Assembly: GCA_902798595.1 (NCBI GenBank)
Contig: CADBXE010000001.1
Location: 124,001-188,000 of the forward strand
Direction of reading: 5' to 3'
Length of the DNA: 64,000 nt
DNA from: an uncultured Erysipelotrichaceae bacterium
GTDB lineage: Bacteria > Bacillota_I > Bacilli_A > RFN20 > CAG-826
Shown here: piece after piece, positions 1 to 64,000 of the stretch
Position numbering within the stretch: position 1 is the first letter of the stretch
Layout: every line of letters starts with the position of its first letter
Notes under the pieces: model-generated
What the model saw: only the letters and a program-made list of their open reading frames with translations
Database searches by the model: none
Told to the model about the DNA's origin: nothing
Position numbers and translations under genes: made by a program

Positions 1-94
1 TTACTATTTCTGAATTTGAAGTTATAGCGCCAAAGTAACAATTAATTACAATTAATATAAATAACTCAACGTTATTCATTCCTTGTTGTTATTT

Positions 95-103
95 TGCTAT
101 ACT
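95..103 (+). promoter_or_regulatory. Extended -10 element upstream of the Lrp-type regulator
   Basis: The sequence TGCTATACT is an extended -10 box about 50 bases before the ATG at 153. No good -35 box lies at the usual distance, which is tolerated with a TGn extension. The leader then has a GAGGTG ribosome site. This is a motif call only. Confidence 0.4.
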
Positions 104-152
104 TTAAATACAATTATTAGAAATTAACTAGACATAATATTGAGGTGTTTTT

Positions 153-635
153 ATGAAAACCAAAATCTTAGAGTTATTAGAAAAGAATGCGAAGCTTTCC
201 GCTAAGGAAATCGCTAAAGAATTAGGCTTAAAAGAAAAGGAAGTTATCCAGCTTGTTGGAGAGTTAGAAGCAGATAAAGTTATCTGTGGCTATAACGCTA
301 TTATCAACTGGGATAAACTTACCGAAGAAAAAGTCGACGCTTTGATTGAACTTAAAGTTGCGCCACAACGTGGCACTGGTTTTGATAGAATCGCCGACCG
401 AATTGCGAGATTTGATGAAGTTGACTCTGTTTATTTAATGTCAGGTGGTTATGACTTCATGGTTATCGTTAATGGTAAGTCCATGAAAGAAGTATCATCC
501 TTCGTCTTTAATAAACTAGCGACACTTGATTACATTCAAAGTACTGCTACTCACTTTGTTTTAAAGAAATATAAGGACCACGGGGTTAAATTATTAGATA
601 AAACATTCGATAGAAGAACTAACGTCGTATTATGA
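153..635 (+). CDS. Lrp/AsnC-family transcriptional regulator
   Basis: The 160-residue protein has the two-part build of Lrp/AsnC regulators. Residues 1-60 form a winged helix-turn-helix around KLSAKEIAKELGL. Residues 63-145 form a ligand-binding RAM domain that includes the GGYDFMVIV strand. Members of this family usually sense amino acids and control their metabolism as octamers. A GAGGTG ribosome site precedes the ATG. The stop codon overlaps the next ATG (ATGA), so this regulator is translationally coupled to the aminotransferase. It probably controls that operon and perhaps itself. The ligand cannot be read from the sequence. Confidence 0.9.
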   Translation: MKTKILELLEKNAKLSAKEIAKELGLKEKEVIQLVGELEADKVICGYNAIINWDKLTEEKVDALIELKVAPQRGTGFDRIADRIARFDEVDSVYLMSGGYDFMVIVNGKSMKEVSSFVFNKLATLDYIQSTATHFVLKKYKDHGVKLLDKTFDRRTNVVL

Positions 636-1786
636 GAGATTTCGTATCAGACAAAATAAAGAATATTAAACCTTCTGGTATCAGAAAGTTCTTTGATATT
701 GCTAATAGTATTGAAGACTGTATCTCTTTAGGTGTTGGGGAACCTGATTTTGAAACACCTTGGCATATTACAGAAGAAGGTATCTATTCCTTAGAACAAG
801 GAAGGACATTCTATACCTCTAATCAAGGTTTACCAGAATTAAGAGAAGAAATCGCTAAATGGAATAAGCGTAAATATAATCTTGATTATAGTAAGGATGA
901 AGTCATTATCACCTGTGGTGGCTCAGAAGCTATCGATATCGCCCTAAGAGCGACATTAAACCCAGGGGATGAGGTAATTATCCTTGAACCTAATTACGTC
1001 TGCTACGAGCCCGATATTATTCTCGCTGGTGGTGTACCTATTAAGATTAAACTTAAGAACGAAAATGAGTTTAGATTAACTCCAGAAGAATTAGAGAGTG
1101 TTATCACCCCTAAAACAAAGATTCTTTTAATGAACTATCCTAATAACCCCACAGGGGCTATTATGGCTAAAGAGGATTTAGAAAAGATATCTAAGGTTAT
1201 TATTAAACATGACTTATTAGTAATTACTGATGAAATATATAGTGAACTTACATATGAGGGTAAGCACTTTTCTATTGGGGCATTACCAGGTATGAGAGAT
1301 AGAACCATTACCATTAATGGCTTCTCTAAAACATATTCTATGACTGGATGGAGATTAGGCTATGTCATGGGCCCTAGAGTAATTATTGATCAAGTTAAAA
1401 AGATCCATCAATTCGTGGTCATGAGTGCGCCTACTATATCTCAATATGCTGGATTAGAAGCTTTAAGAAATGGCGATAACGATATTGAAAGAATGAAGAA
1501 GGAATACGATAAAAGAAGAAAATACCTTCTCAAAGAATTTGATAGATTAGGTTTACCATGCTTTGAACCTAAAGGAGCATTCTATATCTTCCCTGATATT
1601 AGAAAATACAATATGAGCAGTGAAGAGTTCGCTACGGAGTTATTAAATAAAGAACACGTAGTAGTGGTACCAGGTACCGCTTTCGGGGACAGTGGTGAAG
1701 GATTTGTTAGAATATCCTATGCCTATAGCCTAGATGCTCTAAAGGAAGCAATTAAGAGAATAGAGAGATTTCTCAAATCTTTATAA
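632..1786 (+). CDS. PLP-dependent class I/II aminotransferase (PatA/aspartate aminotransferase-like)
   Basis: The 384-residue fold type I aminotransferase has the substrate-side motif GVGEPDF near residue 34 and NYPNNPTG near 168. The PLP lysine is K233 in FSKTYSMTGWRLGY. This pattern matches the aspartate/alanine/PatA branch, which transfers amino groups between amino acids and 2-oxoglutarate in the cytosol. The exact substrate is not resolvable. The gene overlaps the Lrp-type regulator by four bases. It is the first of three aminotransferases in 13 kb, and the defence-like island begins right behind it. Confidence 0.88.
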   Translation: MRDFVSDKIKNIKPSGIRKFFDIANSIEDCISLGVGEPDFETPWHITEEGIYSLEQGRTFYTSNQGLPELREEIAKWNKRKYNLDYSKDEVIITCGGSEAIDIALRATLNPGDEVIILEPNYVCYEPDIILAGGVPIKIKLKNENEFRLTPEELESVITPKTKILLMNYPNNPTGAIMAKEDLEKISKVIIKHDLLVITDEIYSELTYEGKHFSIGALPGMRDRTITINGFSKTYSMTGWRLGYVMGPRVIIDQVKKIHQFVVMSAPTISQYAGLEALRNGDNDIERMKKEYDKRRKYLLKEFDRLGLPCFEPKGAFYIFPDIRKYNMSSEEFATELLNKEHVVVVPGTAFGDSGEGFVRISYAYSLDALKEAIKRIERFLKSL

Positions 1787-1836
1787 TAATTTTTCGCTGT
1801 AGTCGGTTTTTTCTTTATAAAAGCTTCATATTATCG

Positions 1837-1868
1837 CATACTATTTTGTGGTGGCATAAAATAGTATG
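1837..1868 (+). promoter_or_regulatory. Perfect 11-bp inverted repeat containing the start codon of the HEPN gene
   Basis: CATACTATTTT (1837-1847) and AAAATAGTATG (1858-1868) are exact reverse complements around a 10-base loop. The last three bases of the right arm are the ATG of the downstream gene. The loop holds GGTGG, the only ribosome-site-like string. In RNA this would sequester the start codon; in DNA it could be an operator. Confidence 0.7.
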
Positions 1869-2822
1869 AAAAAACAATACCAAAACGTTGGTGCTCAGAT
1901 TATTAATCTTGAAAAGAATAAAAATGTTGATAAGGCAACTATCAATTTACGTTGCTTTGAAGAGAAGACTTATTTGGATTTGATAACACCTTATTCGGAT
2001 TTAATAGCCATTGGTAGAGATTCTCACAACAAGCACATTTATCCGTCCGTTGTTAGTTTTGACGAATACTTGGAATACAACGGAATAGATGCTTCTATAT
2101 GTAATTATCTCCAAATGCTTATAGGCTGTTTTGAGAAGATGGTTAAAAACTTCTTAATGCATAAATACTGTTCAAAGATGAAAGCTGCTGGCGATAAACA
2201 AGTTAAAGATTTTTCTTGGACCGCTAAATATTGTAGAAAAGGAAAAGTTTTTGATCTTTTAAAAATTAACGAGGTGTTTTTAGGAGGGGCCATTCAACCT
2301 GCTGACCCAATTACTATTGATAGAAGAAGAAAGGTTTTAAAAACAATTTCTACTATGGCTACGAGTTTATCAAAAAACCATATGGTTCAACATTATCAAA
2401 CGAAGTATGGATATGTTCCAATGTTCGTAGCCATCCATTCTTTAACGTTGGGTCAATTACTCACATTGTTCTCAATGCTGTCTCAAACCGATAAAAATGA
2501 GTTAGTGTGTATCTTCAATGGAACGAGTGGAAAAAGATATCCAGATTCTTCAATTGAAAAATTTGAAAAAGACGCAATAAGAATTCAAGTTATTAGAAAT
2601 ATTGTTAACCATTACGAGCCAATATTCCCATTTATTCAAAATACAGAAATGAAAACTTTTAATTCTCTAACCGACCTTCTCGAAAAGTTAAAAGAGAACT
2701 ATAAAAGAAGCGTTTCATATTTTCCATATTCATTTGCAACAATAAAGACTCTGAGTTCTAGAAATTCGTATTCCTTAGAATTCCATATTAAAATCGAAAG
2801 AGTCTTAAAATCTTTAGCATAA
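1866..2822 (+). CDS. Abi_2-family HEPN protein (AbiD/AbiF-like abortive infection protein)
   Basis: The 318-residue protein resembles the Abi_2 family (lactococcal AbiD, AbiD1, AbiF). Residues 244-249 read RNIVNH, the RNxxxH signature of HEPN ribonucleases, followed by the HYEPIFPF context seen after it in this family. An upstream helix (FEKMVKNFLMHKYC, near 89) also fits. Known relatives abort phage infection, some with a partner RNA. No clear ribosome site is present because the ATG sits in an inverted repeat. The gene is separated from the downstream TIR operon by 146 bases holding two hairpins, so it is probably its own unit. The family call is good; RNase activity is inferred. Confidence 0.75.
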   Translation: MKKQYQNVGAQIINLEKNKNVDKATINLRCFEEKTYLDLITPYSDLIAIGRDSHNKHIYPSVVSFDEYLEYNGIDASICNYLQMLIGCFEKMVKNFLMHKYCSKMKAAGDKQVKDFSWTAKYCRKGKVFDLLKINEVFLGGAIQPADPITIDRRRKVLKTISTMATSLSKNHMVQHYQTKYGYVPMFVAIHSLTLGQLLTLFSMLSQTDKNELVCIFNGTSGKRYPDSSIEKFEKDAIRIQVIRNIVNHYEPIFPFIQNTEMKTFNSLTDLLEKLKENYKRSVSYFPYSFATIKTLSSRNSYSLEFHIKIERVLKSLA

Positions 2823-2823
2823 A

Positions 2824-2866
2824 AAAAGAGCGCCACTTAAGGCCTCTTTTCAAACCTTATCGGTTT
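2824..2866 (+). other. Two tandem RNA hairpins just after the HEPN gene; possible partner RNA or terminator
   Basis: Hairpin 1 pairs AAAAGAG (2824-2830) with CTCTTTT (2844-2850), with an inner CC/GG pair. Hairpin 2 pairs AAACC (2852-2856) with GGTTT (2862-2866). The U-rich 3' arm of hairpin 1 could make it a terminator. Some AbiF-like genes have an adjacent structured RNA, so a functional ncRNA is also possible. I cannot match a covariance model by eye. Confidence 0.35.
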
Positions 2867-2902
2867 ATGTTCACATATATAATACTTGCATTATGATAGC
2901 AT

Positions 2903-2936
2903 TTCAACATCAAATTTCACTTGAACTAAAATGTTC
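2903..2936 (+). promoter_or_regulatory. Possible promoter with GAAC-N6-GTTC dyad before the TIR operon
   Basis: TTCAAC (2903-2908) and TAAAAT (2927-2932) are separated by 18 bases. The -10 box lies inside the dyad GAAC-TAAAAT-GTTC (2923-2936). This is the only plausible promoter found in the 146-base gap. It is weak by consensus. Confidence 0.28.
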
Positions 2937-2968
2937 GAGAATCAAAACTTTTGGAGAAGGAGATAAAT

Positions 2969-3781
2969 ATGTTTTCAAGATTAGTTATTTATAATTTTGC
3001 TGATGTTTGCAAAGAAATAATTTCCAATCAAAGATATTACAAAGAAGGAAAAAGACTCCTAGATTCGCTTAAGAGTAAAGTCACTAATTCTCTTTTCAAA
3101 GCAATCGACAGTACTCAAAGCATCATAGATGCACAAGACATTGAAAATGTATGGTTCCCACGCATAGAGTGTAATATCTTTATTTCCCATTCTCACAAAG
3201 ACATAGAATCAATTATTTCTTTTGTTGGCTGGCTTTACGTGAAATATGGTGTTATAGCATTTGTTGATGATGGCGTTTGGGAAAACTATAACGATTTAAG
3301 AAAAAAACTATATTACAAGATATCTCAAGATTACGAATATGATTTAATGACTGAAGATGAAATCGAAAAGATTGCCTACTCAAATTCTTTGCTTATTCTA
3401 AATAGTGCAATTGAAAAGATGATTGACTCAACAGAGTGTTTTCTATTTATTGGAACCGATAATTCATTGCTGGCTGGAGATACACATACTAAATCTCCGT
3501 GGATTTATTCAGAAGTATTATTCTCCAATATGGTTAGGCGTAAAAGGCTACTTTGCTACAGGCAACACTTTGAGCATAGCTTCTCACAAAGAATGTGTGA
3601 AACTGTTGAGGTTAAGTTCAAGTGTAGTTTTGTTAACTTCATAGAAATCACCAAACAAGATTTTCTAAAATTTAAATCATATTCTCCCGCCGTTCCAATC
3701 GCCGACGAAAGTCTAGATACTTTATACAAAATTCTTGAAAAGCGCATTCTTGTGGAAAGCAAGACTGATTTTCTGCGATAG
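2969..3781 (+). CDS. TIR-like domain protein 1 of the defence operon
   Basis: This is a 270-residue soluble protein. A TTG start at 2951 is possible, but it would swallow the ribosome site GGAGAAGGAG (2953-2962). The ATG at 2969 lies six bases after that site, so I chose it. Residues 1-65 are an uncharacterised helical N-terminus. The TIR-like fold starts at CNIFISHSHKD (residues 68-78), continues through the strand CFLFIGTD and reaches SPWIYSE (176-182), where W178 and E182 form the WxxxE signature of NAD-consuming TIR enzymes. It is the first gene of the five-gene operon. Enzymatic NAD cleavage is inferred from family knowledge. Confidence 0.72.
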   Translation: MFSRLVIYNFADVCKEIISNQRYYKEGKRLLDSLKSKVTNSLFKAIDSTQSIIDAQDIENVWFPRIECNIFISHSHKDIESIISFVGWLYVKYGVIAFVDDGVWENYNDLRKKLYYKISQDYEYDLMTEDEIEKIAYSNSLLILNSAIEKMIDSTECFLFIGTDNSLLAGDTHTKSPWIYSEVLFSNMVRRKRLLCYRQHFEHSFSQRMCETVEVKFKCSFVNFIEITKQDFLKFKSYSPAVPIADESLDTLYKILEKRILVESKTDFLR

Positions 3782-3829
3782 ACTAATAAAAGTGTTGTTT
3801 TAGACTTCGTAAAACATTACGATATTGTT

Positions 3830-5131
3830 ATGCCAACTATTAAAGAGTTTTTTAAGACTAGACCAAATTTTTATAATGTTCATAATGATGATTTATATCT
3901 TATTTGCATCGTTAAGAGCTTTCTAGATGATGGCTATAAAATAAGGATCGTAAAATATTACATTGTTAAAGAGGATTTTGATTTTTTTAAAAAAATCATT
4001 CTCAATGAGTCGATAAATCAAAAAACAAGAATACCAAGAGTTGGATGTTTTGAACAAGTAATAGAAACGAAAGTGTTCAAAGAATTGTTCAAAATAAATT
4101 TCAACTTATCGTCAGAAAAAGAAGAACAAGAAGAAATAATCGAAACGATTAATGAAGAATTGTCTTCAATCGTTATTTCATTTGAGGGCGATAGATACAA
4201 AAGACTTGATAGTTTTGAAGAATATAGCAAACTCAATAACCTCTTAAAAGTTGTTGTTGCCACAAATCAAACTGCTTTTACTTTTAGATCGGCGTCTTTG
4301 AGCAGTGAAGAAAAGAAAACAATGAGACTGTTTAATGTTTGGCAAGCCAACTGCTCGGCTTTGTATTATGGCACCAAGGTTGGTGTGGTGTTTGATTTAG
4401 GAAATAAGAATGGCAAAAATAGAGAGCCAGTCACTATGTTAACCAAAGAACTTATCAGCAAAAACGATGGCGATGTTTTGTTTGTTGTTTCCCATTTCCA
4501 TGATGATCATGTGAATTTAGCAAACCACATTCCTTATGAAAAACTTGATAATGCTTTGTTTGTGTTTCCGTTTACTGAAAAACCAAATGCGATTTGTTTT
4601 AAAGCACGTTTGATGATTCTTTCTGCTTATAGATATGGAATACCGATGTTCTTTTTTGCTGACAAAGTTCCTATGCCAGTCAAGATTGGTGACATAGACT
4701 TATACAAAGGAAGCGCGAAGGGCTCTATTTCAGAAAACGAAAAAATGAACGCAGATGGCGTAATTGCTTCGTTTGAATTAGGTGATAAAAAAATACTAGT
4801 GCCAGGAGATTCTTTGTATGAATTTTGGCCAAAGCGCTTTTCGCCTACGCACTTGATAGTCCCTCATCATGGTTGTGAATATACAAATAGTATGGGAAAT
4901 ATTGATTTAAATAATGTCAAAGAAGCCTTTGTATCATCGAAATTTAATGTAAGATATCATCACCCTAACGTATTGCATATAAACAATTTTGAAAATGGAC
5001 GAGTCGTTCTTTTCTCTTATAACACAGATAAACAAGACAACAAGATGTTTATAGGAAAGGAAAGAGCGGCAAGAAATGAAATACCTACTAATGTAGATTT
5101 CTTGGATGATAAAGATCATATAAACTGGTAG
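3830..5131 (+). CDS. Metallo-beta-lactamase-fold hydrolase, ComEC-like, in the TIR operon
   Basis: The 433-residue protein has an MBL domain from about residue 165 to 385. It shows the entry strand VVFDLG, metal motif HFHDDH (222-227), a second-site aspartate in VPGDS (D327) and PHHG (345-348). The PHHG element points to the ComEC/Rec2-type branch, whose members act on nucleic acids or phosphoesters. Residues 1-160 match nothing I recognise. No membrane segment is visible, unlike true ComEC. The gene sits 48 bases after TIR 1 and its stop overlaps the ribosome site of TIR 2. In this context it could degrade the nucleotide signal or be a nuclease effector; both are inference. Confidence 0.8.
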   Translation: MPTIKEFFKTRPNFYNVHNDDLYLICIVKSFLDDGYKIRIVKYYIVKEDFDFFKKIILNESINQKTRIPRVGCFEQVIETKVFKELFKINFNLSSEKEEQEEIIETINEELSSIVISFEGDRYKRLDSFEEYSKLNNLLKVVVATNQTAFTFRSASLSSEEKKTMRLFNVWQANCSALYYGTKVGVVFDLGNKNGKNREPVTMLTKELISKNDGDVLFVVSHFHDDHVNLANHIPYEKLDNALFVFPFTEKPNAICFKARLMILSAYRYGIPMFFFADKVPMPVKIGDIDLYKGSAKGSISENEKMNADGVIASFELGDKKILVPGDSLYEFWPKRFSPTHLIVPHHGCEYTNSMGNIDLNNVKEAFVSSKFNVRYHHPNVLHINNFENGRVVLFSYNTDKQDNKMFIGKERAARNEIPTNVDFLDDKDHINW

Positions 5132-5142
5132 GAGATTGAAAT

Positions 5143-5946
5143 ATGAGAATGGAAAATGCCTTATTGAGAAATGAACTATACAGTTTTGCGGCAAACAATC
5201 TAAGAAACGTTAATTTGAGATTCAAGGATATCGGTGAAGTAATCTACGCGCTTCGTGAGAGTGCTATTTTTTTAGCTGAGATAGAAAAAATAACAGGAAC
5301 CGAACGACAATATTTCGACTTTATAGAAATCTATCGTTCCATCTCTAAAAACACTAATCAAGAGCTGATGTTTTATGTTTCTTCAGCATATCAAAAACGT
5401 TTAGAGATGAACGAGAAAAAGAGAGAGAAAGATAAGGATTCCTTTGACGAAATGTTTTCCGCCATTCTTTCAGCGGTTATTAAATATCAAAATAAAGTTA
5501 TTGATAGAAATTACCTTTTCGAAGAAAACAAAAGAGAACAGTTCACTACTGATAATAGTGAGATAGTTAGAACATTCCTTTCATATGCCTATGATGATAA
5601 AGGCCTGTCATTGTCATTATTTGTTTATTTTTTGCTAAATGGTGGTTTTTTATATGTCGATTGGATGTGGAATTCAAAAGCAGATAATTGTGCTGTATTA
5701 AAAAATAAATTAGACGAAGAACTAGATAATTCCAATCAGCTCTTATTTTTAAGAACAGCCGCCAGCGAATTAAAGATTAGAGGCAATCATACAGTTCGTC
5801 AGTGGTGTTCTTGGGAAATAGGGAACTACTACACAAAAAACAAACACAACAAATATGTGTTGGCATTCTACGATGATGCTAACGATAATTTCTTTCTTAA
5901 ATCGTTCAAAGTGATGACAAGAGTTGTTAATGGAGTAATTAGTTAA
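5143..5946 (+). CDS. TIR-like domain protein 2 of the defence operon
   Basis: The 267-residue protein has a helical N-terminal region of about 135 residues rich in charge, then a TIR-like domain. The entry strand is TFLSYAYDD (144-152), a middle strand is LLFLRTAAS (200-208), and WCSWE (221-225) gives the WxxxE motif with E225 as likely catalytic glutamate. A good ribosome site (TAGGAGA, 5129-5135) overlaps the MBL stop codon. It differs in architecture from TIR 1 and TIR 3, so it is not a simple duplicate. It may be a phage sensor, a signal producer or a heteromer partner. The fold call rests on motifs only. Confidence 0.65.
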   Translation: MRMENALLRNELYSFAANNLRNVNLRFKDIGEVIYALRESAIFLAEIEKITGTERQYFDFIEIYRSISKNTNQELMFYVSSAYQKRLEMNEKKREKDKDSFDEMFSAILSAVIKYQNKVIDRNYLFEENKREQFTTDNSEIVRTFLSYAYDDKGLSLSLFVYFLLNGGFLYVDWMWNSKADNCAVLKNKLDEELDNSNQLLFLRTAASELKIRGNHTVRQWCSWEIGNYYTKNKHNKYVLAFYDDANDNFFLKSFKVMTRVVNGVIS

Positions 5947-5950
5947 TTTT

Positions 5951-6679
5951 ATGGGTCACAGCATTTTTATCAGTTATAAATATCACGACACTGATGTTTA
6001 TCAATATGTTAAGCACGAACTATTTGAAGAAAGAAAAGTTGGTGAAAGAACTCCTAGAGACTATGTCAACGTGCTCGAAACTTATATAAAGGAATATTCT
6101 CCTCATTATTTTAAGGCTGAAGAAGATGATACTCCATTAACTGGAAAAACAGATGATGAAATCTGGGATATTTTAAAGAAGAAAATGTTTGATTCCACAA
6201 TGACTATCGTTCTAATCTCTCCTAATATGAAAACAAATGAAAAAGAAACAGAACAGTGGATACCACGAGAAATCAAATATTCCTTGGATATTGAAGTAAG
6301 AAAAAATACAAGTGGAAATCCAGAGAAAAGCTATACCAATGCGATGATGGCTATCGTCCTACCTGATTCAAAGGGTGAGTATACGTATTATTATGAGGAT
6401 AAAAAGTGCTGTGAAAAAGGGTGCAGAATGTGCCATTCAAATAGACTCTTTTATATACTCAAGAAAAATATATTTAATTTGAAAAATAATAGAAAAACAC
6501 GTACTTGTGATAATAAGCTTGTGGCGTATTCAGGCGACTTGCACTCGTTTATACCTTTTTACAAATGGAGTGATGTCGACAGTAAAGAAAAAATAGAAAA
6601 AGCAATCAAACACTCTTTTGATATTCTTGCTAATAAGGATAAATACGACATATGTTTAGAAATAGAACCGAGGAGATAA
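5951..6679 (+). CDS. TIR-like (DUF1863/ThsB-type) protein 3 of the defence operon
   Basis: The 242-residue protein begins directly with the TIR-like entry strand SIFISYKYHDTD. It has a LTGKTDDEIWDILKKKMF helix (63-80), the strand TIVLISPNM (85-93) and WIPRE (103-107), again WxxxE. This pattern resembles DUF1863, the family of the Thoeris protein ThsB, which makes cyclic ADP-ribose signals. A cysteine cluster (C153, C154, C158, C161) after the fold could bind a metal or be redox sensitive. The start lies four bases after the previous stop with no ribosome site, so expression depends on translational coupling. Family call moderate to good; signal synthesis is inferred. Confidence 0.72.
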   Translation: MGHSIFISYKYHDTDVYQYVKHELFEERKVGERTPRDYVNVLETYIKEYSPHYFKAEEDDTPLTGKTDDEIWDILKKKMFDSTMTIVLISPNMKTNEKETEQWIPREIKYSLDIEVRKNTSGNPEKSYTNAMMAIVLPDSKGEYTYYYEDKKCCEKGCRMCHSNRLFYILKKNIFNLKNNRKTRTCDNKLVAYSGDLHSFIPFYKWSDVDSKEKIEKAIKHSFDILANKDKYDICLEIEPRR

Positions 6680-6682
6680 AAT

Positions 6683-8044
6683 ATGGACGGCAATATTGAA
6701 AATGTACGAAAGAATTATATTCTTAAAAGAACAGAAATTTTAATTCTTATCGTTAACAAAAATGAATTGAGAGGTTTTAAGACAAAACTTAATGATTGTG
6801 GCGTTAAAGAAGGTGAACCTATTCGAATTAATGATACGGAGGTTCATCCGTTCATAGCGAATGGCTATCATATTTGTTACTTTTTATTGCCTGGGAAAAG
6901 TGGACCTACTGAAGTTTGGAAAGCTTTTGACGCCGTAGCAGATGAATTTCCTAATCTTAAATACATAGCTAACATTGGTTGTTGCGCTACTACAGAAGAA
7001 GAAGTTAGAGATGTTGTTTTGATTGCTGAACGAGTATTTGATGCAGATTCAAGAAAAGAAGAAAAAAAAGCTATCTATACTGGACCTAGCAGGGAACACT
7101 ATTCAAGTGGCAACTATTTGAAAGAAGCTGCTTATGAAATAAAAGAAGAAGCAAAGGCAAAATATGATGTTGATTATTGTGGCATTATTTCGAGTTCTGC
7201 TGTTGTGAAAAATGGAGAATTAAAGTCGAAGTATATTTCAGCATATCCATCTGGTGAAGGAATTGAAATGGAAGGAATAGCTCTTTCAAACTACGCTTTT
7301 TCAAGAAAAATAGAATGGTTGATGATAAAAGGAACTAGTGATAATTGCACAGATAAAGAAGGCGGAAAAGGACAAGATAAAGCAACATATAACGCATCAG
7401 ACGTTTTCTTTGAACTATTAAAAAAAGCAGTTTTACAAAAAATGAGACCTACTGTCTTTATTGGAGGAGCTTTTTCAAGTATCAGCAAAAAGAAGTGCTT
7501 TGAAGTTGAAGACAACTCTGAATATCTTGGAACAGAGTTGCTTAAAAATGATTATAAATTAATTACAGGACTAGGGCTGATTGTTGGAACCAATATCTTG
7601 GCTGCTGCGTATAGATATTGTAATGGCTTAAAGAACAATAATTATGAAGAGTATATTGAAACATTTCCATTTCCAAGAACAATTAATGGGCAAAAGAAAG
7701 AACTTCTTATGCCGATATATAATAGCAATAGACAGCATATGATGGAAAAATCCGTTATATCAATGTTTATCTATGGGAGGAAATATAAAGAAGGCAAATA
7801 TAATGGGCTTATAAACGAGTTTAACGATGCTTATTCAGAGAATCTTCTCCGTTTTGTGATTCCAACTAAAAAAACGTGTTCAGACCATCTTTTTGACCTC
7901 CTCAAAGAGAATCATTTCGACGGGATGAACGGCATTATTGACGATGACTACAAAAAGATAAACACTAATACACAATTTAAAGATGCTGTTGCAATAGTGC
8001 TTAAAAATATCGATAGAATCGATCGCCATTTCTTTGGTGAATAA
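6683..8044 (+). CDS. Nucleoside phosphorylase/nucleosidase fused to a SLOG (STALD-type) sensor domain
   Basis: The 453-residue protein joins two folds. Residues 16-250 are a PNP/MTA-SAH nucleosidase-type domain with NIGCC (97-101), EMEG (195-198, ribose contact) and KGTSD (216-220, catalytic aspartate D220). Residues 255-440 look like a SLOG domain of the Sir2/TIR-associated type (STALD): strand PTVFIGGAF, then YKLITGLGLIVG (291-302). In ThsA of Thoeris this sensor binds a TIR-made cyclic ADP-ribose isomer. PNP-fold immune effectors elsewhere can strip adenine from ATP. A strong GAGGAGA ribosome site precedes the ATG, three bases after TIR 3. It is the last gene of the operon and the likely effector. 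Substrate and ligand are inferred. Confidence 0.78.
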   Translation: MDGNIENVRKNYILKRTEILILIVNKNELRGFKTKLNDCGVKEGEPIRINDTEVHPFIANGYHICYFLLPGKSGPTEVWKAFDAVADEFPNLKYIANIGCCATTEEEVRDVVLIAERVFDADSRKEEKKAIYTGPSREHYSSGNYLKEAAYEIKEEAKAKYDVDYCGIISSSAVVKNGELKSKYISAYPSGEGIEMEGIALSNYAFSRKIEWLMIKGTSDNCTDKEGGKGQDKATYNASDVFFELLKKAVLQKMRPTVFIGGAFSSISKKKCFEVEDNSEYLGTELLKNDYKLITGLGLIVGTNILAAAYRYCNGLKNNNYEEYIETFPFPRTINGQKKELLMPIYNSNRQHMMEKSVISMFIYGRKYKEGKYNGLINEFNDAYSENLLRFVIPTKKTCSDHLFDLLKENHFDGMNGIIDDDYKKINTNTQFKDAVAIVLKNIDRIDRHFFGE

Positions 8045-8067
8045 CTCAAGATATCAAAAGATTAAAT

Positions 8068-8090
8068 GGACGCTTAAATGCGTTCTTTTT
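8068..8090 (+). terminator. Terminator of the TIR/PNP operon
   Basis: GGACGC and GCGTTC form a 6-bp stem with one G-U pair around TTAAAT, followed by TTTTT. It lies 24 bases after the effector stop codon. The remaining bases to 8245 hold only weak reading frames. Confidence 0.65.
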
Positions 8091-8245
8091 CTTTATAAAA
8101 GCCATAAAAGCAACAATAAATACCCAAAACTGTTAGAAAATGTAACGATTTTGCCTATTTATGCTCCAAAAAACGAAATAAATAGAGAATACACTTCAAA
8201 AAATAATAGTGTTTTTGTTATGAAGATTGCTAAACTAATATCTAT

Positions 8246-9460
8246 ATGAATAATCAAGACCTTTTAAAGCAATACGAGTATTACAAATCATTAAATCTAA
8301 ATATTAATATGGCCAGAGGTAAACCTTCTCCTGAACAATTAGATTTATCTTTACCTATGCTTGACATTGTTAATTCCAAGACAACATGTATTGATGAAGA
8401 TATCGATTGCCGTAACTATAGTGCTTTAGAAGGCATTCCGGAAGCCAAAAAGTTATTTGCTGAGATTATGGAAATCCCTGTGGAGAACACAGTTGTCTGT
8501 GGTGCTTCTTCCTTAAATATCATGCATAACTTATTAGTGAAGTCTATGCTTGTAGGTCTTGAAGGTGGTGTACCATTCTCTAAGCAAGAAAAACTTAAAT
8601 GGTTATGTCCTGTTCCAGGATATGATAGACATTTCGCCATGACGGAATATTTTGGTTTTGAAATGATTAACATCCCAATGGACGATAATGGCCCAGATAT
8701 GGACATGATTGAGGAGTACATTAAAGATCCAACAGTTAAAGGTATTTGGTGTGTTCCTAAGTATTCTAACCCAACCGGTATTATCTTCTCTGATGAAGTG
8801 ATTAGAAGATTCGCTAAACTTAAACCAGCCTCTAAAGACTTTAGAATTTATTGGGATAACACATATACATCTCAACTATCTTTCAATGGAGAAGAAGAAC
8901 CAGTACTTAACATTTATGATGAATGTTTAAAAAACGGCACTGAAGATTTAGTGTATATCTTTGCTTCTACTTCTAAGATGACATTCCCTGGAAGTGGTGT
9001 TTCCGCGGTGGGTTTCTCTCTTAATAATAAGAAAGACTATTTAGATTATTTACAATATCAAACCATTTGTTTTGATAAATTAAATCAATTAAGACATGCA
9101 GAATTCTTAAAAGATAAACCAACGATTATCAAACATATGAAGAAGCACGCTGCTATCTTAAAACCAAAGTTTGAAACAGTATTAAATCTATTTGAAGAAG
9201 AACTAAAAGGTATTGCGACATTTACTAAACCAACAGGTGGTTACTTTATCTCCTTATATGTTCCAGGCATCGCTAAAGAAGTGGTGGCTAAATGTAAAGA
9301 GCTAGGAGTGACACTTACATCCGCGGGTAGTGCGTATCCATACGGTAAAGATCCAGATAATTCACATATTAGAATTGCCCCAACGTTTGTCTCTTTAAAA
9401 GAGTTAGAGACCGCTACTAGGGTGTTGTGCTTAGTTATAAAGATGCTAGCATCTAAATAG
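8246..9460 (+). CDS. Aspartate aminotransferase-like enzyme (type Ic, Aminotran_MocR family)
   Basis: This 404-residue PLP enzyme shows the pattern of the so-called type Ic aspartate aminotransferases: NMARGKPSPEQL near residue 21, YSALEGIPEAK near 58, PVPGYDRHF near 122, SNPTG near 174 and PLP lysine K244 in STSKMTFPGSG. These enzymes convert aspartate and 2-oxoglutarate to oxaloacetate and glutamate. The ATG has no ribosome site. A possible -10 box TAAACT (8231-8236, extended TGC) ends nine bases before the ATG, so the mRNA may be leaderless. The gene is monocistronic, ended by a terminator. It flanks the defence-like island on the right. Confidence 0.88.
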   Translation: MNNQDLLKQYEYYKSLNLNINMARGKPSPEQLDLSLPMLDIVNSKTTCIDEDIDCRNYSALEGIPEAKKLFAEIMEIPVENTVVCGASSLNIMHNLLVKSMLVGLEGGVPFSKQEKLKWLCPVPGYDRHFAMTEYFGFEMINIPMDDNGPDMDMIEEYIKDPTVKGIWCVPKYSNPTGIIFSDEVIRRFAKLKPASKDFRIYWDNTYTSQLSFNGEEEPVLNIYDECLKNGTEDLVYIFASTSKMTFPGSGVSAVGFSLNNKKDYLDYLQYQTICFDKLNQLRHAEFLKDKPTIIKHMKKHAAILKPKFETVLNLFEEELKGIATFTKPTGGYFISLYVPGIAKEVVAKCKELGVTLTSAGSAYPYGKDPDNSHIRIAPTFVSLKELETATRVLCLVIKMLASK

Positions 9461-9464
9461 AAAT

Positions 9465-9486
9465 GTTCCCAAAAGGAACTTTTTTA
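9465..9486 (+). terminator. Terminator of the aspartate aminotransferase gene
   Basis: GTTCC and GGAAC (9465-9469, 9475-9479) pair around CAAAA and are followed by a run of seven T. Confidence 0.85.
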
Positions 9487-9489
9487 TTG

Positions 9490-9545
9490 GTTTACGATAT
9501 GGTTTACATTTGTCTATTTACAAAGTTTACGATACGGTTTACAAT
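9490..9545 (+). promoter_or_regulatory. Fic gene promoter flanked and overlapped by two 19-bp direct repeats
   Basis: Two copies of GTTTACGATAYGGTTTACA lie at 9490-9508 and 9525-9543, identical at 18 of 19 positions and 35 bases apart. Between and over them is a near-consensus promoter: TTTACA (9517-9522), a 17-base spacer and TACAAT (9540-9545). The second repeat covers the spacer and most of the -10 box, so a bound protein would block RNA polymerase. Confidence 0.65.
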
Positions 9546-9551
9546 AATGGC

Positions 9552-10817
9552 ATGAATGATAAACTAAAAAAAGCATTACGTGCCCAACTTGGCAAAAAAT
9601 ATTTAAATCAGAAAGAACTTCAATATAGTACTGACGCAAATGTTTTATTAACGCCATACGAGTATAAACAATACCTTGAATACAAAGAGGATTTGATTGA
9701 AAGAAACGAAGAAAAGGATCTTTTGATTGGTCTACCTTTAAAATCGTTTAACTCAAGGTGTATTTATTATTGTTTAGGTGATGAATTACTATCGCTATTG
9801 GAATCATATTTAACGCTGCTGAAGGAAGATTACACTTATAACAGTGATACTTTGAGCAATAGATTCGCCTCCAACATTTACAAATCAAGATTATATTCTG
9901 AGATTGAAGGATCTCTAAATGTTGAAAATGTTCCTACCACTAGAAGAAGATTGAAAGAACTATTGGAAGAAAATGCAAAAGCGGAGAATATTAACGACAT
10001 TATTATCCAAAACATGGATAAGGCTATTAAATTTGTTGAGGAGCTTCCTTCTTTTAATAAAGAAAATTTGCTAAAACTATATAATATTTTGAGCGAAAAT
10101 TGTTTAGAAGAAGATAACAAATTGAGAGAAGGAGATTACTATAGGTACGACACTGTTGAGATTGGTGGATACCATGGGTGTCCATATTCTCAAATCAGCG
10201 AATGCATGGACAGTTTGTTTAAATTTGTTAATGATTCTCTAAAACAAGAGAGATCTTTGACTTGGATGCTTATGCCATATATCTGCCATTACTATATTTT
10301 GTATATTCATCCATATTTCGATTATAACGGTAGGACTGCGAGAATGGTTTCTTATTGGATTCTTTTGCTCGCTAATGATGAATGCTTCCCTCCTATTATC
10401 TCTGAAGCCATTAACCAGACAAAAAGTCAGTACTATAGAGCGCTTGAACAAAGTAGAGATTCTCATAACGACATGTCGTATTTCTTTATATATCTCTTCT
10501 CTATCTCATGCGACTATATCTTATGCTATAAAAACGTTGAATCGATTGAACAGCAACTTAAAAACAAGGGAATTATATTAACGGATACTGACCGTAATTA
10601 CATCAAGAAAATAATGATTACTTATAATGGAAAATTTACCTATATGGATTTTCTTAAGAATTGCAACATCGAAATGAGCAAACAAGGCGCATTAAAAACT
10701 TTGAATAAGTTGGTTGACTATGGCTTTTTAGAAATTACAGAAACACCTTCTAAATCAAAGTTATTTGATGTTAATAAGGGTGCGATTCCTTATAAATTGA
10801 GCAGTTTTAATTTGTAA
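9552..10817 (+). CDS. Fic-domain protein with C-terminal winged-helix domain
   Basis: This 421-residue Fic/DOC protein would transfer AMP or a related group to target proteins. The active-site loop is HPYFDYNGRTAR, a variant of HPFxDGNGRxxR with tyrosine in place of the glycine before NG. The catalytic histidine, aspartate and arginines remain. SEIEG, upstream in the protein, retains the glutamate of an inhibitory-helix-like motif. The last 80 residues look like a winged helix (GALKTLNKLVDYGFLEI) that could bind DNA. A TTG at 9510 lies upstream of the promoter; the ATG at 9552 follows the -10 box by six bases, so I chose it and expect a leaderless mRNA. Autoregulation through the repeats is plausible. 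Confidence 0.85.
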   Translation: MNDKLKKALRAQLGKKYLNQKELQYSTDANVLLTPYEYKQYLEYKEDLIERNEEKDLLIGLPLKSFNSRCIYYCLGDELLSLLESYLTLLKEDYTYNSDTLSNRFASNIYKSRLYSEIEGSLNVENVPTTRRRLKELLEENAKAENINDIIIQNMDKAIKFVEELPSFNKENLLKLYNILSENCLEEDNKLREGDYYRYDTVEIGGYHGCPYSQISECMDSLFKFVNDSLKQERSLTWMLMPYICHYYILYIHPYFDYNGRTARMVSYWILLLANDECFPPIISEAINQTKSQYYRALEQSRDSHNDMSYFFIYLFSISCDYILCYKNVESIEQQLKNKGIILTDTDRNYIKKIMITYNGKFTYMDFLKNCNIEMSKQGALKTLNKLVDYGFLEITETPSKSKLFDVNKGAIPYKLSSFNL

Positions 10818-11699
10818 TTACTTGCTATACTTATTTTTAATAAAGTCGATGAAATTTTCTTCGAGTGTAGAGAGTTGATGACCCTTACGCCAGACGAAGA
10901 GGTAATCGACTTTTTTCTCTTCACCTTCAATCTCTTTTGAGATTAAGGAGTTATTCATAATATAAGCTGTCTTAGGGAAGATAGATATACCAACACCACG
11001 ACCCGCCATAGCAGCAGCGTCTAAGTAGTTATCCATCTCACAAACAATATTAGGTTCGAAGTGGTCTTTTTTGAACCATTTAACAATCGCGTCGACATGT
11101 ATCTTTCTACTAGGAACAATAATCTTTTCATCTTTTAATTGTTCAATAGTAATCTTCTCATTAGGGGATTTCGCTAATGGATGGTCTTTATTCATTAAGG
11201 CGACCATCTTTTCTTCACCAACTTTAAAGCTATTTAAAAGGATTTGATCATATGGAGAAGTAATAACGGCAAGCGAGATTAAACCCGCTCTCATTTTGTC
11301 TATAAGATCATCACTGTTACCATCTAGGATTCTAAACTTCACATGTGGATGCATCTTTAAAAATTCACTAATCCATTCCGCAGCAATATCAGGGGCGGTA
11401 CCTTCAACTAGACCAATACCAATCGTGCCACTTAAACCTTTATTCATTAATAAGATTTCATTAATGGTTTTATCGTTTAATAAAAGAATATCTTTAGCTT
11501 TTTGATACAAGTATCGACCCTCATCAGTTAACTCTAAATGCCTTTTACCTCTAATAAATAAAGTTGTGTTTAATTCTTCTTCCAAATTCTTAATTTGGTT
11601 AGAAAGTGGTGGTTGACTCATCATTAAAATCTTACTAGCTCTAGTAATATTTAATTCTTCGGCAACAACGACGAAATATTTTAATGTCTTTAAATCCAT
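10818..11699 (-). CDS. LysR-family transcriptional regulator
   Basis: The 293-residue protein has the LysR N-terminal helix-turn-helix (MDLKTLKYFVVVAEE, then ASKILMMSQPPLSNQI) and a periplasmic-binding-like effector domain from about residue 90. I placed the start at 11699 because AGGAGA lies just before it; an upstream ATG at 11738 would add 13 residues with no ribosome site. It is divergent from the aminotransferase at 11807 with LysR-type boxes in between, so it probably controls that gene. It converges with the Fic gene, with stops adjacent. The inducer is unknown. Confidence 0.92.
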   Translation of the reverse strand: MDLKTLKYFVVVAEELNITRASKILMMSQPPLSNQIKNLEEELNTTLFIRGKRHLELTDEGRYLYQKAKDILLLNDKTINEILLMNKGLSGTIGIGLVEGTAPDIAAEWISEFLKMHPHVKFRILDGNSDDLIDKMRAGLISLAVITSPYDQILLNSFKVGEEKMVALMNKDHPLAKSPNEKITIEQLKDEKIIVPSRKIHVDAIVKWFKKDHFEPNIVCEMDNYLDAAAMAGRGVGISIFPKTAYIMNNSLISKEIEGEEKKVDYLFVWRKGHQLSTLEENFIDFIKNKYSK

Positions 11700-11714
11700 A
11701 AATGATCTCCTATC

Positions 11715-11762
11715 ATACGAAAAATGTATAACAACCATTTCATTATATGTATTTATTTATAC
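11715..11762. promoter_or_regulatory. LysR-type operator boxes in the divergent intergenic region
   Basis: ATAC-N7-GTAT (11715-11729) contains the T-N11-A core typical of LysR sites. A second dyad GTAT-N6-ATAC lies at 11749-11762. Both sit between the divergent LysR and aminotransferase genes. Confidence 0.45.
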
Positions 11763-11806
11763 TTATTTCAATGTGATAGTGTTTTTCTATAAAGGAATGT
11801 TTACAT

Positions 11807-12991
11807 ATGTTTGATAAGAAAATGCTAGACATTGGTTATAGCCAATCCACGATTAGAGACTTATATACATATGGTCTCGCTAGAAAGAAAGTAATAGGGG
11901 ACGATAATGTTTATGATTTTAGTATTGGCAATCCCTCTATTCCTGCGCCTAGTGTTGTTAATGAAACGCTCATTAAATTATTAAGCGAAGAAGATTCCGT
12001 GAAGATACATGGCTATACTGTTTCTCCTGGTAACATTGATGTAAGAGACAGCATCGCTACTTATTTAAATAAAGCATATAACACTGCAGTTATTGGTAAA
12101 TATATCTTCCTTACCTGTGGTGCGGCAGCTTCTTTAGCAATAGTCACTAAAGCCTTATTATTTCCTAATGAAGAAGTGATAGTGTTCGCTCCACATTTTC
12201 CTGAATATCGTACATATACAGAAGCAGTAGGCGGTAAACTAGTCACCGTTAATCCTGATCCAGATTTCCTTCCTGATTTCATTGATTTAGAAAATAAGAT
12301 TACTAATAAAACTAAAATAGTTATTTATGATAGCCCTAATAATCCTACAGGAGCGTTTTATACTGAAGAAACAATTAAGAAGATGAGCGCTATTCTTTCA
12401 GAGAAAGAAAAAGAATATGGTCATCCAATATACTTAGTAAGTGATGAACCATATAGAGAATTACTATATGGTAATGAAAAATATCCTTTTGTCACTAATT
12501 ACTGTCGTAACTCAATAGTTTGTTATTCTTTCTCTAAAAGCTTGTCCCTTCCAGGAGAAAGAATCGGCTACATCTTAGTGAATCCTAAATGTGAAGATGT
12601 CGAAGATGTCTACGCAGTTATCTGTGGTGCGGCTTCTATGCTTGGCTATATATGCGCGCCTGCATTATTTCAACATATGGTGCCTTATGTACTAGGGTAT
12701 ACATCTAATCTAGAAGAATATAAAAAGAATAAAGGTACTTTATATAACGCTTTAAAAGAAATTGGTTATGATGTCATCTATCCAACAGGAGCTTTCTATT
12801 TATTTATGAAGGCATTAGAGGAAGACGCTGAAGCTTTTAGTGAGGTAGCAAAGAAGTTTGAATTACTTCTCGTACCAAGCGATCCATTTAGCTATAAAGG
12901 ATATATACGAATTGCTTATTGTGTATCTTATAAACAGATTGTAAATTCATTACCTGCTTTTAAAAAACTATACGATTATTATAAGAAATAA
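11807..12991 (+). CDS. PLP-dependent aminotransferase, class I/II
   Basis: The 394-residue enzyme carries FSIGNPSIPAP near residue 38, YDSPNNPTGAF near 174 and the PLP-lysine motif SFSKSLSLPGERIGY near 244, all typical of fold type I aminotransferases. It is distinct from the other two in this window. An AAAGGAA ribosome site precedes the ATG. The divergent LysR gene and operator boxes suggest substrate-dependent control. I cannot assign the amino acid. The next 130 bases are AT-rich with a perfect ATAACGTTAT palindrome (13052-13061) and no clear strong promoter. Confidence 0.88.
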   Translation: MFDKKMLDIGYSQSTIRDLYTYGLARKKVIGDDNVYDFSIGNPSIPAPSVVNETLIKLLSEEDSVKIHGYTVSPGNIDVRDSIATYLNKAYNTAVIGKYIFLTCGAAASLAIVTKALLFPNEEVIVFAPHFPEYRTYTEAVGGKLVTVNPDPDFLPDFIDLENKITNKTKIVIYDSPNNPTGAFYTEETIKKMSAILSEKEKEYGHPIYLVSDEPYRELLYGNEKYPFVTNYCRNSIVCYSFSKSLSLPGERIGYILVNPKCEDVEDVYAVICGAASMLGYICAPALFQHMVPYVLGYTSNLEEYKKNKGTLYNALKEIGYDVIYPTGAFYLFMKALEEDAEAFSEVAKKFELLLVPSDPFSYKGYIRIAYCVSYKQIVNSLPAFKKLYDYYKK

Positions 12992-13121
12992 AGCTTTTTT
13001 CTTTTGATATCTGGTAAAGAAAACATAACATACAAAAAAGATATGATAACCATAACGTTATATGTATTTTATTGTTGTATTATTCGCATGATAGTATATC
13101 GCCATAGTTGGTTGTCGAATT

Positions 13122-14723
13122 ATGAAATACATATTTGTTACTGGTGGCGTTGTTTCAGGATTAGGTAAGGGCATCTGCGCTGCTTCTTTAGCCCGTTTAT
13201 TAAAGCAAAGAGGATATAACGTTAAGAATCAAAAGTTTGATCCTTATTTAAATGTTGACCCAGGTACGATGTCTCCTTATCAACACGGTGAAGTATTTGT
13301 CACTGATGATGGAGCGGAAACAGACTTAGACTTAGGTCACTATGAAAGATTCACTAACGTGCCTTTAGATGCTTCTTGCTCTGTTTCTTCTGGTAAGGTC
13401 TACTGGAATGTTATCAATAGAGAAAGAACCGGTGGCTATTTAGGCAGAACAGTCCAAATCATCCCTGATGTCATTGATGAAATCAAAAGATGGATTTATA
13501 TCTCTGAACAACAAAACATTGATATCGCCATTTGTGAAATTGGTGGTACGGTTGGTGATATTGAATCTTTACCATTCTTAGAAGCTATTAGACAAGTCGG
13601 TCAAGATAAAGGTAGAGATAACGTTATCTATATCCACGTCCCACTTATTGTTGAAATACCTGGTAGTGGTGAACTTAAAAGTAAACCAGTCCAACATAGT
13701 GTACGAGAACTTAACTCTTTAGGTATTCAACCAGATGTTCTTGTTTGTCGAAGCACACAACCATTAACACAAGAAATCAAAGATAAGATTGCTTTATTAT
13801 GCGATATCGATAAAAGAGCGATTATAGAAAACTTAACAGCTTCTAGTATCTATGAAGTACCACTTCTATTAGAAAACGAAGGTTTAACTGATATTGTTTG
13901 TGAAAAACTTCACTTACCAATTACTAAACCAGATTTAGAAAAGTGGACCTTAATGGTGGATAAGATTAAAAACGCTCACAAGAAAGTTAAAATCGCTTTA
14001 GTGGGCAAATACATACAATTACATGATGCTTACTTAAGTGTTGAAGAATCAATCTTCCACGCCGCATCAAGTTTAGACGCAAAAGTGGAAATCCTTTGGA
14101 TTGATAGTGAAAAGATCACTTCTAAAAACGTTAAAGAAACATTAAAAGAAGCGGATGGTGTCATCATCCCAGGTGGCTTTGGTACACGTGGTATCGAAGG
14201 CATGGTGGAATCCGCTAAATACGCTAGAGAAAACAATATCCCATGCTTAGGTATCTGTTTAGGTATGCAAGTAATGGTCATTGAATACGCTAGAAGTGTC
14301 CTAGGTTATAAAGACGCGAATAGTAGTGAGTTTGATGAAAATACCACACATCCTGTTATCGCCTTATTACCTGAACAAGTAAATATCGTTGCTAAAGGGG
14401 CCACCATGAGACTTGGTAGTTACCCATGTTCATTACAAAAAGATTCTTTAGCGAAATCTCTCTATAACAAAGACATGATTAATGAACGTCATAGACATAG
14501 ATATGAATTTAATAATATCTATCGTCAAGACTTTATTGATAAGGGCTTAAGACTCAGTGGTTTATCTCCAAATAAATCACTCGTAGAAATCGTGGAAGCT
14601 CCCGCTAATAAATATCATATTGGTTCTCAGTTCCATCCAGAATTTAAATCAAGACCAACAAAACCACACCCATTGTTCGTGGGCTTAATCTCTAACGCGC
14701 TTGATAAGAAAGAAGGCAAATAA
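13122..14723 (+). CDS. pyrG: CTP synthase
   Basis: This 533-residue enzyme converts UTP to CTP with ATP and glutamine. It starts with the synthetase P-loop [16 protein letters not shown] and has the [20 protein letters not shown] block near 57. The C-terminal glutamine amidotransferase has GFGTRG near 352, the nucleophile loop CLGICLGMQ near 375 and the histidine/glutamate pair in QFHPEF. Length is normal. It is the first gene of the nitrogen operon, two bases before guaA. No Shine-Dalgarno site is evident; the promoter lies in the AT-rich gap before it. Confidence 0.97.
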
Positions 14724-14725
14724 TT

Positions 14726-16264
14726 ATGCATGAGACTGTTTTAGTTATTGACTTTGGTGCGCAGTATTCAGAAGTTATCGCGCGTAGGATTAGAGAGAAC
14801 AATGTCTATTGCGAGGTATTACCTTGGACTACTTCGACAACTTTCATTCAGGGTAAGAATCCAATAGGCATTGTTCTTTCTGGTGGTCCAGATAGTGTCT
14901 ATTTAGAAAACTCCCCTAAAATTGATCCTGCAATCTTTGAATTAGGCATTCCTGTTTTAGGCATCTGCTATGGCATGCAATTAATGGTGCATCTCTTAGG
15001 GGGTAAAGTTACTCCCGCTCAAGATGATAAGGGCAGAGAATATGGTAAAGCAGTGGCCCATTTTGATACACACTGTCCCTTATTTAAACGCTTACCAAAT
15101 AGAAGTGTCGCTTGGATGAGTCATGGTGACCATGTCGAAAAGATTCCTAGTGGTTTTAAAGTGAGTGGCACTACGAAAAACTGTGAGTACGCTGCTATCT
15201 ATAACGAAGAAAAGAACTTCTATGGTGTGCAATTTCACCCAGAAGTAGAACATACACAATGTGGTAAAGAAATGATTAAAGCTTTCCTTGAACGTGTTTG
15301 TCACGCGAAAGGTGATTGGTCAATGAAAGACTACTATAAACAAGCCATTGAAGAAATCAAAAAAGAAGTCGGGGATAAGAAAGTTTTATTAGCCCTCTCT
15401 GGTGGTGTTGATTCTTCCGTTGCCGCAGTCTTATTAAGCCACGCAATTGGTAAAAACCTAACATGTGTTTATGTTGACCATGGCTTTATGAGAAAAAACG
15501 AAACTGAAGAAATCGTTGAGCGGTTCTCTAAATACGACCTTAATTTTATTAAAGTCGACGCTAGAAAAGATTTTATGGATGCCTTAAAAGGTGTTAAAGA
15601 GCCAGAAAAGAAAAGACATATCATTGGCAAAACATTTATTGATGTCTTTAGTAAAGTCGCTAATGAACTTAAAGGTATTGATTATTTAGCGCAGGGTACC
15701 ATTTATCCAGATGTTATTGAATCAGGTTCGATCAATGGTAATACCATTAAGAGCCATCATAACGTTGGTGGTCTACCAGAAAACTTACCATTTAAAAAGA
15801 TTATTGAACCTCTTTCTAAACTATTTAAAGACGAAGTGAGAGAGCTTGGTTTAGAAATGGGTATAGATGAAGCATTAGTGTTCCGACAACCTTTCCCAGG
15901 TCCTGGTTTAGCGGTCCGTATTATCGGAGATATCACTGATGAGAAATTAGAAATTCTTAAAGAAGCTGATTATATCTTTAGAGAAGTGATCGCTAAAAAC
16001 AAATACCAAAGAAAGATTAGTCAGTATTTTGCCGTTCTCACTAATATGCAAAGCGTTGGCGTGATGGGGGATAAAAGAACTTATCAATACGCTGTCGCGT
16101 TACGCGCTGTTAGTACAGACGACTTTATGACTGCAAATTATGTGAGACTTCCTTATCGTGTCTTAGATGAGGCAAGCAGAAGAATAGTCAATGAAGTCAA
16201 AGGTGTGAATCGAGTGGTCTATGACATCACTAGTAAGCCACCGGCGACTATCGAATATGAATAG
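14726..16264 (+). CDS. guaA: GMP synthase (glutamine-hydrolysing)
   Basis: The 512-residue enzyme makes GMP from XMP, ATP and glutamine. The N-terminal class I amidotransferase has GICYGMQ near 80 and QFHPEVEH near 170. The PP-loop SGGVDSSV near 226 forms the adenylating centre, and the C-terminal dimer domain ends in SKPPATIEYE. Length is typical. It lies two bases after pyrG and nine bases before the glutamine synthetase, so it shares the transcript. guaB is not in the window. Confidence 0.97.
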   Translation: MHETVLVIDFGAQYSEVIARRIRENNVYCEVLPWTTSTTFIQGKNPIGIVLSGGPDSVYLENSPKIDPAIFELGIPVLGICYGMQLMVHLLGGKVTPAQDDKGREYGKAVAHFDTHCPLFKRLPNRSVAWMSHGDHVEKIPSGFKVSGTTKNCEYAAIYNEEKNFYGVQFHPEVEHTQCGKEMIKAFLERVCHAKGDWSMKDYYKQAIEEIKKEVGDKKVLLALSGGVDSSVAAVLLSHAIGKNLTCVYVDHGFMRKNETEEIVERFSKYDLNFIKVDARKDFMDALKGVKEPEKKRHIIGKTFIDVFSKVANELKGIDYLAQGTIYPDVIESGSINGNTIKSHHNVGGLPENLPFKKIIEPLSKLFKDEVRELGLEMGIDEALVFRQPFPGPGLAVRIIGDITDEKLEILKEADYIFREVIAKNKYQRKISQYFAVLTNMQSVGVMGDKRTYQYAVALRAVSTDDFMTANYVRLPYRVLDEASRRIVNEVKGVNRVVYDITSKPPATIEYE

Positions 16265-16273
16265 GAGAATATT

Positions 16274-18367
16274 ATGAAAATCGTTCCAGAAGAATTTGGA
16301 AAACTAGTGTTCAATGAAAACGCCATGCGTAAAGCCTTGAGCAAAGAAGTTTTTGATAAATTAGAACAAACAATTAAAAACGGTGAATCTCTAGATTCAT
16401 CTTTAGCCCATAAAGTTGCAGAAGCAATGAAAGACTGGGCTATCGCTAATGGGGCAACCCACTATACCCACTGGTTCCAACCATTAACGGGTATCACCGC
16501 TGAAAAACATGAAAGTTTCCTAACTAACGTGGAAAGTGGTAATCCAGTTTTAGAGTTAAGTGGTAAAGAACTTATTAAAGGTGAGCCAGATGCTTCCTCT
16601 TTCCCATCAGGTGGCTTAAGAAGTACCTTTGAAGCTAGAGGCTATACAGCATGGGATCCAACAAGCTATGCCTTTATTAAAGACCATACCTTATGCATTC
16701 CAACAGCGTTCTGTTCCTATGGTGGTCACGCTTTAGATAAAAAGACACCACTACTTAGAAGTATTGATGCTTTAAATAAAGAAGCCTTGAGAGTGTTCAA
16801 GGCCTTAAAGATGAATGATGTGAAACATATCGTCACCAATGTTGGTCCAGAACAAGAATACTTCCTTGTTGATAAGAGCCTATTTGAAAAGAGATTAGAC
16901 TTATCTCTCACTGGTAGAACGTTATTCGGCGCTCCCGCACCAAAGGGTCAAGAATTAGATGACCATTATTTCGGTGTTATTAAGCCACGTGTTGCTCAAT
17001 TTATGGAAGAAGTTGATAGAGAACTTTGGAAATTAGGTATCTCCGCTAAAACAGAACATAACGAAGTGGCACCAGCTCAACACGAACTCGCTAATATCTA
17101 TACAACATGTAACTTAGCATGTGACCAAAACCAATTAGTGATGGAAATCATGACTAAGATTGCGGATAAACATCACTTTGTTATTCTTTTCCACGAAAAG
17201 CCATTTGATGGTGTTAATGGTAGTGGTAAACACAATAACTGGTCTATATCCACTGATACAGGTATTAACTTATTACATCCAGGAGATACCCCATTTGAAA
17301 ATAGAGTCTTCTTACTCTTCTTAGCCGCAATCATTAAAGCGGTCGATGAATATCAAGATTTATTAAGAATATCTGTAGCGTCAGCCTCTAACGATCATCG
17401 TTTAGGCAAAAATGAAGCCCCACCAGCTATTATCTCCATCTTCTTAGGTGATGAATTAAGCAAAGTTTTAAAAGCTATTGTTAATGATGAACTTACCTAT
17501 GAATCACATAAAGAAAAGATTCTTTTAGGTAGTGATGTCTTACCAAGTATTAATAAAGACAATACTGATAGAAATAGAACATCCCCATTTGCCTATACTG
17601 GTAATAAATTTGAATTCAGAATGCCAGGTAGTAATAAAGCTGTGAGTGACGCTAACATGGTCCTTAATACAGCAGTCGCTAATTCTTTAAGAGAATTCGC
17701 TGACGCTTTAGAGGGCGCTAAAGACTTAGATAAAGCGATTCATGATTTAGTCAAAGATACCGTCAAGAAACATGAACGTATCTTATTCTCTGGTAATGGC
17801 TATAACGATGCTTGGGTCTTAGAAGCGGAAAAACGCGGTTTATGCAATTATCCAACTACCCCAGATGCTTTAGCCCACTTATTAGATGAAAAGAACGTCA
17901 AATTGTTTGAACAAGAAAAAGTCTTAGGTTTAGAAGAACTCAAAGCTAGACAAGAAACAGATTATGAAAACTATATCAAGTCTTTAGAAATCGAAGTAAA
18001 GACCATGATTCATATGGCGAGAAGAGACATCATGCCAGTAATCAACAAATACGTTGGTAAACTCGCTAGAAACATTAATGAAATGAAAGCAATCAGTAAG
18101 AATATCTCCACTGATTATCAAATCACCATCCTCAATAAGTTAAGTGAAAACCTCACTAAGATTAGTGATGATGTTGACTGGTTAGAAGTGAAATATGAAG
18201 ACGCTGATAAGATCGAAGATGTCGAAAGAAGAGCCTTCTTTATCAAAGACACTTTGCTCCCATCCATGGCGAAGCTTAGAAAAGTCGTCGATGAATGTGA
18301 AACATTAATGCCAAAGAACTATTGGCCAATGCCAACATACGAAGAATTATTATTTTCCGAACAGTAA
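16274..18367 (+). CDS. glnN: Glutamine synthetase type III
   Basis: At 697 residues this matches GSIII (about 700), not the shorter GSI (about 450). It makes glutamine from glutamate, ammonia and ATP. Diagnostic stretches are THYTHWFQPLTG near 57, FPSGGLRSTFEARGY near 113, GPEQEYFLVD near 195, KTEHNEVAPAQHE near 257 and FRMPGSNKAVSD near 451. AGGAGA precedes the ATG. It supplies glutamine for the neighbouring PyrG, GuaA and GlmS, while GdhA in the same operon supplies glutamate. Confidence 0.96.
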   Translation: MKIVPEEFGKLVFNENAMRKALSKEVFDKLEQTIKNGESLDSSLAHKVAEAMKDWAIANGATHYTHWFQPLTGITAEKHESFLTNVESGNPVLELSGKELIKGEPDASSFPSGGLRSTFEARGYTAWDPTSYAFIKDHTLCIPTAFCSYGGHALDKKTPLLRSIDALNKEALRVFKALKMNDVKHIVTNVGPEQEYFLVDKSLFEKRLDLSLTGRTLFGAPAPKGQELDDHYFGVIKPRVAQFMEEVDRELWKLGISAKTEHNEVAPAQHELANIYTTCNLACDQNQLVMEIMTKIADKHHFVILFHEKPFDGVNGSGKHNNWSISTDTGINLLHPGDTPFENRVFLLFLAAIIKAVDEYQDLLRISVASASNDHRLGKNEAPPAIISIFLGDELSKVLKAIVNDELTYESHKEKILLGSDVLPSINKDNTDRNRTSPFAYTGNKFEFRMPGSNKAVSDANMVLNTAVANSLREFADALEGAKDLDKAIHDLVKDTVKKHERILFSGNGYNDAWVLEAEKRGLCNYPTTPDALAHLLDEKNVKLFEQEKVLGLEELKARQETDYENYIKSLEIEVKTMIHMARRDIMPVINKYVGKLARNINEMKAISKNISTDYQITILNKLSENLTKISDDVDWLEVKYEDADKIEDVERRAFFIKDTLLPSMAKLRKVVDECETLMPKNYWPMPTYEELLFSEQ

Positions 18368-18389
18368 TACATGAAAGGAAACCTAACTT

Positions 18390-19682
18390 ATGATTAAAAG
18401 ATATTCCCATAAAGAATTCGAAGAAATCTTCTCTGACAAGAATAGATTTAATAACTATTTATTAATCGAAGAAGCGGTCATTGAAGCCTACTTTAAGTTA
18501 GGTTTAATTCCTGAAAGCGATTATAAAGCCATCGTGGAGAAAGCCCACGTTGACTTAGATAGTATTGAAGAGATTGAAGCCATCACTAAACATGATGTCA
18601 TCGCTTTCACTAGAAGTATTTCTCTTCAACTCGGTGAAGAAAAGAAATGGTTCCATTATTCACTTACATCTACAGATGTTGTGGATAGTGCCCAATCTTT
18701 AACTTTAAAAGCCGCGAATAGCCTTCTTTTAAAGGATTTAGATAATTTAATCGAAGTCACAAAGAAAATGGCTAAAAAGTACGTAGATCAACCAATTATG
18801 GGTAGAACTCATGGTATGCACGCGGAAATTACATCCTTTGGTCTTAAATGGGCCTTATGGTTTGATGAACTTAATAGATGTAAAGAACGTTTCTTAAACG
18901 AAAGAAAGAACATCGAAGTTATTAAGTTAAGTGGAGCGGTTGGTAACTACGCGAACATCCCAATGGAAGTGGAAGAATATGTCGCTAAGAAGTTGGGCAT
19001 GGATTACGCTAAGATATCCACGCAAGTCTTATCAAGAGATAGACATGCTGGCTATATCTTCTCATTAGCTCAAATCGCTTCTTGCTTAGAAAAGATGGCC
19101 ACTGAAATTAGACACCTTTCTAGAAGTGAAATTGGTGAAGTTCAAGAACCATTCTCTAAAGGCCAAAAGGGTAGCAGTGCGATGCCACATAAAAAGAACC
19201 CGATTGGTTGTGAAAACATCTGTGGCTGTGCTCGCCTTATGAGAAGCTACGTTGATGTAGCTTTAGAAGATAATAACTTATGGCATGAAAGAGATATTTC
19301 TCATTCTTCTGCAGAACGTATCATCCTTCCTGATGCCTGTACCTTATTAGACTATATGCTTAAGAGATTCACGGGCATCTGTAAAGATCTCGTGGTTAAT
19401 ACTGAAAAGATGAATGAGAACATTCTTCTTCATTATGGTGTTACCTATTCAGGTGGTGTCTTAACTAAGCTCATTAATAAAGGTATGTCTAGAGAAGAAG
19501 CTTATGATCTCATTCAACCAATTGCGTTTAAAGCATTAAACGAAATGAAATTATTTAGACATTTATTAATTGAAGACGCTGAAGTTAGCAAAGTACTCAC
19601 TAAGAAAGAAATTACTGAATGCTTTGATGAAAATAACTATTTAAAGAACGTAAAGAAAATCTATAAGAGACTAGGTATTTAA
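18390..19682 (+). CDS. purB: Adenylosuccinate lyase
   Basis: This 430-residue fumarase/aspartase-superfamily enzyme splits adenylosuccinate to AMP and fumarate and also cleaves SAICAR. The signature loop GSSAMPHKKNPIGCENI is near residue 262, with TSTDVVDSAQ near 93 and the general-base region GRTHGMHAE near 138. GAAAGGAAA precedes the ATG. It is followed two bases later by purA, giving both steps from IMP to AMP. No other purine pathway gene lies here. Confidence 0.97.
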   Translation: MIKRYSHKEFEEIFSDKNRFNNYLLIEEAVIEAYFKLGLIPESDYKAIVEKAHVDLDSIEEIEAITKHDVIAFTRSISLQLGEEKKWFHYSLTSTDVVDSAQSLTLKAANSLLLKDLDNLIEVTKKMAKKYVDQPIMGRTHGMHAEITSFGLKWALWFDELNRCKERFLNERKNIEVIKLSGAVGNYANIPMEVEEYVAKKLGMDYAKISTQVLSRDRHAGYIFSLAQIASCLEKMATEIRHLSRSEIGEVQEPFSKGQKGSSAMPHKKNPIGCENICGCARLMRSYVDVALEDNNLWHERDISHSSAERIILPDACTLLDYMLKRFTGICKDLVVNTEKMNENILLHYGVTYSGGVLTKLINKGMSREEAYDLIQPIAFKALNEMKLFRHLLIEDAEVSKVLTKKEITECFDENNYLKNVKKIYKRLGI

Positions 19683-19684
19683 TT

Positions 19685-20965
19685 ATGGGTAAATCATTAT
19701 TAGTGTTAGGCAGCCAATGGGGCGATGAAGGAAAAGGTAAAATCACTAACTTTCTTTCTGAAAAAGCTGACATCGTTATTAGATATCAAGGTGGTAATAA
19801 CGCAGGACACACAATTGTGTTCGGTGGTCATAAGTACGCTTTAAGATTAATACCTTCTGGTGTATTTAATGAAAATGTTAAATGCGTACTCGCTAACGGG
19901 ATGGTTATTAACCCAAGAGCGTTTAAAGAAGAAGTGGAAGAAATTAGAAAAGCGGGATTTCCTGCTAAAAACATCTATATCTCCGATAGAGCCCACGTCT
20001 TATTTGATCACCACATCGAATTAGATAGATTAAATGAAGAATCATTAGGTTCTAAAAAGATTGGTACCACCAAACGTGGTATTGGTCCAGCTTATGCTGA
20101 TAAGATCTCTCGTGTTGGTATGAGAATGTGTGATTTCATTTCTAATGAATTCCCAGAACTATATAAAAACCTATTAACCATTAAAAACAAACAAATCATC
20201 GATATGGGTGGTAACCCAATTGATTACGATAAAACCGTTAAAGAATACCTTGAACTAGCGGACTATATTAGACCAATGGTCATTGATACAGTCGCAATGA
20301 TCGGTAAAGCTAGAAAAGAAGGTAAAAACATCCTCTTTGAAGGTGCGCAAGGTGCTTTATTAGATGTCGACTTTGGTAGTTATCCTTATGTGACTTCCTC
20401 TAATGTCACCTCAGGTGGCACTGTTGATGGTACAGGTATTGGCTGCCACGGCATTGACGATATCTTAGGCATTGTTAAAGCCTATGAAACACGCGTGGGT
20501 GAAGGTGCTTTCCCAACTGAACAATTAAATGAAGTGGGTGACCTTATTAGAGAAAGAGGCCATGAATATGGTACTGTTACTCATCGTCCTAGAAGAACAG
20601 GCTTCTTAGATTTACCTGCGTTAAAGTACTCCATTCAAATTAACTCTATTTCATATATTTGCTTAACACTCGTTGATGTTTTAACAGGTTTTGATAAAGT
20701 ACCAGTCTGCACCCATTATGAATACCAAGGTCAACTAATTGATACTTTACCAGCCTCAGATAGAGTGCTTAGAGAATGTAAACCAGTCTATGCTTATTTA
20801 GATGGTTGGACAGAAGATATCTCTAACATCAAAACATATGACGCTCTTCCAGAAAACGTTAGAAAATACGTTGAATTTATCGAAAAAGAAACTGGCACTC
20901 CAGTAGTGATGGTTTCTACTGGTCCAGATAAAAATCAAACAATTATTAGGGAAGAAATATTCTAA
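19685..20965 (+). CDS. purA: Adenylosuccinate synthetase
   Basis: The 426-residue GTPase joins aspartate to IMP. It shows GSQWGDEGKGKITN at the N-terminus, GNNAGHTI near 38, TTKRGIGPAY near 128, GAQGALLDVDFGSYP near 219 and VTHRPRRTG near 299. Length and motif order are standard. The stop is followed by a short gap with a -10-like box and a small inverted repeat before glmS. Confidence 0.97.
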   Translation: MGKSLLVLGSQWGDEGKGKITNFLSEKADIVIRYQGGNNAGHTIVFGGHKYALRLIPSGVFNENVKCVLANGMVINPRAFKEEVEEIRKAGFPAKNIYISDRAHVLFDHHIELDRLNEESLGSKKIGTTKRGIGPAYADKISRVGMRMCDFISNEFPELYKNLLTIKNKQIIDMGGNPIDYDKTVKEYLELADYIRPMVIDTVAMIGKARKEGKNILFEGAQGALLDVDFGSYPYVTSSNVTSGGTVDGTGIGCHGIDDILGIVKAYETRVGEGAFPTEQLNEVGDLIRERGHEYGTVTHRPRRTGFLDLPALKYSIQINSISYICLTLVDVLTGFDKVPVCTHYEYQGQLIDTLPASDRVLRECKPVYAYLDGWTEDISNIKTYDALPENVRKYVEFIEKETGTPVVMVSTGPDKNQTIIREEIF

Positions 20966-20969
20966 TCGG

Positions 20970-20989
20970 TATAATGTAATATAACATTA
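20970..20989 (+). promoter_or_regulatory. Possible internal promoter and inverted repeat before glmS
   Basis: TATAAT (20970-20975) overlaps the dyad TAATGT-N6-ACATTA (20972-20989). No good -35 box is visible. The 38-base gap is far too short for a glmS ribozyme. Confidence 0.3.
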
Positions 20990-21003
20990 AGAGGAATTAT
21001 TAA

Positions 21004-22782
21004 ATGTGTGGTATCGTTGGCGCTGTTGGATTTGTTAGCCCAAAAGACTATGTCTTTAATGGATTAAAGATGCTTGATTACCGTGGATATGATTCCGCAG
21101 GTGTCGCTTATTTTAATAACGGCATCCAAATCTTTAAAGATGTCGGTAGTGTGGAGCATCTTTTAAGCATTGTTCCTGAAACAATCGATACGAACATTAT
21201 GATTGGTCACACTAGATGGGCCACTCATGGTGCGCCTACTAAACTTAATACACATCCTCACTTATCTTTCCACGAAAAGATCTGTTTAGTGCATAACGGT
21301 GTGATTGAAAACTTCAAAGAATTAAGAGGCTTCTTAACTGGTAAGGGTTATCGTTTCTATGGTGAAACCGATACTGAGATTATCGCTAACTTATTGGAAT
21401 ACTATTACCTTGAAAAAGGTGAAATCATTGAAGCGATTAAAACAATCATGACATTAGTCAAAGGTAGTTATGCTTTCGCTTTCTTTACAAGTGAAGATAA
21501 AAATACCTTATATGTCATTAAGAAAGCTTCTCCATTAGTCATTGGTTTAGGTGAAGGCTTTAATCTAATTGCCTCTGATGCTTCCCCAATGATTGAACAC
21601 ACTAATAAGTTTATTGAATTAGATGACTTAGAATTTGGTATCGTGACCAAAGATAAAGTTGCTATCTATAACAAAAAAGGTGAACAAATTAAAAAGGATA
21701 CCATCTCTAAAGATGTGGAATTAATTTCCCATGACTTAAAAGGCTATCCTCACTATATGATTAAGGAAATCGAAGAGATTCCTCAAACAGTCAGACGTTT
21801 GATGGCGAAATACTATCAAGACGATAAATATCAATTTGATCCAAACTTAATCAAAGATTTAGAAGAATCTGACCATATTATCTTTATTGCCTGTGGTACT
21901 TCTTATCACGCCGGTTTAGTGGGTGGTCGTTATTTTGAAAAATACGATAAGTCCACATCTAGATTCATCGCTTCTGAATGGGCATTCCATCCAACATATC
22001 CTGGTAAAAAACCATTCATTATTATGATTTCTCAATCTGGTGAAACCGCGGACTTAATTCACTGCTTGAAGATTATTAAAGAACATAACTTAAAGAACTT
22101 AATCATCACTAATACTGGTGGTTCTACCTTAGATAGAAACGCGATGTACTCATTATTACTCTATAGTGGTATTGAAGTTTCTGTAGCGTCTACGAAAGCC
22201 TATGTCGCTCAAGTAACATTACTAGCGATGCTCGCTGCAGCATTAAGTAATGACACAAAACTCATTGATGATTTAACTGATTCTTTAGATGTTATCTATG
22301 ATATCCAAGATCACTATAAGCCACTTATCATGAAAGTCGCTGATGAGATTAAAGATAAAAAGAATCTCTTCTATTTAGGTAGAAGCTTTGACTATTTCCT
22401 TTCTTTAGAAGCTTCTTTAAAACTTAAAGAAATTAGTTATATCCACAGTGAAGCCATCCCTGGTGGTGAACTTAAACATGGTCCAATTGCCTTAATCGAA
22501 AAAGGTATCCCAGTTATTGTCTTTATTACTGATCCAGATACTGCAGCTTCTATGAGAGGTAATATTGAAGAAGTGAAATCTAGAGGTGCGAAAGTCTATA
22601 CTATCGCCACGAAGAGTTTATCTAAACCAGAAGACACAATCATGGTGGAAGATTATGCTTATTACTTATCCAGTGTGGCTGTTTCTTCCATTGCGTTCTA
22701 TTTAGCTTATTATGTCGCTTTAGCGAAGGGCTTAAATGTTGATAAGCCAAGAAACCTCGCTAAGAGTGTGACTGTTGAATAA
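21004..22782 (+). CDS. glmS: Glutamine-fructose-6-phosphate aminotransferase (isomerising)
   Basis: The 592-residue enzyme makes glucosamine-6-phosphate from fructose-6-phosphate and glutamine. It begins MCGIVGAVG with the nucleophile cysteine at residue 2. The glutaminase domain includes HTRWATHGAP near 69. Two SIS domains follow, with ACGTSYHAG near 297 and SQSGETAD near 345, and it ends in KSVTVE. AGAGGA precedes the ATG. It feeds the GlmM gene 2 kb downstream and consumes glutamine from GlnN. Confidence 0.97.
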   Translation: MCGIVGAVGFVSPKDYVFNGLKMLDYRGYDSAGVAYFNNGIQIFKDVGSVEHLLSIVPETIDTNIMIGHTRWATHGAPTKLNTHPHLSFHEKICLVHNGVIENFKELRGFLTGKGYRFYGETDTEIIANLLEYYYLEKGEIIEAIKTIMTLVKGSYAFAFFTSEDKNTLYVIKKASPLVIGLGEGFNLIASDASPMIEHTNKFIELDDLEFGIVTKDKVAIYNKKGEQIKKDTISKDVELISHDLKGYPHYMIKEIEEIPQTVRRLMAKYYQDDKYQFDPNLIKDLEESDHIIFIACGTSYHAGLVGGRYFEKYDKSTSRFIASEWAFHPTYPGKKPFIIMISQSGETADLIHCLKIIKEHNLKNLIITNTGGSTLDRNAMYSLLLYSGIEVSVASTKAYVAQVTLLAMLAAALSNDTKLIDDLTDSLDVIYDIQDHYKPLIMKVADEIKDKKNLFYLGRSFDYFLSLEASLKLKEISYIHSEAIPGGELKHGPIALIEKGIPVIVFITDPDTAASMRGNIEEVKSRGAKVYTIATKSLSKPEDTIMVEDYAYYLSSVAVSSIAFYLAYYVALAKGLNVDKPRNLAKSVTVE

Positions 22783-22795
22783 GGAGGATTAAGTC

Positions 22796-24094
22796 ATGAT
22801 TAACTTAGAAAAGTATAATGACCAACCAGAATTTAAAGCGGCTCTTAAAGAAATGTTTTCATCATTAGATGAATCAGTTTTAAATAATCCAAGATACGCT
22901 TCTATTCTAGATAAAATTGTCGAACCAGATAGAATCCTCACTTTTGATATTAAGTGGAAAGATGACCAAGGTAATGTTCGTATGAACAAAGGCTATCGTG
23001 TGCAATATAATAACGTTAATGGTGTTTATAAAGGTGGTCTGAGATTCCATCCAACAGTCAATGTTTCAATTTTAAAATTATTAGGCTTTGAACAAATCTT
23101 TAAAAATTACTTAACCACTTTACCAATGGGTGGCGCGAAAGGTGGTAGTGACTTTGATCCAAAAGGTAAAAGCGATGCTGAAGTCATTAGATTCTGTGAA
23201 GCCTTTATGAAAGAACTCTATCCATATATTGGTGTTGATAAAGATGTCCCTGCGGGTGATATCGGTGTGGGCGCTAGAGAAATTAGGGCAATGTATGAAG
23301 CCTATAAGAAATATTCTGGTAAGTCAGATTGCTCTTTAACTGGTAAACCATTAGATTTAGGTGGTTCGCTTTGTAGAACAGAAGCCACAGGCTTTGGTGT
23401 GACATATTTTGCCTTAGAAGCTTTAAAGGCTTATAAAAACACTGACTTAAAAGGCAAAAAGGTTATCGTCTCCGGTAGTGGTAATGTTGCTCTATATTGC
23501 TTAAAGAAAGTTACCGAATTAGGTGGTAAGGTTATCGCGATGAACGATAGTAGTAACGCTATTTACGTGCCAAATGGTATCGATTTTGAAGTCTTAAGAG
23601 CGTTAAAAGAAGATAGACGTGGAAGAATTAAAGAATATAAAGACTTAGTTAAAGATGAAGTCGTAGTGATGAATTCTAAAGATATCTGGGGTATCAAATG
23701 TGATGTCGCTTTCCCATGTGCGACACAATTTGAACTTGATGAAAACGATGCAGATAAATTAATCGCTAATGGATGTATCGGTGTCTTTGAAGGTGCGAAT
23801 ATGCCATGTACATTAGAAGCAGCGATGAAATTCATTAATCACAAAGTCATCTATTCACCAGGTAAAGCTAGTAACGCTGGTGGTGTCGCGGTATCAGGAT
23901 TAGAAATCGAACAAAACAAAAAAGGTGAAAAGTGGTCCTTTGAAGAAGTTGATAACAAATTAAAAGGCATCATGGCCACAATCTTTAGAAACTGCTATAA
24001 CACTGCGAAAGACTTAAACGATGAATATAACCTTATCAAAGGTGCGAACAATTACGCATTCATCGGCATTGCTGAAAAGATGCTTAAAAGATAA
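22796..24094 (+). CDS. gdhA: NADP-type glutamate dehydrogenase
   Basis: This 432-residue hexameric-type GDH makes glutamate from 2-oxoglutarate and ammonia. Motifs are YKGGLRFHP near 77, the catalytic-lysine stretch PMGGAKGGSDFDPKG near 110, VPAGDIGVGAREI near 153 and the Rossmann GSGNVA near 226. It is the last gene of the operon, with AAGGAGG before it and a strong terminator behind. With GlnN it completes ammonia assimilation. Confidence 0.96.
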   Translation: MINLEKYNDQPEFKAALKEMFSSLDESVLNNPRYASILDKIVEPDRILTFDIKWKDDQGNVRMNKGYRVQYNNVNGVYKGGLRFHPTVNVSILKLLGFEQIFKNYLTTLPMGGAKGGSDFDPKGKSDAEVIRFCEAFMKELYPYIGVDKDVPAGDIGVGAREIRAMYEAYKKYSGKSDCSLTGKPLDLGGSLCRTEATGFGVTYFALEALKAYKNTDLKGKKVIVSGSGNVALYCLKKVTELGGKVIAMNDSSNAIYVPNGIDFEVLRALKEDRRGRIKEYKDLVKDEVVVMNSKDIWGIKCDVAFPCATQFELDENDADKLIANGCIGVFEGANMPCTLEAAMKFINHKVIYSPGKASNAGGVAVSGLEIEQNKKGEKWSFEEVDNKLKGIMATIFRNCYNTAKDLNDEYNLIKGANNYAFIGIAEKMLKR

Positions 24095-24119
24095 TTACCT
24101 AGTAATTAAATCTTAAATT

Positions 24120-24145
24120 GAGATGTGAAAGACATCTCTTTTTAT
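24120..24145 (+). terminator. Terminator of the nitrogen operon
   Basis: GAGATGT and ACATCTC form a perfect 7-bp stem around GAAAG, followed by TTTTTATTT. Confidence 0.92.
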
Positions 24146-24156
24146 TTGGCTTATAA

Positions 24157-24185
24157 TTGAAATGTGGCTAAATATAGTATATAAT
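24157..24185 (+). promoter_or_regulatory. Promoter of the antitoxin gene
   Basis: TTGAAA (24157-24162), a 17-base spacer and TATAAT (24180-24185) form a near-consensus sigma-A promoter 23 bases before the antitoxin ATG. Confidence 0.6.
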
Positions 24186-24208
24186 TAAGTCACAAAGGAG
24201 GCAAAACC

Positions 24209-24466
24209 ATGCAAATAGTACCAATTCGCGACTTAAAAGACACAGTCAAGATTGAAAATCTTTGCGCTGAAGAAAAAGGTCCGGTTTTTATTACCAAGAA
24301 TGGCTATGGAAAGCTAGTGGTCATGGAAATCGAGTATTTTGAAAAACTCTTGAACCAAGCCTTCGAAGCTAAGATTGTTAACGACGGTCTATCTGATTTA
24401 CAGGCCAACAAAGTCAGAGACGGCCAACAGGCATTAAACGATTTAAAGAAGAAATATGGTCTCTAA
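24209..24466 (+). CDS. Phd/YefM-type antitoxin
   Basis: The 85-residue protein has the Phd/YefM pattern: N-terminal IVPIRDLKDT, then PVFITKNGYGKLVVMEIEYFEKLL, the DNA-binding fold of these antitoxins. The C-terminal tail (residues 55-85) would wrap the toxin. AAAGGAGG precedes the ATG. Such antitoxins repress their own promoter. The toxin gene that should follow survives only as its C-terminal part, so this is now an orphan antitoxin, possibly retained as a regulator or against related toxins. Confidence 0.85.
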   Translation: MQIVPIRDLKDTVKIENLCAEEKGPVFITKNGYGKLVVMEIEYFEKLLNQAFEAKIVNDGLSDLQANKVRDGQQALNDLKKKYGL

Positions 24467-24582
24467 TCGTTGATAGTTATCTGATTTACTACATCTATAA
24501 TAGCGACGACAAAATGGTATACATCTTAAGAATCGTCTTTGCGCAAAGAAACCAAAACGAGATAATAAACGCCATTGATTGA
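24466..24582 (+). pseudogene. Remnant of a ParE/RelE-family toxin
   Basis: The frame starting at 24466 encodes about 38 residues ending at TGA. It contains IYNSDDKMVYILRIVFAQRN, the typical C-terminal strand pair of ParE/RelE toxins (DDxxVYILRIxxxRR). The N-terminal 50-60 residues, including any start codon, are missing. The fragment abuts the antitoxin stop, as expected if an internal deletion removed most of the toxin. Confidence 0.7.
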
Positions 24583-24607
24583 ACCAAAAAACAATAAGAA
24601 GAGTAAT

Positions 24608-24632
24608 AAGGGTCATAAACGTGGCCCTTTTT
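24608..24632 (+). terminator. Terminator after the antitoxin/toxin remnant
   Basis: GGGTCA and TGGCCC pair with one G-U around TAAACG, followed by five T. It separates the TA remnant from the amino-sugar operon. Confidence 0.85.
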
Positions 24633-24654
24633 ATATTTCATTTAAGTTTCATAC

Positions 24655-24812
24655 GTAAACAAACAATTACGTAAACGAGATTTCAAATATTTGTCTCGAG
24701 TTATATTGCCAATATTTATAACTTTGTTATAAAGTCATTCTGTAAACTTTTAAGTAAACAAAACTTTACACCTTTTTGTTGTAATTTACATACTTAATCT
24801 TTAATCTATAAG
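24655..24812 (+). promoter_or_regulatory. Promoter region of the HTH-GlmM operon with four GTAAAC repeats
   Basis: GTAAAC occurs at 24655, 24671, 24742 and 24754, two close pairs. A promoter TTTACA (24785-24790), 16-base spacer, TATAAG (24807-24812) follows. The dyad arms CGAGA/TCTCG flank CAAATATTTG at 24676-24698. This layout suggests an operator array, perhaps for the encoded XRE domain. Confidence 0.5.
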
Positions 24813-24833
24813 TACACAAAAGGGAGCATACAT

Positions 24834-26477
24834 ATGACAATTGGTGAGAAAATCGTTCACCTTCGTATCGTGAACAATGTTTCGCAAGAAGAACTTGCTA
24901 AAATTTTAAAGACCTCAAGACAATCCTTATCCAAGTGGGAGAACAATGACACATTGCCTCCATTAGGTACGATTAAGGAATTATGCCAAATCTTTAAAGT
25001 GTCCGCCGATGAATTAATTGACGACACTATCGTCATCCATCGTGGCAAGAAAGTCGCTCTTCCTAGCGACAATATCAAAACCAAATATTTTGGTACTGAT
25101 GGCTTTAGAGGAGAGGCTAATGAATTATTAAATTCAGATAAAGCTTATAAAATTGGTAGATTCTTAGGTTGGTTCTACGCTAATCCTAAGTACAATATGC
25201 AAAAACCAGGCTATAGACCAAAGATCGTTATTGGTAAAGATACTAGAAGATCTTCTTATATGCTTGAATACGCAGTGGCTGCTGGTGCAGCGGCTAGTGG
25301 TGCGGATGTGGAATTACTTCACGTTACAACAACTCCATCAGTCTCCTACATCGTTAGACAAGACTGCTTTGACTGTGGTGTCATGATCACTGCTTCGCAT
25401 AACCCATTCTATGATAATGGTATTAAAGTCATTAACTCTAATGGTGAAAAACTGGAAGATGGTGTCGCCTATTTAGCGGAAGCTTATTTAGATGGCGATT
25501 TCAAAACATTAGGTTTGGAAGATGATGAAAACGATTTGCCATTCGCAAAACGTGGTGATATTGGCACAATTAATGACTATTCTTCAGGTAGAAATAGATA
25601 CATTGGTTACTTAATCTCTTTAGCCAAACATTCCATGAAGAAACTTAAAATTGGTTTAGATACCGCGAATGGCGCTTCTTGGATGATTGCTAAGAGTGTT
25701 TTCGAAGCATTAGGCGCCCAAGTTTATATTATTAACAACCATCCAGATGGTTTAAATATCAATGTTGATGCTGGTAGCACGCACATTGAAAAGTTCTGCA
25801 AGTTTGTCAAAGACAATGACTTAGATGTTGGCTTTGCTTTTGATGGTGACGCTGATAGATGTATCGCTGTTGATGAAAATGGTAAAGAAGTTGATGGCGA
25901 TAAGATTATGTACTTATTAGCCTGCAAACTTAAGAGTGAAGAATCTTTAGATAAGAATACAGTTGTAGCCACAATTATGTCCAACAGTGGTCTTGAAAAA
26001 GCCCTCAAAGGCATTGGCTGTAGTTTAGTAAGGACTAAAGTCGGTGATAGATTCGTCTTTGAAAAGATGATGAATGACGGTTATGTCTTGGGTGGTGAAC
26101 AATCAGGTCATATCATTATTAGAAAATATGCCACCACAGGTGATGGTGTTTTAACCGCAATCATGGTGACAGAAGAATTATTAGAAAGAAAAGAAACGTT
26201 ATCTAAGCTAGTGGCCCCAGTGAAATTATTACCACAAAAGACCAAGAACGTCAGAGTTACTGATAAGAACGCTGCTGTTGAAGATGAAGCTGTTAAAGCT
26301 AAGTTCGACGAAGTGAATAAAGAAATCGGTGATAACGGTAGAGCCTTATTAAGACAATCCGGTACTGAACCAGTCATTCGTATTATGGTGGAATATCCAA
26401 CATTACAAGGCTGTGATGAATATATCGAAAAGATCTATAACGTTGTTAAGAAAAGAGGCTTTGTCATCGATGAATAA
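24834..26477 (+). CDS. glmM: Phosphoglucosamine mutase with N-terminal XRE-type DNA-binding domain
   Basis: The 547-residue protein is about 100 longer than usual GlmM (about 450). Residues 1-63 are a cro/C1-type helix-turn-helix (VSQEELAKILKTSRQSLSKW). A linker leads to KYFGTDGFRGEAN (84-96), the classic GlmM start. Active serine S188 lies in TASHNP, the metal loop is DGDADR (337-342) and the phosphate loop is RQSGTEP near 505. GlmM converts glucosamine-6-phosphate to glucosamine-1-phosphate for peptidoglycan. AAGGGAG precedes the ATG and no internal start with a ribosome site is visible. The fusion suggests a metabolic enzyme that also acts as repressor. A phosphomannomutase role is the alternative. 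Confidence 0.88.
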   Translation: MTIGEKIVHLRIVNNVSQEELAKILKTSRQSLSKWENNDTLPPLGTIKELCQIFKVSADELIDDTIVIHRGKKVALPSDNIKTKYFGTDGFRGEANELLNSDKAYKIGRFLGWFYANPKYNMQKPGYRPKIVIGKDTRRSSYMLEYAVAAGAAASGADVELLHVTTTPSVSYIVRQDCFDCGVMITASHNPFYDNGIKVINSNGEKLEDGVAYLAEAYLDGDFKTLGLEDDENDLPFAKRGDIGTINDYSSGRNRYIGYLISLAKHSMKKLKIGLDTANGASWMIAKSVFEALGAQVYIINNHPDGLNINVDAGSTHIEKFCKFVKDNDLDVGFAFDGDADRCIAVDENGKEVDGDKIMYLLACKLKSEESLDKNTVVATIMSNSGLEKALKGIGCSLVRTKVGDRFVFEKMMNDGYVLGGEQSGHIIIRKYATTGDGVLTAIMVTEELLERKETLSKLVAPVKLLPQKTKNVRVTDKNAAVEDEAVKAKFDEVNKEIGDNGRALLRQSGTEPVIRIMVEYPTLQGCDEYIEKIYNVVKKRGFVIDE

Positions 26478-27144
26478 GAAAGCTGTTTTGACTAGAGATT
26501 TATTCAATATCGAAGAACCATCATTTATGAAAGGGTTCTTTGATAAATATGAATATCCATGGGAAATGCTCCCACATATTAAAGAATTAATCGCGGAATT
26601 ACTTGAAGAAGGTATTCCAGGATATACCGTCTTAAAAGAAGGTGTCCTAGTGGGTGAGAATGTGAAAATCGCTGAAACAGCGACCATCATTCCTCCAGCG
26701 ATTATCGGTAGCAATACTGAAATTAGACCAGGCGCCTATATTAGAGGCAATCTCATCTGTGGTGATAACTGTGTTTTAGGTAATTCTTGTGAATTCAAAA
26801 ACGCGATTATCTTATATCACGTCCAAGTTCCACATTATTCCTATGTTGGTGATTCCATTTTAGGTAACTACGCTCATATGGGTGCGGGTAGCATCTGCTC
26901 TAACTTAAAGAGTGATGGTAAGAATATCGTCATCCACGGCGAAAAAGACTATGAAACTGGATTAAGAAAAATAGGTGCTATCTTAGGCGACTATGCGGAT
27001 ATTGGTTGTCAATCCGTTTTAAATCCAGGTACAGTCATTGGTCAACATTCTCAAGTCTATCCATTAAGTATGGTGAGAGGTGTTGTTCCAGAAAATAGCA
27101 TTTATAAAGCAAAAGATAATATTGTTGTCAAAGAAAAGAGGTAG
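26470..27144 (+). CDS. Left-handed beta-helix acyltransferase, GlmU C-terminal-like
   Basis: The 224-residue protein consists of a short N-terminal helical region and hexapeptide repeats (VGENVKIAETATIIPPAIIG onward) forming a left-handed beta helix as in the acetyltransferase half of GlmU. The pyrophosphorylase half is absent. The ATG at 26470 overlaps the glmM stop by eight bases, so the two are coupled. It probably acetylates glucosamine-1-phosphate, with uridylylation by another gene. The alternative is a sugar-nucleotide pyrophosphorylase-related acyltransferase of other specificity. Confidence 0.75.
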   Translation: MNKKAVLTRDLFNIEEPSFMKGFFDKYEYPWEMLPHIKELIAELLEEGIPGYTVLKEGVLVGENVKIAETATIIPPAIIGSNTEIRPGAYIRGNLICGDNCVLGNSCEFKNAIILYHVQVPHYSYVGDSILGNYAHMGAGSICSNLKSDGKNIVIHGEKDYETGLRKIGAILGDYADIGCQSVLNPGTVIGQHSQVYPLSMVRGVVPENSIYKAKDNIVVKEKR

Positions 27145-27153
27145 TCGAAAATT

Positions 27154-27876
27154 ATGAAAGTTGTCGTTGGCAGTAATGAAGAAATCAGCAAGCTTATCGC
27201 TGAAGAATTTATCAAGCAAGTGCAAGCTAAACCAAACAGTGTTTTAGGCTTAGCGACAGGTACATCCCCAATTGAAGTATATGCGAATATGATTAAGGCC
27301 TGTAAAGAAGGCCGTGTTTTCTTTAAGGATGTTGCGACATTCAACCTTGATGAATACATCGGTTTAGAAGGCACACATGATCAATCATATCGTTACTTCA
27401 TGAATAAATACTTATTCGATGGTTTAGATATCGATAAAGCGCGTACACACGTTCTAAAAGGCGTTGGTGATTATTTAGCTTACGCCAATCAATATGACGC
27501 GGAAATCGCCTCTTTCGGTGGCATTGATCTCCAAATCTTAGGTATTGGTAGTGATGGTCACATCGCATTTAATGAACCAGGCACCCCATTTGATTCTTTA
27601 ACCCATGTCGCAGAACTCACAGAACAAACCATCAAAGATAACTCAAGATTATTCAATGATATTTCTGAAGTTCCAACCAAAGCGGTCACGATGGGTTTAA
27701 AGAGCATTATGAACGCTAGAAAGATTGTTTTAATCGCTACTGGTAAAAACAAAGCGCAAGCAATCTACAACTTATTAAAAGGTCCAATGACCGAAGAAGT
27801 TCCATGTTCCATTCTTCAAAAACACCCAGATTGCACAATCTATGTTGATGAAGATGCTTATAGCTTAGTTAAATAA
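27154..27876 (+). CDS. nagB: Glucosamine-6-phosphate deaminase
   Basis: The 240-residue enzyme converts glucosamine-6-phosphate to fructose-6-phosphate and ammonia, the reverse direction to GlmS. It shows LGLATGTSPIEVY near 31, FNLDEYIGL near 67, GIGSDGHIAFNEPG near 131 and MGLKSIM near 176. It ends the glmM operon, nine bases after the acyltransferase. Having nagB and a biosynthetic glmM on one transcript suggests balance of amino-sugar flow. An allosteric tail as in E. coli NagB is not present. Confidence 0.95.
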   Translation: MKVVVGSNEEISKLIAEEFIKQVQAKPNSVLGLATGTSPIEVYANMIKACKEGRVFFKDVATFNLDEYIGLEGTHDQSYRYFMNKYLFDGLDIDKARTHVLKGVGDYLAYANQYDAEIASFGGIDLQILGIGSDGHIAFNEPGTPFDSLTHVAELTEQTIKDNSRLFNDISEVPTKAVTMGLKSIMNARKIVLIATGKNKAQAIYNLLKGPMTEEVPCSILQKHPDCTIYVDEDAYSLVK

Positions 27877-27898
27877 CTTATTTGTTTTTTGAACAAAG

Positions 27899-27928
27899 GC
27901 CCTTGTATTTTAATACTAGGGCTTTTTA
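27899..27928 (+). terminator. Terminator of the amino-sugar operon
   Basis: GCCCT-T-GTAT pairs with ATAC-T-AGGGC (27899-27908 with 27913-27922) around TTTA, followed by TTTTT. Confidence 0.88.
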
Positions 27929-28008
27929 AGTAAATAGAGATTAATTCAAACTTTTTCTTTAATGCTGCTATTAAAATTGTTTATCCTAAATAGGAATGAG
28001 GTAAAAAT

Positions 28009-28737
28009 ATGAAAAGATTTTTGTTCGTTACTATTCTTACTATGTTAATCCTCCCACTTGAGGCTTGCGACAAAGAAGAACCCATACCTCCTACTGATGA
28101 TTCGCATATTACATTTACAGCAAACGATAAAAATAACGCAATTGACAAATATACTCTCGAGTTAAAAGATACCTTTGACAATCTACATTATACCGCTACC
28201 AAGGTTTTGGAAATTGATGGTAATAAGGAAACAACCACATATATTCGCAAAGGTTTAAATTATCAGGTTACAAGCGATAAAGAAACAAAATATGCTTATA
28301 CTCCAGATTTTCATTACTCATTTTGGGCAATAAAAGATAATTCTAAAGGCACAGGAATCTATGGAAAATCAATTAAAAAATATGATGAAATAAGTAACTT
28401 ATATAAAACAAACTTTGACATTTATCAAAATTTTGAAAACGATGAAACAACCTATTTGCTATCTTATACGAAAGACACAGATTTTGATGCTGAGCCTATT
28501 ACGAGCAACGCAAAAATGTATTTTGAGATAAAAGAAAATGACAATAACAAATTAAAAATTGAGTGTATATTCGATAATGATTTGCTGAAATTATTCAAAT
28601 ACGAATACACTCATCTAGACGCTTCTAACAAAGAAGTTGCAAATGAAAAATGCTCTATAGAAGTTGAATATCACGCAAACACAAACTTTGAGCTAGAACT
28701 TCCAGATTTTGCCAATTGGGAGGAAATTGAAGAGTAA
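28009..28737 (+). CDS. Putative lipoprotein of unknown function
   Basis: The 242-residue protein starts with a lipoprotein signal peptide (MKRFLFVTILTMLILPLEAC), the lipobox cysteine at residue 20. The mature part is lysine- and threonine-rich with alternating beta-type sequence and no domain I recognise. It might be a substrate-binding or surface sensor protein. GAGG precedes the ATG. Codon use looks more AT-rich than in the adjacent nagB gene. Confidence 0.7.
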   Translation: MKRFLFVTILTMLILPLEACDKEEPIPPTDDSHITFTANDKNNAIDKYTLELKDTFDNLHYTATKVLEIDGNKETTTYIRKGLNYQVTSDKETKYAYTPDFHYSFWAIKDNSKGTGIYGKSIKKYDEISNLYKTNFDIYQNFENDETTYLLSYTKDTDFDAEPITSNAKMYFEIKENDNNKLKIECIFDNDLLKLFKYEYTHLDASNKEVANEKCSIEVEYHANTNFELELPDFANWEEIEE

Positions 28738-28883
28738 TTTTAGCTTCTTCTTGAAAAACGCATAGTGACATAAAAATACTTTTGTCGCACCCAATTGCTT
28801 TGTTTTATTCGCGCGTAACAAAATTTAATAACGACATTTTCCTCGATGGTGATTGATTTTTTTGTGGAAAACGTGTTTAAGTT

Positions 28884-28892
28884 TGCTACAAT
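28884..28892 (+). promoter_or_regulatory. Extended -10 box eight bases before a lipoprotein ATG
   Basis: TGCTACAAT ends at 28892 and the ATG is at 28901. With a start 6-8 bases downstream of the -10, the mRNA would have almost no leader. Confidence 0.45.
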
Positions 28893-28900
28893 ATCAATTA

Positions 28901-29644
28901 ATGAAGCAGAAAACTAAAAAAAGATTGATAGTAGCGTGTGTTTTTACTACATGTTTCTTATTAAGTGGGTGCTTTTCAAAAGGACCCGCTCCAATTTATA
29001 GGTCAGGCTATTTCACTTATATTCATTTATGTGACAACAGTAATCGCCAAAATAGTAAAGATAAATCAATTGTCATTGTGGGATTTACTCAGTCCGGACA
29101 TGAGCAAGAAACACTAGACATTCCTTGCACTATCGATGGGCAACCAGTCAAAAGAATTGGTTTGTTTGACGAGGGATACCCTGGTGGAGATAAAAGCAGA
29201 CACATTTATTGCGGCAATAAACTCAAGAAATTATATATTCCTCATACAGTAGTAGATATTCAATATTTTCATGGCGATAATGTGTCGCTAATGATTTGCG
29301 AAGAAAGTATTCGCGTGGTTTCTTTATGGGGTTCGACATGCAAAAACAAATATATATCAAGAGAACTGTACGAGAAAGTAAAGGATCATAAAGACGATTG
29401 TTTTCCTGCAAATGTCGACTTCCAATTAAATTATCAAATGGATAATGAAGAAACCCAATATCGTGTTGACTATGTTCAACAAGATGAAACAATTTCAATG
29501 CCACCAAAACCAGAAAGAGATGGCTATTCCTTCGTTGGTTGGTATACAGATGCCGAATGTAATAACATTTGGAACTTTAATAGTGTTCCTTTGATAGAAG
29601 AAGGAGGCACTCTTGTTTTATATGCTGGTTGGGAAACATTATAA
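28901..29644 (+). CDS. Lipoprotein with C-terminal Listeria-Bacteroides (Flg_new) repeat
   Basis: The 247-residue protein has a lipoprotein signal (RLIVACVFTTCFLLSGC). The C-terminal 60 residues match a Listeria-Bacteroides repeat (InlB B-repeat type): ISMPPKPERDGYSFVGWYTD and LYAGWE. Such repeats occur in surface proteins as beta-grasp spacers. An upstream ATG at 28853 is possible but would bury the signal peptide, so I start at 28901, right after an extended -10 box. The middle part is unassigned. Confidence 0.78.
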   Translation: MKQKTKKRLIVACVFTTCFLLSGCFSKGPAPIYRSGYFTYIHLCDNSNRQNSKDKSIVIVGFTQSGHEQETLDIPCTIDGQPVKRIGLFDEGYPGGDKSRHIYCGNKLKKLYIPHTVVDIQYFHGDNVSLMICEESIRVVSLWGSTCKNKYISRELYEKVKDHKDDCFPANVDFQLNYQMDNEETQYRVDYVQQDETISMPPKPERDGYSFVGWYTDAECNNIWNFNSVPLIEEGGTLVLYAGWETL

Positions 29645-29669
29645 AAACAATAATCAAAGTTAATATTAC

Positions 29670-29693
29670 AAAGGGAATATTCCCTTTGTTTTT
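29670..29693 (+). terminator. Terminator after the repeat-carrying lipoprotein
   Basis: AAAGGGAATATTCCCTTT is an 18-bp perfect palindrome followed by GTTTTTTG. Confidence 0.85.
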
Positions 29694-29720
29694 TGTATAT
29701 TAAACAAAAATGAATTTTAT

Positions 29721-29745
29721 TATAATTAATTGAACAGATCTGTTC
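29721..29745 (+). promoter_or_regulatory. Promoter -10 and 14-bp palindrome before the ECF sigma operon
   Basis: TATAAT (29721-29726) is followed by the perfect palindrome GAACAGATCTGTTC (29732-29745), which would cover the transcription start. A short T run follows, so a small attenuator hairpin is an alternative to an operator. Confidence 0.5.
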
Positions 29746-29778
29746 TTTTTATACGTCTTATAGGTGAGAGGCAAAAAA

Positions 29779-30276
29779 GTGGAAATATCAAAAAGGCTAT
29801 TCGATAAATTTCTCAAAGGCGAAGATAGTGCGGTTGAAAAAGTGTATTTGCAGTACAAGAACCTCATGTACTTTATCATCGCTTCATATATATCTTCGAG
29901 ATATGACACTGAAGATGTTCTTTCTGAATCATTCATCAAAGTGGTTGAGCATCGTCACGAAGTGAAAAACCCTAATAGTTTTAAATCGTATGTTGCCTCA
30001 ATTGCAAAGAATCAGGCCTTAGATTTCCTCAGGAAGCAAAGAGAGATTCCCTCCAGTGACATCATTGATGAAATATATGGAGAAGAAGATAAGACCAATG
30101 AATTGCTTTCCACATTTGAACCTCTTTTGACCAACAAAGAAACAATCGTTACTTATTTAAAGATCGGCTTTTCTTATACTTGGAATGAAATTGTTGCTGA
30201 AACAGGCATTTCTGAGAGTACTGCGAGAAGATTATATGAAAGCGCGAAAGGAAAGCTGAGAAAGGAGTTAAGATGA
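29779..30276 (+). CDS. ECF-type RNA polymerase sigma factor
   Basis: The 165-residue protein has region 2 (YKNLMYFIIASY, then RYDTEDVLSESFIKVVEH) and region 4 (YTWNEIVAETGISESTARRLYESAKGKL in part), the two domains of sigma-70 ECF factors. I start at the GTG at 29779, seven bases after AGAGG; another GTG at 29764 would include the ribosome site. The stop overlaps the next ATG (ATGA), coupling it to a large membrane protein that may be its regulator. Region 2.4 is degenerate, so target promoters cannot be predicted. Confidence 0.85.
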   Translation: MEISKRLFDKFLKGEDSAVEKVYLQYKNLMYFIIASYISSRYDTEDVLSESFIKVVEHRHEVKNPNSFKSYVASIAKNQALDFLRKQREIPSSDIIDEIYGEEDKTNELLSTFEPLLTNKETIVTYLKIGFSYTWNEIVAETGISESTARRLYESAKGKLRKELR

Positions 30277-31967
30277 ACTTTGAAAGACGAATGAAAAAAC
30301 ACATTGATTCAACATTAGAAAGTTATACTCCAAACCCATACCCAAGGAAGCGTCATTTACCTTTATGGGCTAAGATTACAATTCCAATTGCCGCGGTTGC
30401 AACAGCAGTTGCGGTTGCTGTACCAATTATTAATAGCACCAGTGGTATCGGTGGCTTTATCAATCGCTTAAGAGGCACATATGTAGATATGAATAATGTC
30501 GCAGCGTTTTGCATCTGGTCCGCTCCTGATAAAGAAAATGCTCGTCCAAAATTAAAGAGTTTTGCAAAAATTAAAGACAACTTTAAGCTAAATTCCGCTT
30601 ATGAAGATGATGAGTCATCATCTCCAAGCATCAATAGTGACTCTTGGACTGAAGAGCAAAAAGAGCAATATGAATGGGAATTAGACTATGACTGGGATCC
30701 AGAAAACGCAAGTGTCCTTATTTCCATGAATGATGATGGTTCAGTTAAAGAAGTTGTTTATGAACGCACCAATGGTCGTGGACAAGTTAGACAAGACACT
30801 TTAGCGAATGCTGCTGCGGTCTTCACTTCTAAAAACTTCACATATGTCATGTATGTTGATGATGCAGAATGGGAATTCTGGAAAGATGTTAATTATGCTC
30901 AAGAAATAGTGTGCCCTAATGGATTCCATTGCCATCATGCGGAAATGCAAACAATTGTCATTCATAATGAAACAGGCAAAGTCTTTGCTTTAAAGGATTT
31001 GATGAAGCAAGTCGACCAATATTCACACGGCAAAAACTACACAATGCAAGTGGTGCCAACAAAAGATGATTTCGCCTTAGTGCATCCGATGTATGGCAAT
31101 TTAATTCCTCAATGTTACGATGTTGTTTTCGATGAAGAAGAAGGATTGAATTATAAATACATTATCCCTGAAGAAGCAGGAATAATTGATTCGTTTAACT
31201 GGCATCACACAATCGCTGACGTTAAACGCGATAAATACGGTCAAATCTTTGTTCTTGTTAACGAAGGTGTGGGCCCTGAATATCGAGGCCAAAAAAAGAT
31301 TGTTAATTACACTAATCACGTCACACATGGCAACACATTAGTTTTCTTCCAAGAAAACGAAATACTCTGTGGTACAGATGAAAGAATGTATACATTTGAT
31401 GATGGCATACTCAAGGTATTCGGTGAAAACTTTGAACTCACACCAATCGAAAAGGATTTAAACGTTTCCTTTGAAGGAATTAATGGCGCTATGATAGATG
31501 GAAATCACATCGAAAACGATACTGGCATCGTCTATCATTTAGAAGACAATTATCTCTATTCAATCTTTGGTGATGTTTATCAAGTAGATAATGATGGCCG
31601 ATATACACATCTAGATAAATTAACAAACGTTTCATTCCCTAAATACACAGATGAAGGGTTCTTACTCAATGGTGCGATTGTGGCGTTCGTTGAAGCGAAA
31701 AATGGTTTGAGTTATTATTCGACAGAAGGAAAGGTCGTCCAACTATATTTTGGTTTAGAAGATGGTGAACCAAGCGTAAAATCTAGAACGATTATGGAAA
31801 ACGCTGACACATATATGGTTATGCATCAACGTATGACAATGAGTCTTGGCTACAAAGAATTCTTATTAACCATAGAAAACGGTGAAGCCCAAGCGGAATA
31901 TGTAGTAGATAGAAGTGGCGGCAGAGCTTCGCTAGTGAAACCTATTACTGAACCATTAAGACTTTAA
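30273..31967 (+). CDS. Single-pass membrane protein coupled to the ECF sigma factor (putative anti-sigma or sensor)
   Basis: The 564-residue protein has a short basic cytoplasmic N-terminus (1-30), one membrane segment (about 31-53, alanine/valine-rich) and a 500-residue external domain rich in acidic and aromatic residues with possible beta-propeller-like repeats. Its position overlapping a sigma gene by four bases suggests an anti-sigma or stress sensor, but no zinc-binding anti-sigma domain (HxxxCxxC) is present and the cytoplasmic part is very short. It overlaps the convergent NERD gene by four bases. Function is not established. Confidence 0.65.
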   Translation: MNFERRMKKHIDSTLESYTPNPYPRKRHLPLWAKITIPIAAVATAVAVAVPIINSTSGIGGFINRLRGTYVDMNNVAAFCIWSAPDKENARPKLKSFAKIKDNFKLNSAYEDDESSSPSINSDSWTEEQKEQYEWELDYDWDPENASVLISMNDDGSVKEVVYERTNGRGQVRQDTLANAAAVFTSKNFTYVMYVDDAEWEFWKDVNYAQEIVCPNGFHCHHAEMQTIVIHNETGKVFALKDLMKQVDQYSHGKNYTMQVVPTKDDFALVHPMYGNLIPQCYDVVFDEEEGLNYKYIIPEEAGIIDSFNWHHTIADVKRDKYGQIFVLVNEGVGPEYRGQKKIVNYTNHVTHGNTLVFFQENEILCGTDERMYTFDDGILKVFGENFELTPIEKDLNVSFEGINGAMIDGNHIENDTGIVYHLEDNYLYSIFGDVYQVDNDGRYTHLDKLTNVSFPKYTDEGFLLNGAIVAFVEAKNGLSYYSTEGKVVQLYFGLEDGEPSVKSRTIMENADTYMVMHQRMTMSLGYKEFLLTIENGEAQAEYVVDRSGGRASLVKPITEPLRL

Positions 31968-32662
31968 ATTTTAATAATCCTATGACACCCGGTGCATTTC
32001 AAACCACCAGGCACAATAGAGAGTATGCCCCCGCAGTCGGGGCATATTTTCTTTTCTATCGCAGTTCGTAGTTCTTTTCGATAACCTCTTCTCTCTTTAA
32101 TAGTTTTTTGGATGTTTGCTAAATGCATCTCATCATTCACATCCGCTTCAGAGTAGAGAAGAGTGTTATAAAGACTTTCAATAGTCAATTCATTTAAAGG
32201 ATTATCAATGGTAATCAGATTAATTCTTTTTAAGATATCCTCAGGACCACAGACGTTGAATAAGTCTAACCCATCCCCGTTATTTTTTACTAAAACGATA
32301 AAGCAGTAGATGGGATAATCTCTTCCAATAATGCGTTTAATCATTCTGATATGAGATTGATTTTGTTTTAAAGGATTATGGAATGTTTCTGTCTTCATTC
32401 TGCCTTTAAATGGGAATGTCTTTTTCCAATATGAATCATCTTCATTACCGACAATATTTCCAAAGTAGTTCTTTGTTTCGATAACAAAAATACCATTACT
32501 ACGGATGAGTATATGGTCAATTTGATGTGAGACTTGATTATCTCCTAGTAGAACTAGATTATTAATTAAACGATGGAATGATTTATCAGCATCTAAAATA
32601 GAGGCGACCAGACGTTCGCCTTCTTCGCCTCTTTTTAGTTTTCTTTTACTATTGCTCGCCAT
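31964..32662 (-). CDS. NERD-domain protein with C-terminal zinc ribbon
   Basis: The 232-residue protein begins with a NERD (nuclease-related) domain: GEEGERLVASIL near 12, HQIDHILIRSNGIFVIETKNY near 46, where the D and E-T-K elements fit a PD-(D/E)XK-like core. The C-terminus is a zinc ribbon CPDCGG...CTGCH as in topoisomerase tails. Such proteins may process DNA; the role is unknown. The start overlaps the preceding gene by 14 bases, so the two form an operon. Confidence 0.82.
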   Translation of the reverse strand: MASNSKRKLKRGEEGERLVASILDADKSFHRLINNLVLLGDNQVSHQIDHILIRSNGIFVIETKNYFGNIVGNEDDSYWKKTFPFKGRMKTETFHNPLKQNQSHIRMIKRIIGRDYPIYCFIVLVKNNGDGLDLFNVCGPEDILKRINLITIDNPLNELTIESLYNTLLYSEADVNDEMHLANIQKTIKERRGYRKELRTAIEKKICPDCGGILSIVPGGLKCTGCHRIIKI

Positions 32663-33077
32663 CCAAGATTGGTTTTAAGTATTTCATGGTGTTTTCACTT
32701 AACAAATCGTTAAGTAAGAAACCAAATGTATCGATTGCTTCCATTTCATCGTTTAATCCAACAGCGGTGTAATGAAGCTCTAAATAATCGCGATCGTTGA
32801 TATTAGTGATGTACGCTCTAAACCATGGATTGTTTTCATTAAAAGCGTTGATTAAATATAAGTTATCATATGTTCTTTCAATGACATCGAATGTTAAGAA
32901 TAAGTGAATCGTACCACTGGAAAATGCTACGAATCTGCAATATACAGAATTAAGGAAATATTCCTTCGCAGTAATTTGGCTATGGAGTGTTAATGTCTTC
33001 GCGGTTTCTTCTTGGACTTGTAAGCCAATCTTCTCACCCATTTTCAATAGTTTTTCTTTTAAGTTTGAAAGATTCAT
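32649..33077 (-). CDS. Small conserved protein, YbjN-like, unknown function
   Basis: The 142-residue soluble protein has alternating helix and strand segments reminiscent of the YbjN/secretion-chaperone-like fold (GIHLFLTFDV-type strands, acidic C-terminal helix). No catalytic motif is seen. A GAGAGGAAA ribosome site precedes it. It is cotranscribed with the NERD protein and divergent from a glycosyltransferase. Confidence 0.6.
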   Translation of the reverse strand: MNLSNLKEKLLKMGEKIGLQVQEETAKTLTLHSQITAKEYFLNSVYCRFVAFSSGTIHLFLTFDVIERTYDNLYLINAFNENNPWFRAYITNINDRDYLELHYTAVGLNDEMEAIDTFGFLLNDLLSENTMKYLKPILDGEQ

Positions 33078-33122
33078 ATGATGTTTCCTCTCTTATAACC
33101 CAAACATTATAACACATTTAAC

Positions 33123-33151
33123 TTTGATTAAATGTCACACTTGTGTAAAAT
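33123..33151 (+). promoter_or_regulatory. Promoter of the GT2 gene at 33160
   Basis: TTTGAT (33123-33128), a 17-base spacer and TAAAAT (33146-33151). The -10 ends eight bases before the ATG, so the message is probably near-leaderless. Confidence 0.45.
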
Positions 33152-33159
33152 AGGGTGGT

Positions 33160-33873
33160 ATGAAATTAAGCATTGTCGTTCCTTGCTATAACGAAAGCAA
33201 GGATATCGCTAAAAACGCGAAAATTATCAAAGATAAATTAGAAGAATTAAAACAAGATTATGAATTAATCTTGGTTAATGATGGTAGTAAAGATAACACT
33301 AAAGAAGTCATTGAATCTATCGAAGGTGTGAAAGCTTTATCGTACGACGCTAATCGTGGTAAAGGCGGAGCGGTCAAATATGGCATTGAAAACGCTACCG
33401 GAGATTATGTTTTATTCATGGATGCAGATTTAAGTACTGATTTAGAAGCCATTAAGCGCACCATGGAATTAGCGCCTTCTTATGACATGATTATTGGTAG
33501 TAGACACGCTAAAGATAGTGTTATTAAAAAGAAACAACCAGCCTTAAGAGTATTTATTGGTTGGTGTTGTCGTAAATTAGTGAACATGAAGTTCCATTTC
33601 AACTATAAAGATACACAATGTGGCTTTAAAGCGATGAGGACCGATATCGCTAAAAAGATCGTGAAAAAACAAGTGGTTACCAACTTCGCTTTTGATGTTG
33701 AATATCTCTATATCGCAAAATTGAATAACTTATCCGTTTATGAAATGGGTGTGATTTGGTCTGATGACCGTGGTAGCACTGTTTCGCCATTAAAATCATC
33801 CATTAAATTCTTTAAGGATTTGTCATTTATTAAAAAGCATAAAAAGACTTATTCATTTGATGAGGCTAAATAG
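33160..33873 (+). CDS. GT2 glycosyltransferase, DPM1/dolichyl-phosphate sugar synthase-like
   Basis: The 237-residue enzyme has a GT-A fold: SIVVPCYNESKDI at the start, LVNDGSKDNT near 38, GKGGAVKYGI near 67 and the metal motif MDADLST near 87. QCGFKAMR near 149 is typical of the polyprenyl-phosphate-glucose/mannose synthase group. It likely loads a hexose from a nucleotide sugar onto undecaprenyl phosphate. No C-terminal membrane segment is present. It overlaps the convergent gene by eight bases. Confidence 0.87.
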   Translation: MKLSIVVPCYNESKDIAKNAKIIKDKLEELKQDYELILVNDGSKDNTKEVIESIEGVKALSYDANRGKGGAVKYGIENATGDYVLFMDADLSTDLEAIKRTMELAPSYDMIIGSRHAKDSVIKKKQPALRVFIGWCCRKLVNMKFHFNYKDTQCGFKAMRTDIAKKIVKKQVVTNFAFDVEYLYIAKLNNLSVYEMGVIWSDDRGSTVSPLKSSIKFFKDLSFIKKHKKTYSFDEAK

Positions 33874-34933
33874 CTAAATCAATTAAAGTTTCGTCTTTAA
33901 GCAAATTATCTAAATCACTAACATCACTTAACGTGATGTTTTTTGTTTTTTGATAATAGTTATTAATCACTTTGTCAGTTATGGTTCTCGCATGTTTATA
34001 GGCTTTATCATCTAATCCCTCTAAGGATTCTTCGATTAAAGTAATCATGCATCTTCTTAATAAAGCGATAAGAGAAGTATCTAACCAACAATCAATATCT
34101 TTATTGATGCGTTTTAATTGAATAAATAAATCTAAGCCATCATCTGGGTTATGCCATAAATCAGCGAAGATGTAATCATATTTCTTGTTATTAGCGTGAT
34201 ATCTAATCGCATCATCGGGGATGATTGTAATCTTCTCTTTATGAGGGAATGATGGGAATAAGAGTCTATTAAATAAACTAATAATGTTTCGATCTTTTTC
34301 AATGATGGTAATGTGCTTAACATTATCTTTATTTGCCATCATGAATGGGACATAGCCCATTCCTAAACCGAGCACTAAAACGTTACCATGTGCTTTTTCT
34401 ATAAATGGTTTCATGGTCTCAATCTCATTAGGATTAAGTGACATCCAAATGTTATTGCCTTGGCATAACGCTAAATAGGAGAATTTTTCTTTGAAGAAAC
34501 CAATATTACTAAATTCTTGATACTTATCATTCACCATTATTTCATCGTATGGGAATACTTGGTATGGTTCATAACTAATCTTTTTAAGTGTGTAGCCGTT
34601 GTAACTGCCAGTAGAGGACACACTCTTTGCGTACATGTCGTTTTCGTAAACTTTAGAATCTAAACACTTAATGCGGTTATAGCAAAATTCTTTTAAGATC
34701 TCAGAAGTTTCCTTATCATCTTTGTCTAAATTAAAGGCTTCAAACATCATATCAAGCATTGCGTCTTGTGGTGCTTTGCCTGCGTTTTCATATTGCTTAA
34801 TTCTATTAGTGTCAAAAAAGTCAGTGTAGTTACATGCTTCACTTAATAAATCCGCAGCCCAAGTATTAATTTGGTTGGTGTGGATGATATCGTCTATATA
34901 GTCTCTTAATAAAAGATTTTCTTTAATTTTCAT
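33866..34933 (-). CDS. Class I SAM-dependent methyltransferase-like protein
   Basis: The 355-residue protein has a Rossmann core in its C-terminal half: VLVLGLGMGYVPFMM near 198, TIIEKD near 222, IIPDDAIRY and YIFADLWH near 261, a layout seen in spermidine-synthase-like methyltransferases. The N-terminal 180 residues are helical and unassigned. The substrate is unknown. A TATCAT -10-like box lies six bases before the ATG on this strand, with no ribosome site. It is divergent from the gene at 35023. Confidence 0.7.
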   Translation of the reverse strand: MKIKENLLLRDYIDDIIHTNQINTWAADLLSEACNYTDFFDTNRIKQYENAGKAPQDAMLDMMFEAFNLDKDDKETSEILKEFCYNRIKCLDSKVYENDMYAKSVSSTGSYNGYTLKKISYEPYQVFPYDEIMVNDKYQEFSNIGFFKEKFSYLALCQGNNIWMSLNPNEIETMKPFIEKAHGNVLVLGLGMGYVPFMMANKDNVKHITIIEKDRNIISLFNRLLFPSFPHKEKITIIPDDAIRYHANNKKYDYIFADLWHNPDDGLDLFIQLKRINKDIDCWLDTSLIALLRRCMITLIEESLEGLDDKAYKHARTITDKVINNYYQKTKNITLSDVSDLDNLLKDETLIDLAI

Positions 34934-35022
34934 GCTTTTATGATATCACTTCGCTAATAATTTTTGATGAAATATTCATCATAGAACGTATAATATCTAT
35001 ATCTAATAAAGGAATCCTGTTT

Positions 35023-36705
35023 ATGAAGAAGTTTTTTAAGGGTTTATTACTCACCCTTGTAGTGCTTATTATCTTACCAATCGCTCTATTGTTCATCTTT
35101 GTCTTCGACACCGGCAAAATGGCGGTCACATACGATGATAATTTTACTCAGGAAGCAATGTCTAAAAAACTTGTTGTTGATTCCTTAGACAACACTGTTA
35201 CTGATAAGAAAGTCGAATTCAGCATCTCTGAACAAGATATTAATAACTATATCCACGCAGCGATTAAAGATAACACTTTGCTGAACAAGTATTTAACTCA
35301 ACTTGCTATCGATATCAAAGAAGATTCCTATGTTTTAAATGTTTCTGGTAAAGCTTGGTTCTTTGAAACAAGAGCAAAACTTACCACGACATTATCAAAA
35401 GAAACAGTCGTCTCTGCGGATGGTGAAAAAGAAGCCTTTGTTTTAACTGTTAAGAAGATGACTTTAGGCCGTTTAACAAAGCTAAAAGAAGTTATTTCAT
35501 TCTTTTTATCTAGATTCATTAATAATGAAACAATTGATGCTTTGACCAATTCAATTCACTTACATTCTGATTTAAAGAACTCGAAGTTATTTATCTATAC
35601 TTCAGATTTAAGAGAAATGATTAATAAAGGTATCAGTGGTGGCTCAGGCACTTCTGATTTCTATTTCTCCTTCATTAATGACTTCTTAGATTTAAATCTC
35701 ATCAACATTGATTTCTATGGTGGAGAATCCTTGAATATTGATGTCAATTTAGAGAGATTAACCGGTAATGATTATGATGCTTCTTTAGGCGAAAATGTCT
35801 ATTACCCAATGAACTATGATGCAACCACAACAAAGTTACTCATTAATGGTGAGGAAAAGAAACTTTCTTTAGATGTTATTAGAGAAGCACTAGTGTACTT
35901 AATGAATCAACCAAACCCAACCGTTAATATGTCCAATATTAATCTTGTGAGTGCTTTCTTATTTAATGGCTATAACGGCACTAACGTAGTCAATGGTGTT
36001 GATCTTTCCCCAATTGGAATTACTGTTCCTGAAACATATAGAGGCTTCAATTTAGTAACTTCAGAAGATATTGATACCATCCTCGCTAACGCGATTAGTA
36101 CATTTGATGGTTACTCTATGTCACTTAATAGTTTTGATATCGCTAAATTAAAGGAAAGCGAAATCAATCTCTTTATGAAAGCACAGAGTGCTTTAGGCCA
36201 TAAATTCTTCTTACAACGTGAAGTATCTGATGGTCAAAATAAGATTAATTACATTGCTTTAGACAATGCCTATATGAATCTTTATGGTGACGCTGCTATT
36301 ATCAGTGTCGGTCTTAATATTAATGGTTTAGAAACATGGACCACCTTAAAAATGGATGCTGATCTCGCTAATACAGATACTCACAAACTTGTTTATAAAC
36401 CAGGTAATCTATACTTTGGTAAAGCTAGTGAAAATCTAACAGTAAGTGAAGAATCTAGAAAAGTTATCTATGAAACACTTGCGGAAGCTGTCGATCAATC
36501 TTCCTTTAGATTTGATAGAGATGGCACAATGACAATCTCGTTTGATTCATTATTAACTAACGCGATTAATGGCATTGATACATCTAATCCAATCATGTCG
36601 CAATATAAAACATTCCTTCAAAATAACGCTGATATCAGTGTGACGATTGAAGGTGATGCAGTGACCGATAACTCAAGCGTGAAGATTCAAGCGGTTCGCC
36701 GCTAA
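35023..36705 (+). CDS. Large membrane-anchored extracytoplasmic protein, unknown function
   Basis: The 560-residue protein has one N-terminal membrane anchor (residues 7-28) and a long external part with repeated beta-rich segments, such as FSISEQDINNYI near 68, resembling YpmS-like or LPXTG-less surface proteins in feel but without a firm match. AAAGGAA precedes the ATG. It overlaps the convergent phosphatase by four bases. It may act at the cell envelope. Confidence 0.6.
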   Translation: MKKFFKGLLLTLVVLIILPIALLFIFVFDTGKMAVTYDDNFTQEAMSKKLVVDSLDNTVTDKKVEFSISEQDINNYIHAAIKDNTLLNKYLTQLAIDIKEDSYVLNVSGKAWFFETRAKLTTTLSKETVVSADGEKEAFVLTVKKMTLGRLTKLKEVISFFLSRFINNETIDALTNSIHLHSDLKNSKLFIYTSDLREMINKGISGGSGTSDFYFSFINDFLDLNLINIDFYGGESLNIDVNLERLTGNDYDASLGENVYYPMNYDATTTKLLINGEEKKLSLDVIREALVYLMNQPNPTVNMSNINLVSAFLFNGYNGTNVVNGVDLSPIGITVPETYRGFNLVTSEDIDTILANAISTFDGYSMSLNSFDIAKLKESEINLFMKAQSALGHKFFLQREVSDGQNKINYIALDNAYMNLYGDAAIISVGLNINGLETWTTLKMDADLANTDTHKLVYKPGNLYFGKASENLTVSEESRKVIYETLAEAVDQSSFRFDRDGTMTISFDSLLTNAINGIDTSNPIMSQYKTFLQNNADISVTIEGDAVTDNSSVKIQAVRR

Positions 36706-37145
36706 ATATTCTTAAATATATCGTGAATACAGTCTGTGATTTCGTCGCAGACTTTTTCATATCTACCAGTGTACCAAGGATCTTCTATTTCATAGATTCT
36801 TGGGGTGAATTTATTAATGCGATAAATAATGCCTTTATGGTCATCTAATTGTCTTAAAAGTGAATAATAGTTTTCATCGTCCATGCAAAAGATATAGTCC
36901 GCTTCTTCGTAGTCTGATTGTCTAATTCTTTGAGCGGCATGAGGGTATAAAGTAACTCCTCTTCTATAGAGCTCTCTTTTCATTGGAGGATAGACATCAT
37001 TACCGATTTCTTCAGAGGATGTTGCCCTGATAGAAATATTGAATTCCCTATCACGTCCTTGTTCTTTTAAGTATTGTTTGGCAATAAAAGCCGCAGCGGG
37101 GCTACGGCAAATTGAACCATGACAAACAAAGATGATGTTCTTCAT
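36702..37145 (-). CDS. Low-molecular-weight protein-tyrosine phosphatase
   Basis: The 147-residue protein carries the P-loop CHGSICRSP near residue 8 (CX5RS) and the general-acid loop EDPWYTGR near 121. Such phosphatases often control tyrosine kinases of polysaccharide export. It is the last gene of an operon after the two ABC exporter halves: the ATG overlaps the exporter stop in TAATG. Confidence 0.92.
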   Translation of the reverse strand: MKNIIFVCHGSICRSPAAAFIAKQYLKEQGRDREFNISIRATSSEEIGNDVYPPMKRELYRRGVTLYPHAAQRIRQSDYEEADYIFCMDDENYYSLLRQLDDHKGIIYRINKFTPRIYEIEDPWYTGRYEKVCDEITDCIHDIFKNI

Positions 37146-39145
37146 TATTCTAACTCAACAGCCCCCGTATAGAGCTGATAGTAGGCTCCTTTTTCAGCAA
37201 TTAAGGATTCATGATTACCTCTTTCGATAATCTCACCTTTATCTAAAACAAGAATGTAGTCAGCGTTTTGAATAGTGGATAATCTATGAGCGATAACAAA
37301 TGTTGTTCTGCCTTTCATTAATTGATCCATACCTTGTTGGACAAGTCTTTCGGTTCTGGTATCGATAGAAGATGTCGCTTCATCAAGAATCATAACAGGG
37401 GCATCAGCGATAGCCGCTCTGGCGATAGAGATTAATTGTCTTTGACCTTGTGAGAGGTTTGCGCCATCACCAGAAAGAACAGTATTGAAGCCTTGTGGTA
37501 ATCTCATGATGAAATCATAAGCATTAGCGATCTTTGCTGCTTCATAGACTTCTTCATCAGTCGCATCTAATCGGCCATATCTAATATTTTCCATGACTGT
37601 ACCTGTGAACAAGTTCACATCTTGTAAAATCACGCCTAAAGAGTGACGTAAGTCGTCTTTCTTAATCTTATTGATATTTATGCCATCGTAGCGGATTTTG
37701 CCATCCGCGATGTCATAGAAACGGTTAATCAAATTGGTGATGGTGGTCTTACCCGCACCAGTAGCGCCCACTAACGCGATTTGTTGACCTGGGTGAGCGT
37801 ACACAGAGACATTCTTAAGAACAGTCTTCTTACCATCGTAAGAGAAGTCAATATCGTCAATAACGATATCACCTTTAAGTTCAGTATATGTTAATGTGCC
37901 ATCAGCTTTATGTGGATGTTTCCAAGCGTAATATCTTGTCTTTTCGGATGTTTCAACGAATGAGCCATCTTCGTTATATTTGATATTTACTAAAGTAACA
38001 TAGCCTTCATCTGTTTCAACTTTTTCATCAATCATGTCAAAGCATCTTGATGCACCAGCGGTACCCATAACCACGAATGTCACTTGCTGTGAGAAGTTAG
38101 AAATGTTTTGTGTGAACATTCTAGATAACATTAAGAATGGGACGAGTAAGTTAGAGTAGAAGTCATCCGCTTCGATTTTATCGAAACCACCGATGAGTTT
38201 GAGGTTGAATGTTTCAACGTGATAAATCTTTGGTAAGAGATATAAGACACAACCTAAGATAACGATTAAGGCATACATAAAGTTACCAATGTTGCCATTG
38301 ATTGGCATCATGATATTGCCATGTATATTCGCGGTACTCGCGTTTTGATATAATTCGTCATTCACGACATCAAAGTCTTTTAAACTGTCTTCTTCGTGAG
38401 TGAAAACTTTAATAACTTTTAAGCCAGTAATACTTTCTTCGATATTACCTTCGACTTTACCCAAACTTCTTTGTTGAGCAACGAAGTATTTTGATGCACG
38501 TCCCCCGATGATTTTGGTGTTAAAGACCATCGCAACGGTACCTAAGATAACAATTAATGTCATCCAAATTGAGAACATCAACATGATGGCTAAAGCGCTT
38601 ATCGCGGTAATACCTGTGGCGAAGATATTTGGAATAGATTGAGAGATTAATTGTCTGATGGTGTCGATATCGTTAGTGTATAACGACATAATCGCACCAT
38701 TTTGGTGTGTATCAAAGTATTTGATAGGAAGCTTTTGCATATGAGAGAACATCTCGATACGGAAAAGGTTTAAATACTTCTGAGTAACAATAGCCATGGT
38801 TCTATTCCATGTCCATGAACAAATCACACCTAATCCATAAATACAGATTAAGGCAATTAATAAACCTGTTAAGTTAGCTTTAAGTGGGAATGTACCAAAT
38901 AAGGCAACATCAAAGACATCGGTAAAGAGATTAACACTACCGATTGGATTATTCGCTGGGATAGCTTTGGTTAATAAGTCAGTAATTAAGCTAGCGAAAA
39001 TACTACCACATAAGTTAACAGCGATTGAGAGGACGAGAGTAACTAAAGAAAGGATAAGTTCTAACTTAAAATTCTTCCATAAAGATTTGAATAATCTTTT
39101 AATGGTGCCTTTTTTTGGTTTAGCGTATTGCTTGATTGGTGGCAT
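37145..39145 (-). CDS. ABC exporter half, catalytically canonical subunit
   Basis: The 666-residue half-transporter has six membrane segments (about 20-370), then an ATPase: Walker A GATGAGKT, signature LSQGQ, Walker B MILDEATSS with the catalytic glutamate, and the H-loop AHRLS. An insert of about 40 residues (YAWKHPHKADG region) lies between the two domains. I chose the ATG at 39145, after AAGGAGGAG, not the ATG 99 bases upstream, which would overlap the preceding gene. It pairs with the gene just upstream as a heterodimeric multidrug/lipid-type exporter. Substrate unknown. Confidence 0.9.
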   Translation of the reverse strand: MPPIKQYAKPKKGTIKRLFKSLWKNFKLELILSLVTLVLSIAVNLCGSIFASLITDLLTKAIPANNPIGSVNLFTDVFDVALFGTFPLKANLTGLLIALICIYGLGVICSWTWNRTMAIVTQKYLNLFRIEMFSHMQKLPIKYFDTHQNGAIMSLYTNDIDTIRQLISQSIPNIFATGITAISALAIMLMFSIWMTLIVILGTVAMVFNTKIIGGRASKYFVAQQRSLGKVEGNIEESITGLKVIKVFTHEEDSLKDFDVVNDELYQNASTANIHGNIMMPINGNIGNFMYALIVILGCVLYLLPKIYHVETFNLKLIGGFDKIEADDFYSNLLVPFLMLSRMFTQNISNFSQQVTFVVMGTAGASRCFDMIDEKVETDEGYVTLVNIKYNEDGSFVETSEKTRYYAWKHPHKADGTLTYTELKGDIVIDDIDFSYDGKKTVLKNVSVYAHPGQQIALVGATGAGKTTITNLINRFYDIADGKIRYDGININKIKKDDLRHSLGVILQDVNLFTGTVMENIRYGRLDATDEEVYEAAKIANAYDFIMRLPQGFNTVLSGDGANLSQGQRQLISIARAAIADAPVMILDEATSSIDTRTERLVQQGMDQLMKGRTTFVIAHRLSTIQNADYILVLDKGEIIERGNHESLIAEKGAYYQLYTGAVELE

Positions 39146-39146
39146 A

Positions 39147-40949
39147 TTATTCTCCTCCTTTCTGTGTTTGTGATTGATAAACTTCACGATAAATATCATT
39201 ATTTTGCAATAACTCTTTATGTGTACCGATACCATTGATTTCACCGTTATCTAAAACAATGATTTGATCAGCTTCTTCGATGGAATTAATTCTTTGAGCG
39301 ATGACAATTTTTGTCATATTTGGTAAATCATTCTTTAAAGCCGTTCTAATTAATCTATCGGTCTTTGTATCAACTGCAGAAGTGGAGTCATCTAAGATTA
39401 AAATCTTTGGAGACTTTAATAAGGCTCTAGCGATACATAATCTTTGTTTTTGACCACCAGAGAAGTTAGCGCCACCTTGCTCAACGACTTTATCAAGTCT
39501 TTCTTTAGTGGCTTCAATGGTTTCAGAGATTTGGGCCACTCTTAAAGCGGCAATCATTTCTTCTTCACTAGCGTCTTTTTTGCCCCAACGCATGTTAGAG
39601 GCAACTGTACCAGAGAATAAGAAGTTCTTTTGTAAGACAACTGAAACAGAATCTCTTAATGTTTTGAGATCGTATTCCTTAACATCTTTACCACCCACTA
39701 AAACTTGACCTTCAGTGGTGTCATATAATCTGGAAATTAAATTAACTAATGTGGATTTACCAGAACCGGTGGAACCGATAATACCAACGAATTGGCCAGA
39801 CTTAATATTGATATTTAAGTTACTAACTGCATAACGTTCCGCTTCTTTTTTATATTTAAAGGAAACATTGTTAAAGACAACAGAACCATCTTCAACAGTC
39901 ATCACTGGTTCTTCAGGATTCTTAATTGTGGGTTCTTCATCAAGCACCTCGCTGATACGTCTAATGGATTCAAAGGACATAACTAACATGGTGACAATCA
40001 TGGAAATCATCATGATGGACATTAAGATTTGGATGCCATAAGTGAGCAACGCTGACATTTGAGGAATGGATAAATCGCCCCATGTATAACCATAGATAAT
40101 TTTGCCATCTGCAGTTCTTTCACCTGTATCAAACGCGGAAGCGGTATTGAAGATTAGAATACCGGAAAGGAACATTGTTAATAGGTAAACAACATGAATA
40201 GATGTATTCATTAATGGAGTCATTAAAGCAACAATCTTTTCCGCTTTAATAAAGTCCCTAGATAAGTTATTAGAGGCAGTGGAGAACTTGTTATCTTCAT
40301 ACTTTTCACGCACGAAAGATTTAACCACTCTCATACCTGCGACATTTTCTTGGACAGATTCATTTAAAGCGTCGTAACGCTTGAAGACTCTTCTGAAGAT
40401 GCCCATTGCTAATCTTGCAAGAACAATAAAGATAATACCGATAACTGGAATAGCAACAACGAAGATCCACGCCATATTGCCACCGACAACGAACGCCATA
40501 ATTGCGGAGAATATAAGCATTAATGGGGCTCTAACAACAATTCTAATCGCCATGGCGAATGAGTTTTGTGTGTTAGTGACATCTGTAGTCATTCTAGTCA
40601 CTAAGCTAGAAGCATGGAAATGGTCGATATTTTCAAAAGAGAATGATTCAACTTTTGCGTATAAATCTTTTCTTAAATTTTTCGCAAAACCACATGCAGC
40701 ATAGGAAGCAAACCTACCACCTAAAATACCACATGTAATAGAAACGATAGTCATTGCAAAGATTAAAATGAAATAAGGCACTAATTCTTCAATGCCATTA
40801 ACAATTTCAATCTTTCCGACAAATTCGGACATGATATATGGTAAGAAGCATTCAACAGCGGCTTCACCAATCATGAATAAAGGAGTGATGATGGCGAATA
40901 TTTTATATTCCCTGACGCTTTTCAAGACTCTGAGTATTGATTTAAACAT
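39147..40949 (-). CDS. ABC exporter half with degenerate ATPase site
   Basis: The 600-residue half-transporter has an N-terminal six-helix domain and an ATPase with Walker A GSTGSGKST, signature FSGGQ and Walker B ILILDDSTS, where aspartate replaces the catalytic glutamate. This asymmetry is usual in heterodimeric exporters such as BmrCD. The switch region reads AQRIN where AHRLS is usual, so the H-loop histidine is also replaced. A GGAGGGAG site precedes the ATG. The operon promoter at 40985-41013 carries a palindrome in its spacer. The phosphatase is the third gene. Confidence 0.9.
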   Translation of the reverse strand: MFKSILRVLKSVREYKIFAIITPLFMIGEAAVECFLPYIMSEFVGKIEIVNGIEELVPYFILIFAMTIVSITCGILGGRFASYAACGFAKNLRKDLYAKVESFSFENIDHFHASSLVTRMTTDVTNTQNSFAMAIRIVVRAPLMLIFSAIMAFVVGGNMAWIFVVAIPVIGIIFIVLARLAMGIFRRVFKRYDALNESVQENVAGMRVVKSFVREKYEDNKFSTASNNLSRDFIKAEKIVALMTPLMNTSIHVVYLLTMFLSGILIFNTASAFDTGERTADGKIIYGYTWGDLSIPQMSALLTYGIQILMSIMMISMIVTMLVMSFESIRRISEVLDEEPTIKNPEEPVMTVEDGSVVFNNVSFKYKKEAERYAVSNLNINIKSGQFVGIIGSTGSGKSTLVNLISRLYDTTEGQVLVGGKDVKEYDLKTLRDSVSVVLQKNFLFSGTVASNMRWGKKDASEEEMIAALRVAQISETIEATKERLDKVVEQGGANFSGGQKQRLCIARALLKSPKILILDDSTSAVDTKTDRLIRTALKNDLPNMTKIVIAQRINSIEEADQIIVLDNGEINGIGTHKELLQNNDIYREVYQSQTQKGGE

Positions 40950-40984
40950 CTTTTCTCCCTCCTTTTCATGTATATGCTCAAAAA

Positions 40985-41013
40985 ATTGTAAAGTTCGATA
41001 ACGAACTTGTCAA
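40985..41013 (-). promoter_or_regulatory. Consensus promoter of the ABC exporter operon with operator palindrome in the spacer
   Basis: On the minus strand TTGACA (41013-41008), a 17-base spacer and TACAAT (40990-40985) form a near-perfect sigma-A promoter. The spacer is almost filled by AGTTCG-TTAT-CGAACT (40992-41007), a 6-bp perfect inverted repeat. A repressor or MerR-like regulator is likely. Confidence 0.7.
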
Positions 41014-41019
41014 TCAAAA

Positions 41020-41048
41020 TGCACACATGCATGCAAAAGTTGTATAAT
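41020..41048 (+). promoter_or_regulatory. Promoter of glf
   Basis: TGCACA (41020-41025), 17 bases, TATAAT (41043-41048), preceded by TG. The -10 ends nine bases before the ATG, leaving a very short leader. Confidence 0.5.
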
Positions 41049-41057
41049 TAAGGGGCT

Positions 41058-42167
41058 ATGAAAACTAATTATGATTATCTAATTGTTGGTGCTGGTTTAT
41101 ATGGCACCGTTGCCGCTCACGAATTAAATAAACGCGGCTATAAAGTACTCGTCGTGGAAAAAAGAAACAACATCGCGGGTAATATCTATACCGAAGAAAT
41201 TGAAGGCATCCAAGTTCATAAGTATGGTCCACATATCTTCCATACTTCCAAGAAAGAAATCTGGGACTATGTTAATCAATTTGCAAAGTTCAATGACTTC
41301 ATCAATATGCCTTTAGCGTTCTATAAAGGCAAATACTACAACATGCCTTTCAACATGAACACTTTCCATCAAATTTTTGGTGTGAATACCGCAGAAGAAG
41401 CGAAGGCGTGTATCGAAAAAGAGATTAAAGAAGCCAATATTAAGGAACCAAAAAACCTCGAAGAAAAAGCTATCTCTATGGTGGGCACAACCATCTATGA
41501 AATGCTCATTAAAGGCTATACCCAAAAACAATGGGGCAGACCATGCAACGAACTCCCACCTTTCATCATCACTCGTTTACCAGTGAGATATGAATACAAT
41601 AACAATTACTTCAATGATATCTATCAAGGTATCCCAATCGGTGGTTATACCAAATGGATTGAAAATATGCTCAAAGGCATTGAAGTGAGATTAGGTGTTG
41701 ATTACTTAGAACACAAAGAAGAATTAAACAAACTTGCTGATAAGATTATCTATACTGGTGAGATTGATAAGTTCTTTGGTTACAAATATGGCGCTCTTGA
41801 ATGGAGATCATTAAGATTTGAAGAAGAAATCATTGATAAGCCAGATTATCAAGGCAATGCGGTTGTTAACTATACCGAATTTGAAGTTCCATATACCAGA
41901 ATCGCGGAACATCAATACTTTGAACCAGGGCAAAAACACAATAAAACTGTAATTACAAAAGAGTATTCCAAGACATGGACTTTAGGTGACGAAGCTTACT
42001 ACCCTATTAATAATGATCGCAATAGTGTGTTATACTCAAAATATCAAGAATTGGCCAAAGAAAACCCAAATGTCTACTTTGGTGGTCGCTTAGGCACCTA
42101 TTCCTACTACAACATGGACGTGGTAGTAGAGAAGGCTTTGCAATTAGTAGAGTCGTTAATTCATTAA
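41058..42167 (+). CDS. glf: UDP-galactopyranose mutase
   Basis: The 369-residue flavoenzyme converts UDP-galactopyranose to UDP-galactofuranose for surface glycans. The N-terminal FAD motif is YLIVGAGLYGTVAAHEL, followed by RNNIAGNIYTE and YGPHIFHTS near 57. Further conserved segments are YTQKQWGR near 154 and GRLGTYSYYNMD near the end. Length is standard. It precedes a GT2 enzyme and may supply it. The ATG has no classical ribosome site. Confidence 0.96.
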   Translation: MKTNYDYLIVGAGLYGTVAAHELNKRGYKVLVVEKRNNIAGNIYTEEIEGIQVHKYGPHIFHTSKKEIWDYVNQFAKFNDFINMPLAFYKGKYYNMPFNMNTFHQIFGVNTAEEAKACIEKEIKEANIKEPKNLEEKAISMVGTTIYEMLIKGYTQKQWGRPCNELPPFIITRLPVRYEYNNNYFNDIYQGIPIGGYTKWIENMLKGIEVRLGVDYLEHKEELNKLADKIIYTGEIDKFFGYKYGALEWRSLRFEEEIIDKPDYQGNAVVNYTEFEVPYTRIAEHQYFEPGQKHNKTVITKEYSKTWTLGDEAYYPINNDRNSVLYSKYQELAKENPNVYFGGRLGTYSYYNMDVVVEKALQLVESLIH

Positions 42168-42235
42168 TTAACTTGCTTAAATATTCAACTTTACTATAAT
42201 GTGTAAGGGCTGAGGGCCAGTTAGAAACAAAAATT

Positions 42236-43270
42236 ATGAAATACATTACATTTACAATCCCATGCTATAACTCCCAAGAATATATGCGCCACTGTATCGA
42301 TAATCTCGTTGCAGCAGGTGATGAAGTCGAAGTCATCATCGTCAATGACGGTAGCAAGGACGACACAGGCAAAATTGCTGACGAATATGAAAAGAAATAT
42401 CCAACTATAGTTAAAGCTATTCAAAAAGAGAATGGTGGACATGGTTCGGGTGTTATGGCGGGTATCCGCAATGCAACCGGCTTGTTCTTCAAAGTCGTGG
42501 ATAGTGATGACTGGGTTGAGACAAAAGATGTTTTAGATTTGCTCATGTTAATCAAACAACACGAAGCAGAAAACGCTAATGTAGACTTATACATTACAAA
42601 CTATGTTTATGAACATGCTGTTGACAATTCACAATATGTCATGCATTACCGTAAATGCTTACCAGCGGAAAAGATTATCTCCTGGGAAGATATGAAACGT
42701 GTGAAATTAGAAACAGTCTTCTTAATGCACTCTTTACTTTATAGAACTGAAAAGTTAAGAGAGTCTAAGATGGAACTTCCAAATCACACATTCTACGTTG
42801 ATGACATTTATGCCTATCAACCACTTCCATTTATGAAGAAAATTTTCTATCACGATTTAGATTTATATCATTATTTCATTGGTAGAAGTGATCAATCCAT
42901 CAACTATGGCACAATGTGTAAGAGATATGAACAACAAATGAGAGTATTCAAAATCATGTTCTGTGCTTATACATATGATGAAATCTATAAACAACCAAAA
43001 TTCTTGAAGAAATATATGGTTAAATGGTTGATGACCATTTGTGGTATCACCATCATGACTATCGTTGGCACTAAAGAAGATAAAGAAACACGTTGGAAAG
43101 TGTTTAAGGAATACTTCGAAGAACTCAAGGGTATCGATAGAAAACTCTATAACAAGATTCGCCATCGTTCCTTAGCGGCCTTCGCCTTCACTCTTCCAGG
43201 CTATAGCTTAAAGTCATTTGCCTCTAGAAACGTTTATAAAATCTTCCAGAAGAGATTGAAACTTGGTTAA
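42236..43270 (+). CDS. GT2-family glycosyltransferase
   Basis: The 344-residue enzyme has a GT-A domain: TFTIPCYNSQEYM near 4, IIVNDGSKDDTG near 34, ENGGHGSGVMAG near 62 and FKVVDSDDW near 84 (metal-binding DSDD). The C-terminal region has amphipathic helices typical of EpsJ-like exopolysaccharide enzymes. A TATAAT at 42195 gives a 30-base leader without a clear ribosome site. It ends at a shared terminator. Confidence 0.88.
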   Translation: MKYITFTIPCYNSQEYMRHCIDNLVAAGDEVEVIIVNDGSKDDTGKIADEYEKKYPTIVKAIQKENGGHGSGVMAGIRNATGLFFKVVDSDDWVETKDVLDLLMLIKQHEAENANVDLYITNYVYEHAVDNSQYVMHYRKCLPAEKIISWEDMKRVKLETVFLMHSLLYRTEKLRESKMELPNHTFYVDDIYAYQPLPFMKKIFYHDLDLYHYFIGRSDQSINYGTMCKRYEQQMRVFKIMFCAYTYDEIYKQPKFLKKYMVKWLMTICGITIMTIVGTKEDKETRWKVFKEYFEELKGIDRKLYNKIRHRSLAAFAFTLPGYSLKSFASRNVYKIFQKRLKLG

Positions 43271-43273
43271 AAT

Positions 43274-43296
43274 AAAAGCGGTTTAACCGCTTTTTA
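43274..43296. terminator. Bidirectional terminator between the GT2 and GH2 genes
   Basis: AAAGCGGTT and AACCGCTTT (43275-43283, 43285-43293) form a perfect stem with A on one side and T on the other. The GH2 stop codon lies in its right edge. Confidence 0.88.
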
Positions 43297-44979
43297 TATT
43301 GAATCATTGATGTCTTTGATGACTGGGATATCCACTTTGATTTCCTTACGGTCATAAGTGACAAAGCCATTCATTTCTTCCTCTACATCACTTAGCTGTG
43401 TGTAGATGAAACCTGACATGCCTTTCTTCTTGCATGGAATGATTTCTTCATTAATAAATCTTATATATTCTTTTTGAAAGTCTTCTTTGTTATTAAATAG
43501 CAAGTAGATGAAGCCTTCCTTTTTCTTTGCTTCTTTTAAACGCTTATCAAGGATATAAGCACCGCATTCAGAACAAACATACGCTCTACCTTTGAGTTTA
43601 TGTTTAGAAGGAACTTTAACTTTCCATTTATATATATGCATGGATTTCACATCGCTACTACCTTGGTCATGCCAGCCTGATGCGTGGTCATAAATTCTAG
43701 TAGGGTCAACAACCTTTAATTTCTCATAAATCTCTTTAGCGTCGAATTGTCCCCAAGCTTCATTAAAGATGGTCCAATAAACGATACAAGGAGAGTTATA
43801 GAGAAGATCAATTGTATCTAAGAATTCTTGATAAGCTTCTTTTCTACCTTCTTCATTTTCTCTAAAGAATATCTTATAGCGATGGTCGTTAATTTTATAT
43901 CTCACAAATAGTGGAACTTGGTTGAGCCAGAAGTCATATTTTGTGCAGCCATTTACAAAGTCTTGCCACACTAATAAACCGAGCCTATCGCAGTGATAAT
44001 ACCACCTCATAGATTCAATCTTAATATGCTTTCTAGAAACATTAAATCCTAGTGACTTAATGAGGTTAATATCGTTGATGTAATCTTCATCGCTATTAGG
44101 CGTTAATAAGGCGTCTGCATAATAGCCTTGATCAAGAACGCCTTTCATAAAATATGGCTCATTATTTAAGGCGATAACTTTCATGCCTTTTTCGTTTGTC
44201 ATTAAAGAAACTTTTCTCATTGCAAAATAAGAAGATACTTCATCAGCTTCATTAAAAATAACAAATTCATAAAGGTAAGGATTTTCTGGCGACCAAAGTA
44301 TTGGATTTTTAACAGGAATAATGTTTTCTTTATCCGCTTCAATTTCGTAAATTCGATTATTTAATTTGAGTTTTGCAGACTTATTGGCACTTTTAAAGCT
44401 CAATTTGACGACTTTTTCATCAATATCTGGTGTAATTTTTAGTTTTTCGATACATCCATCGTTTACGCTCTCTAACCATACAGGCATATAAATACCAGAT
44501 TGAGGTTTATACCATATACCTTCAGGTTTCAAATGTTGCTTTCCTGAGGAGTGATATGAGGCGTTTGTAGTGTCCACAACACGGACAACAAGAGTGCCTT
44601 TTCCATCCTTGAGGAATGGCTTAATATCCATTTCAAAAGGTAGAAAACCACCAACATGTTTCATCACGAATTGGTCATTCACAAATACTTCAGCTATTTG
44701 GTCAACTGCGCCAAAGTGTAGTATAACCTTATCTTTTATAAAATCACTAGGTAAATCTAAGTTTAATCTATAGAAAAGATAGTCATCTGGAAGGACTACT
44801 TTATTGACCTCACTCTTACTAACTTCAGGAGAAAAAGGCACTAAGATTTGACCATCAAATTTAGCGGGAATTTTCTCTTCTTTTCTAATTGCGTATTCCC
44901 AGTATCCATTAAGACAAATATAGGAATCTCTTTTAAATTGAGGACGAGGATATTCACTCAGCGGTTGGCTTTGATTCAT
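43294..44979 (-). CDS. Glycoside hydrolase family 2 enzyme
   Basis: The 561-residue enzyme shows GH2 architecture: a jelly-roll sugar-binding domain (NGYWEYAIRKEEKIPAKFDG near 25), an immunoglobulin-like domain and a TIM barrel with the acid/base FNEAWGQ near 400 and a candidate nucleophile in CSECGAY near 470. There is no signal peptide, so it acts in the cytosol. It overlaps the transporter gene by 26 bases and shares an operon with galactokinase, so a beta-galactoside substrate is likely. Beta-glucuronidase is the alternative. Confidence 0.85.
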   Translation of the reverse strand: MNQSQPLSEYPRPQFKRDSYICLNGYWEYAIRKEEKIPAKFDGQILVPFSPEVSKSEVNKVVLPDDYLFYRLNLDLPSDFIKDKVILHFGAVDQIAEVFVNDQFVMKHVGGFLPFEMDIKPFLKDGKGTLVVRVVDTTNASYHSSGKQHLKPEGIWYKPQSGIYMPVWLESVNDGCIEKLKITPDIDEKVVKLSFKSANKSAKLKLNNRIYEIEADKENIIPVKNPILWSPENPYLYEFVIFNEADEVSSYFAMRKVSLMTNEKGMKVIALNNEPYFMKGVLDQGYYADALLTPNSDEDYINDINLIKSLGFNVSRKHIKIESMRWYYHCDRLGLLVWQDFVNGCTKYDFWLNQVPLFVRYKINDHRYKIFFRENEEGRKEAYQEFLDTIDLLYNSPCIVYWTIFNEAWGQFDAKEIYEKLKVVDPTRIYDHASGWHDQGSSDVKSMHIYKWKVKVPSKHKLKGRAYVCSECGAYILDKRLKEAKKKEGFIYLLFNNKEDFQKEYIRFINEEIIPCKKKGMSGFIYTQLSDVEEEMNGFVTYDRKEIKVDIPVIKDINDSI

Positions 44980-46294
44980 TAATCTTCTTCTCCTTTTTAA
45001 TCATGAAAATAACTGGGATAATCGCTAAGGCAAAAATAACACCAGTAGCGAAGAATAACCATCTATTTGGAGGATAGACCATTACGCCATATTCGTTAGG
45101 ATAAGGTTCTCCACCTAATCGACAAATAATTTCCGCGATAACCATTGGACCAATAATCATTGGGATTAAAACACAGAAAATCATTCTCACACCTTGGAAT
45201 AAACCAACTTCTTTAACTGGTGTGTAGTCTCTAACTTTCGCACCTAATACAGCGGTACTAATTAAGTAACCTGACATTAAGATAATACCACCGATGATTA
45301 AGCCAACTTGAGTGCCAATTCCTTGATTCGCAGGAATCGCAAACACGGTGATACCACCAATCGCACCAACGATTAAAGCGGGAATCATGATTTTGTTCTT
45401 ACCAATCTTGTCCATGAATAAACCAAAGACAACGGTAATCGCACTCGCGGTTAATAAAACAATACCCAAACTAATAGTGAAGTCTAAATCCACAATGCCT
45501 AAGATGTTTTGCACATAAAGAATGAAATAAGGCATAAATACTTGTAAGCCAATATTGAAAACCATAAAGGCAATTAAAGTGATGTATAAAACTGGATTGG
45601 CTTTAATAACGCTTGGTCTAAAGCCATGAATAATGTTTTTGAAATATGGCTCTTCTCTATTTGGTTTAACCACATCATTAGGGGCTAAGAAGATAGAAGC
45701 AATACCAATGGCTAAGGTAATGCCACCGAAGATATAGAAGAATAAATCCCATCTCTTAGGCGTATCTACCTTAACGTCTACGAATACACCCGCTACAACA
45801 ATAACGGCGATTAATGCTAATAAAGGAAGAACGGATAAAACACTTTCCACCTTACTACGGTTATTCTCAGTTGTGTTATCAGTAACAAAGGCATTAAATG
45901 CGGCATCATTAGCGGTGCTACCAAAGAATGTCATGACACAGTCCATAATGACAATCATCGTACCAGCTAAGAAGACGTTATTCGCCACAAAACTAACTGA
46001 AGATTTTGGATCTAAGAAGGCAAATAAGAGAATTGATATACCCCAAAGGATATAACCAGTGGATATTAATAGCTTTCTTTTGCCTAATCTATCGCTGACC
46101 GCACCCATAAGTAATGTTGTAATAGTGGCCGCAGCAGCGCTACAGGCAGTCATCACAGGAATAAAGCCATATTCCGAAGTACAGTCATAGACGTAAACAT
46201 TAAAATAGTTGTTCTCAATAGCCCACGCTAATTGACCAACAAAACCGGCTAAAATGAACATTAGCCATCTTCTAATACCTATCTTATTATCCAT
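44954..46294 (-). CDS. MFS/GPH-type sugar transporter
   Basis: The 446-residue protein has about 12 membrane helices with the cytoplasmic loop SDRLGKRK near 68, as in glycoside-pentoside-hexuronide and SLC45-like carriers. It probably imports the galactoside that the neighbouring GH2 enzyme splits. AAGGAGA precedes the ATG. It lies between galK and the GH2 gene. Confidence 0.83.
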   Translation of the reverse strand: MDNKIGIRRWLMFILAGFVGQLAWAIENNYFNVYVYDCTSEYGFIPVMTACSAAAATITTLLMGAVSDRLGKRKLLISTGYILWGISILLFAFLDPKSSVSFVANNVFLAGTMIVIMDCVMTFFGSTANDAAFNAFVTDNTTENNRSKVESVLSVLPLLALIAVIVVAGVFVDVKVDTPKRWDLFFYIFGGITLAIGIASIFLAPNDVVKPNREEPYFKNIIHGFRPSVIKANPVLYITLIAFMVFNIGLQVFMPYFILYVQNILGIVDLDFTISLGIVLLTASAITVVFGLFMDKIGKNKIMIPALIVGAIGGITVFAIPANQGIGTQVGLIIGGIILMSGYLISTAVLGAKVRDYTPVKEVGLFQGVRMIFCVLIPMIIGPMVIAEIICRLGGEPYPNEYGVMVYPPNRWLFFATGVIFALAIIPVIFMIKKEKKINESKPTAE

Positions 46295-46305
46295 ACACGT
46301 CTCCT

Positions 46306-47469
46306 TTATTTTAGTTCAGAAGGAATTTCGTTACGTATATTCACGAGGTGCACATTATGCTCCCCGTATTTAGCTTTTGTTTCTTTTAAAACGTTATCTA
46401 ATTCATCATTAGGGACAAGGGCGATAACTGAACCCGCAAAACCGCCACCGTTAATCTTAACGCCAGCTTTTTCATGAGATGCTTTAATAATTAATTCACA
46501 AGCCTCCAAAGGAGAACCTTGCTTATCCTCAACATACATATTATGTAATAAATCAGTGGATGACATTCTTGATTCGTTCATTAATTTAGTAAGAACATCT
46601 AATTCACCTTTTTCAATCGCGTCAAAAGCTTCTTTAACGCGTCTATTTTCGCCAAAGAAGTGTAGTGCTCTTTCATATGCTAATTCACCACATTTATCAA
46701 TCACATCTTGCTTGTTTTTGATAACTTCGGCTTCTTCAACTTCTCTTAAATATTCTTTTTCGAAGTAGTGGGCAACCTTATACATATCATCAGGTATAGC
46801 TTTATATAAATGGTCTAGTCCAGCGTGACTACCACCAGAATTAACAATCACAAAAGAATAGTTTTCTAGTGTTACTTTTAATGGCTTAACAACTGGATTA
46901 TCGATATCTTCAAAATCAATATAAACAAGGCCACCATAGGCCACACCAATTTGATCTAGTAAGCCACACATCTTGCCGTAGTATTCTCTTTCCGCAAATT
47001 GAGAAGCCTTACATAAAGTCATAAGTGGGATTTGTTCATTATTAAATAACTTATTGAATGTTTGAGCTAATAATAATTCAAAAGCAGCGCTACTACTTAC
47101 CCCTGCGCCACCAGGGATTTGACTCTTGATATAAATATCAAAACCACCAATCTTATATTCTTTAGCTAAGTAAGCAGCAACGCCTTTCACTAAAGCATCT
47201 GGTTTGCCTTTAATATCATCATTTTTATCTAAACTAGATAAATCAATCGTGGATTCAGTAAAACCTTCACTATAAAGGTGAACTAATAAGTCATCTCTTC
47301 TTTTAATTGAGGCAAAGATAGATAAGGAACAAGTGGCAGCCATGCACAAACCATGGTTATGGTCTGTATGATTACCTAACACTTCAAATCTACCGCCACA
47401 ACTAAGATATAGTTCTGGTTCAGCTTTATATTTTTCTAAGAATTTATTCTTGAGGTAATTCTTCATCAT
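46306..47469 (-). CDS. galK: Galactokinase
   Basis: The 387-residue GHMP kinase phosphorylates galactose at C1. It shows GGRFEVLGNHTDHNHG near 25, GGAGVSSSAAFELL near 118 (phosphate loop) and GAGFGGS-like GGGFAGSVIA near 342. The start overlaps the preceding DUF368 gene by 26 bases. galT and galE are not in the window, so the rest of the Leloir pathway must be elsewhere. Confidence 0.95.
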   Translation of the reverse strand: MMKNYLKNKFLEKYKAEPELYLSCGGRFEVLGNHTDHNHGLCMAATCSLSIFASIKRRDDLLVHLYSEGFTESTIDLSSLDKNDDIKGKPDALVKGVAAYLAKEYKIGGFDIYIKSQIPGGAGVSSSAAFELLLAQTFNKLFNNEQIPLMTLCKASQFAEREYYGKMCGLLDQIGVAYGGLVYIDFEDIDNPVVKPLKVTLENYSFVIVNSGGSHAGLDHLYKAIPDDMYKVAHYFEKEYLREVEEAEVIKNKQDVIDKCGELAYERALHFFGENRRVKEAFDAIEKGELDVLTKLMNESRMSSTDLLHNMYVEDKQGSPLEACELIIKASHEKAGVKINGGGFAGSVIALVPNDELDNVLKETKAKYGEHNVHLVNIRNEIPSELK

Positions 47470-48442
47470 TCTTTTCTAACTCTACTCTCTTTCTTTGAGC
47501 GACCACTAAACGATAGCTTAAGAAAGCACATAATGCTAATGCCCCAAAACCAATAATCATTTCTAACCACATTGGTAAGACAGGATGAATCTTTAAGGCA
47601 TCACCTAAGTTAGCATCCATCCACACTCTATAGTAATTAACGATATTGGAATTAAAGAATAAGACAAATATTGATCCGGCAATGAAACCGATAATTGCAA
47701 AGAATGTTTCTTTACGCCATTTCTTAAGTAAGATGTTCATGATTTTAGAAACAACCACAACACCAATTAAACAACCAACAGCGAAACATCCTAAGACACC
47801 AAATAGGGCACCCGTGTGTGTGAAATCACCGTGTTTAAGCATTTCACTAGCCCAGTCTTTAACATTGTCCACAAGTGGTCTATAGAAGCCTAAGATTAAT
47901 AAAATCAAAGAGCCTGATAAACCAGGAACAGTTAAAGCCACCGCGGCAACTGCGCCTACAGGGATAAGTAATAAATATAACCACCAAACTGGTTGAGGAT
48001 TAAATAAGCTATCAACGGTAAAGCCGTTAAGTCCAATAATAACGTTCAAAACACCTAAGATGATAACGAATATCGCACCTAGAGCAATTAATAAACCATA
48101 TTTCTTAGTAATCTTAGTGCCTTTAACTTCATCAGTAATGCCTGGGAATGAACCAAGTAAGAAACCAGCGAATACACAGATTAATACGAACATCAGGTAT
48201 TCAAAGGCGTAAGAGAAAATGATAATACACGCTACGACGGCAATAATAATGCCTAGTAATATAGGGATTAAAACTTTGATAGCCCAGCCAAATTTCTTTC
48301 TAAAATTGTTAACTGCGGCAATGATATCTTCATAAACGTGGAAGATGACCGCAATCGCGGCACCAGAAACACCAGGAATCGCGGCTCCTGCGCCGATGGC
48401 TAAACCAGCCACAAGTTTTCTAAACCATTCTTTAATTTTCAT
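47444..48442 (-). CDS. DUF368 membrane protein (PopT-type polyprenyl-phosphate transporter family)
   Basis: The 332-residue protein has 8-9 membrane helices and the DUF368 opening GLAIGAGAAIPGVSGAA near 14, with a matching second half AVALTVPGLSGSLILL near 168. The family includes PopT, which recycles undecaprenyl phosphate across the membrane. The first gene of the galactose operon, it overlaps galK by 26 bases. TATACT (minus strand, 48456-48451) ends eight bases before the ATG, with no ribosome site. Confidence 0.87.
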   Translation of the reverse strand: MKIKEWFRKLVAGLAIGAGAAIPGVSGAAIAVIFHVYEDIIAAVNNFRKKFGWAIKVLIPILLGIIIAVVACIIIFSYAFEYLMFVLICVFAGFLLGSFPGITDEVKGTKITKKYGLLIALGAIFVIILGVLNVIIGLNGFTVDSLFNPQPVWWLYLLLIPVGAVAAVALTVPGLSGSLILLILGFYRPLVDNVKDWASEMLKHGDFTHTGALFGVLGCFAVGCLIGVVVVSKIMNILLKKWRKETFFAIIGFIAGSIFVLFFNSNIVNYYRVWMDANLGDALKIHPVLPMWLEMIIGFGALALCAFLSYRLVVAQRKRVELEKNDEELPQE

Positions 48443-48450
48443 ACAAAAAG

Positions 48451-48471
48451 AGTATACAAAATTTATTTTGT
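48451..48471 (-). promoter_or_regulatory. -10 box and 16-bp palindrome before the DUF368-galK operon
   Basis: ACAAAAT-TT-ATTTTGT (48456-48471) is a perfect dyad touching the minus-strand -10 TATACT (48456-48451). It lies in the divergent region with pth and may be a sugar-responsive operator. Confidence 0.45.
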
Positions 48472-48492
48472 TTAGTAAATCTTCCGTTGTGC

Positions 48493-48498
48493 TATAAT
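48493..48498 (+). promoter_or_regulatory. Extended -10 box of pth
   Basis: TGCTATAAT ends 16 bases before the ATG at 48515. The GTG at 48500 would lie before the transcription start, which supports the ATG as the real start. Confidence 0.55.
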
Positions 48499-48514
48499 TG
48501 TGGCACGTAGAATT

Positions 48515-49069
48515 ATGAAACTTATTGTAGGCTTAGGCAATCCAGGTAAAAAATACGACAAGACTCGTCATAACATGGGCTTCATGGCAATCGACCTTCT
48601 CGCAGACCAGGCAAAGATCGATATTGATAAGGAAGTTTTCCATGCTTTACTCGGCAGAGGAAAGATTTATAACGAGGACGTGATATTGTTTAAGCCACAA
48701 ACATTCATGAATCTATCCGGAACAGCGGTGCAAGAAGTCGTCCATTATTTCAAGATTGAAATGGAAGACATTATCGTTGTTTACGACGACATGGCTTTAG
48801 AACCAGGAAGAATTAGAATTCGTAAAGAAGGTTCCTCCGGTGGTCATAAGGGCATGCAAAACATTATTGATTGTTTATCAACCGACAAGATTAAAAGAAT
48901 TCGTATTGGTATTGGTGAACCAGGTGAATGGGATACTGTTGACTTTGTTCTTTCTAAACCACTTAAAGACGAACAACCTTTAATCGATGAAGCGATTGAA
49001 AACGCTGTTGGTGCATTAAAGGAGGCTATTAAGTCTGATTTTGATCGGGCGATGAACAAATTTAATTAG
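48515..49069 (+). CDS. pth: Peptidyl-tRNA hydrolase
   Basis: The 184-residue enzyme frees tRNA from prematurely released peptidyl-tRNA. It has KLIVGLGNPGKKYDKTRHN at the start, with the catalytic histidine in RHN, FKPQTFMNLSG near 55, VYDDMALEPGRIR near 86 and GHKGMQNI near 107. I start at the ATG that begins this motif. It is followed 16 bases later by mfd, as in Bacillus. Confidence 0.96.
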   Translation: MKLIVGLGNPGKKYDKTRHNMGFMAIDLLADQAKIDIDKEVFHALLGRGKIYNEDVILFKPQTFMNLSGTAVQEVVHYFKIEMEDIIVVYDDMALEPGRIRIRKEGSSGGHKGMQNIIDCLSTDKIKRIRIGIGEPGEWDTVDFVLSKPLKDEQPLIDEAIENAVGALKEAIKSDFDRAMNKFN

Positions 49070-49085
49070 TTAAAGGAGGTATAAA

Positions 49086-52000
49086 TTGAACCTTTTTAAC
49101 AAGTTAAAAACTAATAGTGTAACCCCCCTCTTCGAAAAGAAAATGGGGCATTTTGTCGTGGATGATAACAATGGAATTGCCCTTTTAGTGGCCTCTTCCT
49201 TTAAAAATAAAAAAGAACCTTACTTATTAATTACTTCCAATTTATATAAAGCTCAACAAATCTATTCTTCACTTGTTTCCTTCTTATCCAAGAATGATGT
49301 TTTATTATTCCCAAGCGATGAACTCATCCGAGCGGAGACTATTGCCCAATCCAAGGAAATGGCGGCACACCGTCTCTATGTTTTAAGTGAATTGTTAAAT
49401 AGAAATAACGTTATTGTCGTGGCTAACCTAGCAAGTGCCACTAGATATTTACCTTCTCCAGAACTATTTAAAAATAGAACTTTCTCTATTAAGAAAGGTA
49501 AACATTATCAATTAGATGATTTAAGAAGAAAATTAATCGCTAATGGGTATGCTTGTGTTAATAAGGTTGACCAATCATTACAGTTCGCTATTAGAGGCGA
49601 TGTTTTAGATATCTTCTCTGTTAATAACGATAACCCAGTACGTATTGAGTTCTTCGATGATGAAGTCGAAAGCATGCGTTATTTTGATTTAGCCAAGCAA
49701 ACCTCTATTGGTATGCTTGATGAAGTTACCATCTTGCCGGCGTCAGATATCTTATTTAGTGATGAAGAAAAGCTTAACTGTACTGAAAAACTATATAAGA
49801 ATTTAGAAAAAGATAAAGGGATTCTTGGACAGACACTTTTTGAAAAATTAAGAGATACGTGTGATGATTTAGCCTTTACTATAAGCGAAGGACAAATAGA
49901 TGAAAAGTTCTATAAATATTATGGCTATCTAACAGAAAATCATTATTCAATCTTTGATTACTGTTCTAACTATAAAAAGGTGTTCGTTGATTATAACGGC
50001 ATCATTGCCTCTAATAAAATGCTGCAAAATGACTCACATGTTTATTTGGATGAGTTATATGAAAATGGTAAAGCCTTATCTAGATTAGAAATCTATCAAG
50101 ATATTAACCGTTTAGTGGACTTTAAATACCACATTACAACTTCTAATCTTATCGATTCACCTTCTGCAATTACTTTCCCAGTAAAAGCGGTACCTTTCCA
50201 AGCTAGTAAGAAGTCAGACGCGATTAATATCATCTATTCCTATATCAATGATGGTTATCAAATCGTCTTAGCCTTAAATAATAAAGAACATATCCACCTC
50301 GCGGAACAAATCTTAGACTTCCAACACATCAAATATCAAATTGTAGAAGGCTTTGATTTGCCAAAAGAAGGCAAGGTGGGTATTAGTTTAATCAATTTAA
50401 GTAGCGGTTTTGTTTTAACTGAAGAAAAGATTGCTTATTTAACAAGCGCGGAGCTATTTAACGAAAAAGTTAGAACCGCAAGGTTTGATAATAGATTTAA
50501 AGAAGCCACAATTCTTAGAAGCTATGAAGAACTTGAACCAGGTGACTATGTTGTCCATGAATACCAAGGTATTGGTCAATTTATCGCTCTTCAAACTTTA
50601 GAAACTAATGGCACCCATAAGGACTATTTAAAGATTGCTTATTGGGGCAATGAATTCTTATATGTTCCAGTTCAACAATTCCAATTAGTCAGAAAGTACT
50701 TAGGCAAAGAAGGTGCAGCGCCTAGATTAAGTCATTTGCATAGTAAAGACTGGGAAAACACTAAAAAGAAAGTTAAAGCGAGAGTTAACGATTTAGCGGA
50801 ACGCTTGATGCAACTTTATGTCGAAAGAAGTAAAGCACAAGGCTTTGCCTTCCAACAAGATGATGAATTCCAAGAGCAATTTGAAAATGAATTTGATTAT
50901 CCATTAACTCGTGACCAAGAAAGAGCACTTAATGAAATCAAACACGATATGGAATCTCCTCAACCAATGGACCGCTTATTATGTGGTGATGTTGGTTTCG
51001 GTAAAACTGAAGTGGCTTTTAGAGCGGCATTTAAAGCCATCCTTTCTGGTAAACAAGTCGCTATCCTTTGTCCAACTACATTATTAGCGAGGCAACACTA
51101 CGAATTAGCGTGTAAGCGTTTCGCTAACTTTGATGTAAATATTGCAGTCTTCTCCAGACTTGTAAAAGCAAGTCAACAAACTAAATATATGAAAGAAGTA
51201 GAAGCGGGCATTACTCACCTCATTATCGGTACACATAGGCTTCTTTCTAAGAATTTACACTTTAATAACTTAGGCCTATTAATTGTCGATGAAGAACAAC
51301 GTTTTGGTGTGGAACAAAAGGAAAGAATCAAAGAAATTAAAAAGGATATTGATGTCTTAACTTTAAGCGCCACCCCAATTCCTCGTACATTACAAATCTC
51401 TCTTATTGGTGTCCGTAGTATGTCTAAAATTGATACTCCTCCACAAGATAGAATGCCAATTCAAACATACGTCACCCCATTCAGATTAGATGTTGTTAAA
51501 GAATTAATTGAAAGAGAATTAGGTAGAAACGGGCAAGTATTCTATCTTCATAACAATATTGCTACCTTGTATAACAGAGTGGCTACATTACAGAAAATGA
51601 TGCCTAATGTCCATATTGGTGTAGCGCATGGCAAGATGGAAAGAGATGACATCGAAGACGTCATGATGCGTTTCTATGAAGGTGAAATCGATGTCTTAGT
51701 GTCTACATCCATTATTGAAAACGGTATTGATGTCCCTAATGCGAATATGATTATAGTTGAAGATAGTGAAAACTATGGTTTATCGCAGTTATATCAAATC
51801 AAAGGTAGAGTGGGTCGTTCCTCTAGAATTGCCTATGCCTATTTAATGTATAGCGAATACAAAGTATTAAATGAAAAAGCTCAAAAGAGATTAAAAGCTC
51901 TTCAAGACTTTACCGAACTTGGTAGTGGCTATAAGATTGCCCAACGTGACTTAATGATTAGGGGCGCGGGTGATATCTTAGGTCCTGAACAAGCGGGATT

Positions 52001-52565
52001 TATCGATTCCATTGGTTTAGATATGTATATCAAACTTTTAAATGATGCGGTTAAAGAAAAGATGGAAGGCAAAGCAGTGGAAGAAGAGAATGTTGAAATC
52101 AATCCAACACTTGATATCGATGCCTATATTCCAAATAGTTACGCTAAAGAGGGTGATAAAATTGAACTTTATCAAGAAATCTTACACGCTCCATCATTGT
52201 TTGATCTTGATTATATTAAAGAGAAAACACGCGATATCTACGGAAAACTACCAGAAGAAGTGGAAATGTTATTCTCCAAACGTAGTATTGATTTATTAAC
52301 CAAAGAAGCTAAAGTACAAAAGCTTATGGATAAACCAAAGTTTGTGGAAATCAACTTAGGTGATGAATATATCAACATTAAAGGTATCGGTAATATTTTG
52401 TTTGAAGCATTAATTCCGTTTTTAGCGTTTGTTAAAATAAGTTATGCTAATAATGTCTTTAAAATATTATTAAATAAAGGTAAGAACTGGATTTATGATT
52501 TAGAAAATATCCTTAAGAGCTTACTAGAAATACAGAATCATTTTTCAATAAAGGAAATAGTATAA
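49086..52565 (+). CDS. mfd: Transcription-repair coupling factor
   Basis: The 1159-residue protein has the Mfd domain order: UvrB-like N-terminus, RNA-polymerase-interaction domain (YVVHEYQGIGQF near 487), then the RecG-like translocase with LLCGDVGFGKTEVAFRA near 630 and DEEQRFG near 735, and the C-terminal TRCF domain. It removes stalled polymerase at DNA lesions. The TTG start at 49086 is chosen because AAAGGAGGT lies just before it. It is followed one base later by rqcP. Confidence 0.96.
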   Translation: MNLFNKLKTNSVTPLFEKKMGHFVVDDNNGIALLVASSFKNKKEPYLLITSNLYKAQQIYSSLVSFLSKNDVLLFPSDELIRAETIAQSKEMAAHRLYVLSELLNRNNVIVVANLASATRYLPSPELFKNRTFSIKKGKHYQLDDLRRKLIANGYACVNKVDQSLQFAIRGDVLDIFSVNNDNPVRIEFFDDEVESMRYFDLAKQTSIGMLDEVTILPASDILFSDEEKLNCTEKLYKNLEKDKGILGQTLFEKLRDTCDDLAFTISEGQIDEKFYKYYGYLTENHYSIFDYCSNYKKVFVDYNGIIASNKMLQNDSHVYLDELYENGKALSRLEIYQDINRLVDFKYHITTSNLIDSPSAITFPVKAVPFQASKKSDAINIIYSYINDGYQIVLALNNKEHIHLAEQILDFQHIKYQIVEGFDLPKEGKVGISLINLSSGFVLTEEKIAYLTSAELFNEKVRTARFDNRFKEATILRSYEELEPGDYVVHEYQGIGQFIALQTLETNGTHKDYLKIAYWGNEFLYVPVQQFQLVRKYLGKEGAAPRLSHLHSKDWENTKKKVKARVNDLAERLMQLYVERSKAQGFAFQQDDEFQEQFENEFDYPLTRDQERALNEIKHDMESPQPMDRLLCGDVGFGKTEVAFRAAFKAILSGKQVAILCPTTLLARQHYELACKRFANFDVNIAVFSRLVKASQQTKYMKEVEAGITHLIIGTHRLLSKNLHFNNLGLLIVDEEQRFGVEQKERIKEIKKDIDVLTLSATPIPRTLQISLIGVRSMSKIDTPPQDRMPIQTYVTPFRLDVVKELIERELGRNGQVFYLHNNIATLYNRVATLQKMMPNVHIGVAHGKMERDDIEDVMMRFYEGEIDVLVSTSIIENGIDVPNANMIIVEDSENYGLSQLYQIKGRVGRSSRIAYAYLMYSEYKVLNEKAQKRLKALQDFTELGSGYKIAQRDLMIRGAGDILGPEQAGFIDSIGLDMYIKLLNDAVKEKMEGKAVEEENVEINPTLDIDAYIPNSYAKEGDKIELYQEILHAPSLFDLDYIKEKTRDIYGKLPEEVEMLFSKRSIDLLTKEAKVQKLMDKPKFVEINLGDEYINIKGIGNILFEALIPFLAFVKISYANNVFKILLNKGKNWIYDLENILKSLLEIQNHFSIKEIV

Positions 52566-52566
52566 A

Positions 52567-52824
52567 ATGCGTTTAGATTTAGTCTTAAAATTATCAGGTT
52601 TAATTAAAAGAAGAACAGTCGCTAAAGAGTTAGCGGAACGTGGTCGAATTCTCATTAACGATCGTGTCGCTAAACCATCAAGTGAAGTTAAAGATGGTGA
52701 CCATTTAGAACTCCATTTAGGCAACCGCATTTTACTCGTGGAAATTACTTTTGAATTAAGATACAAAAAGGAATTCCCGGTCTATAAAGAAATCCTCACA
52801 ACTAAGGTCAACGCAGATGCTTAA
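52567..52824 (+). CDS. rqcP: S4-domain RNA-binding protein RqcP
   Basis: The 85-residue protein is an S4 domain: MRLDLVLKLSGLIKRRTVAK, then GRILINDRVAKPSSEVKDGD. In Bacillus the equivalent YabO/RqcP helps RqcH elongate alanine tails on stalled nascent chains. The location between mfd and tilS matches the Bacillus arrangement. It overlaps tilS by eight bases. Confidence 0.9.
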   Translation: MRLDLVLKLSGLIKRRTVAKELAERGRILINDRVAKPSSEVKDGDHLELHLGNRILLVEITFELRYKKEFPVYKEILTTKVNADA

Positions 52825-54019
52825 TCTCGATAAAAATCAAAAGTATTTATTAGCCTGTTCACATGGTCCAGACTCTATGGCCCTCTTTTTTATGCTTAAA
52901 GAAGAAGGTTATAACTTCTCGGTCGCTCATGTTAATTATCATCTCCGTGAAGAGAGTGATGAAGAACAAAGAGAACTAGAAGCGTACTGCGCTAAAAACA
53001 ATATCGAATTATACGTTAAAGAAGTAACTGAATCTCTAGGGGAAACTAACCTTGAAGAACAATGCCGTATTATCCGCTACACATTCTTCAAAGAATTAGT
53101 GAAAGCACATCACTTTTATGCAGTATTAATCGCGCATAACCAAGATGATGTTATTGAAACCTATTTAATGCAAAAAACTCGGCAAAACTTGGTTGAATTT
53201 TTCGGAATTAAGGAAAATCCTATCATTTTTGCCGTAAAAATCATCCGTCCTTTACTTAACTATACTAAGCACGAATTACTAATGTTTTGTGACATTAATA
53301 AAGTCGAATATTCTATCGATAAGACTAATCTCCAAGATGTCTTTTTACGCAACAAAATCAGACATCAAGTCGTGGAGAAAATGTGCAAAGAAGAAAGAGA
53401 AAAGATCCTTGAAAAAATGGCGTTAGAAAACGAAAAGCTCGCGAAACTACAAAAGAAGATTTCTGAAATTAAAACCAAAAGTATTGAAGAATATAATAGG
53501 TTAACTGATGATGAGTTCTTATACGCTATTGTGAGCCTTGGTAGAAAGATTAAACCTAACTTTGTAATGAGCCGCGCTCAAGGCTTAGAAATTAGAAAAA
53601 TCTTTAAGTCAGATAAGGCTAATGTCACTGTGGATATCGACGGTCTCAAACTCATCAAAAGCTATGATTCTTTTGACTTAATCGTGGACCAAAATAAACA
53701 AGATTTCTCTTTCGAAATTAAAGAGCCATCAGTGCTTGATACCGAGTATTTCTATTTGGATTTTACCGGTGATACAACTAACCGAAATGTTAGTGCAAAT
53801 GACTATCCTTTAACCATTAGAAACGCTAAGCCAGATGATACTTACATCATCAGTGGTTATTCCAAAAAGTTGAGGAGATTGTTCATCGACTGGAAAGTAC
53901 CAGTTATTTTAAGAAAAAGATGGCCAGTCATTGTTAATAAAGAAGGAACGATTGTGTACGTCCCACGCTATCAAAAAGATTTTAAAAAAGCAGATAACTG
54001 CAATTTTTATGTGAAATAA
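52817..54019 (+). CDS. tilS: tRNA(Ile)-lysidine synthase
   Basis: The 400-residue enzyme attaches lysine to C34 of tRNA(Ile2). The N-type PP-loop reads SHGPDSMALF near 14, with histidine replacing the usual second glycine of SGGxDS. Next come HVNYHLREESDEEQ near 38 and IAHNQDDVIETYL near 107, and a C-terminal RNA-binding domain with NAKPDDTYI near 336. The overlap with rqcP shows coupling. The histidine could be lineage-specific; the other residues are intact. Confidence 0.92.
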   Translation: MLNLDKNQKYLLACSHGPDSMALFFMLKEEGYNFSVAHVNYHLREESDEEQRELEAYCAKNNIELYVKEVTESLGETNLEEQCRIIRYTFFKELVKAHHFYAVLIAHNQDDVIETYLMQKTRQNLVEFFGIKENPIIFAVKIIRPLLNYTKHELLMFCDINKVEYSIDKTNLQDVFLRNKIRHQVVEKMCKEEREKILEKMALENEKLAKLQKKISEIKTKSIEEYNRLTDDEFLYAIVSLGRKIKPNFVMSRAQGLEIRKIFKSDKANVTVDIDGLKLIKSYDSFDLIVDQNKQDFSFEIKEPSVLDTEYFYLDFTGDTTNRNVSANDYPLTIRNAKPDDTYIISGYSKKLRRLFIDWKVPVILRKRWPVIVNKEGTIVYVPRYQKDFKKADNCNFYVK

Positions 54020-54064
54020 AGTCTATTAAGTGTGTTTTTCTTTTATTAAATAAAGAAATATGCC

Positions 54065-54070
54065 TATAAT
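54065..54070 (+). promoter_or_regulatory. -10 box of ftsH
   Basis: TATAAT lies 42 bases before the ATG of ftsH. No clear -35 box is seen. A strong AAAGGAGG ribosome site follows. Confidence 0.4.
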
Positions 54071-54112
54071 TAATCAAATCGATAAACGTTTATATCAAAG
54101 GAGGTAGAAATT

Positions 54113-56131
54113 ATGGATGAAGAAAATAACAGACCTGAAAGTCGTGTTTCGAGAAGTTTTATTTTCTCAATTCTTTTCGTAGGCGCGATACTTGCCTTAA
54201 TTGCTTATCTCATTTTCTCCAACATGAATGGTGCTAAAGAAATTGACCCATATTTGTTCGTAGAATACTTGTCCGCTGGTAAAGTTAATGATGTTCAACT
54301 TGTAGAACATCAAACCGTTGAAACCATCAATGGTCATTACACACTACAAGATTCTAACGGCAAACAAGTCAAAACACTCTTTACAGTCACTATGCCAAAA
54401 GAGATGTACGAACAAAAACTTGATTGGTACGTCGATCTTGATAGTGATGGCACTAAAGAAGTCGTTAATAAATCAATCATTCAAATGATTAACGATGCTA
54501 AAAAAGAAAATGAAAAGTTTGCTGTTGTGACAAAGAATCCATACGAAGTCACATTCTGGGATCAATGGGGCCCAACAATCATTATGGTCGGTGGTTCAGC
54601 CTTATTGCTCTTGTTCTTGTTCTCTAGAATGTCTTCCACAGTGAATTCATCCAACAGACAAGCAATGGATTTCAATCGTTCTCGTGCTAGAAGAGTTAAT
54701 ACAAGTAAAATCAAATTCGATGATGTGGCTGGTGCTGATGAAGAAAAGAACGAGATGAAAGAACTCGTTGATTACTTAAAAGAACCAAAGAAATTTACAA
54801 AGTTTGGGGCCAAATTACCAAAAGGTGTCCTCTTAGTGGGCCCTCCAGGATGTGGTAAAACATTATTAGCTAAAGCCGTCGCTGGTGAAGCTGGTGTTCC
54901 ATTCTTCTCCATCTCCGGTTCCGACTTTGTCGAAATGTTCGTTGGTGTCGGTGCAGGACGTGTCAGAGACATGTTCAGAATCGCTAAAGAAAATGCTCCA
55001 TGCTTGGTCTTTATCGATGAAATCGATGCTGTTGGTAGACAAAGAGGTGCTGGCTTAGGTGGTGGTAATGACGAACGTGAACAAACACTTAACCAATTAC
55101 TCGTTGAAATGGATGGCTTTAATGATAACGCTGGTATCATCGTTATCGCTGCCACAAACAGAGACGACGTTCTCGACCCAGCTCTTTTAAGAGCAGGCCG
55201 TTTCGACAGAAAGATTACAGTTTCTTTACCAGATAAGAAAGGTAGAGAAGCCATCTTCAAAGTCCACTCTCGTAATAAAGTTTTGGATGATGAAGTCAAC
55301 TTTGAAAATCTTTCCAAACGTACCGTTGGTTTCTCCGGTGCTGATATTGAAAATATCATGAATGAAGCCGCTATCTTAGCGATTCGTGCTAATAGAGATA
55401 AGATTACAGTTGATGATATTGACGAAGCCATTGACCGTCGTGTTGCTGGCCCAGCCAAGTCCTCACGTTCTTTGACTCCACACGAAAAAGAAATGATTGC
55501 TTACCACGAAAGTGGTCACGCTATTATTGGCTTAAGATATCCTCATAGTGATAAAGTTCAAAAGATTACCATCATCCCACGAGGTAACACAGGTGGTCAC
55601 GTACGTAGCACACCTGAAGATGATCGCTTTACTAATAGTAAAAAAGAACTCATTGCCCGTATTGTTGGTTTAATGGGTGGTCGTGCTAGTGAAGAAATCT
55701 TCTGTGAAGATATCTCCAATGGTGCTTCAAGTGATATTGAAGTGGCTACCGCGATTGCGCGTGCGATGGTTACTGAATGGGGTATGTCTGATTTAGGCCC
55801 GATTCAATACGAAAGAAATACTGGTAGTGTCTTCTTAGGAAGAGACTACACAAATACTCAAAAGAACTTCTCTGTTGATACAGCGACAAAGATTGATAAT
55901 GAAATCAGAAAGATTATCGACTTTGCTCACGAAGAAGCTCTCCGTGTCATTAAGGAAAACAAAGACGATGTTATCCTCTTAGCTAAGACCTTAATTGATC
56001 ACGAACAAATCACGGGTGAAGAGATCGATTACTTAATGGCGAATCGTCATCTCAAACGTGATGAAAAACCTCAGACCGTTGAGTTCCCAGAACCTCAAAA
56101 AGAGGAACCAAAAGCTGAGGAAAATAAATAA
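54113..56131 (+). CDS. ftsH: ATP-dependent zinc metalloprotease FtsH
   Basis: The 672-residue membrane protease has helices at 14-36 and about 150-172, with an external loop between them. The AAA domain shows GPPGCGKT (243-250), the pore loop [11 protein letters not shown] and Walker [13 protein letters not shown]. The peptidase site is AYHESGHAI near 462. It degrades unassembled membrane and regulatory proteins. The tilS-ftsH neighbourhood is ancestral, but hpt, often between them, is missing here. A terminator follows. Confidence 0.97.
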
Positions 56132-56137
56132 CAAACT

Positions 56138-56161
56138 AGGAAGGTTCACGCCTTCCTTTTA
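56138..56161 (+). terminator. Terminator of ftsH
   Basis: AGGAAGG and CCTTCCT form a perfect 7-bp stem around TTCACG, followed by TTT. Confidence 0.85.
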
Positions 56162-56173
56162 CTATGTTTTGAT

Positions 56174-57151
56174 ATGTGGAAATTAGGTAAGTTTAACATC
56201 GAAGGAAAAGTCGTTCTTGCCCCAATGGCGGGAATAACAAGTGAAGGTTATAGAAAATACCTCAATACTTTTGGTGTGGACATTTGTGTTTCTGAGATGG
56301 TTTCTGATATGGGACTTATCTATCAAAATAAAGAAACAGAATCCTATGTGAAATATCAAAAAGATGGCACATTAACCGGTGTGCAATTATTTGGCGCTAA
56401 ACCAGAAAATCTCGCAAAAGCGGCAACACGTGCACTTGAACTTAACCCTGAAATTGACTTTTTCGACGTTAATATGGGCTGTCCAGTTCCTAAGGTTACT
56501 AAGACCGGTGCGGGATCCGCTTTAATGCTTAATCCTAAGTTATGTGGTGAGGTTATTAAAGCCATTAAAAGTGTCACTGATAAGCCAGTTACCGCCAAGA
56601 TTAGATTAGGCTATAACGAGGTTAACTTTTTAGACGTCATTAAAGCCCTAGAAGATGCAGGAGTGGACGCTATTGGAATCCACGCTAGAACAAGAAAAGA
56701 ACTCTATATGGGTGAACCACATTTTGACTTATTAAAAGACCTAAGAAGTAAGATGAAAGTTCCTCTTATGGTGTCAGGTAATATCTATACTTTGGATGAT
56801 GCAATTAACGTCCTACAAATCACAGGCGCTGACGCCGTGATGGTGGCCCGTGGAGGTATGGGAAATCCTTATCTCATTAAGCAAATAAAAACATACTTTG
56901 AAACAGGCGAAAGATTACCTAATCCATCATTCTTAGAACAATGTGAGTATTGCTTAGCGTTAGCCAAATCAATGTGTGAAGAAAAAGGTGAATTGACCGC
57001 GATGAGAATCTACCGTGGCATTGGTCCAAAGTTCTTCTCCGGATTCGCTAATTCAAGAACACTCAGAACTGTTCTAGCAACATCATTAACGGACTATCAA
57101 TCCCTAGTGAACATTCTTGATGAATTCAAGAAAGAAAATATGAAATTTTAA
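56174..57151 (+). CDS. dusB: tRNA-dihydrouridine synthase
   Basis: The 325-residue flavoenzyme reduces uridine in tRNA D-loops. It has VLAPMAGITSEGYR near 15, GVQLFGAKPENLA near 68, NMGCPVPKVTKTGAG near 98 with the catalytic cysteine, and IHARTRKELYMG near 172. It matches the DusB group. The ATG lies just 13 bases after the ftsH terminator and has no ribosome site, so it may depend on partial readthrough or a promoter hidden in ftsH. Confidence 0.93.
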   Translation: MWKLGKFNIEGKVVLAPMAGITSEGYRKYLNTFGVDICVSEMVSDMGLIYQNKETESYVKYQKDGTLTGVQLFGAKPENLAKAATRALELNPEIDFFDVNMGCPVPKVTKTGAGSALMLNPKLCGEVIKAIKSVTDKPVTAKIRLGYNEVNFLDVIKALEDAGVDAIGIHARTRKELYMGEPHFDLLKDLRSKMKVPLMVSGNIYTLDDAINVLQITGADAVMVARGGMGNPYLIKQIKTYFETGERLPNPSFLEQCEYCLALAKSMCEEKGELTAMRIYRGIGPKFFSGFANSRTLRTVLATSLTDYQSLVNILDEFKKENMKF

Positions 57152-57153
57152 CG

Positions 57154-57173
57154 TTTGTCTTTTCTTAGACAAA
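57154..57173 (+). repeat. Perfect 7-bp inverted repeat before lysS
   Basis: TTTGTCT and AGACAAA (57154-57160, 57167-57173) pair around TTTCTT, two bases after the dus stop. No long T run follows, so it is more likely an mRNA 3' end hairpin or operator than a strong terminator. Confidence 0.5.
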
Positions 57174-57224
57174 GAACTTGTATATAGTATTTGAGCGTGG
57201 ATATTTGAAAGGAAAGTTGAAAAT

Positions 57225-58709
57225 ATGAACATTAATGAATTAAATGACCAAGAATTGATTAGATTGGAAAAGATTAAAAAATACCAAGAATTAGGCATCG
57301 ATCCATTCGGTCAGGCTTACAAAGTTTCTCATTCTATTAAAGAAATTCGTGCTTTATGCAATAAAAAGAGCGAAAAGGCTTTAGCGAAACTCGCTTTAAA
57401 AGTTTCTGTCGCTGGTAGAATTAAAGCCATTCGTAAAATGGGCAAAGCCTCCTTTATGAATATCCAAGATAAAACTGGTAATATCCAAGTTTACTTATCG
57501 CTCGATGGTTTAGGCAAAAAGAACTATGAACTTTTCAAAATGGCCGATATCGGTGATATCGTCGGTATCAAAGGTATCATGAACTTAACAAGAACTGGCG
57601 AACTCACCATTAAAGCCCAAAAGTTTGTTCACTTAACAAAGTGCTTACATCCATTACCAGAAAAATTCCACGGTTTAACTGACGTTGAAGAACGTTCTAG
57701 AAGAAGATACTTAGACTTAATCATGAATGATGAAGCTCGTAAAGTTGCCTTTATGAGACCACAAATCATTCGTAGTATCCAACACTTCCTTGATGGTAAA
57801 GGTTTCACTGAAGTTGAAACTTCAATCCTTTCCCCAATCTTGGGTGGTGCTTCCGCTCGTCCATTCATTACTCACCACAATACATTAGATAAAGATTTCT
57901 ATTTAAGAATTGCTACTGAACTTAACCTCAAACGTTTACTCGTTGGTGGTATGGAAAGAGTGTACGAAATTGGTAGATTATTCCGTAATGAAGGTATGGA
58001 TGCTTCCCATAACCCAGAATTCACAACCATCGAAATTTACCAAGCCTATTCTGATTTAAGAGGTATTGGTGATTTAACTGAAAAAATGATTAGAAATACC
58101 GCAAAAGAAGTTACCGGTTCCGCCATCATCACATATGGTGACCGTGAAATTAATTTCAAAGACCCATTCAAATGGATTTCCATGAATGACTTAATCAAAG
58201 AAAAATGCGGTATCGATTTCAAAGCTGTTAAGACCTATGAAGAAGCTAAGAAATTAGCGGATGAAAAAGGTTTACACTTAGATAAGTTCAAAAACACAAT
58301 TGGTTACGTTATGAACGAATTCTTTGAAGAGTTCTGCCAAGCTGATTTAATTCAACCTACCTTTGTTTACGAATATCCAATCGAAGTTTCCCCATTAACC
58401 AAGAAGGAAAAAGATCCAAGATTCGTTCAAAGATTTGAATTATTCGTGAACGGTCGTGAGCTCGCAAACGCCTACACAGAATTAAACGACCCACTCGATC
58501 AAGAAGAAAGATTCCTTGCTCAATTAGAAGCTAAGAAATTAGGCGATGAAGAAGCGAGTGAAATGGACAAAGACTTTGTTGAAGCTCTTGAATACGGTAT
58601 GCCTCCAACAGGTGGTGTCGGTATGGGTATCGATAGATTCGTGATGTTATTAACTAACCAACCACAAATCCGTGAAGTTATTCTCTTCCCAACAATGAGA
58701 GATAGATAA
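57225..58709 (+). CDS. lysS: Lysyl-tRNA synthetase, class II
   Basis: The 494-residue enzyme charges tRNA(Lys). It has an OB-fold (VAGRIKAIRKMGKASFMNIQD near 62), then class II motifs: motif 2 YEIGRLFRNEGMDASHNPEFT near 246 and motif 3 GVGMGIDRFVML near 467. AAAGGAA precedes the ATG. No T-box leader is visible upstream. Two terminators follow. Confidence 0.97.
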   Translation: MNINELNDQELIRLEKIKKYQELGIDPFGQAYKVSHSIKEIRALCNKKSEKALAKLALKVSVAGRIKAIRKMGKASFMNIQDKTGNIQVYLSLDGLGKKNYELFKMADIGDIVGIKGIMNLTRTGELTIKAQKFVHLTKCLHPLPEKFHGLTDVEERSRRRYLDLIMNDEARKVAFMRPQIIRSIQHFLDGKGFTEVETSILSPILGGASARPFITHHNTLDKDFYLRIATELNLKRLLVGGMERVYEIGRLFRNEGMDASHNPEFTTIEIYQAYSDLRGIGDLTEKMIRNTAKEVTGSAIITYGDREINFKDPFKWISMNDLIKEKCGIDFKAVKTYEEAKKLADEKGLHLDKFKNTIGYVMNEFFEEFCQADLIQPTFVYEYPIEVSPLTKKEKDPRFVQRFELFVNGRELANAYTELNDPLDQEERFLAQLEAKKLGDEEASEMDKDFVEALEYGMPPTGGVGMGIDRFVMLLTNQPQIREVILFPTMRDR

Positions 58710-58737
58710 GAGGCAGAAATTTCTGCTTCTTTTTTTC
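58709..58737 (+). terminator. Terminator of lysS
   Basis: AGAGGCAGAA pairs with TTCTGCTTCT (58709-58718 with 58721-58730), with one G-U, followed by seven T. Confidence 0.9.
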
Positions 58738-58762
58738 AACTTTTTAGGAAAAAAATCAAAAA

Positions 58763-58794
58763 CCCCTCCTACTTATTAATAGAGGGGCTTTTTT
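58763..58794. terminator. Bidirectional terminator in the lysS-rpsF gap
   Basis: CCCCTC (58763-58768) and GAGGGG (58782-58787) form a stem with T6 on the right for + transcripts and A5 on the left, which is T5 for - transcripts. It could end an antisense RNA to the small toxin gene. Confidence 0.75.
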
Positions 58795-58876
58795 AGTGAC
58801 GTAGCCAAATGGTCTAACTTTCTCACAAGAATTGCCTCTCGTTCCCCCAGATTAAAATGTTGAAAGGAGACGTCCA

Positions 58877-58996
58877 TGAGACATTTTATAGGGCACTTGT
58901 CCTTTGACTCGCTATTTGGGTATGCAAGAATTAATTCTTGTCTTATTACTGGTACTATTAATTTTGGTGACATTGAAGAAACCTTCTAAGAAGTAG
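58877..58996 (+). CDS. Probable type I toxin: 39-residue hydrophobic peptide
   Basis: A frame with an excellent ribosome site (AAAGGAG, 58864-58870, six bases before the ATG) encodes 39 residues. Residues 16-39 read MQELILVLLLVLLILVTLKK plus PSKK: one membrane helix and a basic tail, the layout of type I toxins (Fst, TxpA, BsrG types). An in-frame ATG at 58922 could give a 24-residue form. The frame is embedded in hairpins and faces a minus-strand promoter downstream, which would give a convergent antisense RNA. A plain small membrane protein is the alternative. Confidence 0.6.
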
Positions 58997-59003
58997 TTTC
59001 TTC
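58975..59003 (+). repeat. Nested hairpin over the end of the toxin frame
   Basis: GAAGAAAC (58975-58982) pairs with GTTTCTTC (58996-59003); an inner CTTCT/AGAAG pair lies in the loop. It overlaps the last codons and stop of the toxin frame, a place where 3' hairpins protect type I toxin messages. Confidence 0.65.
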
Positions 59004-59005
59004 AT

Positions 59006-59033
59006 AAAAAAAGAAGGGCTTTGCAACCCCTTC
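59006..59033 (-). terminator. Minus-strand terminator just after an antisense promoter
   Basis: GAAGGG (59013-59018) and CCCTTC (59028-59033) pair around nine bases. On the minus strand seven T follow (59012-59006). A transcript from the promoter at 59078-59051 would reach it after only about 30 bases. Confidence 0.65.
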
Positions 59034-59050
59034 AAAAAACCATCGATATT

Positions 59051-59078
59051 ATTATACCAATTCCATAGTCGAAGTCAA
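59051..59078 (-). promoter_or_regulatory. Minus-strand sigma-A promoter facing the toxin gene
   Basis: On the minus strand TTGACT (59078-59073), a 16-base spacer and TATAAT (59056-59051). The start would be near 59044 and transcription runs towards the toxin frame. No protein gene lies behind it. Confidence 0.6.
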
Positions 59079-59079
59079 T

Positions 59080-59100
59080 GGGCATCTGCCCGCCTGGGCG
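59080..59100. repeat. GC-rich double dyad between divergent promoters
   Basis: GGGCA-TC-TGCCC (59080-59091) is followed by CGCC-TG-GGCG (59091-59100). Both are perfect and unusually GC-rich for this region. They lie between the minus-strand promoter and the rpsF promoter and could be an operator. Confidence 0.45.
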
Positions 59101-59118
59101 ACTAGTGTATGTACGCGC

Positions 59119-59147
59119 TTTACAAATTGCAAATTGGCTAGTATAAT
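59119..59147 (+). promoter_or_regulatory. Promoter of the rpsF-ssb-rpsR operon
   Basis: TTTACA (59119-59124), a 17-base spacer and TATAAT (59142-59147) form a strong sigma-A promoter. Confidence 0.75.
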
Positions 59148-59173
59148 TGACACGCTAATAAGTTAGCAAAATT

Positions 59174-59213
59174 CTCTGCTACCAATAAAAATATGGTAGC
59201 CATTAGACCAGAG
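59174..59213 (+). promoter_or_regulatory. Leader hairpin of rpsF, candidate S6:S18 binding element
   Basis: An outer stem CTCTG/CAGAG (59174-59178, 59209-59213) encloses an inner stem CTACC/GGTAG (59079+100 to 59183, 59195-59199) and an asymmetric CATTAGAC bulge. Inner-stem left arm is 59179-59183. S6:S18 autoregulates this operon through a bulged leader hairpin in many bacteria. The consensus was not checked. Confidence 0.5.
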
Positions 59214-59226
59214 GGAGGTAAATAAA

Positions 59227-59517
59227 ATGCGCAATTATGAAATTATGTACATTTTGAAGGCCGACTTAGATGAAGCCGCTCGTGAAGTTGAAATGGGCAA
59301 TATCCAAAAACTTCTCGAAAAGAACGGCGCCAAGGTTTTAGATACCGATACAAAGATGGGTTTACGCGAATTAGCGTACGAAATCAAGGATCAAAACAAA
59401 GGTTTCTACGTTGTTCTCAAAGTGGAAGCTGATGAGGCTGCACTTTATCAATTCAATCGTAAAGTCAAAATCAATCCAGCCGTGTTACGTCACTTAGTTA
59501 CAGTCGAACAAAAATAA
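59227..59517 (+). CDS. rpsF: Ribosomal protein S6
   Basis: The 96-residue small-subunit protein starts MRNYEIMYILKADLDE and has the GLRELAYEIKDQNKGFYVVLKVEA stretch (in part) near 43 typical of S6. It binds S18 on the platform of the 30S subunit. GAGGGAGG precedes the ATG. First gene of the conserved rpsF-ssb-rpsR operon; a candidate autoregulatory hairpin lies in its leader. Confidence 0.97.
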   Translation: MRNYEIMYILKADLDEAAREVEMGNIQKLLEKNGAKVLDTDTKMGLRELAYEIKDQNKGFYVVLKVEADEAALYQFNRKVKINPAVLRHLVTVEQK

Positions 59518-59529
59518 GGAGGACTCAAC

Positions 59530-59955
59530 ATGGTTAACAGAGTAGTCTTAGCTGGACGTTTAGTTAAAGATCCAGAACTAAGAAAAACCAATTCAGATGT
59601 AAGCTTCGCTACATTCACTCTCGCAGTGGACAACCGCGTTAAAGAAGCCGACGGCACAAGAGGAACACTCTTCATTGACTGCCGTGTCTTCAGAGACCAA
59701 GCTGAAAACTTAGTTAAGTTTACAAGAAAAGGTTCAATGATCGCAGTTGATGGCAGTCTTAATCAAAGAAACTTTGTGCGCCAAGATGGTAGCAAAGGTA
59801 AATCTTTCGAAATCGTGGTTGATAGCGTGACATTCTTAGAACCTAAGAAAGATGGCGCTAACAACGAAACACCAAAATTCGATGATGTTCCTGCGCAATC
59901 CAGTGGCAGCAACTTAGATGCAATTGATTTGCCAGATGACGATCTTCCATTTTAA
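59530..59955 (+). CDS. ssb: Single-stranded DNA-binding protein
   Basis: The 141-residue protein has the OB fold of bacterial SSB (MVNRVVLAGRLVKDPELR, then FIDCRVFRDQAENLVKFTRKG in part) and the acidic tip DLPDDDLPF that recruits repair and replication partners. AAGGAGGA precedes the ATG. It lies between rpsF and rpsR as usual. Confidence 0.97.
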   Translation: MVNRVVLAGRLVKDPELRKTNSDVSFATFTLAVDNRVKEADGTRGTLFIDCRVFRDQAENLVKFTRKGSMIAVDGSLNQRNFVRQDGSKGKSFEIVVDSVTFLEPKKDGANNETPKFDDVPAQSSGSNLDAIDLPDDDLPF

Positions 59956-59977
59956 TTAAAGAAAGGGAAAGAAAATT

Positions 59978-60205
59978 ATGGCATTTAGAAAAGTTAGACC
60001 ACATAAAAAAGTTTGTGTCTTCTGCAAGAACAAATCCAAATTCATTGACTACAAAGATGTCGAACTCTTAAAGACAATGATTACCCCAAACGGTAAGATT
60101 TCCACCAGAAGAGCAACAGGTACATGCGCTAAGCACCAAAGAGAATTAGCCAAAGCAATTAAAAACGCTCGTTTCATGGCTCTTCTCCCATACGTTGCTG
60201 ACTAA
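59978..60205 (+). CDS. rpsR: Ribosomal protein S18
   Basis: The 75-residue protein has the S18 core [19 protein letters not shown] and a zinc-type CVFC...CAKH set of ligands, the C+ form. It pairs with S6. GAAAGGGAAA precedes the ATG. It ends the operon before a strong terminator. Confidence 0.97.
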
Positions 60206-60221
60206 TTAAAACGCAATAAAT

Positions 60222-60247
60222 AAGCCGTCCAAATGGGCGGCTTTTTT
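60222..60247 (+). terminator. Terminator of the rpsF operon
   Basis: GCCGTCC and GGGCGGC pair with one G-U around AAAT, flanked by A and six T. Confidence 0.9.
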
Positions 60248-60262
60248 ATATCCAATTTATTT

Positions 60263-61480
60263 CTATCCTTCTATCTTTTTTACGTTCCTGATTCTTTGAT
60301 AAAGAGTAGGGTGTGAATAAGATAAAGCAACGACGAGTGGATCTGGGTTTAAATCACCAAGATTCTCTTTATATAGCTTCTTAAGGCCAGAAATGAGTTG
60401 ATCTCCATATCCTTCTTTAACCGCTGTTTCATCGGCCTTAAATTCTTGATGTCTAGCAAGAGCTTGCATTGGGATATTGAGTAATGTGAAGACTAGTGGA
60501 ATTAAACATTCAAACAGAAGAATTACACCAAGACCATAGTTAACACCATTAAAGCCAAAGTCTTTATAGATTTCCGGGAATCTAACCAATAACCAAGTAA
60601 GGACCACTAAGGCGATAATACTAAATAATGAGAACAAGGATCTCTTCAATGAGTCTTTATGAAGACCGTGGCCCATTTCATGGGCAAATGTCGCGACAAT
60701 TTCATCTTCATCTAATGTTTTTAAAATATTGTCGTAAAGGACGATAGTTTTTGTTTTACCAAGACCGGAGAAATAAGCATTAGATTTATTTGTTCTTCTA
60801 GAAGCATCCATGACTTTAATGTCTCTAACGTTGTAACCGTTTTTGGTTAGTAAATCCATTAATCTTGTTCTTAATGAGCCTTCTTCTAAAGAAGCGAATC
60901 TGTTATTAACTTTTGAAAGAAGTGGTGAAATAACAGCAACAAACAAGACAATCACAAATAGAATTGCGCTGAAGAGGATTAAGACATAATCACCCATAGC
61001 CTCATAAATCGCAATGAATAAACAAGTTAAACCCACGAACAAGATAATTATTAGCAAGGCCTTTTTGATGCAATCTCCCACGAATGTTTTCATCGTGGAG
61101 TTATTGAATCCGTATTTACCTTCAATTTTAATTTTTAAGACATAATCACCAATGAAGCCTACGATAAGGTCAATGCCAAGATAAACGCCTAAGACCGCAA
61201 GGGTGGATAAATAGTGATTCTCAATGTTTTTAGCAACTATGGAAAAAACGTCAGGGATTATTAATGCTAATGAAATGATGAATGAAACAATGGAAATGAC
61301 CATTTTAACAACTAATTGATCAGTGGAATAAGCTTTCCATTTAAGATATCTTTCTTCATCATAGACATCTTTAACTTCTTCAGGAATTTCTCTTTTTCTT
61401 GCGAGATAAGATTTAACACTGATGAACAAATTAAATAAGAAGATAATACTAATTAATACTAGAGCAATAATCTTAAACAT
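60263..61480 (-). CDS. M48-family (Ste24/HtpX-like) membrane metalloprotease
   Basis: The 405-residue protein has several membrane helices and the zinc site HEMGH (267-271). The stretch DASRRTNKSNAYFSGLGKTK near 225 is diagnostic of Ste24-like M48 peptidases. A final glutamate ligand lies in KADETAV. These enzymes act in membrane protein quality control. I chose the ATG at 61480 because AAAGGAG lies before it; a frame start at 61531 would add 17 residues across the promoter. Its promoter holds a perfect inverted repeat. Confidence 0.9.
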   Translation of the reverse strand: MFKIIALVLISIIFLFNLFISVKSYLARKREIPEEVKDVYDEERYLKWKAYSTDQLVVKMVISIVSFIISLALIIPDVFSIVAKNIENHYLSTLAVLGVYLGIDLIVGFIGDYVLKIKIEGKYGFNNSTMKTFVGDCIKKALLIIILFVGLTCLFIAIYEAMGDYVLILFSAILFVIVLFVAVISPLLSKVNNRFASLEEGSLRTRLMDLLTKNGYNVRDIKVMDASRRTNKSNAYFSGLGKTKTIVLYDNILKTLDEDEIVATFAHEMGHGLHKDSLKRSLFSLFSIIALVVLTWLLVRFPEIYKDFGFNGVNYGLGVILLFECLIPLVFTLLNIPMQALARHQEFKADETAVKEGYGDQLISGLKKLYKENLGDLNPDPLVVALSYSHPTLYQRIRNVKKIEG

Positions 61481-61502
61481 AGGGAGTACTCCTTTACGAG
61501 GT

Positions 61503-61556
61503 ATTATGAAAATATATTGTGTAACAATCAAGTAATTTTCTTATACATTGTTACAC
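61503..61556 (-). promoter_or_regulatory. Promoter of the M48 protease with a perfect 10-bp inverted repeat
   Basis: On the minus strand TTGATT (61531-61526), a 17-base spacer and CATAAT (61508-61503). GTGTAACAAT (61519-61528) and ATTGTTACAC (61547-61556) are exact reverse complements 18 bases apart. One arm overlaps the -35 and spacer, the other lies upstream. Confidence 0.6.
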
Positions 61557-61589
61557 TTTTGGTTAGTTGCATTAAAAGTTATTATTCGT

Positions 61590-61618
61590 TAATGAAAAAG
61601 CATAGTAATAATGCTTTT
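61590..61618 (-). terminator. Terminator of the lipoprotein gene at 61621
   Basis: On the minus strand AAAAGCAT (61618-61611) pairs with ATGCTTTT (61603-61596) around seven bases, followed by T and C. Confidence 0.8.
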
Positions 61619-61620
61619 GT

Positions 61621-62307
61621 TTATATTAAATTATTTTTTGCAAATATTTGGTAAAGAGCCTTACCATTTTCTTTTAAATCGTGTAAAACCCAGGTGTTGT
61701 CTGCGCCATTTACCACTCCAAGGTCATAGACTGTTTCTTTATAAATAACGAGTTCTTCTTTATAGGTCATTAACAAACCATCTTTCGATCTTCTAAAGCA
61801 AGTCAAATTATGGATGTCCATATCATCTTTTGTTTTGACCTTTTCTGTTTTGATTCCTTCCATGATGGATTCAATAGCGTAATCAACAACGGCTATTTCA
61901 CCTGTATCGGTAATTGGTATTTCAACTTCTTCACCGAATCTAGTACCAATGTAATATTCAAAATTAGTCTTATCATGATAGTAAGACTTTGCTTCTTCGT
62001 ATTTATCTTCCGCGACGTATACTTTTGGACCCCATACTAGGGATTCATCAAATTCACCATATAGGAATTCAAAAGTAAATTCAGTAGTGGACCAGAATTG
62101 ATATCTATTCTTAGTAAATAAAGGTTCTTCGTGCATAGGCGGGATGCCACAGATGAAATAATCTTTTTTGCTTTTGCCTCCATATGCATACCAACCAGTT
62201 TTGTATTTGACATCGTTGTATTTCACATAAGATGGTGCGTAGTAGAAACAAGATGATAGAGGCAAGGCCGCTAATAGTAATGTAATAATCAGTATTTTCC
62301 TTTTCAT
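61621..62307 (-). CDS. Putative lipoprotein of unknown function
   Basis: The 228-residue protein starts with KRKILIITLLLAALPLSSC, a lipoprotein signal. The mature part is rich in tyrosine and charged residues and matches no family I recognise. I start at 62307, directly before the signal peptide; an ATG seven codons upstream lies within the predicted transcription start area. TATAAT (minus strand, 62323-62318) ends ten bases before the ATG, so a leaderless message is likely. Confidence 0.72.
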   Translation of the reverse strand: MKRKILIITLLLAALPLSSCFYYAPSYVKYNDVKYKTGWYAYGGKSKKDYFICGIPPMHEEPLFTKNRYQFWSTTEFTFEFLYGEFDESLVWGPKVYVAEDKYEEAKSYYHDKTNFEYYIGTRFGEEVEIPITDTGEIAVVDYAIESIMEGIKTEKVKTKDDMDIHNLTCFRRSKDGLLMTYKEELVIYKETVYDLGVVNGADNTWVLHDLKENGKALYQIFAKNNLI

Positions 62308-62317
62308 AGTGTCATCC

Positions 62318-62323
62318 ATTATA
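62318..62323 (-). promoter_or_regulatory. -10 box of the lipoprotein gene
   Basis: TATAAT on the minus strand, ten bases before the ATG at 62307. No ribosome site follows. Confidence 0.45.
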
Positions 62324-62364
62324 AACAAATATCGCTTTTTATTTAATAAATATCAAAACTTTTC

Positions 62365-62370
62365 TATAAT
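62365..62370 (+). promoter_or_regulatory. -10 box of the CBS protein gene
   Basis: TATAAT ends ten bases before the ATG at 62381, without a ribosome site between them. Confidence 0.45.
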
Positions 62371-62380
62371 TTAATCAAAG

Positions 62381-62797
62381 ATGGATAACTTCAATCTATT
62401 ACAAATTACTACGCTTAAAGCGGCTACCTTTTATTTAGATAGCAATATGACAGTCAGACAAGCGTTCGAAAAGTTTGCCTATCATAAGTTTACTGTGGTC
62501 CCTGTTTTAGATGAAAAGGGTTGCTACGTGACATCGTTATCTGAAGGTGACATATTAAGGTTCATCCACGAATGTGGTACTTTTGATCCTGTCAAAGCGG
62601 AGAAAACCAATATCTTAGAAATTGAAAGATATCGGCCTTATAACGCAGTTTCAGTTGATGCCACATTAGATGAACTCTACGCTCTAGCGTTAACACAAAA
62701 CTTCATTCCTGTCGTAGATGATAGAGATGTCTTTATTGGTATCGTTAAAAGAAGAGATGTCTTTGTTTATCTTAAGGCACAAATCGACAGCAAATAA
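62381..62797 (+). CDS. CBS-domain pair protein
   Basis: The 138-residue protein has two CBS motifs: TVRQAFEKFAYHKFTVVPVLD near 24 (in part) and ATLDELYALALTQNFIPVVDD near 94 (in part), each followed by a D-rich phosphate-binding strand. CBS pairs bind adenine nucleotides and regulate partners. Here no catalytic domain is attached. It lies 22 bases before an alcohol dehydrogenase gene and may sense energy state for it; this is speculative. Confidence 0.85.
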   Translation: MDNFNLLQITTLKAATFYLDSNMTVRQAFEKFAYHKFTVVPVLDEKGCYVTSLSEGDILRFIHECGTFDPVKAEKTNILEIERYRPYNAVSVDATLDELYALALTQNFIPVVDDRDVFIGIVKRRDVFVYLKAQIDSK

Positions 62798-62819
62798 TTA
62801 GTATAAAGGAGACAATTTT

Positions 62820-64000
62820 ATGCTCTGGACATTGAAGAAATGCTATTATCGCATTTATCAAAAGGTTTTAAAAATCGCTCTTTGTTTTATGAACTGGAAA
62901 GAGCCTCAACTATTAGAAGGCGAAGGAGCAGTCTTAAAACTTCCTAATTTAATTAAAGAAAAAGGTTTGAACAAAGTTTTAGTGGTTACTGATAAAGGTT
63001 TAATGAGCATTCACTTATTAGACCCATTATTTGAACAATTAAATAGGGACGGTATCGATTATGTCGTCTTTGATGGTGTTCAGCCAAACCCCACAATTCC
63101 TAACATTGAAGATTGTAAAGACATGTATATAAACAATAACTGCCAAGGCATTATCGCCTTTGGTGGTGGTTCACCAATGGATTGTGCGAAAGCCGCTGCT
63201 GCAAGAGTGGTGAAACCAAAACAATCAGTGAGAAAAATGCGTGGTTACATTAAAGTTAATAAGAAACTCCCACCTTTCTTTGCGGTGCCTACTACTGCAG
63301 GTACAGGTTCAGAGACAACTGTTGCGGCAGTAGTGACTGATCCAGAAACACATGAAAAGAATGCGATATCTGATCCATGCTTGAGGCCTAAATACGCAGT
63401 ATTAGACCCTGCTTTAACAATTGGTTTACCTCCACACATTACATCCACAACTGGTATGGACGCTTTGACACACGCTGTCGAAGCCTATATTGGTAAGAGC
63501 AATGTTAAATCCACAATTAGATATTCTGAAGAAGCGGTAAAGTTAATCCACGCTAATTTAGAGAAGGCATATAACAACGGAAAAGACATGGAAGCCAGAA
63601 ACAATATGCTTAAAGGTTCTTTCTATGCTGGAAGTGCTTTTACCAGAGCATTCGTTGGATACGTGCATGCAATTGCTCATAATTTAGGTGGTATGTACAA
63701 TACTCCTCATGGTTTAGCAAACGCTGTTATCTTACCTTATGTTTTAGAGTGGTATGGTCCATCCGTTTATAAACCATTAGCGAAACTCTATGACATCGCC
63801 GGTTTAGGCAACGAAGAAACCATTGAAGGAAAAGCTAAAGCCTATATCAAAGAAATTAGAAGAATGAACCGAGCGATGAATATTCCTGATAAGTTTGATT
63901 TCATTAAAGAAGAAGATATCCCAACCTTAGTGAAACGCGCTCTCAAAGAAGGCAATCCTGGTTATCCAGTACCAAAAATTATGAAACCTGAAGATTGCGA
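62820..64000 (+). CDS. Iron-containing alcohol dehydrogenase (incomplete at the window end)
   Basis: The frame from the ATG at 62820, after AAAGGAGA, stays open to the window end (393 codons). It shows the NAD-binding GGGSPMDCAKA near 120, PTTAGTGSETT near 158, and metal ligands in TGMDALTHAVEA near 216 and GYVHAIAHNLGGMYNTPHG near 280. This is a type III Fe-dependent alcohol dehydrogenase that interconverts alcohols and aldehydes or ketones. The N-terminus is 20-30 residues longer than common members (a basic LWTLKKCYYRIYQK stretch). The stop codon lies beyond the window. Confidence 0.93.
   Translation, partial: MLWTLKKCYYRIYQKVLKIALCFMNWKEPQLLEGEGAVLKLPNLIKEKGLNKVLVVTDKGLMSIHLLDPLFEQLNRDGIDYVVFDGVQPNPTIPNIEDCKDMYINNNCQGIIAFGGGSPMDCAKAAAARVVKPKQSVRKMRGYIKVNKKLPPFFAVPTTAGTGSETTVAAVVTDPETHEKNAISDPCLRPKYAVLDPALTIGLPPHITSTTGMDALTHAVEAYIGKSNVKSTIRYSEEAVKLIHANLEKAYNNGKDMEARNNMLKGSFYAGSAFTRAFVGYVHAIAHNLGGMYNTPHGLANAVILPYVLEWYGPSVYKPLAKLYDIAGLGNEETIEGKAKAYIKEIRRMNRAMNIPDKFDFIKEEDIPTLVKRALKEGNPGYPVPKIMKPEDC

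Follow-up and report, generated by a model that had tools for sequence, protein, structure and literature searches.

The window analysed here is a stretch of 64,000 nucleotides from an uncultured Erysipelotrichaceae bacterium (genome G000, 77% complete). One locus in it carries an ABC exporter operon, a divergent gene and, between them, a promoter whose spacer is filled with a palindrome. These features are as follows.

36702..37145, minus strand: low-molecular-weight phosphotyrosine phosphatase-family protein (PF01451, E 1.1e-22)
37145..39244 (listed frame), minus strand: ABC2, second half-transporter, with ILDEATS
39147..40949, minus strand: ABC1, exporter half-transporter, TM287-like, with the Walker B ILILDD carrying a non-canonical D (3qf4_A, E 5.3e-122)
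40985..40990, minus strand: -10 hexamer TACAAT (sequence reading and promoter scan)
40991..41008, minus strand: predicted operator AAGTTCG-TTAT-CGAACTT, an 18-bp dyad filling the -35/-10 spacer and conserved in relatives
41008..41013, minus strand: -35 hexamer TTGACA (sequence reading and promoter scan)
41058..42167, plus strand: glf, UDP-galactopyranose mutase, divergent (TIGR00031, 402.5 bits; cut-off 303.75)

ABC1 and ABC2 are adjacent and each contains both PF00664 and PF00005, as is the case for heterodimeric exporters. The translations also reveal the mark of a degenerate ATP site, namely ILILDD in the former and ILDEATS in the latter. Comparison with the locus L056 suggests that ABC2 probably starts in truth at the ATG of MPPIKQ, some 100 bases into the listed frame. 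The phosphatase gene abuts the end of ABC2 and, judging by this layout, belongs to one operon with the two transporter genes. The original prediction stated that no regulator gene is adjacent, and this is right: the neighbours are glf, ABC1, ABC2 and the phosphatase gene. The glf gene has its own promoter-like sequence, TGCACA-17-TATAAT, at 41020–41048. Its -10-like TATAAT ends only 9 bases upstream of the glf ATG (41043–41058 from the hexamer to the ATG), with a similar arrangement in close relatives; with this spacing, the glf transcript would be leaderless or nearly so. Elsewhere in the window, positions 24834–26477 encode what we take to be a phosphoglucosamine-mutase-like protein with an apparent N-terminal Xre-type helix-turn-helix, an unusual fusion if it is real.

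The exporter promoter occupies 41013 to 40985 on the minus strand and consists of TTGACA, a 17-base spacer (AGTTCGTTATCGAACTT) and TACAAT. It points at ABC1, whose start (40949) lies 35 bases beyond the -10 hexamer. The near-ideal quality claimed for this promoter is borne out: it has 11 of the 12 consensus bases and is the top of 18 promoter-like sites found by scanning 36600–42300. Shuffled sequences gave an expectation of 22.2 sites, and thus the weaker matches in this region are at chance level. The core dyad AGTTCG-N4-CGAACT, which had been claimed to occupy the spacer, is indeed located there at 40992–41007, and an additional A/T pair extends it to 40991–41008 with arms of 7 bases. The window presents a sigma-70-type promoter, with near-consensus hexamers separated by 16–18 bases and a dyad between them, and a dyad lying over the operon promoter in the manner of MarR-type autoregulated exporter operons.

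By itself, the palindrome is only mildly unusual and not beyond chance: dinucleotide shuffling of the 108-base intergenic region produced a palindrome with 7-base arms at some position in 139 of 2000 trials. What raises it above chance is its conservation in relatives. A search for the same palindrome elsewhere in the genome, which the original prediction had suggested, showed that the 12/12 copy in the window is the sole one in G000. Three copies with one mismatch all fall within long reading frames (coding), and with up to two mismatches allowed there are 31 places, compared with 73 when the control pattern is reversed. The 77%-complete genome yielded no second operator. The pattern AAGTTYR-N4-YRAACTT with at most one mismatch was also searched for in the 16 genomes of the genus. 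The counts were of the same order as those of the reversed control (14 versus 7 in G000; 13 versus 20 in G004), and no regulon is therefore claimed.

The relatives were examined from two directions. One is homology to ABC1, which makes no use of the motif. The close named relatives are metagenome-assembled genomes of Bacilli, Bacillales or Erysipelotrichaceae, several of them from ruminant digestive tracts. Among the relatives reached in this way, G003, G019, G022, G028, G030, G031 and the locus L060 have GTTCG-N4-CGAAC upstream of a marR gene, which is directly followed by ABC1; the dyad lies inside a promoter of the same build, and G012 is arranged likewise. Further, more distant marR-ABC operons have different dyads, or none that stands out. 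In L060 (3890–6002), the marR-ABC operon follows two genes which are presumably pth-like and DUF368-like. The genes that we take to be their counterparts in the window (47444–49069) lie about 6 kb from the exporter operon, which indicates that this neighbourhood has been split.

The other direction is a pattern search in 224 genomes of the family. With at most one mismatch, the element was found in 28 genomes, and the reversed control gave 4 matches. The exact element occurs at 27 sites (G211, the only family match without an exact site, is excluded from this count), and all 27 precede this ABC operon; the invariance of the arms among them is partly by construction, because the search pattern required the arms. 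A marR gene lies between the operator and the ABC operon at 20 of the 27 sites (17 recognized by HMM, and those in L205, L209 and L216 by eye), while in the window the operon contains none. At the remaining 7 sites, all in the genus of the window, ABC1 directly follows. The N4 core is CATG, TATG, CATA, TATC or CACG where marR is present, and TTAT or TATT where it is absent. The adjacent MarRs match MarR_2 with E values of 1.9e-5 to 1.7e-7, and two of the three scanned exceed the curated cut-off; the L057 MarR scores below the Pfam cut-off. Given that all 27 exact copies stand before this operon and 20 of them are accompanied by marR, the palindrome can be regarded as an inherited MarR-type autoregulatory operator. 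The idea of an operator built into the exporter promoter is thus well supported: the same element heads the marR-ABC-ABC operons of related genera, its arms are kept, and changes preserving the symmetry have occurred twice among relatives.

The distribution of marR within the genus was examined by tblastn and by a profile built from nine adjacent MarRs. Orthologs were found in 3 of the 16 genomes, G003, G010 and G012 (tblastn E ≤ 1.4e-54; profile E ≤ 2.6e-58). By both methods, none of the adjacent type was found in the other 13, which include the 77%-complete G000. Under the assumption of independence, the product of the missing fractions of these 13 genomes is 4.8e-11. The strongest profile match left in the 13 was a MarR confined to G005 (E 1.4e-14). 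Short DtxR-like proteins reached 1e-5 at best, and a G004 MarR, which is of a different type, 1.4e-4. In the ABC1 tree, the 13 genomes lacking marR form one clade (support 99/95) with the three marR-bearing genomes as sisters, and thus a single loss in the genus suffices. G025, which belongs to a different genus, is also without an adjacent marR and would represent a second loss. Just before its ABC1 start (L034), an ATGTTT..AAACAT-type dyad precedes a -10-like sequence; this different dyad perhaps reflects a second change of regulator.

What happened to the operator after the loss of marR can be followed in 12 of these 13 genomes, in which the promoter is readable (G001, at a contig edge, is omitted from the promoter counts). 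Ten of the 12 retain a perfect dyad of 7 pairs. The 18-base dyad is identical in G000, G006, G007, G008, G011 and G014, and that of G015 differs in the core. Two different paired changes, each with one substitution per arm, are seen in the others: AGTTTG..CAAACT in G004 and G005, and AGTTCA..TGAACT in G009. In the two exceptions, one arm is damaged with mismatched pairs (G002), or the left arm is gone and the operator is lost (G013). In G002, a single in-frame TGA also interrupts ABC1 (L062, about 7201–7203). Among the ten intact promoters, which were selected by the intact-site pattern, the spacer has an identity of 0.89, compared with 0.69 for the upstream 30 bases and 0.59 for the leader; both hexamers are identical and the spacing is 17 bases in all of them. 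Changes on both sides occur at 2 of the 7 dyad pairs and none occurs when the partners are slid; since 41 of 500 shuffles score as high, this covariation of the aligned arms is supportive of kept symmetry and not decisive.

We consider it more likely than not that the palindrome is an inherited MarR-type operator whose marR has been lost and that it is still bound by an unlinked protein. By established MarR biology, a dimer on this dyad would span the interval from -35 to -10 and keep RNA polymerase out, and a ligand would free the promoter again; this is the most likely original mechanism. The ancestral state would have been an autoregulated operon, marR-ABC1-ABC2-phosphatase, in which MarR sitting across the spacer blocked RNA polymerase until its ligand removed it. 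The branch leading to the window would later have lost the marR that stood between the promoter and ABC1, so that ABC1 now follows the operator-promoter immediately, and an unlinked DNA-binding protein most likely took over the site and still represses the exporter. The observation that carries this reading is that the dyad has been mostly kept, and symmetrically reshaped, since marR was lost; this makes present binding the likeliest state. The anatomy, the element shared with marR operons, the absence of marR and the conservation are observed; a present binder, its binding, repression and induction are inferred from them and from MarR biology. The repression of the exporter, its tightness and its relief by a ligand, as put forward in the original prediction, would follow by analogy with MarR biology.

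The N4 core differs between the operons with and without marR, and the original contacts are thus not all kept. This difference may be viewed, tentatively, as the trace of a regulator swap, in which an unrelated and unlinked transcription factor took over after the loss of marR and the site was refitted to it. In such a case, the core would have changed from the CATG/TATG type to TTAT, the arms would have become more symmetric, and the -10 hexamer would have changed from CATAAT to TACAAT, with the dyad then reaching roughly into both promoter hexamers.

The main rival reading, which we regard as rather unlikely, is that the palindrome is a fossil: no protein has bound it since the loss of marR, the exporter is expressed constitutively, and the palindrome persists only because its position between two promoter elements makes it decay slowly. 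An operator is expected to decay after its repressor is gone. The loss of the site in G013 and the damaged arm in G002 are what decay predicts and count against a site that is still bound; the changed core, and the finding that none of the MarR, TetR or DtxR-like proteins emerged as a candidate binder, point in the same direction. Promoter constraint could also account for part of the conservation. However, simple decay does not readily explain why 7 perfect pairs were kept in 10 of the 12 readable promoters against a leader identity of 0.59, or why both arms changed together in two lineages.

The search for a present binder covered the candidate MarR, TetR and DtxR-like proteins, and no site resembling the ABC operator was found in their own promoters. 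The short DtxR-like protein, which lies near a feoB-like sequence in L150, was rejected as no such site occurs in the ten promoters checked. The MarR at G005:C17 was set aside because it is present in one genome only. The TetR at G000:C7:66000 occurs in 11 of the 13 genomes without marR, the operator-less G013 among them, and was not detected in the three that carry marR; its own region has GATAGA/TCTATC-type repeats, a dyad different from the ABC operator, and it was rejected as well. The LexA box was ruled out for the palindrome, as its arms run the opposite way.

One protein deserves separate consideration, an OhrR-like MarR (G000:C18:20854) adjoining a glutathione-peroxidase-like gene (gpx), which might now control the exporter. 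It is the sole MarR of G000 above the Pfam cut-off, and its distribution is suggestive: 9 of the 13 genomes without marR have it, and it was not found in the marR-bearing G003, G010 and G012, nor in the operator-less G013. Nevertheless, its own gpx operon is preceded by the dyad ATTGTATACAAT, which is unlike AAGTTCG-N4-CGAACTT; the gpx-linked MarR units (L138–L146, L228) share ATTGTATACAAT, slightly altered in 2 of 9 genomes. Furthermore, G009 has an intact operator but no copy of the gene at its syntenic cysE locus (this locus is not visible in G008). Control of the exporter by this MarR is accordingly quite improbable. In G002, gpx occurs without the linked MarR and without a ATTGTATACAAT-type dyad.

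Finally, there is only a slight chance that the palindrome acts at the RNA level, as a terminator-like or regulatory hairpin within a longer transcript. A scan flags it as terminator-like and the paired changes would fit an RNA stem too, but it is flanked by the -35 and -10 hexamers of an 11/12 promoter, with the 17-base spacing kept in 10 of 10 intact relatives. The predicted start is downstream of it, the genes on its two sides are divergent, and it heads the operon in the marR-bearing genomes as well.

In the literature searched at the abstract level, no prior description of this operator was found. The locus offers a modest, testable example of an operator outliving its repressor, and would leave general views of MarR proteins and of ABC exporters as they are. 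Its use lies in the fact that one genus presents, at the same exporter, repressor with operator, operator alone, and neither, so that the loss or replacement of a regulator can be followed. It also indicates that an exporter need not be unregulated when no regulator gene lies beside it.

Comparison with known systems places the locus as follows. Autoregulated efflux operons of the MarR family (MarR, MexR and others) have an inverted repeat over the promoter and the repressor gene first. The present operons share the promoter inverted repeat and, at 20 of the 27 related sites, the leading repressor gene; the lineage of the window departs from them in keeping the operator without marR. The exporter itself resembles the heterodimeric TM287/288 type in the similarity of ABC1 to chain A of 3qf4, which we take to be TM287, and in having the non-canonical Walker B residue in one subunit (ABC1) and DE in the other (ABC2). 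It is unlike TM287/288 systems in that a low-molecular-weight phosphatase gene and a predicted MarR-type operator are linked with it. The resemblance does not give the substrate or the inducer, for which the original prediction had suggested a drug or lipid stress. PMC5343134 describes how transcription factors of bacterial regulons undergo non-orthologous replacement, by which related lineages place equivalent genes under different regulators. Unlike the cases given there, where different regulators govern the same pathway, it is the site itself that seems to have been kept here after the regulator was lost.
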